Assembly (NCBI GenBank): GCA_903831455.1
Contig: CAIKXV010000185.1
Span: forward strand, 1 to 33,812
From: an uncultured Pseudomonadota bacterium
GTDB taxonomy: Bacteria; Pseudomonadota; Gammaproteobacteria; Burkholderiales; CAIKXV01
DNA length: 33,812 bases
Reading direction: 5' to 3'
In this document: in pieces, positions 1 through 33,812 of the stretch
Numbering within the stretch: position 1 is the stretch's first letter
How the letters are laid out: each line of letters opens with the position of its first letter
Translations under genes and position numbers: made by a program
The notes under the pieces: model-generated
Database searches by the model: none
Seen by the model: the letters and a program-made list of their open reading frames with translations, nothing else
What the model was told of the DNA's origin: nothing

Positions 1-85
1 CCGACCGGGACGCGATAGCCGCCCGGGGCTCCGGCGGCAGGCGTCTCGCCATCGCGGGCCGAGCACGCATCCCGTCCCGGGAAGA
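1..85. other. Left edge, no gene recognised
   Basis: This short stretch lies downstream of the receptor gene that ends at 86. It holds an inverted repeat, CCGGGACG near 5-12 and CGTCCCGG at 73-80, with about 60 bases between the arms. I see no T-run and no convincing coding frame. It could be part of a transcription end region, but the arms are too far apart to call a terminator. Confidence 0.3.
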
Positions 86-1105
86 TCAGTCCAGCCGCAG
101 CCCGATCTTCGCGATCAGCTTGCCCCACATCTCCCGCTCGGCCTTCATGTGCGCCCCGAAGGCCTCGGGCGTGCTGCCCACCGGCTCGGCCCCCAGCGCA
201 AGCAGGCGCTGGCGCACGGGTTCGAGCGCCAGCACCTTCACCGTCTCCCGATGCAGCCGGTCGACGATCGGCCGCGGCAGGCCCGCCGGTCCCACGAAAC
301 CGTTCCAGCCCTGCACCGCGTAGCCGGGCACGCCGGCCTCGGCGATCGTCGGCAGTTCGGGCAGCAACTGAGAGCGCTTCGCGGTCGTCACCGCCAGCGC
401 GCGCAGTCGCCCGCCGCGGATATGGCCCAGCGCAGGCGGCAGGCCGTCGAACATCAGCTGGATCTGGCCACTGAACAGGTCGTTGTGCGCGGCCGGACTC
501 GCCGCGTAGGCGATGTGCTCCATCTCGATGCCGGTGAGCGCCTTGAACATCTCGCCCGCGAGGTGGATGGTGCCGCCCGCACCTGCCGAGCCGAACGAGA
601 GCTTGCCCGGGTTGGCGCGCGCCCAGGCGATCAGCTCCTTCACGCTCGTCACCGGCAGCTTCGGGCTCACCACCAGCACGTTGGTGACCGAATTGATCTG
701 GGTGATCGGCGCGAACGCGGTCGCCATGTCGTAGGGCATGTTGCGAAACAGGAAACCGTTGACCGCCAGCGTGCTCGCCGAGCTCATGATCAGCGTGTGC
801 CCGTCGGGCTGTGCACGTACGCCCAGGTCGGTGCCGGTATTGCCGCCCGCGCCGGGCCGGTTGTCGACGATGATCGGCTGGCCCAGCGCTTCGGACAGGG
901 ATGGCATCACCACCCGCGTGATCACGTCGGTGACGCTGCCCACGCCGAAGGGCACGATGACGCGGATCGGGCGCGAGGGAAACGACGCGCCCGCGTCGCC
1001 GCGCGCCTGGGCCAGCGCCGGGAGCGGGGCGACACCCAGCGCAAGCAGCAGGACTCCCGCCAGCAGGGGATGACGGCGGACGGGCTGATCACGGTCGGGG
1101 GGCAT
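86..1105 (-). CDS. Bug/TctC-family TTT substrate-binding receptor (orphan), receptor 1
   Basis: This is a 339-residue periplasmic receptor of the tripartite tricarboxylate transporter type, expected to bind a small carboxylated or amide compound in the periplasm. The N-terminus has arginines at 10-11, then a hydrophobic segment ending in PLPALAQ, which fits a signal peptide. The mature part starts with the family pattern FPSRPIRVIVPF, and a Gly/Asp loop (GVGSVTD) replaces the commoner GAGGSAD. The usual DGYT loop reads DGHT. I chose the ATG at 1105 because AGGAG lies 8 bases before it and the signal peptide follows directly; the frame stays open upstream, but that part is antisense-like to the amidase end. 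It lies 25 bases after the amidase gene, so the two are probably co-transcribed. No TctA/TctB genes are nearby. Family assignment is firm; the ligand is unknown. Confidence 0.93.
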   Translation of the reverse strand: MPPDRDQPVRRHPLLAGVLLLALGVAPLPALAQARGDAGASFPSRPIRVIVPFGVGSVTDVITRVVMPSLSEALGQPIIVDNRPGAGGNTGTDLGVRAQPDGHTLIMSSASTLAVNGFLFRNMPYDMATAFAPITQINSVTNVLVVSPKLPVTSVKELIAWARANPGKLSFGSAGAGGTIHLAGEMFKALTGIEMEHIAYAASPAAHNDLFSGQIQLMFDGLPPALGHIRGGRLRALAVTTAKRSQLLPELPTIAEAGVPGYAVQGWNGFVGPAGLPRPIVDRLHRETVKVLALEPVRQRLLALGAEPVGSTPEAFGAHMKAEREMWGKLIAKIGLRLD

Positions 1106-1130
1106 CGGCGAACTCCTGCAGGCAACGGGG

Positions 1131-2792
1131 TCAATCGGACGAACTGAAGTCACGTCGTGGGTCGATGGCGAACACCGCTGCCGGTTCGTTCGACCGCCCC
1201 AACTCGGCGCGGATGCGCGCGGCCATCGCCAGCACATGCGGGGCGGCCCGCAGCAGTTGCGCATGACGGTCGTCATCCAGAGGCACACCGGCCGCGTGGG
1301 CGAACACCTCCGCCGCCCTGCGCGCCTCGGGCGGGATCTCCCCGCCCGGCGGCGGTGGCTCGACCAGCGTCACCGCCGGACGGGGCGTACCGGGGATCAG
1401 CGCCGGGCGGCGCGTACGCCAGGCGGTGGCACGCTCGTAGGCGTGGCCCACTCGCAGAACGGTTGCCTCGTCGAAGGGACGGCCCGCGATCTGCAAACCC
1501 ATGGGCAGCCCCGAGGCTGCGTAACCGCAGCAGACGATCAGCGCGGGGTTGCCCAGCACGCTCGCCGGCGAGAACAGCGAGGGCTTCTCCCAGAACGAGA
1601 CGGTCCGATGCCCGTCGAGCCGGGGCGCCGGCCCTGCGCCGGGCGTGACCAGCACGTCGAACCGCTCGTAGAGCGGCTGCATCTCGTCGAGCATGGCGCG
1701 GCGAACCCGCTGCGCGTGGAGATAGTCGATGCCCTGGAACATCAGCCCCGCGAGGCCGCCACGGCCAAGGAAGTCGCGGCCGAAGTCGCCCGGGCGCAGC
1801 CGAAGATCGTCATGGTGGATCGAGGACAGCTCGACCATCGAGATGACGGTCTTCACGTCATGCCAGGCCTGCAGCGGGCGGATGCGCGCGTTCGCCACCT
1901 CCGCTCCCAGCTCGCGCAGCGTGGCGATCGCAGCCTCGGTGGCCTGGGCCAGTTCAGGCGGGATCGCAACATCCTCTTCCCAGGCATGCCGCAGCACACC
2001 CACGCGCAACCCACGCAGGTCGGGGTCCCCCAGCGCCGCGTGGAACTCGGGCACCGGCCGCTCGGCCGACCCCGGGTCCAGCGGGTCGTGTCCGGCGATC
2101 GCCTGCAGCACCATCGCGCAATCCTCGACCGTCCACGCCATCGGGCCCACGTGGTCGAACGAGAACGCATTGGGTACCACCCCTCGGCGACTGACCCGTC
2201 CGTAGGTGGGCTTGAGTCCGGCGAGGCCGCAGAACGCCGCCGGCGTGCGGATCGACCCGCCGGTGTCGGTGCCCAGCGCGAACGGCGCGAAGCCGGCGGC
2301 GACCGCCGCACCCGCGCCGCTGCTCGAGCCGCCGGTGAAGTGCTCCGTGTCCCACGGATTTCGCGCAGGCGGCCACGGCAGGTCGAACGAGGGTCCGCCG
2401 TGGGCGAACTCGTGCGTGGACAGCTTGCCCAGCAGTACTGCGCCCGCCTCGATCAGGCGCCGCGTGACGGTGGCGTCGCGCACGGGCACCCGGTCGATGC
2501 AGATGCGCGAGTGGCTGCTGGTGAGCACGCCCGCGGTGTCGATGATGTCCTTGAGCGCGAAGGGCACGCCGTGCAGAGGGCCGCGACGCTGTCCGGACGC
2601 GCGCTCGGCATCGGCCGCGCGCGCCTGGGCGCGCGCGCGCTCGGCGGTGACCGTGATGAACGCGTTGACCTGCGGGTCGAGTGCGGCGATCCGCTCGAGC
2701 AGCGCATCGGTCAGCTCGACCGAGGACACCTCGCGCCGATCGAGCATCGCCGAGAGCTCCGCCAGCGTGCGGAAGTGGAGCGCCTGATCCAT
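1131..2792 (-). CDS. Amidase-signature hydrolase with C-terminal AtzG/DUF4089-like domain
   Basis: The protein has 553 residues. Residues about 1-470 are an amidase-signature (AS) domain that hydrolyses a C-N amide bond. The Ser-cisSer-Lys triad is visible: Lys81 (GVPFALKD), Ser156 (GGSSSG) and nucleophile Ser180 (TDTGGSIRTPA). The Lys-to-nucleophile and Ser-to-Ser distances (99 and 24 residues) match fatty acid amide hydrolase. After a proline-rich linker (about 472-485), residues about 485-545 form a short helical segment ending EPAAVF. This resembles the small AtzG/DUF4089 proteins that partner AtzE-type amidases, here fused in one chain. The start at 2792 gives MDQALHFRTLAE, typical of the family; the ribosome site is weak (GAGGCAGGCG). 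The receptor at 86-1105 follows after 25 bases, so that receptor may deliver the amide substrate. AS family is firm, the C-terminal domain moderately so, the substrate unknown. Confidence 0.93.
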   Translation of the reverse strand: MDQALHFRTLAELSAMLDRREVSSVELTDALLERIAALDPQVNAFITVTAERARAQARAADAERASGQRRGPLHGVPFALKDIIDTAGVLTSSHSRICIDRVPVRDATVTRRLIEAGAVLLGKLSTHEFAHGGPSFDLPWPPARNPWDTEHFTGGSSSGAGAAVAAGFAPFALGTDTGGSIRTPAAFCGLAGLKPTYGRVSRRGVVPNAFSFDHVGPMAWTVEDCAMVLQAIAGHDPLDPGSAERPVPEFHAALGDPDLRGLRVGVLRHAWEEDVAIPPELAQATEAAIATLRELGAEVANARIRPLQAWHDVKTVISMVELSSIHHDDLRLRPGDFGRDFLGRGGLAGLMFQGIDYLHAQRVRRAMLDEMQPLYERFDVLVTPGAGPAPRLDGHRTVSFWEKPSLFSPASVLGNPALIVCCGYAASGLPMGLQIAGRPFDEATVLRVGHAYERATAWRTRRPALIPGTPRPAVTLVEPPPPGGEIPPEARRAAEVFAHAAGVPLDDDRHAQLLRAAPHVLAMAARIRAELGRSNEPAAVFAIDPRRDFSSSD

Positions 2793-2978
2793 CGCCTGCC
2801 TCGCCTGGGGCCTATGGCCCGTCGATGGACATGATGCCATGCCTGCGGGGGCCCCTCGCGACAGCAACCGGCGCGGCGCGCGGCAAGGCCCTCGTTCCCG
2901 GCGCGCGACGAGACGCCCGCATGCCGCATCGGGGTGCCGGCCCGGCGCCGAACCGGCCTGCCGCGCGGTGCCGGCGGA
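2793..2978. other. Intergenic region upstream of amidase
   Basis: These 186 bases lie between receptor 3 (start codon at 4052, stop at 2979) and the amidase start at 2792. They hold a small inverted repeat, GGGCC-TAT-GGCCC at 2808-2820, just upstream of the amidase start. I cannot point to a convincing promoter or T-rich terminator. The amidase may have its own promoter or be read through from receptor 3. Confidence 0.3.
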
Positions 2979-4052
2979 CTACTCGGGCTTGATGCCCGCC
3001 GCCTTCACCGTCGCCTGCGCGCCGGCGAGGTCGGACTTCATCCGCGAGGCCAGCGCCTCGGGCGGTCCGCCGAAGATGTCCAGGCCCAGCGGGGTGAATC
3101 GCTCGCGCGCCTCCGGCGACTTCAGGAAGCCGTTCACCACGCTGTTGACGCGCATCACGATGTCACGCGGCACCCCCGCAGGACCGAGCAGCCCCAGCCA
3201 GATGCTGGTCTGGAACTTCGGGAATCCGACCTCGGCCATGGTCGGCACCTCGGGCAGCAGCGCATTGCGCTCGGGCGCGGTGATCGCCAGCGCGCGCACC
3301 TTGCCGGCGCGGATGTGCGGCGTCGCGGTCGAGAGCTGGTCGAACATCACCGGCACATGTCCGCCGATCACGTCGATGGCCGCGGCCGGGTTCGACTTGT
3401 AGGGCACGTGGATCAGGCGGATGCCGACCAGTTCGTTGAACAGCGAGCCGGCCAGGTGCCCGGTCGAGCCGATGCCCGCCGTGGCCCAGCCGACCTCGCC
3501 GGGACGCTTCTTCGCGAAGGCCACGAGGTCCTTCACCGATTTCACCGGCAGCGAGGGATGCACCACCAGCACCTGCGCGGCATTGGAACACCCGACGATC
3601 GGCGTGAAGTCGCGGAAGATGTCGTACGGCAGCTTCGACTGCAGGGCCGGGGCCATCGCGAAGGCACCGGAGGTCATCAGCATCGTGTAGCCATCCGCCG
3701 GTTGCCGCGCGACGAACTCCGCGCCGATCGAACCCGTGGCGCCTGGCCGGATCTCGATCACCACCGGCTGGCCGAGCGCCGACTGCAGCGACGGACTCAC
3801 CAGTCGCGCCATGGTGTCGGCCGAGCCTCCCGCCCCGAAATTGACGACGATGCGCAGCGGCTTCTCGGGCCAGGCCTTCTGTGCCGCTGCCGGCAGCGAT
3901 GCGACGGCCAGCACGCTCGCACCCAGCACCAGCGCGCAGGCCGCGCGCGACGCGACCGCCGGCGTGGATGCACGATCCGGCCGCCGTGCGCGACGCGGAT
4001 TGCCGCGGATGGGGAGGGGTCGGTGGGTGGGCGGGACGGTCTGCTTCATCAT
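2979..4052 (-). CDS. Bug/TctC-family TTT substrate-binding receptor, receptor 3 of the left block
   Basis: This 357-residue periplasmic binding protein has an unusually long, arginine-rich N-region of about 35 residues before the hydrophobic core (ALVLGASVLAVASLPAAAQ). The mature part begins KAWPEKPLRIVVNFGAGGSADTM, the family's first ligand loop, and later has ADGYTML and VPYKSNPAAAIDV. Two ATG codons lie side by side (4052 and 4049). GAGG is 4 bases from the first and 7 from the second, so 4049 is equally possible. By eye it is strongly similar along its whole length to the next two receptors upstream (4332-5327 and 5324-6298), sharing for example VHPSLPVKS and GHVPVMFD, which points to tandem duplication. 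Ligand unknown; no membrane subunits nearby. Confidence 0.93.
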   Translation of the reverse strand: MMKQTVPPTHRPLPIRGNPRRARRPDRASTPAVASRAACALVLGASVLAVASLPAAAQKAWPEKPLRIVVNFGAGGSADTMARLVSPSLQSALGQPVVIEIRPGATGSIGAEFVARQPADGYTMLMTSGAFAMAPALQSKLPYDIFRDFTPIVGCSNAAQVLVVHPSLPVKSVKDLVAFAKKRPGEVGWATAGIGSTGHLAGSLFNELVGIRLIHVPYKSNPAAAIDVIGGHVPVMFDQLSTATPHIRAGKVRALAITAPERNALLPEVPTMAEVGFPKFQTSIWLGLLGPAGVPRDIVMRVNSVVNGFLKSPEARERFTPLGLDIFGGPPEALASRMKSDLAGAQATVKAAGIKPE

Positions 4053-4331
4053 GGGGCCTCGTTGCGGTGTTCGGCGACTGGCGCGACCGGGATCGGCGCG
4101 CCGCCGCGAAGGATAGTCGTCAGCGGACGATCGCGAAACCCGACGGCGAACCGGTCGGGACACGGGCGGCTGCAACCTGCATCGGCCCGGGTCCGACGGC
4201 CCCGAACCAGGCGACAGGCGGAGCACACGACCGACGTCGCGAGGCCGGAACGGCGCCCGGGGCGCGCGGCGATCGCACGGGGCCGGCCTGCTGCGCCCGG
4301 CGGCTCGCGGTCGCCCGGCGGTGGGGCGGCT
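4053..4331. other. Intergenic region between receptor genes
   Basis: This 279-base gap separates receptor 4 (stop at 4332) from receptor 3 (start at 4052). It is GC-rich, carries the GAGG ribosome site of receptor 3 at its left end, and shows no open frame with a believable start or family match. Several short GC inverted repeats occur, but none has a T-run. I see no clear promoter hexamers. Confidence 0.3.
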
Positions 4332-5327
4332 TCACTCGGCGCGAATCCCCGCCGACCGGATGGTCTTCGACGCCCAGGCGTGATCGCGGCGCATCTCGGC
4401 GGCGAACGCCTCGGCACTGCCGCCGACCACCTCCATGCCCAGCGCGCCCAGCCGCTCGCGGACCTCGGGCAGCCTGAGCACGCGATTCGCATCGGCGTTG
4501 ATGCGGGCGACCAGCTCCTTCGGGAGCGCGCCCGGCCCGAACAGGCCGTGCCAGACGCTGGTCTCGAAGCCGGCGTAGCCGAGTTCGATCATCGTGGGCA
4601 CCTCGGGCAGTTGCGCCACGCGGCGCGCGGAGGTGACGGCCAGCGCCCGCACCTTGCCCGCGCGCACGTTGGGCACCGCGGTGGAGAGCTGGTCGAACAT
4701 GATCGGCACATGTCCCGCGACCACGTCCAGCGCCGCCAGTCCGTTGGACTTGTACGGCACGTGGATCAGCTTGAGCCCGCCCAGCAGCGCCAGGCTCGCC
4801 CCCGACAGATGAGCGACCGAACCCACGCCCGAACTGGCGTAGCCCAGTTCGCCCGGACGCTGGCGAGCGAAGGCGATCAGGTCCTTCACGCTGCGCGCGG
4901 GCAGCGACGGGTGCACGTAGAGCAGCTGCGGCACGGCGGTCGTCTGCACGATGGGCGCCACGTCGCGCTGCCAGTCGAAGGGTAGCGACGGGTAGAGCGC
5001 CGCGGCGGTCGACAGTGCCGAGGTGAACAGCAGCGTGTAGCCATCGGGCGCCGCGCGCGCGACGATATCGGTGGCAATGGTGCCGGTGGCCCCGGTACGA
5101 TTCTCGGCCACCACCGGTTGTCCCCACGCCTGCGCGAGTTGCTGCGCCACCGTGCGCGCCACCGTGTCCGACGATCCGCCCGCGCCGAATCCGATCACCA
5201 GGCGCACCGGGCGCTCGGGCCAGGCCTTCTGCGCGTGGACAGGCAGCGCCAGCACCGGCAGGCTCGCCACGAGCACCGTGGCAGCCCGCCGAACCGCCGC
5301 GCGGAGCATGTCGGACGGCTGCGTCAT
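4332..5327 (-). CDS. Bug/TctC-family TTT substrate-binding receptor, receptor 4
   Basis: This is a 331-residue periplasmic receptor. The signal peptide runs to about residue 33 (core ATVLVASLPVLALPVHAQ). The mature part begins KAWPERPVRLVIGFGAGGSSD, and it keeps the PDGYTLL loop and the VPYKSNGLAALDV segment. The ATG at 5327 overlaps the stop of the upstream receptor gene as ATGA (5324-5327), which strongly suggests translational coupling and supports this start over the in-frame ATG at 5309. Two receptors translated from one message is unusual, since a TTT system needs only one. It could serve as a second ligand specificity for a distant TctAB pair, or have a sensing role. Confidence 0.94.
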   Translation of the reverse strand: MTQPSDMLRAAVRRAATVLVASLPVLALPVHAQKAWPERPVRLVIGFGAGGSSDTVARTVAQQLAQAWGQPVVAENRTGATGTIATDIVARAAPDGYTLLFTSALSTAAALYPSLPFDWQRDVAPIVQTTAVPQLLYVHPSLPARSVKDLIAFARQRPGELGYASSGVGSVAHLSGASLALLGGLKLIHVPYKSNGLAALDVVAGHVPIMFDQLSTAVPNVRAGKVRALAVTSARRVAQLPEVPTMIELGYAGFETSVWHGLFGPGALPKELVARINADANRVLRLPEVRERLGALGMEVVGGSAEAFAAEMRRDHAWASKTIRSAGIRAE

Positions 5328-6298
5328 TCAGGCTTGATGTTCGCCTCGCGCACGACCTTCTGCCACTTGGCGAAGTCGGCCTTGTGGAGCGCGGCGAAGG
5401 CCTCGGGGGTGCCGCCCGCGGGTTCCACGCCCAGTTCGTTGAAACGCCGGACCACGTCGGGCAACTGGATGATGCGATTCACCTCGCCATTCAGGCGCAT
5501 CACGATGTCGCGCGGCAGTGCGGCCGGCCCCATGATGCCGAGCCACACGTTCGCGTCGAACGCCGGCAGGCCCGCCTCGGTGACCGTGGGCACGTCGGGC
5601 AGCAGCGGCAGTCGCTTGCTGGAGGTGACCGCCAGCGCGCGCAGCTTGCCCGAGCGCACATGCGGCGCCCCGGTGAGCACCAGGTCGAACATCACCGGCA
5701 CGTGGCCCGCGATCACGTCGATCACCGCGATCGGGTTGGCCTTGTAGGGCACGTGCAGCATCCGGGTGCCGGTGGTCGCGAGGAAGAGCTCGGTGGCGAG
5801 GTGACCCGTGGAGCCCACCCCGGCCGTGGCGTAGCTGATCTGCCCGGGCCGCTGCTTCGCGAACGCGACCAGTTCCTTGATCGACTTGACCGGGAGCGAG
5901 GGATGCACGTTGATGATCGTGGCCGTGTTGGATACGTTCACGACCGGCGTGAAATCGCGGAACACGTCGACCGGAACCTTCGTCGCCAGCGCCGGCGTCG
6001 ACGAAAACGCACCGGAGGTGAGCATCAGGGTGTAACCATCGGGGGCGGAGCGGGCCACGAACTCGGCGCCGATCATGCCGGCGGCACCGGTGCGGTTCTC
6101 GACCACCACCGGCTGCCCCCACGATTCGGTGAAGCGCTGGCCGACCATCCGGGCCATCGTGTCGGCAGAGCCTCCTGCCCCGAAGGGCACGACGATGCGG
6201 ATCGGCTTGGCCGGATAGTTCTGCGCGGCGGCGGGCAGCGCGAGGGCGGCAGCGAACAGCGCGCTGCAGCGCGCGGGGGAAAGACCGGTGGCTTTCAT
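5324..6298 (-). CDS. Bug/TctC-family TTT substrate-binding receptor, receptor 5
   Basis: This 324-residue periplasmic receptor starts at the ATG at 6298, preceded by AAGGAG at 8 bases spacing. A short classical signal peptide follows (core SALFAAALALPAAAQ), then NYPAKPIRIVVPFGAGGSAD. The loop PDGYTLMLTSGAF and the segment VPYKANPIAVIDVIAGH match receptor 3 closely. It is the first gene of a two-gene unit with receptor 4 (ATGA overlap), transcribed from the 205-base gap 6299-6503. The C-terminus ends NIKPE, and receptor 3 likewise ends GIKPE. Family is firm, ligand unknown. Confidence 0.95.
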   Translation of the reverse strand: MKATGLSPARCSALFAAALALPAAAQNYPAKPIRIVVPFGAGGSADTMARMVGQRFTESWGQPVVVENRTGAAGMIGAEFVARSAPDGYTLMLTSGAFSSTPALATKVPVDVFRDFTPVVNVSNTATIINVHPSLPVKSIKELVAFAKQRPGQISYATAGVGSTGHLATELFLATTGTRMLHVPYKANPIAVIDVIAGHVPVMFDLVLTGAPHVRSGKLRALAVTSSKRLPLLPDVPTVTEAGLPAFDANVWLGIMGPAALPRDIVMRLNGEVNRIIQLPDVVRRFNELGVEPAGGTPEAFAALHKADFAKWQKVVREANIKPE

Positions 6299-6503
6299 CG
6301 AGACAGCTCCTTCAGGGGAACGTTCCGCAATCGACCGCAAGCTTGCAGAAGATACAGGGAATGGAACCGCGGCGCGTCGGCGCAGCCGCGCGAACCGGGC
6401 GATCGCGCGGCACCGCCGACCGTGGTGCCCGCCCAAGACGCCGGCTTTCGCCCCGGCCCATCGGCCGGCCGGATGCCGTTCGGGCAGGCGACCGGCCGGG
6501 CAC
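6299..6503. promoter_or_regulatory. Probable promoter/operator region of the receptor 5-receptor 4 unit
   Basis: This gap follows the acyl-CoA dehydrogenase stop (6504) and precedes receptor 5. It holds AAGGAG near 6307-6312, and a perfect 10-base palindrome GCAAGCTTGC at 6337-6346. Directly upstream of the palindrome on the minus strand is a -10-like TATCTT (6354 to 6349), with no good -35. This is the least GC-rich patch of the gap. A promoter with an operator-like site is plausible but weakly supported. Confidence 0.35.
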
Positions 6504-7667
6504 TCAGCCACGGCCAGCCTTCGCGTCGCGGATCATGCCGCGAGCGATCACCAGTTGCTGGATCTGGCTGGTGCCCTCGAAGATGCGGAACAGCCGTACA
6601 TCGCGGTAGAGCCGCTCGATCGCGTACTCCTGCATGTAGCCGGCGCCACCATGGATCTGCACGCAGCGATCCGCCACGCGCGTGCACATCTCCGAGGCGA
6701 ACAGCTTGGCGCATGAGGCCTCGGCGATGATGTTGGCGCCGCGATCGGCCTCGCGCGCGGCCTCGAGCACCATGCTGCGCGCAGCGTAGATCTCCGCCTT
6801 GGAATCGGCGAGCATCGCCTGGATCAGCTGGAAGTCGGCGATGGGCTGGCCGAACTGCCGGCGCTGCATCGCGTAGGCCAGTGCGTCATCGAGCATCCGC
6901 TGGGAGATCCCGACGCAGACCGCGGCGATGTTCAGCCGGGCGCGATCGAGCACCTTCATCGCCGTCTTGAAGCCCTGCCCCTCGACGCCACCCACCAGGG
7001 CCGTGGCGGGCACCCGGACGTTCTCGAGGATGACGTCGGCCGTGTGGGACCCGCGCTGTCCCATCTTGCGATCCGGCGCGGCCACGGTCAGGCCCGGTGT
7101 ATCGCGCTCGACCAGGAACGCACTCACGCCCGAGGCGCCCTTCTGCGAGGCATCGGTACGCGCCATCAGCGTGAAGACCGCAGCCTCGGGCGCGTTGGTG
7201 ATGTAGCGCTTGGTGCCGTTGATCACGAAGTGGTCGCCCTCGCGGCGCGCGAAGGTGCGCAGCGCGCCCGCATCCGACCCGTTGTCCGGCTCGGTCAGGG
7301 CAAAGCTGCCGATCACCTCGCCCGCGGCCATCCGCGGCAGCCAGCGGTCCTTCTGCTCCGGCGTGCCGTCGATCACGATGCCCATCGCGCCGATGCCATT
7401 GTTGGTGCCCACGTACGAGCGGAACACCGGCGAGGCGTAGCACAGCTCGAAGGCGACCCGGCACTGCTCCTCGACCGTGAGCCCCAGCCCCCCGAACTCG
7501 CGCGGCAGCGCGTAGCCGAACAGGCCCATCTCGCGCATCTCCTGCACGATCGGCGCGGGCATGACGTCGGTCTCGGTGACCTCCGCCTCGGCGGGAATCA
7601 GCCGCTCGCGCACGAAGCGGCGGATGGCATCGAGGAGCAGATCGAGGGTTTCGGCGTCGTGGATCAT
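6504..7667 (-). CDS. Acyl-CoA dehydrogenase
   Basis: This 387-residue FAD enzyme catalyses alpha,beta-dehydrogenation of an acyl-CoA in the cytoplasm, passing electrons to ETF. The three ACAD domains are present: N-terminal helices (IRRFVRERLIPAEAEV), the middle beta domain with the FAD-binding stretch FALTEPDNGSDAGA and ITNAPEA, and the C-terminal helical domain with RRQFGQPIADFQ and QIHGGAGY. The catalytic base is Glu364 in IFEGTSQIQQ, the short/medium-chain arrangement. The start at 7667 has GAGGCGAC just upstream and lies 9 bases after the stop of the receptor gene 7677-8684. This is a tight receptor-plus-enzyme unit and suggests that the imported acid is activated and dehydrogenated. The acyl substrate cannot be told from sequence. 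Confidence 0.95.
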   Translation of the reverse strand: MIHDAETLDLLLDAIRRFVRERLIPAEAEVTETDVMPAPIVQEMREMGLFGYALPREFGGLGLTVEEQCRVAFELCYASPVFRSYVGTNNGIGAMGIVIDGTPEQKDRWLPRMAAGEVIGSFALTEPDNGSDAGALRTFARREGDHFVINGTKRYITNAPEAAVFTLMARTDASQKGASGVSAFLVERDTPGLTVAAPDRKMGQRGSHTADVILENVRVPATALVGGVEGQGFKTAMKVLDRARLNIAAVCVGISQRMLDDALAYAMQRRQFGQPIADFQLIQAMLADSKAEIYAARSMVLEAAREADRGANIIAEASCAKLFASEMCTRVADRCVQIHGGAGYMQEYAIERLYRDVRLFRIFEGTSQIQQLVIARGMIRDAKAGRG

Positions 7668-7676
7668 GTCGCCTCG

Positions 7677-8684
7677 CTAGTCGGCCTTGGCGCCGGACTT
7701 TCGCACGACCTCGCCCCAGCGCTGCACTTCGGAGTCGATCAGCTTCTGGAAGTCGGCCGCGGAGCCGCCCATCGCCTCGATGCTCTGCTCGGCGAGCCGG
7801 GCCTGCATCTCGGGCATGGCCAGCATGCGGTTGGTCTCGGCGTTCACCCGCTCGACCACCGCACGGGGCTGCCCCCTGGGAGCGATGAGTCCGAACCAGG
7901 CATAGGACAGATAGCCCGGAAGGCCCGCCTCGGCCACCGTCGGCACGTCGGGCAGGATCGCGCTGCGGCGCGGGGTACCCACGGCGAGCGGGCGCAACTT
8001 GCCGGCCTTGATCTGCGGCACGTAGGGGGGCATGTTGTCGATCGCGATGTTGATGCCCGATCCGGTCAGCAGGTCGTTGAGCACCAGCGCGCTGCCCTTG
8101 AACGGCACGAAGTTGAGCGTGATGCCCGCCATCGTGTTGAACAGCTCGCCCGAGAGGTGCCCGGTGGTGCCCACGCCCGGGGCGCCGAAGGCCACCCGGC
8201 CGGGCGCGCTTCGCGCCGCCGCGATCAGTTCCTTGAGCGTGCGGTGCGGCGAGGAGGCATTGACCACGAACACGTTGGGCGTCTGCCCGACGGCCACCAC
8301 CGCCTCGAAATCCTTCGGATTCCACGCCAACTTCGAATAGAGCGTCGGGTTGATCGCCGACACCCCGGCGGTGGTCATCATCATCGTGTAGCCGTCCGGC
8401 ACCGCTCGCGCAGCCAGTTCGGCGCCGATGTTGCCGCCCGCACCGGGACGGTTGTCGATGATCACGGTCTGCCCCCAGCGCTCGGTGAGGTGGCTGCCCA
8501 CCATGCGCGCGAGGATGTCGGTGGTGCCGGCAGGCGGGAAGCCCACGATGAACCGGATCGAGCGCTGCGGGAACTCACCGCCCTTGCCCTGCGCAAGGGC
8601 GCCGGCGGGCAACAGCACGACGGGCAGCAGCGCAAGCGTCGCCGCGATGGGCCGCTTCGCGGCACGAAGGGATACCAGGGTCAT
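7677..8684 (-). CDS. Bug/TctC-family TTT substrate-binding receptor, receptor 7
   Basis: This 335-residue periplasmic receptor starts at the ATG at 8684, preceded by AAGGAGGAG at 5 bases. The signal peptide core is IAATLALLPVVLLPAGALAQ. The mature part begins EFPQRSIRFIVGFPPAGTTD, a more divergent first loop than receptors 3-5, and has NRPGAGGNIGAELAAR and PDGYTMMM. It is the first gene of a unit with the acyl-CoA dehydrogenase (9-base gap). It is divergent to the receptor at 8977 across a 292-base gap. Family is firm, ligand unknown. Confidence 0.95.
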   Translation of the reverse strand: MTLVSLRAAKRPIAATLALLPVVLLPAGALAQGKGGEFPQRSIRFIVGFPPAGTTDILARMVGSHLTERWGQTVIIDNRPGAGGNIGAELAARAVPDGYTMMMTTAGVSAINPTLYSKLAWNPKDFEAVVAVGQTPNVFVVNASSPHRTLKELIAAARSAPGRVAFGAPGVGTTGHLSGELFNTMAGITLNFVPFKGSALVLNDLLTGSGINIAIDNMPPYVPQIKAGKLRPLAVGTPRRSAILPDVPTVAEAGLPGYLSYAWFGLIAPRGQPRAVVERVNAETNRMLAMPEMQARLAEQSIEAMGGSAADFQKLIDSEVQRWGEVVRKSGAKAD

Positions 8685-8976
8685 GCGCGCTCCTCCTTGC
8701 TGGAATGGCGAGACCATCGCCGGCGCGGGATGGGTAGGGTCGATTTCATGGCCGCGTGCGAGCGCGGGTGATGACGACACCGCGGTCGCGGACAACCCCG
8801 CCGCCCGCGACCGGGGCAGTATAGCGGCGCCTCGCGTCGCCACGCGCGCCTCGCGCGGCGGCGCGCCGGGTAGACTCGTGCGCGGGTGATCGTCCGGTCG
8901 CGCGCGCAGCGATCGCCGCCCTGTCAGCCAGGCGTCGGGCATTGATCCGCGCCGGCCACCGGAGGAGAGTGTCGAC
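8685..8976. promoter_or_regulatory. Divergent promoter region between two receptor units
   Basis: This 292-base region serves receptor 7 (minus) and receptor 8 (plus). On the minus strand a good -10, TATACT, lies at 8823-8818, about 130 bases from the start codon; no good -35 is visible at 16-18 bases. On the plus strand TAGACT at 8871-8876 is a possible -10 about 100 bases before the ATG at 8977, again without a clear -35. Absence of -35 boxes could mean activator-dependent promoters. I see no small gene inside. Confidence 0.4.
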
Positions 8977-10005
8977 ATGTCCTGTTCATCCGTGCACGCC
9001 CCTGCGGGCGTCCGTCCGGCCAGCCGCCAGCGCCACCGGCGACGCGGCCTTGCGATGGCCGTGCCGGGCCTGCTTGCCCTGGCAGTCGCCCCATCGGCAT
9101 CGGCGCAGACATGGCCCGCCCGCCCGATCCGGCTGATCGTGCCGCTGGCGGCCAGCGGCACCGGCGACACGCTCGCGCGCGACGTAGCCCAGGCGATGGA
9201 ACCGCTGCTCGCGGTGCCGATCACCGTGGAGAACCGGGCAGGTGCCAACGGCATCCTCGGCATGGAACTGGTGGCCAAGGCGCCCGCCGACGGCTACACG
9301 CTGGTCATGGGCGGCGTGGGGCCGGTCGCCATCAACCCGTCGCTCTACCCGAAGCTGCCGTTCAACATCGAGCGCGACTTCAGCGCGATCGTGCAGGTCG
9401 CCGACACCACTTCCGTGCTCGTGGTGCCGGCGGCGCTGCCGGTGAAGACGCTGAAGGACCTGATCGCCCTCGCGAAGAAGCGACCCGGCGAGCTGTTCTA
9501 TTCCTCGTCGGGATCGGGCTCGACGCCCCACCTGAACGCGGCGCTGTTTGCCACGATGGCCGGCATCGAGATCCAGCACGTACCCTACAAGGGCTCCACT
9601 CCCGGACGCATGGCCCTGCTGGGCGGCGAGGTCTCGCTGATGGTCGACGGCCTGTTGCCCTCGCTGCCGTTCATCGAGTCCGGACGCTTCCGCGCATTGG
9701 GCATCACCTCGGCGGCCCGCTCGCCCGCGGCCCCGCAGATCGCGACCATCGCCGAGACCCTGCCCGGCTACCAGGCCGACATCTGGTACGGCCTGCTCGG
9801 GCCGGCGGGCACGCCGCGCGAGGTCGTGGACCGCATCAACGCCGCGGCCAACAAGGCGCTCGCCAGCCCCGAACTGCGCGCCCGCCTGGCCAGGCTGGGC
9901 GCGACCGTAGCCGGCGGCACGCCCGAGGCGTTCGCCAGGCACATCGCGCGCGAGATCCCCAAGTGGGCGAAGGTGGTGAAGGCCACCGGCGCGCGCATCG
10001 ACTAG
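8977..10005 (+). CDS. Bug/TctC-family TTT substrate-binding receptor, receptor 8
   Basis: This 342-residue periplasmic receptor is preceded by GGAGGAG at a suitable distance. A basic N-region of about 24 residues (RQRHRRRG) precedes the hydrophobic core (AMAVPGLLALAVAPSASAQ). The mature part begins TWPARPIRLIVPLAASGTGD, so the usual GAGG loop is replaced. PADGYTLVM and VPYKGSTPGRMALLGGE follow. It is the first gene of a plus-strand unit with the thiamine-diphosphate enzyme (116-base gap) and the TSUP membrane protein. It is the only one of the six receptors on this strand. Ligand unknown. Confidence 0.95.
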   Translation: MSCSSVHAPAGVRPASRQRHRRRGLAMAVPGLLALAVAPSASAQTWPARPIRLIVPLAASGTGDTLARDVAQAMEPLLAVPITVENRAGANGILGMELVAKAPADGYTLVMGGVGPVAINPSLYPKLPFNIERDFSAIVQVADTTSVLVVPAALPVKTLKDLIALAKKRPGELFYSSSGSGSTPHLNAALFATMAGIEIQHVPYKGSTPGRMALLGGEVSLMVDGLLPSLPFIESGRFRALGITSAARSPAAPQIATIAETLPGYQADIWYGLLGPAGTPREVVDRINAAANKALASPELRARLARLGATVAGGTPEAFARHIAREIPKWAKVVKATGARID

Positions 10006-10121
10006 CCGCGCACGGTCGGAGGCCGCCCGGGCGCCGCTGCGGGAATCCCCGGATGCGGGCACCATTGCGGCCTGGCCGTACGCAGATCGCATGCCGGCAC
10101 AGGCTTCCAGGGACACCGACC

Positions 10122-11810
10122 ATGACCGACCCCGCACTTCGCCCCCGCACCGGCGGACAGATTCTTGCTGACCAGTTGCGCATCCACGGCGTGGACATGG
10201 CCTTCGGCGTGCCCGGCGAGAGCTACCTCGCGCTGCTCGACGCGCTCCACGACCACCAGGACGCGATCCGTTTCGTGGTCTGCCGCCAGGAAGGCGGCGC
10301 GGCCAACATGGCCGACGCCTACGGCAAGCTCACCGGCCGCCCGGGCATCTGCATGGTCACCCGCGGCCCGGGGGCGACGAACGCGGCGATCGGCATCCAC
10401 ACCGCGTTCCAGGATTCCACGCCGATGATCGTGCTGATCGGGCAGGTCGCACGCGACTACGTCGACCGCGAGGCTTTCCAGGAAATGGATTTCCGGCGCT
10501 TCTTCGGCCCGTTCATGGCCAAGTGGACCGCCCAGATCGACTCAGCCGCGCGCATCCCGGAATACCTGAGCCACGCCTTCCACCTGGCCACGTCCGGGCG
10601 ACCGGGGCCGGTGGTGCTGGCGCTGCCCGAGGACATGCTGACCGAGACGGCAACCGTGCCCGACGCCCGGCACTGGCAACGGGTGCAGGCCAACCCCGGC
10701 GCCGCCGATCTCGAGCGGCTGCGCGGGTTGCTGGCCGCGGCCGAGCGGCCATTCGTGCTGCTGGGCGGCAGCGGCTGGACGGCGCAGGCCGTCGCCGACA
10801 TGGCCGCGTTCGCGCAGGCCTCGGGCCTGCCGGTCGGCTGCGCCTTCCGCTGCCAGGACCTTCATGACAACCGCCTGCCGACCTATGTCGGCGACGTCGG
10901 CGTGGGCATCAACCCGGCGCTGGCCGCACGCATCCGCGAAGCCGACCTGCTGCTGGCCATCGGCCCGCGGCTGGGCGAGATGGCCACGCAGGGCTACACG
11001 CTGCTCGACGTGCCGCGCATGAGCAAGACGCTGGTGCACGTGCACCAGGGGGCCGAGGAACTGGGCCGCGTCTACCAGGGCGACCTGCTGATCAACTCCG
11101 GCATGCCGGAGATGGCCGCCGCGTTGCGCGCGATGCCTGCGCTGCCGGCGACCGTGTCCGGGCGGTGGACGGCCTGGGCGGCCGCGGCGCGCGCCGACTA
11201 CCTGCAGACGCTCGAGCCGGTCACCCCTCCCGGGGACGTGAACCTCTCGCGGGTGCTGCGCACGTTGCGCACGCGACTGCCCGACGATGCGATCGTCACC
11301 AACGGGGCGGGCAACTACGCCGCGTGGCTGCACCGCTTCTTCGACTACCGCGGCTATCGCACCCAGCTCGCGCCCACCAGTGGTGCGATGGGCTACGGCG
11401 TGCCCTCGGCGGTGGCGGCGAAACTCGTGCACCCGGACCGCACCGTGGTGTCCTGGAACGGCGATGGCTGTTTCATGATGAATGGCCAGGAGATGGCCAC
11501 CGCCGCGCAGTACGGGCTGAAGATCCTGTTCTGCGTGGTCAACAACGGCATGTACGGCACGATCCGCATGCACCAGGAACGCGAATACCCGGCGCGGGTG
11601 TCGGGCACCGGGCTGCGCAACCCGGACTTCGCGATGCTCGCACGCGCCTACGGCGGCCACGGCGAGACGGTGCTGCACACCGAGGACTTCGCCGCGGCGC
11701 TCGAGCGCTGCCTCGCCTTCGACGGCCCGTCGCTGATCGAGCTGCGCACCGACCCCGAGGCGATCACCCCGCGCACCACGCTCAGTGCCCTGCGCAACGC
11801 GCGCCGCTAG
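10122..11810 (+). CDS. Thiamine-diphosphate-dependent enzyme, acetolactate-synthase-like
   Basis: This 562-residue cytoplasmic enzyme has the three-domain acetolactate synthase/2-oxoacid decarboxylase layout. The N-terminal pyrimidine-binding domain carries the activating Glu57 (CRQEGGAANMADAYG) and the REAFQEMD segment typical of acetolactate synthases. The central domain follows, and the C-terminal diphosphate-binding domain has the GDG...N motif at Gly447-Asp448-Gly449 and Asn474 (VVNNGMYG). The start at 10122 gives MTDPALRPRTGGQ; the ribosome site (AGGGAC) is modest, and the frame open upstream overlaps receptor 8 and is not used. No small regulatory subunit is adjacent, so a catabolic carboligase or decarboxylase is as likely as a biosynthetic IlvB. 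Its place between a receptor and an exporter-like protein suggests use on an imported oxoacid. Confidence 0.92.
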   Translation: MTDPALRPRTGGQILADQLRIHGVDMAFGVPGESYLALLDALHDHQDAIRFVVCRQEGGAANMADAYGKLTGRPGICMVTRGPGATNAAIGIHTAFQDSTPMIVLIGQVARDYVDREAFQEMDFRRFFGPFMAKWTAQIDSAARIPEYLSHAFHLATSGRPGPVVLALPEDMLTETATVPDARHWQRVQANPGAADLERLRGLLAAAERPFVLLGGSGWTAQAVADMAAFAQASGLPVGCAFRCQDLHDNRLPTYVGDVGVGINPALAARIREADLLLAIGPRLGEMATQGYTLLDVPRMSKTLVHVHQGAEELGRVYQGDLLINSGMPEMAAALRAMPALPATVSGRWTAWAAAARADYLQTLEPVTPPGDVNLSRVLRTLRTRLPDDAIVTNGAGNYAAWLHRFFDYRGYRTQLAPTSGAMGYGVPSAVAAKLVHPDRTVVSWNGDGCFMMNGQEMATAAQYGLKILFCVVNNGMYGTIRMHQEREYPARVSGTGLRNPDFAMLARAYGGHGETVLHTEDFAAALERCLAFDGPSLIELRTDPEAITPRTTLSALRNARR

Positions 11811-11824
11811 GGATCTTCGCGCCC

Positions 11825-12598
11825 GTGCTCGAACTGCTGCCCGACGCGGGCACGCTCGCCGTCTGCCTGCTGGTCGTCTTCATCCTCGCGTTCATGAAGG
11901 GGGCCTTCGGCGGCGGCCTGGCGGCACTGGGCATCCCGCTGCTGTCGCTCAAGCTCGACCCGGTCTCGGCCGGCGCGCTGATGGCGCCACTGTTCATCGT
12001 GATGGACATCATCGCGATCCGCTACTGGAAGCCCTCGACCTGGTCGCGCACCGAGCTGGCCTGGCTGCTGCCGCCGATGTTCGTCGGCACGGCCATCGGC
12101 TTCTGGCTGATGAGCCAGCTCAACCCGGGCTGGATCGCCGTGGCCATCGCCGTCGTCACGCTGGGCTTCTCCGCCCAGTGGTTCATCGGCGGCAGCCAGG
12201 TGGTGGTACGTCCGCGATCGCGCGCGCGCGCCACGCTGGCGGGCACCGTGTCGGGCGTGACCAGCATGATGGCCCACACCGGCGGGCCGCCGGTGGCGAT
12301 CTACATGCTGTCGCTGGGGCTCTCGAAGACCCTGTATGCGGGCACGATGAACATGTACTTCACCGTCGCCAACGCGGCGAAGGTCGGGCCCTGGCTGTTC
12401 CTCGCGAGCCCGGATGCGAAACTGTGGATGCTGGTGCTGCTCTGCAGCCTCGCCGCGCCGCCGGTGATCTGGCTGGGCTGGCGGCTGCACCAGCGGCTCG
12501 ACCAGCGCCAGCTCTACTCGCTGTGCTACGCGCTGCTGATCCTCGCCTCGCTCAAGCTGCTCTGGGACGGGCTGCACCAGCTGGGCGTCGTGGCCTGA
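11825..12598 (+). CDS. TauE/SafE (TSUP) family membrane transporter
   Basis: This is a 257-residue, very hydrophobic protein with about eight membrane segments in two repeats. The first repeat has MKGAFGGGLAALGIPLL near residues 24-40, the second GVTSMMAHTGGPPVAIYMLSLG. Both are the glycine/proline-rich cores of the TSUP (formerly DUF81) family, which includes sulfite and other organic-anion exporters. I chose the GTG at 11825 because it starts 14 bases after the upstream stop, AGGGAT precedes it, and the first membrane segment follows about 10 residues on; the first in-frame ATG would cut into that segment. It is co-transcribed with the thiamine-diphosphate enzyme. Transported anion unknown. 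Confidence 0.88.
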   Translation: MLELLPDAGTLAVCLLVVFILAFMKGAFGGGLAALGIPLLSLKLDPVSAGALMAPLFIVMDIIAIRYWKPSTWSRTELAWLLPPMFVGTAIGFWLMSQLNPGWIAVAIAVVTLGFSAQWFIGGSQVVVRPRSRARATLAGTVSGVTSMMAHTGGPPVAIYMLSLGLSKTLYAGTMNMYFTVANAAKVGPWLFLASPDAKLWMLVLLCSLAAPPVIWLGWRLHQRLDQRQLYSLCYALLILASLKLLWDGLHQLGVVA

Positions 12599-12915
12599 AG
12601 TCCGACCGCGCCGCGCCGCGTCTCCTCGCGCGGAAGCCCGCGGGCGGAATCGCCCCCGGCGCCCGGATCCGGGGCAAGGCGCGGCGTGGCCGGTCCGGAG
12701 CCCGCAAGGTGCGCCTGGGCCGGTCGGCCATGCCGTAACCGGATACCGCCCTCGGCGAAGGCGCGCCCGCGCGCTGGCTCGCGCCGGCACGCGGGGGCGC
12801 CGCGGGCGGCACCCGCGCATCCCCCAGCCGACAGGTCGCAGCCGACGCGCGCGCGGTCGTGCCCGGGTGCGGAACTTGCTCTGCCGATGTCGGTCATCCC
12901 GAACGGAGCATCGCC
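12599..12915. other. 317-base intergenic region, tandem hairpins, no gene
   Basis: No believable gene lies here. Just after the TSUP stop there are two adjacent inverted repeats: GGGCG-GAAT-CGCCC (12642-12655) and the perfect palindrome CCCGGATCCGGG (12662-12673), which can also pair as CCCCGG/CCGGGG (12654-12659 with 12669-12674). They may end the receptor 8-TSUP transcript, but no T-run follows. The promoter of the SDR gene should lie in the right half; I cannot assign hexamers with confidence. Confidence 0.35.
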
Positions 12916-13677
12916 ATGGCTGCAGCATCCACCGCGCTCGTGACCGGTGCCGGCATCGGCATCGGTCGCGCCACCGCGCTCGCCTTCGCGCGCGCCGGCT
13001 ACCACGTGGTCGTGACCGACATCCTGGAGGCCGAGGGCCGCGCGGTCTGCGCATCGATCCTCGCCGCAGGCGGCAGCGCCGAGTTCGCGACGATGGACGT
13101 GCGCTCGACGGTGCGCGTGGACGAGGTCGTCTCCCGGGTCGTCGCCGAGCGCGGCGTGATCGATGCGCTCGTGCTCAACGCGGGCATCGCCCACAAGGTA
13201 CCGCTCGCTCGACTGGACGACGAGCGCTGGGACCACACGGTCGACATCGACCTCAAGGGCATGTTCCGCGTCGCGCGTGCGGCACTGCCGGCGATGCGCG
13301 CCCGGCGCTGCGGGGCGATCGTCTGCCTCACCTCGCTGATGGGCGTGGCATGGGGATGGTCCGAGCATGTCCACTACTCCGCGGCGAAATCCGGCGTCAT
13401 CGGCCTGATGCGCGGCCTGGCCGCCGAGGTCGCCCCCGACGGCGTGCGCGTGAACGCGGTCTCCCCGGGCTACGTGCGTACCGCGCAACTGCTGTCCGCC
13501 GAGCACTCGCTGGGCCCGGACGGCGTGGAGCAGGCGGCCGCGCGCGTGCCGCTGGGCCGGGTCGGCGAACCCGACGACATCGCCGACGTGATCCTGTTCC
13601 TCGCCTCGCGCCAGGCGCGCTACGTCACGGGGCAGGTCGTCGTGGCCGACGGCGGGCTCGCAATCAGCCCGCAGTAA
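12916..13677 (+). CDS. SDR-family NAD(P)-dependent oxidoreductase
   Basis: This 253-residue classical short-chain dehydrogenase/reductase has a nucleotide-binding TGAGIGIG at residues 10-17 and Asp35 after the second strand (favouring NAD(H)). It also has NAG at 88-90, catalytic Ser140, Tyr154 and Lys158 (HYSAAK), and SPGYVRT after the active site. The position of the usual catalytic Asn (NLxG) reads Asp112 in DIDLKGMF, so the fourth tetrad residue appears replaced. I chose the ATG at 12916 (GGAG 8 bases upstream) over an in-frame GTG at 12859, whose extra 19 residues match nothing. It likely oxidises or reduces an alcohol/ketone. It lies upstream of an ABC importer but is separated from it by 183 bases with hairpins, so co-transcription is uncertain. 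Confidence 0.92.
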   Translation: MAAASTALVTGAGIGIGRATALAFARAGYHVVVTDILEAEGRAVCASILAAGGSAEFATMDVRSTVRVDEVVSRVVAERGVIDALVLNAGIAHKVPLARLDDERWDHTVDIDLKGMFRVARAALPAMRARRCGAIVCLTSLMGVAWGWSEHVHYSAAKSGVIGLMRGLAAEVAPDGVRVNAVSPGYVRTAQLLSAEHSLGPDGVEQAAARVPLGRVGEPDDIADVILFLASRQARYVTGQVVVADGGLAISPQ

Positions 13678-13700
13678 CGCGCGCGCAGCGTGCACCGGAT

Positions 13701-13750
13701 CGGGGCGCCGGCTCGCCCCGGATGCGCCGCCAGGAGGCGTCCGGAACGCC
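13701..13750 (+). terminator. Tandem hairpins downstream of SDR gene
   Basis: CGGGGCG-CCGGCT-CGCCCCG (13701-13720) is a perfect 7-bp all-GC stem with a 6-base loop. GGCGT-CCGGA-ACGCC (13736-13750) is a second 5-bp stem. They lie 23 bases after the SDR stop. No T-run follows, so termination would not be the classical intrinsic kind; they may instead stabilise an RNA end. Confidence 0.35.
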
Positions 13751-13860
13751 CCACCGGCGGAAATGCCATGGCACGGACATTGCGTGCGTCGACGGCCGGT
13801 CAAACACGCCGCCCATCCAACAGGCTCCGCGCCCGTCGCGAACCCCACCAGGAGATCCCC

Positions 13861-15036
13861 ATGAGGTTTCAGTCCATCCACGCACTGCTGGGCTCGGCAG
13901 GCCTGGCTCTCGCCCTCGGGGCGATGCCGGCGTTCGCCAACAAGCCGTGCATCGGGGCCTCGCTCCCGATCACCGGCCCGACGGCCTGGGCCGCCGATTC
14001 GATCCGCATGGGCGCGGAGGTCGCCATCGCCGAGATCAACGCGAAGGGCGGCGTGCTGGGCCAGCGCCTGAGCTTCGTCGCCTACGACGACGCCGGGCAG
14101 CCGCCGCGCGGCGTCGACAACGCCCGCCGCATCGCCGAGTCCGACGGCTGCATCGCGATGTTCGGGGGCTGGCACTCCGGGGTCGCGCTCGCCGTGGTGG
14201 AGCCTGTCCACGACGCACGCATCCCGTACATCGCGGTGATCTCGGCAGGCACCCGCATCACCGAGAACGACCGCAAGCCCAACTACATGTTCCGGGTGTC
14301 GATGTTCGACCGCTGGCAGGCGCTGGCGCTGGTGCGCAAGAGCAAGGAGGTCACGAAGACCGGCAACATCGGCGTTCTCTACGAGGACACCGGCTGGGGC
14401 CAGGGCGCCGTGCCGGACCTCAAGGCCAGCGCCAGCGCAGAGGGCGCGAAAGTCGTCGGCTACGAGGTCTTCAAGTGGGACGACCGCGACATGACGGCCC
14501 AGCTGATCCGCCTGCGCGACGCCGGCGTGGACACGATCATCCTCTACTCGCGCGACCTGGAGGCCAACCAGATCCTGCGCTCGATGCAGCGGATCAACTA
14601 CACGGCGCGCATCGTCTCGGCCTGGGGGAACACGGGCACGCTGGGCGAGCTGGCCGGCCCGCTCGCCAACGGGATGATCGTGCTGCAGACCTTCACCTGG
14701 ATGGGCAACCTCCAGCCGCGCCAGAAGCAGGTGCTCGACTCGATCATGAGCCGCTACAAGCTCAAGTCGCCCGAGGACATCAAGCACGGCTCGGGTGCCG
14801 CCAACGCGTACGACGCGGTCTACATCCTCGCCGAAGCCATCCGGACGGCGGGCGCCTATGACCGCACCCGCGTGCGCGACGCGATGTACAAGGTCTCGCA
14901 CCAGGGCATCGTGCAGCGCTACGCGCCGGCCTTCACGCCGGAGCGCCACAACGCGATCCTGCCGGAGAACTACGTCTGGACCGCATGGCACAACGGCCGC
15001 ATCCTGCCGATCGCCCAGACGCCGTACGGCAAGTAA
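13861..15036 (+). CDS. ABC transporter substrate-binding protein, branched-chain amino acid/amide (HAAT) type
   Basis: This 391-residue periplasmic binding protein has a signal peptide (core LLGSAGLALALGAMPAFA) cleaved near residue 26. The mature protein is of the Leu/Ile/Val-binding type: NKPCIGASLPITGPTAW, then RMGAEVAIAEINAKGGVLG and DDAGQPP, and a C-terminal SGAANAYDAVYILAEAI segment. The start at 13861 has AGGAGAT 5-6 bases before it; the frame is open further upstream but without a ribosome site. It is the first gene of the importer that continues with livH, the livM-livG fusion and livF. The family binds amino acids, amides, urea or aromatic acids; the ligand here cannot be fixed by eye. 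Confidence 0.93.
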   Translation: MRFQSIHALLGSAGLALALGAMPAFANKPCIGASLPITGPTAWAADSIRMGAEVAIAEINAKGGVLGQRLSFVAYDDAGQPPRGVDNARRIAESDGCIAMFGGWHSGVALAVVEPVHDARIPYIAVISAGTRITENDRKPNYMFRVSMFDRWQALALVRKSKEVTKTGNIGVLYEDTGWGQGAVPDLKASASAEGAKVVGYEVFKWDDRDMTAQLIRLRDAGVDTIILYSRDLEANQILRSMQRINYTARIVSAWGNTGTLGELAGPLANGMIVLQTFTWMGNLQPRQKQVLDSIMSRYKLKSPEDIKHGSGAANAYDAVYILAEAIRTAGAYDRTRVRDAMYKVSHQGIVQRYAPAFTPERHNAILPENYVWTAWHNGRILPIAQTPYGK

Positions 15037-15076
15037 GCGTTCCCGGCGCTCGCCCCGCGCGTCGTCCGGCCTCGCC

Positions 15077-15101
15077 GGGCGCCGCGCGGCCCGCCGCGCC
15101 C
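15077..15101 (+). other. Intercistronic hairpin between binding protein and permease
   Basis: GGGCGC (15077-15082) and GCGCCC (15096-15101) form a perfect 6-bp stem with a 13-base GC-rich loop, 8 bases before the livH start. Such hairpins between a binding protein gene and its membrane genes often lower downstream expression relative to the binding protein. No T-run follows, so it is read as a processing or attenuation element rather than a terminator. The function is inferred. Confidence 0.35.
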
Positions 15102-15108
15102 ACTCGCC

Positions 15109-15984
15109 ATGACCGCCATCGTCCAGTACACGCTCTCCGGTCTCGTGATCGGGGGGCTCTATGCCATCGTTGCCCTCGGCTTCTACATCATGTGGTCGGC
15201 GGTGCGCGCGGTGAACTTCGCGCATGGCGACACCCTGATGCTCGGCTCGGTGCTGTCCATCGCGCTGATGTGGGCGGGCGTCCCCCTGATCGTCGGCATC
15301 CCCCTGGCGATCGCCGCCTCCGCCGTGTTCGGGCTGCTCATCGAACGCATCGCGGTGCGCCCGCTCAACCACGGCCCCTCCTCGGTCGGCTGGATGCTGT
15401 CGACGATCGCGATCGGGCTGATGCTCGAGGCGTTCGTCACCGTCACCTTCGGCGCCGACCCGCGTTCGCTGCCCTCCCCGCTCATGGGCACGCCGATCTC
15501 GATCGCGGGCGCGGGCATCTTCCCGCATGAACTGCTGGTGCCGGCGAGCGCGGTCGCGCTGCTTGCCCTGCTCGACGGGTTCTACCGCTCCACCATGCTC
15601 GGCCGCGCCATGCGGGCGATCTCGCAGAAGCCGGTGGCCGCAGGGCTCATGGGCATCGACGTGCGCCGCATGGCGCTCATCTCCTTCGCGGCCGCCTCCG
15701 CCCTGGGTGCCTTCGCGGGCATCCTCGCCGCGCCGATCATCCAGGTCTCGGCGACCATGGGCCTGCTGCTGGGCCTCAAGGGCTTCCTCGTGGCGATCAT
15801 CGCGGGGATGTCGAATGCACGGGGCATCGTGATCACCGGATTCGCCTACGGCGTGCTGGAGCGTTTCATCGAGGGCTTCGGCAACACCGCGCTGCGCGAG
15901 GTGCTCGGCTTCGGCGTGATGATCCTCCTGTTGCTGATGTTCCCGAACGGCCTGTTCGGACAGCGCGAAGTGAACAAGGTATGA
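15109..15984 (+). CDS. livH: HAAT-type ABC transporter permease, LivH family
   Basis: This 291-residue inner-membrane permease has about eight hydrophobic segments. LivH hallmarks include the N-terminal VIGGLYAIVALGFYIMW, NFAHGDTLMLG, and the cytoplasmic loop FYRSTMLGRAMRAISQKPVAA. That loop contains the EAA-like coupling region, followed by LMGIDVRRMA. The ribosome site is not obvious; a hairpin lies directly upstream. The end overlaps the next gene as ATGA (15981-15984), indicating translational coupling with the permease-ATPase fusion. It forms the channel together with the LivM part of that fusion. The symbol denotes the family, not proven leucine transport. Confidence 0.93.
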   Translation: MTAIVQYTLSGLVIGGLYAIVALGFYIMWSAVRAVNFAHGDTLMLGSVLSIALMWAGVPLIVGIPLAIAASAVFGLLIERIAVRPLNHGPSSVGWMLSTIAIGLMLEAFVTVTFGADPRSLPSPLMGTPISIAGAGIFPHELLVPASAVALLALLDGFYRSTMLGRAMRAISQKPVAAGLMGIDVRRMALISFAAASALGAFAGILAAPIIQVSATMGLLLGLKGFLVAIIAGMSNARGIVITGFAYGVLERFIEGFGNTALREVLGFGVMILLLLMFPNGLFGQREVNKV

Positions 15985-17801
15985 AGACGACCCGGTTCAC
16001 GGGCGGCGTGGTGCTCCCGGCGATCGCGTTCGCGGCGGTCCTCGCCCTCATCCCGGCACTGGTCAGCAACAGTTTCCAGTTGCGGGCGGTGATGCTCTTC
16101 CTCGTCTACGCGCTGGTCGCGCTCGGCCTGAACCTGCTGGTCGGCCTGGTGAGCCTCGTCTCCCTCGGCCAGGCCGGCCTGTACGCGCTGGGGGCCTACA
16201 CCGTGGCGATCCTCGCCACCAAGACCGGGGCGGGATTCCTCCCGGCCATGCTGGGCGCGATCGCGGTCACCGCGGCCGCGGGCGTGGCGCTGTCCTACCC
16301 GACGGTGCGGGTGCGCGGCGTCTACCTCGCGGTGGTCACCATCGCCTTCGGCCTGATCGTGCAGAACGTCGCGATCGACTGGCGCGCCCTGACCGGCGGC
16401 ACGCTGGGCATCTCCAACGTCCCGCGCATCGACCTGGGCACCGGGCCGCTGGGCACCACCGGCCTGTACGCGCTGATCGCGGTCACCGCCTTCCTCGGGT
16501 TCGTGCTCCACCACAACCTGATGCACTCCCGGATCGGCCGCGCGATGCGCGCGGTCGCGCAGTCGGAGACCGCATCGCGCGCGCTGGGCATCGATCCGAC
16601 GCGGCAGCGCGTGCTGGCGTTCGTGCTCTCGTCGGTATTCGCGGGCATCGCGGGCGGGCTGTACGCCTACCTCAACCGCTACGTGAATCCGGACACGTTC
16701 AGCTTCTCCGACTCGATCCGCTTCCTGCTGATGGTGATCCTCGGGGGAGCCGGCACCACCTTCGGTCCGCTGATCGGCGCAGGCATCCTGACCTGGATCC
16801 CCAACCTGCTCCAGGCATTCGGAAAATGGCAGCTGTTCGTCTACGGCGCGCTGCTCGCCGGCGTCATCTTTTTCCTCCCCAAGGGCATCGCCGGATCGGC
16901 GCGCGACCTCTGGCTGCGCTGGCGGCGAGGGCGGGTCCAGACGGTCCGCCAGGCGGATGCCTGGCCCAAGCCTTCAGAGGGAATCGATGCGCTGCTCGGC
17001 GTCCGCCCCTCGGTGCGCGGACCGGTGCTGCAGACCCGCGACCTCACCATCCGCTTCGGCGGGCTGTCCGCGGTCTCGCGGGTCTCGGTGGACATCGAAC
17101 GGGCGACCGTGCACGCGATCATCGGCCCCAACGGCGCCGGCAAGACGACGCTGCTCAATGCGCTGTCGGGGTTCTACGCGCCCACCGAGGGACGCGTGAC
17201 GCTGCTGCAGGACGAGGTCGGCGGCCGCTCGAGCGTTCAGATCGCCCGCGGCGGACTCACCCGCACCTTCCAGAACACCGAACTGTTCCCCGAGATGACG
17301 GTCGAGGAGAACGTGCGGGTGGCCTTCCATGCCCGAAGCCGCTGCGGCTTCGTGTCCACGGTACTCCGGTTGCCCGCGTTCAGGGCCGAGGAGCGGCTGC
17401 AGCGGGAACGCGCGGCGCTGCTGCTCGACTACGTGGGGCTTGCCGCCTACCGCGACGAGACGGCCGCCAACCTCGCCTTCGGGCACCAGCGACGACTGGA
17501 GATCGCGCGCGCGCTCGCGCTGTCGCCGGAGATCCTCCTGCTCGACGAGCCCGCGGCCGGCCTCACGCATGCCGAGATCGACGAGCTGATCGCGCTGATC
17601 CGCGACCTGAAGCGGCTCGGCGTCACGGTGGTGCTGGTCGAGCACCACGTGGACATGATCATGTCGGTCTCCGACCACGTGACGGTACTCGACTACGGCG
17701 AAGTGATCGCCTCGGGCGCACCGGGCACGGTGCGCGAAGACCCGAAGGTCATCGAGGCCTACTTCGGCGCCAGCGCCTCGCCTGCGGGGGATGCGGCATG
17801 A
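15981..17801 (+). CDS. Fused LivM-type permease and LivG-type ATPase
   Basis: This single 606-residue chain joins the second permease (residues about 1-310, with hydrophobic segments, YALVALGLNLLVGLVSLVSLG and the coupling loop GRAMRAVAQSETASRALGID) to an ATP-binding domain (about 345-600). The ATPase is complete: Walker A GPNGAGKTT at 382-390, LivG-type signature LAFGHQ at 498-503, Walker B with Asp522-Glu523, and switch His555 (VEHHVD). It overlaps livH and livF by ATGA at both ends, so the three are translationally coupled. Fusion fixes the permease:ATPase ratio. The frame is open through the junction near 16900-17030 with no stop or shift. Confidence 0.95.
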   Translation: MKTTRFTGGVVLPAIAFAAVLALIPALVSNSFQLRAVMLFLVYALVALGLNLLVGLVSLVSLGQAGLYALGAYTVAILATKTGAGFLPAMLGAIAVTAAAGVALSYPTVRVRGVYLAVVTIAFGLIVQNVAIDWRALTGGTLGISNVPRIDLGTGPLGTTGLYALIAVTAFLGFVLHHNLMHSRIGRAMRAVAQSETASRALGIDPTRQRVLAFVLSSVFAGIAGGLYAYLNRYVNPDTFSFSDSIRFLLMVILGGAGTTFGPLIGAGILTWIPNLLQAFGKWQLFVYGALLAGVIFFLPKGIAGSARDLWLRWRRGRVQTVRQADAWPKPSEGIDALLGVRPSVRGPVLQTRDLTIRFGGLSAVSRVSVDIERATVHAIIGPNGAGKTTLLNALSGFYAPTEGRVTLLQDEVGGRSSVQIARGGLTRTFQNTELFPEMTVEENVRVAFHARSRCGFVSTVLRLPAFRAEERLQRERAALLLDYVGLAAYRDETAANLAFGHQRRLEIARALALSPEILLLDEPAAGLTHAEIDELIALIRDLKRLGVTVVLVEHHVDMIMSVSDHVTVLDYGEVIASGAPGTVREDPKVIEAYFGASASPAGDAA

Positions 17802-18541
17802 ACATGACGACGGCGTCCTCCCCGCCTGCGCTGCTGAAGGTCACCGACCTGGGCGTCGCCTACGGCCAGGTCCGCGCGGTGCAGTCGGTCAGCCTGGAGG
17901 TCGGCGCAGGCGAATTCGTCGCGATGATCGGTTCGAACGGCGCCGGGAAATCCTCGACCATGAAGGCGATCGCCGGCGTGCTCGCACCGGTGTCCGGACG
18001 CGTCGAGTTCAACGGCGCGGACGTCACCGGGCAGCCCTCGCACCGACTGGTTCGGCAGGGCCTGGCCATGGTGCCCGAGGGCCGCCAGGTCTTCGCGGAG
18101 CAGACGGTCGAGGACAACCTTCGGCTGGGCGCCTTCGTGTTCTCGCGCACGCCGAAAATGATCGACGAGGCGGTCGACCGCGGCTTCACGCTGTTCCCGC
18201 GACTGGCCGAGCGTCGCGCCCAGGCGGCGGGTTCGCTGTCGGGCGGGGAGCAGCAGATGCTCGCGATGGCCCGCGGCCTCGCTTCGCGACCCCGGCTGCT
18301 GGTCATCGACGAACTGTCCCTGGGACTCGCGCCCCGGGTGCTGGACATGCTGTTCCCGGTCCTGCAGCAACTCAACCGGGACGGGCTCGCGATCCTGCTC
18401 GTCGAACAACTCGCCACGCAGGCGCTCGCCGTATCCCATCGGGCCTACGTGATGGAGACCGGTCGGGTCACCCTGCAGGGCAGCGCCCGCGACCTCGCGC
18501 AGGACCCGGCGGTCCGCCAGGCCTACCTCGGACGACACTGA
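17798..18541 (+). CDS. livF: HAAT-type ABC transporter ATPase, LivF family
   Basis: This 247-residue ATPase is the second nucleotide-binding subunit of the importer. It has Walker A GSNGAGKSS at 45-53, signature LSGGEQ at 147-152 and Walker B Asp171-Glu172 in VIDELSLGLAP. The residue after the Walker B Glu is Leu where LivF proteins usually have Pro. The switch position reads VEQLA with no His, as is usual in LivF. MVPEGRQVF is a LivF hallmark. The start is set by the ATGA overlap with the fusion gene (17798-17801). ATP hydrolysis with the LivG part drives uptake. Confidence 0.94.
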   Translation: MNMTTASSPPALLKVTDLGVAYGQVRAVQSVSLEVGAGEFVAMIGSNGAGKSSTMKAIAGVLAPVSGRVEFNGADVTGQPSHRLVRQGLAMVPEGRQVFAEQTVEDNLRLGAFVFSRTPKMIDEAVDRGFTLFPRLAERRAQAAGSLSGGEQQMLAMARGLASRPRLLVIDELSLGLAPRVLDMLFPVLQQLNRDGLAILLVEQLATQALAVSHRAYVMETGRVTLQGSARDLAQDPAVRQAYLGRH

Positions 18542-18563
18542 TCCACGGGCCTCGGGGCGTTCG

Positions 18564-19406
18564 ATGACCCTCTCCCTGAGAGTCCTGCGCGAGGAGGAGA
18601 TCCCCCTGGCGGTGGACTGGGCAGCCGCCGAGGGCTGGAACCCGGGACTTTCGGATGCCCGTTGCTTCGCCACGGTAGACCCCCGGGGATTCCTGCTCGC
18701 CGAGCGCAACGGCGTGCCTGCGGGCACGATCTCCCTCGTGAACTACGACGAGCGCTTCGCCTTCCTCGGGTTCTACATCGTGCGGCCCGACCAGCGCGGC
18801 CAGGGCATCGGATGGCAGCTGTGGCAGCGGGCGATCGACCATGCCGGGTCGCGTACCGTCGGGCTGGACGGGGTCCTCGCCCAGCAGCACAACTATCGCC
18901 GCTCCGGCTTCGGGCTGGCCCACCGCAACATCCGCTACGGCGGGCGCGCGGTCGCCTCGCCACCGATCGACGGCATGCCGCGAGTCGACCTTCGGGAGGT
19001 GCCCTTCGAGGCCCTGGAGCGCTCGGACCGCGCGGTGTTTCCAGCCGCGCGCACGGCGTTCCTTCGTGCGTGGATCGGTGCGCCCGGGCATCGTGCGCGC
19101 GCCATCGTCGATCAGGGTCGGCTGCGAGGCTGGGGAGTGATCCGCCCCTGCAGGGTGGGCTACAAGATCGCCCCTCTGGTGGCCGACGATGCGTCGATCG
19201 CCGGCGTGCTGTTCGACGACCTCGCCTCCGCCGTGCCCGGGGAAGACCTCTTCCTCGACGTGCCGGAGCCCAACGCGGCCGCCGTCGCGCTGGCGAAGCA
19301 GCGGGGCCTGCATCCAGTGTTCGAGACCGCGCGGATGTACAAGGGCCCGACGCCCGAACTGGCGCTCGATTCGCTGTTCGGCATCACCAGTTTCGAACTG
19401 GGCTAG
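18564..19406 (+). CDS. GNAT-family N-acetyltransferase with YitH/HolE-type C-terminal domain
   Basis: This 280-residue protein has an N-terminal GNAT domain with the acetyl-CoA pyrophosphate loop RGQGIG at residues 78-83, preceded by FLGFYIVRPDQ. NYRRSGFGLAHRNIRYGG then leads to a second domain of the kind paired with GNAT in YitH/HolE proteins (Acetyltransf_18). The acceptor substrate is unknown. It starts 22 bases after livF, so it is likely co-transcribed with the importer. It might acylate, and so trap or detoxify, the imported compound; that is inference. The ribosome site is weak, and the start is chosen from the motif-bearing N-terminus. Confidence 0.85.
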   Translation: MTLSLRVLREEEIPLAVDWAAAEGWNPGLSDARCFATVDPRGFLLAERNGVPAGTISLVNYDERFAFLGFYIVRPDQRGQGIGWQLWQRAIDHAGSRTVGLDGVLAQQHNYRRSGFGLAHRNIRYGGRAVASPPIDGMPRVDLREVPFEALERSDRAVFPAARTAFLRAWIGAPGHRARAIVDQGRLRGWGVIRPCRVGYKIAPLVADDASIAGVLFDDLASAVPGEDLFLDVPEPNAAAVALAKQRGLHPVFETARMYKGPTPELALDSLFGITSFELG

Positions 19407-19414
19407 CCGGGCGA

Positions 19415-19449
19415 CGGCCTCGACGAGCCTGGCCGCTGCCGGTCACCGG
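19415..19449. terminator. Convergent intergenic hairpins
   Basis: Between the convergent GNAT and photolyase-like genes (68-base gap), CGGCC (19415-19419) pairs with GGCCG (19431-19435), and CCGG-TCA-CCGG forms a short stem at 19439-19449. They could act on both strands as a weak terminator. No T-runs are seen. Confidence 0.3.
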
Positions 19450-19474
19450 TGCGAACCGCGCCGGGGCCATGCGA

Positions 19475-20629
19475 TTACCCGTCGATCGCCCCCGATACAC
19501 GCTTCCAGAACGCGGTGAACGACCCGCACGGGCGATCCGGATCGTCCGTGAAGCGCGGCACGGGTTCGACCCGCACGCGCGCGGCGGCGAGGGCTTCGCG
19601 ATAGCCCGGATTGAGCGTCGCGCGCGCCGAGATCGTGCAGGCCTGCGGCAAGGCATGCACCAGTTGCGCAAGGTCGCCGCACCACAGCGCATCGGATTCG
19701 CGCAACATCGCCTCCATCACGAACCGCCAGCGCCGCGCGGACCAGGGGAACCGCTGGTGGAACGGGCGATGCAGCACGGCCAGCACGAACGCGCCCCCCG
19801 CGGGCCGTCGCAGCGCCCACGGATGCATCAGGTGCACGTCGCGCCCGCGCAGGTCGGGACATCCGGATGCCTCGGGCGAAGCCTCCGGCGGCTGCGCGAG
19901 CAGCGGCGGCGGTTCGGCCGAGGCAGGGCGGACCCGCTCCGGCCCGGCATCGCCCCCCTGGCGCGCATGCCGGTCGAGATCCTCGTAGCTGCGGTCGATG
20001 AAGGTGCCCGGGCTCGCCAGCATCGGCGCGTAGCGAGCCACGTTGGCCGCATCGAACAGGTAGGGCTTGCTGCTGAAGGTGCCCGCGCACCATTGCCACG
20101 AGAGATGGTTGGATCCCAGGTCGCCGTCGAGCAGGTGGCCGACCATCCAGTCGGCAGCCGCTCGCCAGTGCACCTTGCGCCCATGCACGGCGTACGACGC
20201 GAGCCACATCCGCTGGTGGTTGTGCAGCCAGCCCGTGTCATACAGCGCGCGCACCGAGGCATCGATCGCCGGCACGCCGGTGCAGGCCTGCAGCAGGTCG
20301 TCGGGCACGCGCCCCGAGTAGCGCACGCCCGGCAGGGGCGGGCGCACGTCGGCGAGGATGCCCTCGCCCAGGTGGCGCCACGCATGATGAAAGAACTCGC
20401 GCCAGCCGAACTCGGAGACCAGCTTGTCCTGCGCGCCAAGACGATGGCGCTCGCGCAGGCGGGCGAGCACCTCGGGCAGATCGATCAGGCCGTGCGTGAT
20501 CCACGGCGACAGGCCGGTGACTGCGCCGCGGAGATGGTTGCGGCTTCGCGCATACGCCACCGGATCGACCCGATCGACGCAGGCCAGCGCCGCCTCGCGC
20601 GCAGGCGTCCACTCGCGGGGGCCGGTCAT
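19475..20629 (-). CDS. Photolyase/cryptochrome-like FAD protein with reversed domain order
   Basis: The protein has 384 residues. Residues about 1-205 are a photolyase FAD-binding helical domain: RNHLRGAVTGLSPW (30-43), EFGWREFFHH (73-82), GVPAIDASVR, TGWLHNHQRM (132-141) and DGDLGSNHLSWQW (168-180). By eye, Asn174, Trp178 and Trp155 match E. coli PhrB Asn378, Trp382 and Trp359, while the outer Trp306 position has no Trp. The N-terminal alpha/beta antenna domain that normally comes first is absent. After a Pro/Ala linker (about 225-262), residues about 263-380 resemble that very domain: strand VLAVLH, RRWRFVMEAM, DALWCGDLAQLV, and FTAFWKRV corresponding to FTPFKNAW. So the order appears swapped. 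The ATG at 20629 has GGGGAG before it; the open frame upstream is antisense to the next gene. It is a candidate light-driven DNA repair or blue-light sensor protein; activity unproven. Confidence 0.85.
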   Translation of the reverse strand: MTGPREWTPAREAALACVDRVDPVAYARSRNHLRGAVTGLSPWITHGLIDLPEVLARLRERHRLGAQDKLVSEFGWREFFHHAWRHLGEGILADVRPPLPGVRYSGRVPDDLLQACTGVPAIDASVRALYDTGWLHNHQRMWLASYAVHGRKVHWRAAADWMVGHLLDGDLGSNHLSWQWCAGTFSSKPYLFDAANVARYAPMLASPGTFIDRSYEDLDRHARQGGDAGPERVRPASAEPPPLLAQPPEASPEASGCPDLRGRDVHLMHPWALRRPAGGAFVLAVLHRPFHQRFPWSARRWRFVMEAMLRESDALWCGDLAQLVHALPQACTISARATLNPGYREALAAARVRVEPVPRFTDDPDRPCGSFTAFWKRVSGAIDG

Positions 20630-20811
20630 GGCCGCTCCCCGCCCCGGCGCGCAGGGACGACCGCGATGCGCAGCGTCCGCGCGCGGGCCGCGCAGCCTGC
20701 CCGCGCGGTCACCGGCGCAGCCCGGACCCCCGGCCATACCCTCCTTGCCCGAACGGATGTAGGCTCGTTCCCCATGCCTTGCCCTCCCTCGCCTCGACGG
20801 CCTCGCCCGCG
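20630..20811. other. Divergent intergenic region
   Basis: This 182-base region separates the photolyase-like gene (minus) from the NAD(P)-binding protein gene (plus). TAGGCT at 20760-20765 could be a plus-strand -10, but no -35 stands at the right distance. No gene and no strong palindrome were found. Confidence 0.3.
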
Positions 20812-21549
20812 ATGAGCCCCACCGACCTCGACTCGGCCCTCGCGGGCGCCCTGCGACCCGTACCGCCCGTTCGACTGCCCGAAGCGCTGCTGATCGGCGC
20901 TGCCGGGAGCCTCGGCGAGGCGATGATGAGCGGTCTGCTGGCCAGCTCCGACTATGCACGCATCCATGTCGGCGTGGATCGCCCGATGCCCAGCACCAGC
21001 GACCGCTTCTCCGCGCTGCGGCTCGACGGCACCACCCCGTGGCCCCCCGCGCGCGATGCCTTCCTGTGCGAGACGCCGCCCGAGGCCCCGGTCCGCGACG
21101 ATGCGCCGATCCGACCCCTCTCGCATCCGGACATGCTGGCGGCAGCGCGGCGCGCGCGCGACGCGGGGGCCCGCCGGCTGGTGCTGGTGGCACCGCTGGG
21201 CGCGCTGCTGCAACTCTCCACGACCGCCCGCACGCTGGGGCACCGGGACGAGGTCGAGCTGCTGTCCCTCGGGTTCGAGACCGTGCTGATCGTGCGCCCC
21301 ACCCGGCCGGAGGACGCCAACGCAGCCCGTGGCCTGGTGCCGGGCCTGGTGCGCGCGGCCGGACGCGCCCTGGCGCACATCATGCTGCCGACGGCCATCC
21401 AGCCGATGCGTGCGAGCACGGTCGCCGCAGCCATCCTCACGGCGGCGGCTCGGGTGCCGCCCGGCGTGGCGGTGATGAGCGCGCGCGAGATCACGGCCAT
21501 CGTCGCTGAATCCGATCCGACCGCCGGCCGCCCGCGGCGCCGCTGGTAG
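20812..21549 (+). CDS. Small NAD(P)-binding Rossmann-fold protein (epimerase-like)
   Basis: This 245-residue protein has a Gly-rich GAAGSLG at residues 29-35 after a short hydrophobic strand (EALLIG), the extended-SDR/epimerase type of dinucleotide site. VGVDRPM follows where the second strand usually ends, and RRLVLVAPLGA is a later core strand. No YxxxK catalytic motif is evident, so it may be an atypical SDR (HTATIP2-like) or a non-catalytic binder. The ATG at 20812 lacks a clear ribosome site; an in-frame TTG at 20779 is possible. It is divergent to the photolyase-like gene and followed by fbp after 327 bases. Function not recognised. Confidence 0.75.
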   Translation: MSPTDLDSALAGALRPVPPVRLPEALLIGAAGSLGEAMMSGLLASSDYARIHVGVDRPMPSTSDRFSALRLDGTTPWPPARDAFLCETPPEAPVRDDAPIRPLSHPDMLAAARRARDAGARRLVLVAPLGALLQLSTTARTLGHRDEVELLSLGFETVLIVRPTRPEDANAARGLVPGLVRAAGRALAHIMLPTAIQPMRASTVAAAILTAAARVPPGVAVMSAREITAIVAESDPTAGRPRRRW

Positions 21550-21876
21550 GCCCGGCACGCGGGGCAGCGAAGCCTGCTGTTCGACCGTCGCCACGGCACC
21601 GCCCGCCTCTCGTGCAGCGCGCCCCGGCGTTGGCGATAATCGGCCTCGCCCGGTCGGCGGCGGAGCGCCCGCCGGACGCTCGGCACGCCGCCGCATCGTT
21701 CCTGCGGCGACCCTCCTGGGCGGCCCGTTGCGGCCCCGCTCGCGGCCCTGGCGCTCGCCCCTCGCGGGTCGGTCGCGGCGGGGCCCGACCCGTGCCGCGC
21801 GACCCGGTTTCCCCTGCTGCCCGTCCGTCCCCGCTTGCCTCACGCCCCTGATCCCGCCTTCCCCGGAGCCCCACCC
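21550..21876 (+). promoter_or_regulatory. 327-base fbp upstream region with -10-like box and leader hairpin
   Basis: No gene is evident here. A strong -10-like GATAAT lies at 21635-21640 inside TTGGCGATAATCGG, much like the kup promoter core; the -35 is weak. If used, it gives a leader of about 230 bases before the fbp ATG at 21877. Within that leader CGGGTCGG (21765-21772) pairs perfectly with CCGACCCG (21785-21792) over a 12-base loop. The ribosome site GGAG is 8 bases before the ATG. Confidence 0.45.
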
Positions 21877-22878
21877 ATGCGCAACGTCACGCTCACCCAG
21901 TATCTGGTCGAACAGGAACGCAGCCTGTCCGGCGTCGGCCCGGAACTGCGGCTGCTGATCGAAGTCGTCGCGCGCGCCTGCAAGGCGATCGGACATGCCG
22001 TGTCCAAGGGCGCCCTGGCCGACGTCCTCGGCGGGGCCGGCACCGACAACGTGCAGGGCGAGGCACAGAAGAAGCTCGACGTGATCTCGAACGAGGTGCT
22101 GGTCGAGGCCAACTGCTGGGGGGGCTGCCTCGCGGGCATGGCCTCCGAGGAAATGGACGACCCGCTTCCCATCCCCAGCCAGTATCCGAAGGGCCGCTAC
22201 CTGCTGCTGTTCGATCCGCTGGACGGCTCTTCGAACATCGACGTGAACGTGTCGATCGGCACGATCTTCTCCGTGCTCGAGTGCCCGCCCGGGGTCACGG
22301 ACCCGACCGAGGCCGACTTCCTGCAACCGGGCACGCGACAGGTCGCGGCCGGTTTCGCCGTCTACGGACCAGCCACGGTGCTGGTGCTCACGCTGGGCAA
22401 CGGCACGGCAGGCTTCACGCTCGACCGCGAGGTGGGTTCGTGGATCCTCACCCAGCCGCGGATCCGCATCCCCGAGCAGACCCGCGAGTTCGCGATCAAC
22501 ATGTCGAACGCGCGCAACTGGCCCGCCCCGGTCACCCGCTACATCGACGAATGCGTGGCCGGGAAGACCGGGCCCCTGGGCAAGGACTACAACATGCGGT
22601 GGGTCGCCTCGATGGTGGCCGACGTCTACCGCATCCTCTCGCGCGGCGGCGTGTTCATGTACCCCGCCGATGCGAAGCACGTCGAAGGACGGCTGCGCCT
22701 GATGTACGAAGCCAACCCGATGGCCTTCATCGTCGAGCAGGCCGGTGGCGCCGCCAGCACCGGACGCCAGCGCATCCTCGAGGTGCAACCGGCGAAGCTG
22801 CACCAGCGCGTGGGCGTGATCCTCGGCTCGCGCGAGGAAGTCGAGCGACTCGCAGGCTACTACGCCGAGGCCGGCTGA
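21877..22878 (+). CDS. fbp: Fructose-1,6-bisphosphatase, class I
   Basis: This 333-residue cytoplasmic enzyme hydrolyses fructose 1,6-bisphosphate to fructose 6-phosphate in gluconeogenesis. The metal site is visible: ASEEMDD (Glu91-Glu92) and [12 protein letters not shown] with Asp113 and Asp116. Later, [31 protein letters not shown] and [18 protein letters not shown] build the sugar-phosphate and second metal sites. The length is normal for the family. I chose the ATG at 21877 (GGAG 8 bases upstream) rather than an in-frame TTG at 21835, because [14 protein letters not shown] is the usual N-terminus. A gluconeogenic enzyme suits an organism living on organic acids. kup starts 59 bases downstream but has its own promoter. 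Confidence 0.97.
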
Positions 22879-22902
22879 CACCTGTCGGGGGGCCCGGCGC
22901 GC

Positions 22903-22938
22903 GCGACAGGCGCCCGTCGCTGGCGGATAATCGGGCGA
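22903..22938 (+). promoter_or_regulatory. kup promoter, predicted leaderless start
   Basis: A -35 GCGACA (22903-22908, 4 of 6) and a -10 GATAAT (22926-22931, 5 of 6) are 17 bases apart. Counting 7 bases past the -10 puts the transcription start at 22938, the A of the kup ATG. No ribosome-binding sequence precedes the ATG, which agrees with a leaderless message. The box positions are seen; the start point is inferred. Confidence 0.6.
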
Positions 22939-24977
22939 TGGCCGAGTCCAACCCTTCCTCCGCGGAGCCCCGTGCCGCGGCAGGCGATCCCGGCACTGCC
23001 GTAGCCGGTCCGGAAGCGAACCCTGCGCACGTCGCCCTGGCGCCCGAAGCCGGGCATGCGGCCGGCCCCGACTCGCCCGGCGCCCCAGGCCACGCGCAAT
23101 CCGCGCCCGCCCACGGCGCACGGGCCGCGATCGCGCTGGCCGCGCTGGGCGTCGTGTTCGGCGACATCGGCACCAGCCCGCTGTATGCGATGAAGGAGGT
23201 GTTCTCCGAAGCCCACGCCATCAGCGCCACGCACGACCACGTGCTGGGCGCCGCATCGCTGGTGTTCTGGGCCCTGATGCTGGTGGTATCGGTCAAGTAC
23301 GTGCTGTTCATCATGCGCGCGGACAACCGCGGCGAAGGCGGCATCATGGCGCTGATGGCCCTGGTGCTGCGGGGTACCGACGCACGGCGCGACGCCCGGC
23401 AGCGCGCGGTGCTGGTGCTGCTGGGCATCTTCGGCGCGGCCCTGTTCTACGGCGATGGCGCGATCACGCCCGCCATCTCCGTGCTGTCGGCCGTCGAGGG
23501 ACTGGAGGTCATCGCCCCGTCGCTGTCGGCCGCCGTGATCCCGATCACGCTGACCGTGCTGGTCGGGCTGTTCCTGATGCAGCGGCGGGGCACCGGGGCC
23601 GTCGGACGCCTCTTCGGTCCGATCACGCTGGCCTGGTTCGCCGCGCTCGCGCTGGGCGGCATCGCCAGCATCGCGCAAACCCCCGAGGTGCTGGCCGGAC
23701 TCAACCCCGCCTACGGGCTCACCTTCCTGCTCGAGGGGCGGCTCACCGCGCTGTTCGTGCTGGGCGCGGTCGTGCTCGCGGTCACCGGCGCCGAGGCGCT
23801 CTACGCCGACATGGGACACTTCGGCCGGGCGCCGATCAGGCTCGCCTGGTACGGACTGGTGCTGCCCGCGCTGGTGCTGAACTATTTCGGACAGGCCGCG
23901 CTGATGGTGCGCGACCCCTCGGCCATCCGCAATCCCTTCTACCTGATGTTCCCCGACTGGGCGCAGATCCCGATGCTGCTGCTGGCCACCGCCGCCACGG
24001 TGATCGCCTCGCAGGCGGTGATCTCCGGCGCGTTCTCGGTCACGCGGCAGGCCATCCAGCTCGGCTACTGCCCGCGGCTGGCGATCGTCCACACTTCCGA
24101 GCGCGAGATCGGGCAGGTCTACATCCCGCTGGTGAACTGGCTGCTGCTGTTCGCGGTCGTGGCGCTGGTGCTGGGCTTCCAGACCTCGGGGGCACTGGCC
24201 TCGGCCTACGGCATCGCGGTCACCGGCACGATGGCGATCGACACCGTGCTCGCCGCGGTGGTGTTCCGCCGGGTGTGGGGCTGGAGCTACGCGCGCACGA
24301 TCGCCTTCCTGCTCGCCTTCGCGGTCATCGACCTCGCGTTCCTCGGCGCCAACCTGCTCAAGCTCGCCGATGGCGCGTGGTTCCCGCTGACCCTGGGGCT
24401 GCTCGGGGTCGTCGTGCTCACCACCTGGAAGCGGGGACGCGAACTGCTGATGGACGGGCTGCGCGAAGGCGCGATCGACCTGCGCAGCTTCATCGAAGGC
24501 CTGTCGCGCCATCCGCCCACGCGCGTCGAGGGTACCGGCGTATTCCTCACCGCGGACCGCGACGGCGTGCCGCATGCACTGCTGCACAACCTGCTGCACA
24601 ACAAGGTCCTGCACGAACGGGTGCTGCTGCTCACCGTGGTGATCGACGACGTGCCCAGCGTACCGGCCTCGCAGCGGCTGCGGGTCGAGACGCTGGCCGA
24701 GGGCTTCCACCGCCTCACCCTCCATTTCGGCTTCCGCGATACGCCCGACGTTCCGGTGGCACTCGAGGGCCTGCCGGCCTTCGGACTGCCCTTCGAGATG
24801 ATGGAGACCTCGTTCTTCCTCTCCCGCGAGACGGTGGTGCCCACGATGCGCCGGGGCATGGCGCTGTGGCGCGAGCGGCTGTTCGCCGCCATGGCGCGCA
24901 ACGCCGGCAGCGCAGCCGCGTATTTCCGCCTGCCCGCCAACCGCGTGATCGAGCTGGGCACGCAGGTCGAGATCTGA
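22938..24977 (+). CDS. kup: KUP-family potassium uptake protein
   Basis: This 679-residue inner-membrane K+ importer (proton-coupled in known members) begins with the family's first motif GVVFGDIGTSPLYA at residues 71-84, then about 12 membrane segments. Hallmarks include NRGEGGIMALMAL, FYGDGAITPAISVLSAVEGL, GAEALYADMGHFG, VISGAFSVTRQAIQLGY and ASAYGIAVTGTMAIDT. The cytoplasmic C-terminal part keeps GTGVFLT and NKVLHE. Unusually, about 60 Ala/Pro/Gly-rich residues precede the first membrane segment; they look disordered. The ATG at 22938 follows a -10 box directly and has no ribosome site. Confidence 0.97.
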   Translation: MAESNPSSAEPRAAAGDPGTAVAGPEANPAHVALAPEAGHAAGPDSPGAPGHAQSAPAHGARAAIALAALGVVFGDIGTSPLYAMKEVFSEAHAISATHDHVLGAASLVFWALMLVVSVKYVLFIMRADNRGEGGIMALMALVLRGTDARRDARQRAVLVLLGIFGAALFYGDGAITPAISVLSAVEGLEVIAPSLSAAVIPITLTVLVGLFLMQRRGTGAVGRLFGPITLAWFAALALGGIASIAQTPEVLAGLNPAYGLTFLLEGRLTALFVLGAVVLAVTGAEALYADMGHFGRAPIRLAWYGLVLPALVLNYFGQAALMVRDPSAIRNPFYLMFPDWAQIPMLLLATAATVIASQAVISGAFSVTRQAIQLGYCPRLAIVHTSEREIGQVYIPLVNWLLLFAVVALVLGFQTSGALASAYGIAVTGTMAIDTVLAAVVFRRVWGWSYARTIAFLLAFAVIDLAFLGANLLKLADGAWFPLTLGLLGVVVLTTWKRGRELLMDGLREGAIDLRSFIEGLSRHPPTRVEGTGVFLTADRDGVPHALLHNLLHNKVLHERVLLLTVVIDDVPSVPASQRLRVETLAEGFHRLTLHFGFRDTPDVPVALEGLPAFGLPFEMMETSFFLSRETVVPTMRRGMALWRERLFAAMARNAGSAAAYFRLPANRVIELGTQVEI

Positions 24978-25215
24978 TCGGGCGGGCTTCCGCCCCACGC
25001 ATGCCCGCCCGTCGGGTACGGCCCGATCCGGCCCACCCGGTGTCGCCGCGATGGCACGCGTCGCCGAGCCCGCGCCAGGTCCCTGTGCCCGCCGCCGTGC
25101 GCTCCTGCGGCCGGTTCGCGCTCGCAGGCGCGGCCGGGGCACGGGCCGCCCTCGGCGCAGGGTCCCGGCGGCAGCGCCGCGAACGGTCGCGCGCCCCTGC
25201 GCTATGCTGCAGGCC
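24978..25215 (+). promoter_or_regulatory. Upstream region of the DUF2157 gene with a start-adjacent -10
   Basis: This is a 238-base gap between kup and the DUF2157 gene. TATGCT at 25203-25208 looks like a -10 (4 of 6), with only a poor -35. It would place the transcription start at about 25215, next to the ATG at 25216, again pointing to a leaderless message. The ATG inside TATGCT (25204) is in frame but is better explained as promoter. Confidence 0.4.
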
Positions 25216-26355
25216 ATGTCGCTGCGAAAACTGAAGGCGTGGGAGGACGCAGGCCTCATCGATGCCGCCACCCACGCACGCATCCGCGACTGGGAGGCCG
25301 CGCACGCGCGGCCCTACGCGCTGCGCGCGGTGGTCGGCCTCGCCGTGCTGGCGATCGGGCTGGGCATCGTCTCGGTGGTCGCCGCCCACTGGGCCGAGAT
25401 CCCCGGCGAGATCCGCCTCACGCTCCACTTCACCCTCATCCTCGGCTGCCTCGCGGCGCTGGTGCGCGTCGATCACGACGCGCTGCTGTTCGTGCCGGGC
25501 GTGCTCGGGCTGACCTTCTTCGGCCACCTGGGCCAGGTCTACCAGACGAGTTCTCCACTGTACGTTCCCCTCGGGCTCTGGCTGCTGCTGTTCTCGCCGC
25601 TGCTGCTCGCCCGAGGTCGCGGCTGGCTCATCGTGCTGCTGTTCTTCGCGACGCTCGTGCTGACCCTGCTGGTCTATGCGGGCGAGCTGCTGGATCGGGC
25701 GGATCCTGCCGAGGCCTGGCGCACGGGCGCGCGCACGGCCCTTGCCCTGGCTTCGCCCGCGCTGATCGCACCGCTGGCGGCATGGGCCTGCGCGCGCAGC
25801 GACCGGCCCGGCTTCTGGCGGAGGCTCGCCCGGCTGGCGCTGGGGTGGTCCGCGACGCTCGCCAGTGCCGCTGCCGCCGCCAGCCTGGCGTCCTTCAGGA
25901 CGCAGCCGGACCCGGAATGGTCGTTGAGCCTCGCCGCGGCCCTCGCGGTCTCGACCACCCTCGTGGTCGCGGCAGCCGTGCTGCGCAGGCTCCGGTCCGA
26001 CGCGCAGGCCCGTCTCGAGCCGACCGTGTTCGCCGGGCTCGCCGTCGTCCCGCCGCTCGCGTGGCTGCTCGGCGGCAGCGAGGTGGTGGCGGCCCTGCTG
26101 TTCATGGGGCTGTGGGCCGGCCTCGCCCTGGCCGCGCTGCATGCAGGCTGGCGCGAGGCCTTCCAGCTGGCCGTCGCGCTCATCGCGCTGCGGCTGGTGA
26201 TCCTGAGCTTCGAACTGGCCGGCGATCTGCTCACCAGCGGTGCCGGCCTCATCCTCTCCGGCCTGCTGATCCTCGGCGTGGTCTGGGCTGCGCTGCGCGT
26301 GGCGAGGCGTTTCGCGCCACAGGCCCCGGGCCGCGGTGAAGCGGGACCCGGATGA
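25216..26355 (+). CDS. DUF2157 polytopic membrane protein
   Basis: This 379-residue inner-membrane protein has a short soluble N-terminus (MSLRKLKAWEDAGLIDAAT) typical of DUF2157, then about ten hydrophobic segments beginning RAVVGLAVLAIGLGIVSVVAAHW. FFGHLGQVYQ is a conserved DUF2157 segment. Its function is unknown. I chose the ATG at 25216; an in-frame ATG at 25204 would add four residues. It overlaps the next gene by ATGA (26352-26355), and the DUF2157/GDYXXLXY pair is a known recurrent gene pair, suggesting one membrane complex. Confidence 0.88.
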   Translation: MSLRKLKAWEDAGLIDAATHARIRDWEAAHARPYALRAVVGLAVLAIGLGIVSVVAAHWAEIPGEIRLTLHFTLILGCLAALVRVDHDALLFVPGVLGLTFFGHLGQVYQTSSPLYVPLGLWLLLFSPLLLARGRGWLIVLLFFATLVLTLLVYAGELLDRADPAEAWRTGARTALALASPALIAPLAAWACARSDRPGFWRRLARLALGWSATLASAAAAASLASFRTQPDPEWSLSLAAALAVSTTLVVAAAVLRRLRSDAQARLEPTVFAGLAVVPPLAWLLGGSEVVAALLFMGLWAGLALAALHAGWREAFQLAVALIALRLVILSFELAGDLLTSGAGLILSGLLILGVVWAALRVARRFAPQAPGRGEAGPG

Positions 26356-26855
26356 ACCGCCCGAATCCCCGCGCGCTGCTGCGCGCCCTCGTCCTTGCAC
26401 TGCCCCTGCTGGGGCTGGGCGCGATCTGGGCGATCGTCCATACCCGCGCCCAGCAGGGCGTCGAGTGGGACGTGCCGGTACGCGGCTACGACCCGCGCGA
26501 CCTGCTGCGCGGGCACTACATCGTCTACCGGTACGACTGGCCCGGGCTGGACGCCGGCCCCGCCCTGCTCGCCACTGCCCGGGGGCTGTGCCTGCACGGC
26601 GAGCCTCCACGCATCGAACGGGTCGCGATCCTCGAGGGCGCCTGCACCCATCCGGTCCGCGCGACCGAGGCCGGCTCGGGGCTGGCAACGGGCAGGCTGT
26701 ACGTCCCGCAGTCGCAAGCGGCCCCGCTGGAGCGGCAACTGGCCGACGACTCGCGGCGGGCGATCCTGCGCTTCCGGCTGCGTCCGGATGGCCACCTCAT
26801 GCCCCTGCGCATCACGGTCGAGCCCGCCGCTGGAACCCGCTCTCCGCAGCCCTGA
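26352..26855 (+). CDS. GDYXXLXY-family protein
   Basis: This 167-residue protein has an N-terminal membrane anchor (residues about 8-30) and a soluble, probably periplasmic, domain. The name-giving motif is present in altered form: G54-H-Y-I-V-Y-R-Y61, with His for Asp and Tyr for Leu. The region before it (VPVRGYDPRDLLRG) is also typical. It is translationally coupled to the DUF2157 gene by ATGA. Its function is unknown; the pairing implies that it acts with that membrane protein. Confidence 0.85.
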   Translation: MNRPNPRALLRALVLALPLLGLGAIWAIVHTRAQQGVEWDVPVRGYDPRDLLRGHYIVYRYDWPGLDAGPALLATARGLCLHGEPPRIERVAILEGACTHPVRATEAGSGLATGRLYVPQSQAAPLERQLADDSRRAILRFRLRPDGHLMPLRITVEPAAGTRSPQP

Positions 26856-26884
26856 GCGGATGCATCGGCCGCGAGCACCGCGTT

Positions 26885-26898
26885 CGCCGGCATCGGCG
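26885..26898. terminator. Convergent intergenic hairpin
   Basis: CGCCG-GCAT-CGGCG is a perfect 5-bp stem with a tetraloop. It lies in the 87-base gap between the convergent GDYXXLXY and ghrA genes; ACCGC-CT-GCGGT (26913-26924) follows. The position fits a bidirectional terminator; no T-run is present. Confidence 0.35.
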
Positions 26899-26942
26899 GG
26901 CGTCGGACTGCAACCGCCTGCGGTCGACGCCGAGCAGGCCGC

Positions 26943-27872
26943 TCAGTAGCCGCGAGTCGGATCCACGACGTTGGCCGGCCTCTCGCCGCGTCGCACCCGC
27001 GCGAGATTGTCGACCACCTGCGCCGCCGCGGTGCGCGGGATGGCGATCGAGGCCAGATGCGGGGTGATCAGCACCTGCGGCAGGTCCCAGAGCGGGTGGC
27101 CCGCCGGCAACGGCTCTTCGTGGAAGACGTCGAGCGTGGCCTCGGCGACGTGGCCCGAGCGCAGCGCCGCCACCAGCGCACGCTCGTCCACGGTTCGACC
27201 GCGGCCCGCGCTCACCAGCTTCGCCCCGCGCGGCAGCATCGCCAGCCGACGCGCGTCCATCAGCCCCTCGGTGGCCGGCGTGAGCGGCAGCAGCATCACG
27301 CAGATCTCGCACTGCGCGAGGAAGGCGGGTAGCGCCTCGTCGCCGGCGAGGCCCTCGACACCCGGCAGCGTCTTCGGGGTGCGCGACCAGCCCAACACGC
27401 GAAAGCCCTGCCGTGCGAGTTCGCAGGCAGCCATCGAGCCCAGTTGCCCCAGGCCCATCACCCCGACCGTGCACTCGCGCGCCTCGCGCGGCGCGATCCA
27501 CTGCCACGCGCGGCGCTCGCGCGCGCGTTCGAACGCACCGAAGTCGCGGAAATGCCGCAGCACCGCGGCCAGCACGTACTGCGCCATCATCCGGCCCATC
27601 GCGGGGTCCGAGATGCGGGTGACCGGCACGCCTGCGGGCAGCGTGGGGTCGCGCACGATCGCATCGACCCCCGCGCCGAGGTTCACGATGAGCCGCAGGC
27701 GCGGAAACTGCCGGTAGAAGCCGGCCGGCGCATTCCAGGCGAGCACGGCCTCCACCTCGGCGGGATCACCGCACTGCGGCCAGGCACGGAACTCCAGTTC
27801 GGGCTCGGCCTGCGCGAAGGCGGACTGCCACTCCGAGGCGCTGTCGTACTCGCTGTAGAAGAGCAGCGCCAT
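26943..27872 (-). CDS. ghrA: GhrA-type glyoxylate/hydroxypyruvate reductase (2-hydroxyacid dehydrogenase)
   Basis: This 309-residue cytoplasmic D-2-hydroxyacid dehydrogenase has a nucleotide site GLGQLG at 140-145 and WSR after the second strand (as in E. coli GhrA, NADPH-preferring). The catalytic set is Arg224 (SAGRG), Glu253 (FHEEPLP) and His272 (TPHLAS). NLGAGVDAI at 64-72 and the C-terminal VDPTRGY also match GhrA. It would reduce glyoxylate, hydroxypyruvate or another 2-oxoacid. It is the last gene of the acyl-CoA cluster, 8 bases after the acyl-CoA dehydrogenase stop. Its presence there suggests that a 2-oxo/2-hydroxyacid arises in the pathway. Confidence 0.92.
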   Translation of the reverse strand: MALLFYSEYDSASEWQSAFAQAEPELEFRAWPQCGDPAEVEAVLAWNAPAGFYRQFPRLRLIVNLGAGVDAIVRDPTLPAGVPVTRISDPAMGRMMAQYVLAAVLRHFRDFGAFERARERRAWQWIAPREARECTVGVMGLGQLGSMAACELARQGFRVLGWSRTPKTLPGVEGLAGDEALPAFLAQCEICVMLLPLTPATEGLMDARRLAMLPRGAKLVSAGRGRTVDERALVAALRSGHVAEATLDVFHEEPLPAGHPLWDLPQVLITPHLASIAIPRTAAAQVVDNLARVRRGERPANVVDPTRGY

Positions 27873-27880
27873 GGATGCAC

Positions 27881-29104
27881 TCAGGCGAAGGCGGAGATCC
27901 CGGTCATCGCACGCCCCAGCACCAGCGCGTGGATGTCGCTGGTGCCTTCCAGCGTGTTGACCGTCTCCATGTTGAGCAGGTGCCGGATCACGGCGTACTC
28001 GTCGCTGATGCCGTTCCCGCCGTGCATGTCACGCGCGGCGCGCGCGATCTCCAGCGCCTTGCCGGTGGAGTTGCGCTTGACGATGGACACCATCTCCGGC
28101 GAGGCACGGTTCTCGTCGCGCAGCCGCGACACCCGCAGCACGGCCTGCAGCCCGATGGCGATCTCGCACTGCATGTCGGCGAGCTTCTTCTGCACCAGCT
28201 GGTTGGCGGCGAGCGGTCGCCCGAACTGGTGGCGGTCGATCGTGTAGCGTCGCGCCGCATGCCAGCAGGCCTCGGCCGCGCCCAGCGCGCCCCAGGCAAT
28301 GCCGAAGCGCGCGTTGTTCAGGCAGCCGAACGGCCCGCGCAGCCCACGCGCGCCCGGCAGCAGCTGCGCGTCGGGCACGAACACCTGGTCCATCGCGATC
28401 TCGCCGGTGGGACTCGCGCGCACCGAGAACTTGCCTTCGATCTTCCGGGTGGCGAGCCCGGGCATGCCGCGCTCGAGGATGAAGCCGCGGATCGTGTCCT
28501 CGCGGTCCTCGCCGCCGGAGGTCTTCGCCCACACCACCATCAGGTCGGCGATCGGCGCGTGGGTGATCCAGATCTTGCTGCCGCTGAGCACCCACCCGCC
28601 ATCCACCTTGCGCGCGCGCGTGTTCATGCTGCCGGGGTCGGAGCCGTGGTCCGGCTCGGTCAGGCCGAAGCAGCCCAGCAGTTCGCCGGTGACCATGCGC
28701 GGCAGGTAGCGGCTGCGCTGCTCCTCGCTGCCGTAGGCGTAGATCGGCAGCATCGACAGCGTGCCCTGCGTGCCGCAGGCCGAGCGGAAGGCGGTGTCCA
28801 CCCGCTCGAGCTCGCGCATCACCAGCCCGTAGGCGACATAGCCGATGCCCGCGCAGCCATAGCCGGACAGCGTGGCCCCCAGCAGGCCGAGCTCGCCCAT
28901 CTCGCGCATGATCCCGCGATCGAAGGTCTCGTGGCGGTTCATCGCCACGATGCGCGGGGCAAGCCTCTCCTGCGCCCACGCGCGGGTGCTGTCGCGGATC
29001 GCGCGCTCCGACTCGTCGAGCTGGTCGTCGAGCAGGAACGGATCGTCCCACTCGAAGCGGCCCCCGGTCAGGGTGACCGCCTCGAGATCGCCGGGGACGC
29101 CCAT
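27881..29104 (-). CDS. Glutaryl-CoA-dehydrogenase-like acyl-CoA dehydrogenase
   Basis: This 407-residue FAD enzyme looks most like glutaryl-CoA dehydrogenase. It has Glu100 and FRS (Arg107-Ser108), matching the carboxylate-binding Glu87, Arg94 and Ser95 of the human enzyme. [12 protein letters not shown] is the FAD site, and the C-terminus [17 protein letters not shown] carries catalytic base Glu386. The residue before that Glu is Leu385, where glutaryl-CoA dehydrogenase has Tyr369. A dicarboxylyl-CoA substrate is likely; decarboxylation is uncertain. The ATG at 29104 gives the best N-terminus, though the ribosome site is poor; it starts 14 bases after the thiolase stop. An in-frame start at 29167 overlapping the thiolase is less likely. 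Confidence 0.93.
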
Positions 29105-29118
29105 GCGACCCCGCCGGA

Positions 29119-30318
29119 TCAGGTGCGCTCGATCACCATCGCCATGCCCTGGCCCACGCCGATGCACAGGCTGACCAGGGCGTAGCGACCCCCGACACGC
29201 TGCAACTGGCGGGCAGCGGTGAGCGCGATGCGCGCGCCCGAGGCACCCAGGGGATGGCCGACGGCGATGGCCCCGCCGTTCATGTTCACGCGCGAATCCT
29301 CGAACGAGGTCCCCAGCCCCTTCAGGCAGGCGAGTACCTGCGCGGCAAAGGCCTCGTTGATCTCGATCACGTCCATGTCCTTGAGCGTGAGCCCCGCACG
29401 CGCGAGCGCCTTCTGCGAGGAGGGCACCGGGCCGTAGCCCATGATCCGCGGCGGCACGCCCGCGGCGGCCGTGGCGAGGATGCGGGCGATCGGCTTCACG
29501 CCCGCCTTCTCGCCGATGGCGCGCGAACCCACGAGCACGGCGGCGGCCCCGTCGTTGACGCCCGATGCATTGCCCGCGGTGGTCACGCCGCCCGCGTTGA
29601 GCGGCTTGAGTTTCTGGAGCGCCTCCATCGTGGTGTCGGGGCGCGGATGCTCGTCGGCCGCCACGACCTTGGGGTCGCCCTTGCGCTGCGGGATGCTCAC
29701 CGGCGCGATCTCGCCATCGAAGAAGCCGTCGGCTTTCGCGGCGGCGTACTTGCGCTGCGAGGCCAGTGCGAACACGTCGGCGGCCTCGCGTGGCACGCCG
29801 ATGTCCTGCGCGAGGTTGTCGGCGGTCTGCGGCATCGAGTCATCGCCGAACTGCTTCTCGACCTTCGGGTTGGGGAAGCGCGGGCCGATGGTCGAGTCGA
29901 ACACGCGAAAGTCGCGGCTGTAGGCGCTCTCCGCCTTGGCCATCACGAAGGGGGCGCGGCTCATGCTCTCCACGCCTCCGGCGATGAACAGGTCGCCTTC
30001 GCCGGCAGTCACCACCTGGGCGGCATAGGCCACCGCGTTGAGCCCGCTCGCGCAGTTGCGCTGCAATACCGTGCCGCCGACCTCGATCGGAAGCCCCGCG
30101 AGCAGTCCGGCATGACGGGAGATGCAGCGGCTGTCCTCGCCCCCCTGGTTCGCGCAGCCGATCACGATGTCCTCGAGCTGCTCGGGCTTGAAGGCGCTGC
30201 GCGCCATCAACTCCTTCATCACCCCGGCGAGCAGGTCGTCGGGGCGCACGCCCGCCAGGGCACCGGCGTGGCGGCCGATCGGGGAGCGCAGTCCGTCGTA
30301 GATATAGGCGTCGAGCAT
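29119..30318 (-). CDS. Thiolase (acetyl-CoA C-acyltransferase / 3-oxoadipyl-CoA thiolase-like)
   Basis: This 399-residue degradative thiolase has nucleophile Cys89 ([11 protein letters not shown]), NEAFAAQ, His355 ([15 protein letters not shown]) and base Cys385 (SLCIGVGQG). It cleaves a 3-oxoacyl-CoA with CoA to acetyl-CoA and a shortened acyl-CoA. The N-terminus ([18 protein letters not shown]...[17 protein letters not shown]) resembles the 3-oxoadipyl-CoA thiolases PcaF/PaaJ, which would fit the glutaryl-CoA-like enzyme downstream. The NCASG box differs from the LCGSG common in that subgroup, so the subgroup is not certain. GAGG lies 7 bases before the ATG. Confidence 0.95.
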
Positions 30319-30441
30319 GGAAGTCCTCGCGGGTTCGTTCGGTGAGTGCCGGAGACCTGCGGACGCCGGCGGGGAGGTGGGGCTTGCTGAGCGGGGGGCA
30401 CCTTGCCCGCAGGCGCATGCGCCGCGAACGCGGCGGGCGCG

Positions 30442-31968
30442 CTACTCGGGCGTGAGCAGCGACACGCCCAGGCGGGCGCGGCGGGTCATCCAGATGTTCG
30501 GGCGGTAGCGCGGATCGCCGAGGAGACGGTACATGTTCTCGAGCACCGCGTGGATGCGCCTGACGCCCACCACGTCGCCGAAACGCAGCGGACCGTTCGG
30601 GTAGTTGAGCCCGAGCGTGACGGCCTTGTCGATGTCGGCGGGCGAAGCGGTCTTCATCTGGGCAATCGAGCAGCCGATGTTGCAGATCATGGCCACCACG
30701 CGCTGGGCGATGAATCCGGGGCTGTCGCGCATCACCGTGACCGGTCGGCCGTCGGAGGCCAGCAGCCCGTGCGCAGCGGCCAGCATGGCCGGGTCGGTGA
30801 CCGGCGTGCCCATGATCGTGCGTCGGCGATCCATCGGGAACAGGGTGTCGACCGCGACCGTGCGCGCGGGATCGAGGCCCTGCTCGACCGCGCTGTGGGT
30901 GGCGTCGGTACCGTAGGGCGTGACCAGGATCAGCGCGCCCGCCGAAGGCTGCTCGCCGCGCTCGAGCGGCGCGCCCAGCGAGTCGAGCAGCGCGACCAGC
31001 GCCTCGTGGCCCTGCGGCTCGGCGCGGCTCACCCACACGCTCGCCGGACGCGCATCGGGAGCAGGCGCCTCGGCCGGCACCAGTGGCTTCATGTCGGCGT
31101 CGTAGTCGTAGAAGCCGCGCTTGCTCTTGCGGCCCAGCACGCCCGCTTCGCAGCGCGCGCGCATCAGCATCACCGGCCGGTAGCGCGGCTCGTCGTAGAA
31201 CTGCTGGTAGATCGCCTCGGAGGCGGGATGGGTGACATCCAGCCCGGTGAGTTCCATCAACTCGAACGGACCCATCCGGAAGCCACCGACATCGCGCATC
31301 ACGCGATCGACGTCGACGATGCCCGCCAGCGATTCCTGCAGCACGTGGGCCGACTCGATGGTGAAGCCACGCCCGACCTGGTTGACGATGAAGCCGGGCA
31401 CGTCCACGCAGCGCACCGGCTCGCGGGTCATGCGCCGCCCGATCACCATCAGCGCGTCGCCGACCCACGGCTGGGTCTGCACCCCGTCGATGACCTCGAC
31501 CAGCTTCATCAGCGGGACCGGGTTGAAGAAGTGAAAGCCCGCGAAACGACTGGCCGTGGCGAGCTTCGCCGAGATGGTGGTCACCGACAGCGAGGACGTG
31601 TTGGTGGCCAGGATGCACTCGGGCGAGACGACCTTCTCCAGTTCGGCGAAGGTCTGCTGCTTGATCGCCAGGTTCTCGATGATCGCCTCGACCACGAGGT
31701 GGGCGGCGGAGAATGCCTCCATCGACTCGACGACCTCGACCCGCCCCAGCGCGGCCGCGGCATCGGCCGCGGTCATCTGCCCCTTCTCGGCGGCCCGGTC
31801 GAACATCTTGCCGATGAAGCCGCGCGCCTCGGCCGCCAGGCCGGGTTTGGCGTCCATCAGCAGCACCCGCATGCCGCCGCCGGCGGCCACCTGCGCAATG
31901 CCGCGCCCCATGGCGCCAGCGCCCAGCACCCCGACGACGAGGTCGGGCCGGTTCGGATCGAAAGCCAT
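30442..31968 (-). CDS. 3-hydroxyacyl-CoA dehydrogenase (PaaH-like)
   Basis: This 508-residue enzyme oxidises 3-hydroxyacyl-CoA to 3-oxoacyl-CoA with NAD+. The Rossmann domain has GAGAMG at 16-21. The active-site dyad is His146 (GFHFFNPVP) and Glu158, spaced as in human HADH (12 residues), with NTSSLSVTTI (123-132) before it. The first C-terminal 3HCDH domain follows (DVPGFIVNQVGRG), and a second copy-like helical domain ends the chain (DSPGFIAQRVVAMICN). That double C-terminal layout and length match PaaH-type enzymes of phenylacetate and dicarboxylate breakdown. It lies upstream of the thiolase (123-base gap). AGGAG is 11 bases from the ATG. Confidence 0.95.
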   Translation of the reverse strand: MAFDPNRPDLVVGVLGAGAMGRGIAQVAAGGGMRVLLMDAKPGLAAEARGFIGKMFDRAAEKGQMTAADAAAALGRVEVVESMEAFSAAHLVVEAIIENLAIKQQTFAELEKVVSPECILATNTSSLSVTTISAKLATASRFAGFHFFNPVPLMKLVEVIDGVQTQPWVGDALMVIGRRMTREPVRCVDVPGFIVNQVGRGFTIESAHVLQESLAGIVDVDRVMRDVGGFRMGPFELMELTGLDVTHPASEAIYQQFYDEPRYRPVMLMRARCEAGVLGRKSKRGFYDYDADMKPLVPAEAPAPDARPASVWVSRAEPQGHEALVALLDSLGAPLERGEQPSAGALILVTPYGTDATHSAVEQGLDPARTVAVDTLFPMDRRRTIMGTPVTDPAMLAAAHGLLASDGRPVTVMRDSPGFIAQRVVAMICNIGCSIAQMKTASPADIDKAVTLGLNYPNGPLRFGDVVGVRRIHAVLENMYRLLGDPRYRPNIWMTRRARLGVSLLTPE

Positions 31969-32006
31969 GACTCGAGTGACTCCTGCTGCGATGAAGGACC
32001 GTCGCC

Positions 32007-32639
32007 TCAGGCGCGACGGATGAACTCCGCCTCGATGATGATCTCGACATTCGCGCCTACGCCCTCCTCGGGCGAGGGGAAACCGAGACCAAAGGCGCGA
32101 CGGTCGAAGCTGCCGCGCGCCGAGAACCCGATCGTGGGCAGCTTGGTCACCGGGCGCGAGCGGAACACGCCGTTGAGCGTCGCCTCCAGCGTGACCGGCG
32201 CGGTCATGCCCAGCAGCGACAGTTCGCCGGCGATGCGCAGGCGCCGCGGCTCGAGTACCTGCACCGCGGTCGAGCGCCAGTTCGCACGCGGGAACTTCTC
32301 GGCGTTGAAGAACTTCGGCCCGCGCAGGTCGGCATTCCAGTCACGCTTGTTGAGGCCCGCCGGGTAGTCGGTCTCCACCGAGGCCAGGTCGATGGTCGCC
32401 GCGGCCGAGCATTTCGACAGATCGGCCGGGTCGAAGTCCACGTGCGCATCGAAGCGGGTGAAGCGCACGGTGTAGTTCGACAGCCCGAAATGGCTGATGC
32501 GCCACAGCAGGCTCGCGTGGGTGACGTCGAGCGTGTAGCGACCGGCCGGCGCATCGAGCGCCGGCGCCTGGGCGCCTGCCGGCATCGCACCGGCGACCGC
32601 GGCCGCGCCCAGCGTACCGAGAACAGTCCTTCGCAGCAT
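32007..32639 (-). CDS. YceI-family periplasmic lipocalin-like protein
   Basis: This 210-residue secreted protein has a short signal peptide with twin arginines close to the N-terminus (MLRRTVLGTLG), cleaved after AGAQA near residue 24. The YceI domain begins YTLDVTHASLLWRISHFGLS and has VDFDP and DWNADLRGPKFFNAEKFP. YceI proteins form a beta-barrel that binds long isoprenoid or lipid chains in the periplasm. AGGAGGAG precedes the ATG. It sits inside an acyl-CoA operon (38 bases from the dehydrogenase, 84 from the crotonase), which is odd for a lipid-binding protein and may mean a hydrophobic substrate. Confidence 0.92.
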   Translation of the reverse strand: MLRRTVLGTLGAAAVAGAMPAGAQAPALDAPAGRYTLDVTHASLLWRISHFGLSNYTVRFTRFDAHVDFDPADLSKCSAAATIDLASVETDYPAGLNKRDWNADLRGPKFFNAEKFPRANWRSTAVQVLEPRRLRIAGELSLLGMTAPVTLEATLNGVFRSRPVTKLPTIGFSARGSFDRRAFGLGFPSPEEGVGANVEIIIEAEFIRRA

Positions 32640-32723
32640 GCGTCTCCTCCTGTGCGGGCGGGTGTCCGAAGGACCCGGCCCGGTCGTGATGGTCGATCCG
32701 CCGCGAGCCGCGCGGCGGTCGTG

Positions 32724-33539
32724 TCAGCGCCCCTGGAACCGGGGCTTTCGCTTCTCCATGAACGCGGTGCGGCCTTCCTTGTAGTCTTCGCTCGCGAAAC
32801 AGTTCTCCACCGCGCGGGCGCAGGCGTCGAGATCGCGCGCATCGGGGTCGGCGTGGATGTTGCGGATGATGAGCTTGACCGACTGCACGGTCATCGGCGC
32901 GTTCTCCGCGATCACGGAGGCCAGTTCGCGGGTCGCGGCCTCGAGGCGATCGACCGGCACGACGCGATTGACCAGTCCCATGACCTCGGCCTCGCGGGCA
33001 TTGAAGCGGCGCGCGGTGTAGAAGATTTCCGCCGCGAACGACGGGCCCACGATGTCGGCCAGGCGCTTGATGCCCGAGAAGCGGTAGCCCAGGCCCAGCT
33101 TGGCCGCGGGTACCGCGAACTGCGCGTCCTCGGCGCAGACCCGGATGTCGGCGCCCAGCGCAATGCCCAGCCCGCCGCCGATGCAGAAGCCGCGGATCAT
33201 GGCGATGACCGGCTTGCTGCAGGCCTGCAGGCGATCGTTCGCGTGGTCGGCGATCGCGTTGTATTCCTTCACCGCCTCCATCGTGCCGCGGCGCTCGCCG
33301 AACTGGGAGATGTCGGCGCCGGACACGAAGGCCCGGTCTCCGGCCCCGGTGATGATGATCACGCGGATCTCCGGATCGGCCTCGTAGGCCTCGACGATGC
33401 GCGGCAGCGCCTCCCACATGTCCACGGACATCGCATTGTGGCGCGCGGGCTGGTTGAACACGATCCAGCCCAGGGGTCCTTCCTTGCGGACGATCATCCG
33501 CTCGGTCATGCCTTGCAGCGCGGGCAGGGCGTCGTTCAT
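32724..33539 (-). CDS. Crotonase-superfamily protein (enoyl-CoA hydratase-like) without the usual Glu pair
   Basis: This 271-residue protein has the crotonase fold: the oxyanion-hole segment FVSGADISQF (71-80) and GFCIGGGLGIALGADIRV (117-134). In rat enoyl-CoA hydratase the catalytic Glu144 and Glu164 lie in GGGCE and QPE; here the matching residues are Gly125 and Ala145 (VPAAKLGLGYRF), 20 apart as in the rat enzyme. Ordinary hydration is therefore doubtful, and it may be an isomerase, hydrolase or decarboxylase of the superfamily. GGAG lies 8 bases before the ATG at 33539; an in-frame ATG at 33509 is possible. It is the first gene of the minus-strand catabolic cluster. Confidence 0.93.
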   Translation of the reverse strand: MNDALPALQGMTERMIVRKEGPLGWIVFNQPARHNAMSVDMWEALPRIVEAYEADPEIRVIIITGAGDRAFVSGADISQFGERRGTMEAVKEYNAIADHANDRLQACSKPVIAMIRGFCIGGGLGIALGADIRVCAEDAQFAVPAAKLGLGYRFSGIKRLADIVGPSFAAEIFYTARRFNAREAEVMGLVNRVVPVDRLEAATRELASVIAENAPMTVQSVKLIIRNIHADPDARDLDACARAVENCFASEDYKEGRTAFMEKRKPRFQGR

Positions 33540-33630
33540 GCCGGGTCTCCGGAGTCGGGTGGCCGCCCCGTCGGACGGGGGGGCACGAGGATCGGTGCCG
33601 GTCGCCGCGGTGAGCGATCCGGCGCCCCGG

Positions 33631-33671
33631 AATCTAGCAGATTTGCCCGCGCGGCGAAATTTGGCTAGCCT
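33631..33671. promoter_or_regulatory. Divergent promoter with quasi-palindrome
   Basis: On the plus strand TTGCCC (33643-33648) and TAGCCT (33666-33671) are 17 bases apart and can serve the gene at 33758. On the minus strand TAGATT (33636-33631) is a possible -10 for the catabolic cluster, with a weak -35. An imperfect inverted repeat, CTAGC at 33634-33638 with GCTAG at 33664-33668 and matching ATTT/AAAT and GCC/GGC inside, overlaps both. It looks like an operator for a dimeric regulator; this is inferred from position and symmetry only. Confidence 0.5.
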
Positions 33672-33757
33672 GCAATCTCAAGGACCGGCCGGGATCGCGC
33701 CAGAGCCGGACACCGCCCCGAGGCGACGGGCCGCGGGGCTGGATCTCAGGAGGAGTC

Positions 33758-33812
33758 ATGGCTTCGACATCATGTCTGGAGCCGCGCATGCACCTCCGCG
33801 CGGCAATCACCG
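33758..33812 (+). CDS. Start of an unidentified gene, cut by window edge
   Basis: An ATG at 33758 follows an excellent ribosome site (AGGAGGAG, 33748-33755) and stays open to the edge (18 codons, beginning MASTSCLEPRM). A second in-frame ATG lies at 33788. It is divergent to the crotonase gene and has a promoter-like pair upstream. Too little is visible to name a family; divergent position next to a catabolic operon is common for regulators, but also for transport genes. Confidence 0.55.
   Translation, partial: MASTSCLEPRMHLRAAIT

Follow-up and report, generated by a model that had tools for sequence, protein, structure and literature searches.

The window, a stretch of 33,812 nucleotides from an uncultured Pseudomonadota bacterium of the order Burkholderiales, contains a reading frame at 19475-20629 (minus strand) that resembles a photolyase but appears to carry the two photolyase domains in the wrong order. 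This raises three questions: whether the C-terminal part is truly a photolyase domain, whether the protein repairs DNA or senses light, and how it relates to reversed-order photolyases that are already known.

The protein starts with the FAD domain

The frame translates, from an ATG, into a protein of 384 amino acids; it is open further 5' of the chosen ATG, and homologues start near the same position. The AlphaFold2 model of the full-length protein, predicted from an alignment of 37 sequences, has a mean pLDDT of 93.9 and a pTM of 0.92. The gene and its parts are:

19475..20629, minus strand: whole gene of the inverted-order photolyase homologue, 384 amino acids (translation, Pfam FAD_binding_7, AlphaFold2 model, full-length homologues)
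19958..20611, minus strand: N-terminal FAD (catalytic) domain, residues about 7-224 (Pfam match to 71-213, structural match of 2-226)
19844..19957, minus strand: Pro/Ala-rich linker of variable length, residues about 225-262 (homologue alignment; mostly coil in the model)
19478..19843, minus strand: C-terminal reduced photolyase alpha/beta (antenna-type) domain, residues 263-384 (structure of this part alone, match to photolyase N-terminal domains, profile chain)

Residues 71-213 match Pfam FAD_binding_7 (E=1.8e-26, profile positions 2-148 of 203), and a sequence search of the PDB found the Anacystis nidulans photolyase (E=4e-21), whose residues 227-430 align with 26-221 of the window protein; thus, the chain starts where the second domain of a normal photolyase starts, exactly as a sequence-only reading of the locus had it. 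In the structural comparison, solved photolyases match model residues 2-226 with their FAD domains, at Z scores of 13.5-17.3. The same reading had the helix after the WQW motif missing, and this needs correction: GTFIDRSYEDL (208-218) pairs with GEFIRQWLPEL of E. coli PhrB in the alignment and a helix is predicted at 215-224, so the helix is present in shortened form, and it is the segment following it in canonical enzymes that is absent, leaving the FAD domain with a shortened end. The layout is not that of a canonical class I enzyme, as Pfam finds no PF00875 match in the protein and the translation has nothing in front of the FAD domain. The protein is also not a DASH cryptochrome by TIGR02765 (70.2 bits, below the curated cut-off of 317), and a PHROGs search returned only a family of unknown function.

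As a side observation, a Trypanosoma brucei mitoribosome assembly protein (7pub_Ff / 7pua_Ff) came up with the FAD-domain model at Z 16.4 and with the alpha/beta model at Z 6.2; it is a ribosome assembly factor with a photolyase-like fold.

The C-terminal domain is a photolyase alpha/beta domain

Folded alone, residues 250-384 form a five-stranded alpha/beta domain (pLDDT 92.4). A residue-level structural aligner placed residues 12-135 of this model onto residues about 1-164, the N-terminal domain, of photolyases and cryptochromes with the sequence order kept; almost every one of the top 50 structural matches is such a protein (Z 5.4-8.7 over 96-124 residues), and the alignment includes the final FTAFWKRV helix. 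Foldseek on this domain found nothing below E 0.001 (best 0.011), and the claim of homology therefore rests on the residue-level aligner and on a chain of sequence profiles, which were compared because Z scores below 8 are weak on their own. A profile of the window branch and its Cytophagales relatives matches a profile of the Deinococcus and split antenna domains described below with E=1.1e-12 over 129 columns, and the latter matches the canonical N-terminal domains with E=8.8e-12 over 141 columns, while column-shuffled controls of both comparisons gave E values of 0.08 or worse. Within the intermediate group, the C-terminal part of the Deinococcus member and its split partner reach E=0.001 and E=2.3e-4 against PF00875, both below the curated cut-off.

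The C-terminal domain could instead be an unrelated Rossmann-like addition that resembles the photolyase domain through a common fold only. The missing direct PF00875 match, the weak Foldseek values and the non-significant direct comparison between the window-branch profile and the canonical N-terminal domains (E=0.14) would fit such an origin, but it is already contradicted by the profile chain, in which the intermediates link both ends, as well as by the dominance of photolyases and cryptochromes among the structural matches, and we regard it as very improbable. The C-terminal part is homologous to the photolyase alpha/beta domain and stands in reversed order, which confirms what the sequence-only reading had seen by eye; its profile-level link is direct for the FAD half and runs only through intermediates for the C-terminal half. 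That reading had left the choice between a circular permutation and a domain swap. The structural matches and the profile chain show a swap of whole domains: no cut inside either domain was seen.

The C-terminal domains of the window branch and of the Cytophagales members are only 15-18% identical, and the role of this domain may therefore differ between the branches. The Burkholderiales branch has conserved C-terminal motifs of its own, HPWxL and PFHxxFPWSxxRW.

Active-site and electron-transfer residues

The residues of the window branch were compared with E. coli PhrB in an alignment of 46 reversed-order and 16 canonical sequences; counts for the window branch refer to 16 Burkholderiales members. 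The numbering of the PhrB sequence used agrees with the known tryptophan positions. We take E274 and W277 to be contacts of the cyclobutane pyrimidine dimer (CPD), W384 to stack on the CPD and N378 to face N5 of FAD; W382, W359 and W306 are the inner, middle and outer tryptophan of the electron-transfer chain. The equivalent positions are:

20399..20413, minus strand: E73, W76 and R77, equivalent to PhrB E274, W277 and R278 (PhrB alignment; invariant in the window branch)
20318..20320, minus strand: Y104 at the W306 (outer tryptophan) site (all 16 Burkholderiales members have Tyr)
20216..20224, minus strand: H136, N137 and H138, with N341 kept and R342 replaced by His, a signature of the reversed-order clade (alignment)
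20165..20167, minus strand: W155, the middle tryptophan W359 (PhrB alignment)
20108..20110, minus strand: N174, equivalent to N378 (PhrB alignment)
20090..20098, minus strand: W178, Q179 and W180, with the inner tryptophan W382 and W384 (PhrB alignment)

Conserved throughout the window branch are E274, W277, N341, D372, N378, D374, W384, W359 and W382; M345 is conserved as well, with Leu in one of the 16 members. At the position of R342, 45 of the 46 reversed-order sequences have His; the 16 canonical ones all have Arg. A tryptophan pair (W178 and W155) is thus retained in place of the triad, with Y104 for W306, and the earlier statement that the outer tryptophan is lost and the inner two are kept stands.

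Distribution and phylogeny

Full-length homologues with conserved domain order are present at about 50 Burkholderiales and about 24 Cytophagales loci. Of 300 genomes sampled from the order, 38 have the window type, several of these as split FAD-only forms. The idea that it replaces DASH cryptochromes was rejected: none of the 15 genomes with a DASH protein above cut-off is among the 38 of 300, with about 1.9 expected, which is not significant. The same domain order is found in a related alphaproteobacterial set, including Ruegeria, Asticcacaulis and Novosphingobium, and relatives of this alphaproteobacterial type are also present in other genomes of the window's genus.

In two trees of the FAD domain, all reversed-order proteins form one clade against the canonical photolyases (support 100/99 and 100/100). 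Within it, the alphaproteobacterial set is a branch of its own (100/98-99); a second branch holds the window branch, the Cytophagales, Deinococcus and the split forms (96/90 and 99/94 in the two trees). Cytophagales and window branch group together in one tree (96/83), and this fork is open in the other. The named reference members of the inverted-topology NewPHLs (A8LJA9, M7YZC8, Q2N8F4, B6IPR5) are all alphaproteobacterial, and the alphaproteobacterial branch is therefore presumptively NewPHL. The window protein lies in the same reversed-order clade and outside this presumptive NewPHL branch.

Genomes L008-L015 (other genomes of the window's genus; L011 belongs to another family in the order) have a presumptive NewPHL-branch member with a WRW motif instead of the window type found in the window genome. 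In L007, a further genome of this genus, the window type is present as a partial copy.

Genomic neighbourhood

A canonical-order photolyase gene adjoins the family member at 16 Burkholderiales loci, nearly always downstream and on the same strand, and at 13 Cytophagales loci; a DPRP-type photolyase gene adjoins it at 16 Cytophagales loci. In the window itself, no other photolyase gene lies beside 19475-20629. Other contigs of the window genome carry a class I-like photolyase, another canonical-order gene of the photolyase family and a DPRP-like gene, and the protein could therefore be redundant or have changed its role. On contig C237 of the window genome (L112 and L152), a canonical-order homologue has CQMQ for WQW, and the gene right after it is a DPRP-like photolyase gene. 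Ahead of the region, the translated frames at 15981-18541 of the window look like genes for an ABC transporter of the branched-chain amino-acid type, with no apparent link to the photolyase gene.

Repair or sensing

We consider it likely that the protein is a two-domain photolyase of inverted topology that splits CPDs and, jointly with this, that its branch, which includes the Cytophagales members, is distinct from both the presumptive NewPHLs and the Fe-S members within the one reversed-order clade. The catalytic FAD domain comes first, followed by the linker and by a small alpha/beta domain that would pack on the FAD domain. The protein would bind FAD, and its photoreduction would run via W178 and W155, perhaps with Y104 as the outer donor; an electron passed on from FADH- would split the CPD. 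If the characterised NewPHLs are a guide, the likely substrate is DNA in single strands or loops. The alpha/beta domain probably closes off the pocket of the FAD; whether or not it carries an antenna pigment, it may do so in either state.

The sequence-only reading had suggested that the protein could be a sensor rather than a repair enzyme, and a cryptochrome-like blue-light sensor that has lost repair and signals through its C-terminal domain would agree with the loss of the outer tryptophan, the exchange of R342 for His, the private C-terminal motifs of the Burkholderiales branch and the other photolyases of the host genome. Points against the repair reading are the His at R342 in nearly the whole reversed-order clade, the low identity of the C-terminal domains between the branches and the place of the gene in the window, away from other photolyase genes. 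Still, E274, W277, N341 and W384 do not vary within the branch, nor does N378, which is of the repair type; photolyase genes are the conserved neighbours (those of canonical order at 16 Burkholderiales and 13 Cytophagales loci), and the characterised inverted relatives are repair enzymes that likewise have only a tryptophan pair. As the CPD- and FAD-contacting residues that were checked are kept, except for R342, and photolyase genes adjoin, CPD repair, perhaps in single strands, appears likelier than sensing from the residue pattern; the case for a sensor is weakened and we judge it unlikely. Less probable again is that the protein repairs a different lesion, for instance as a (6-4) photolyase: Phr4 and Phr6 have been suggested to be (6-4) photolyases from their Fe-S cysteines (PMC9426592), and prokaryotic (6-4) photolyases are among the best structural matches of the C-terminal domain, but matches with Z scores within 1 of each other are to be read as tied, the Fe-S cysteine motif (C..C..C) is present in none of the 88 collected ORFs, and the active site follows the pattern of CPD photolyases, E..W..N..M..WQW.

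Two-gene relatives

Seven members of the clade consist of the FAD domain only: one of Deinococcus sp. QL22 (L106), one of another proteobacterium (L136) and five of Burkholderiales genomes (L147-L151). Each of the seven is immediately followed, on the same strand, by a second gene that encodes the antenna domain. The two genes overlap by 4 bases in L106, L147, L149 and L150 and by 1 base in L151; the antenna gene starts 8 bases past the stop of the FAD gene in L148 and within a few bases of it in L136. Two examples are:

L147, 1015-1848 and 1845-2237: split pair of a Burkholderiales genome, FAD gene then antenna gene
L106, 2399-3172 and 3169-3690: split pair on a Deinococcus sp. QL22 plasmid, the second gene annotated as hypothetical protein only

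At least three of the seven split loci have a canonical photolyase frame after the pair, and the C..C..C motif is present in four of the five Burkholderiales split forms as well as in the Deinococcus forms. On the FAD-domain tree the split forms do not make up one group, and joining or splitting has therefore occurred more than once.

We tentatively propose, at somewhat less than even confidence, that the reversed-order photolyases derive from a two-gene enzyme, FAD gene followed by antenna gene, which was joined or separated repeatedly; the window branch would be a fused form and the 'short photolyase-like' proteins (SPLs) one half of a two-subunit enzyme. Given the downstream antenna gene in all seven FAD-only members, the SPLs, proposed as one-domain ancestors, may indeed be half-enzymes. 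The split pairs thereby bear on the open question of whether photolyases and cryptochromes descend from short proteins with a single domain: if the proposal is true, the second half of the SPLs sat unnoticed in the next gene and the argument for a one-domain ancestor weakens.

Comparison with known systems

NewPHLs of D. shibae and M. mesophilicum were reportedly described by Emmerich et al. 2020 (NAR 48:12845), and SPLs are said to have been described by Xu et al. 2021. The reversed layout itself is already published, and the present data are not a discovery of domain reversal, which the sequence-only reading did not know to be described: NewPHLs 'exhibit an inverted domain topology' (PMC13274461) and are inverted enzymes that repair CPDs in single strands and have no more than a pair of tryptophans (PMC13274461, PMC8948257, PMC9426592), the pair being reported for the D. 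shibae protein (PMC8948257). A 'reverse domain order' with Fe-S cysteines was published in 2022 for Phr4/Phr5 of marine Synechococcus and Phr6 of Cyanobium, alongside Phr7, which consists of an FAD domain and a 'Z-domain' (PMC9426592). Nothing relevant was found in the literature on circular permutation of photolyases, the reversed order being published as NewPHL and Phr6. The window branch was not found described in the literature searched; the primary NewPHL and SPL papers may include it.

With the NewPHLs, the window protein shares the FAD domain at the start, the small alpha/beta domain at the end and the tryptophan pair. The presumptive NewPHL set (370-420 amino acids) also has N-H for N341-R342, whereas it differs in having WRW for the WQW of the window branch and no aromatic residue at the W306 site, where the window branch has Tyr. 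Phr4/Phr5/Phr6 have the reverse order in common with the window family, either fused (Phr6) or as two adjacent genes (Phr4 and Phr5), but carry the Fe-S cysteines that the window branch does not have; in our comparison this type is represented by the Deinococcus and Burkholderiales forms with the C..C..C motif, standing in for the cyanobacterial sequences. The split pairs found here extend the cyanobacterial two-gene case of Phr4/Phr5. The SPLs, in contrast to the window protein with its C-terminal alpha/beta domain, are described as lacking this domain and as proposed ancestors of the photolyase/cryptochrome family (PMC9649867).

Both domains of the window protein are homologous to those of PhrB, a class I CPD photolyase, and the active-site residues are common to both proteins; the window protein differs in the reversed order, in a smaller alpha/beta domain, in an FAD domain with a shortened end and in having Tyr and His in place of W306 and R342. 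To the known systems these data add a Burkholderiales and Cytophagales branch whose reversed-order photolyases are fused and have no Fe-S cysteines; its Burkholderiales members have a Tyr at the site of the outer electron donor.
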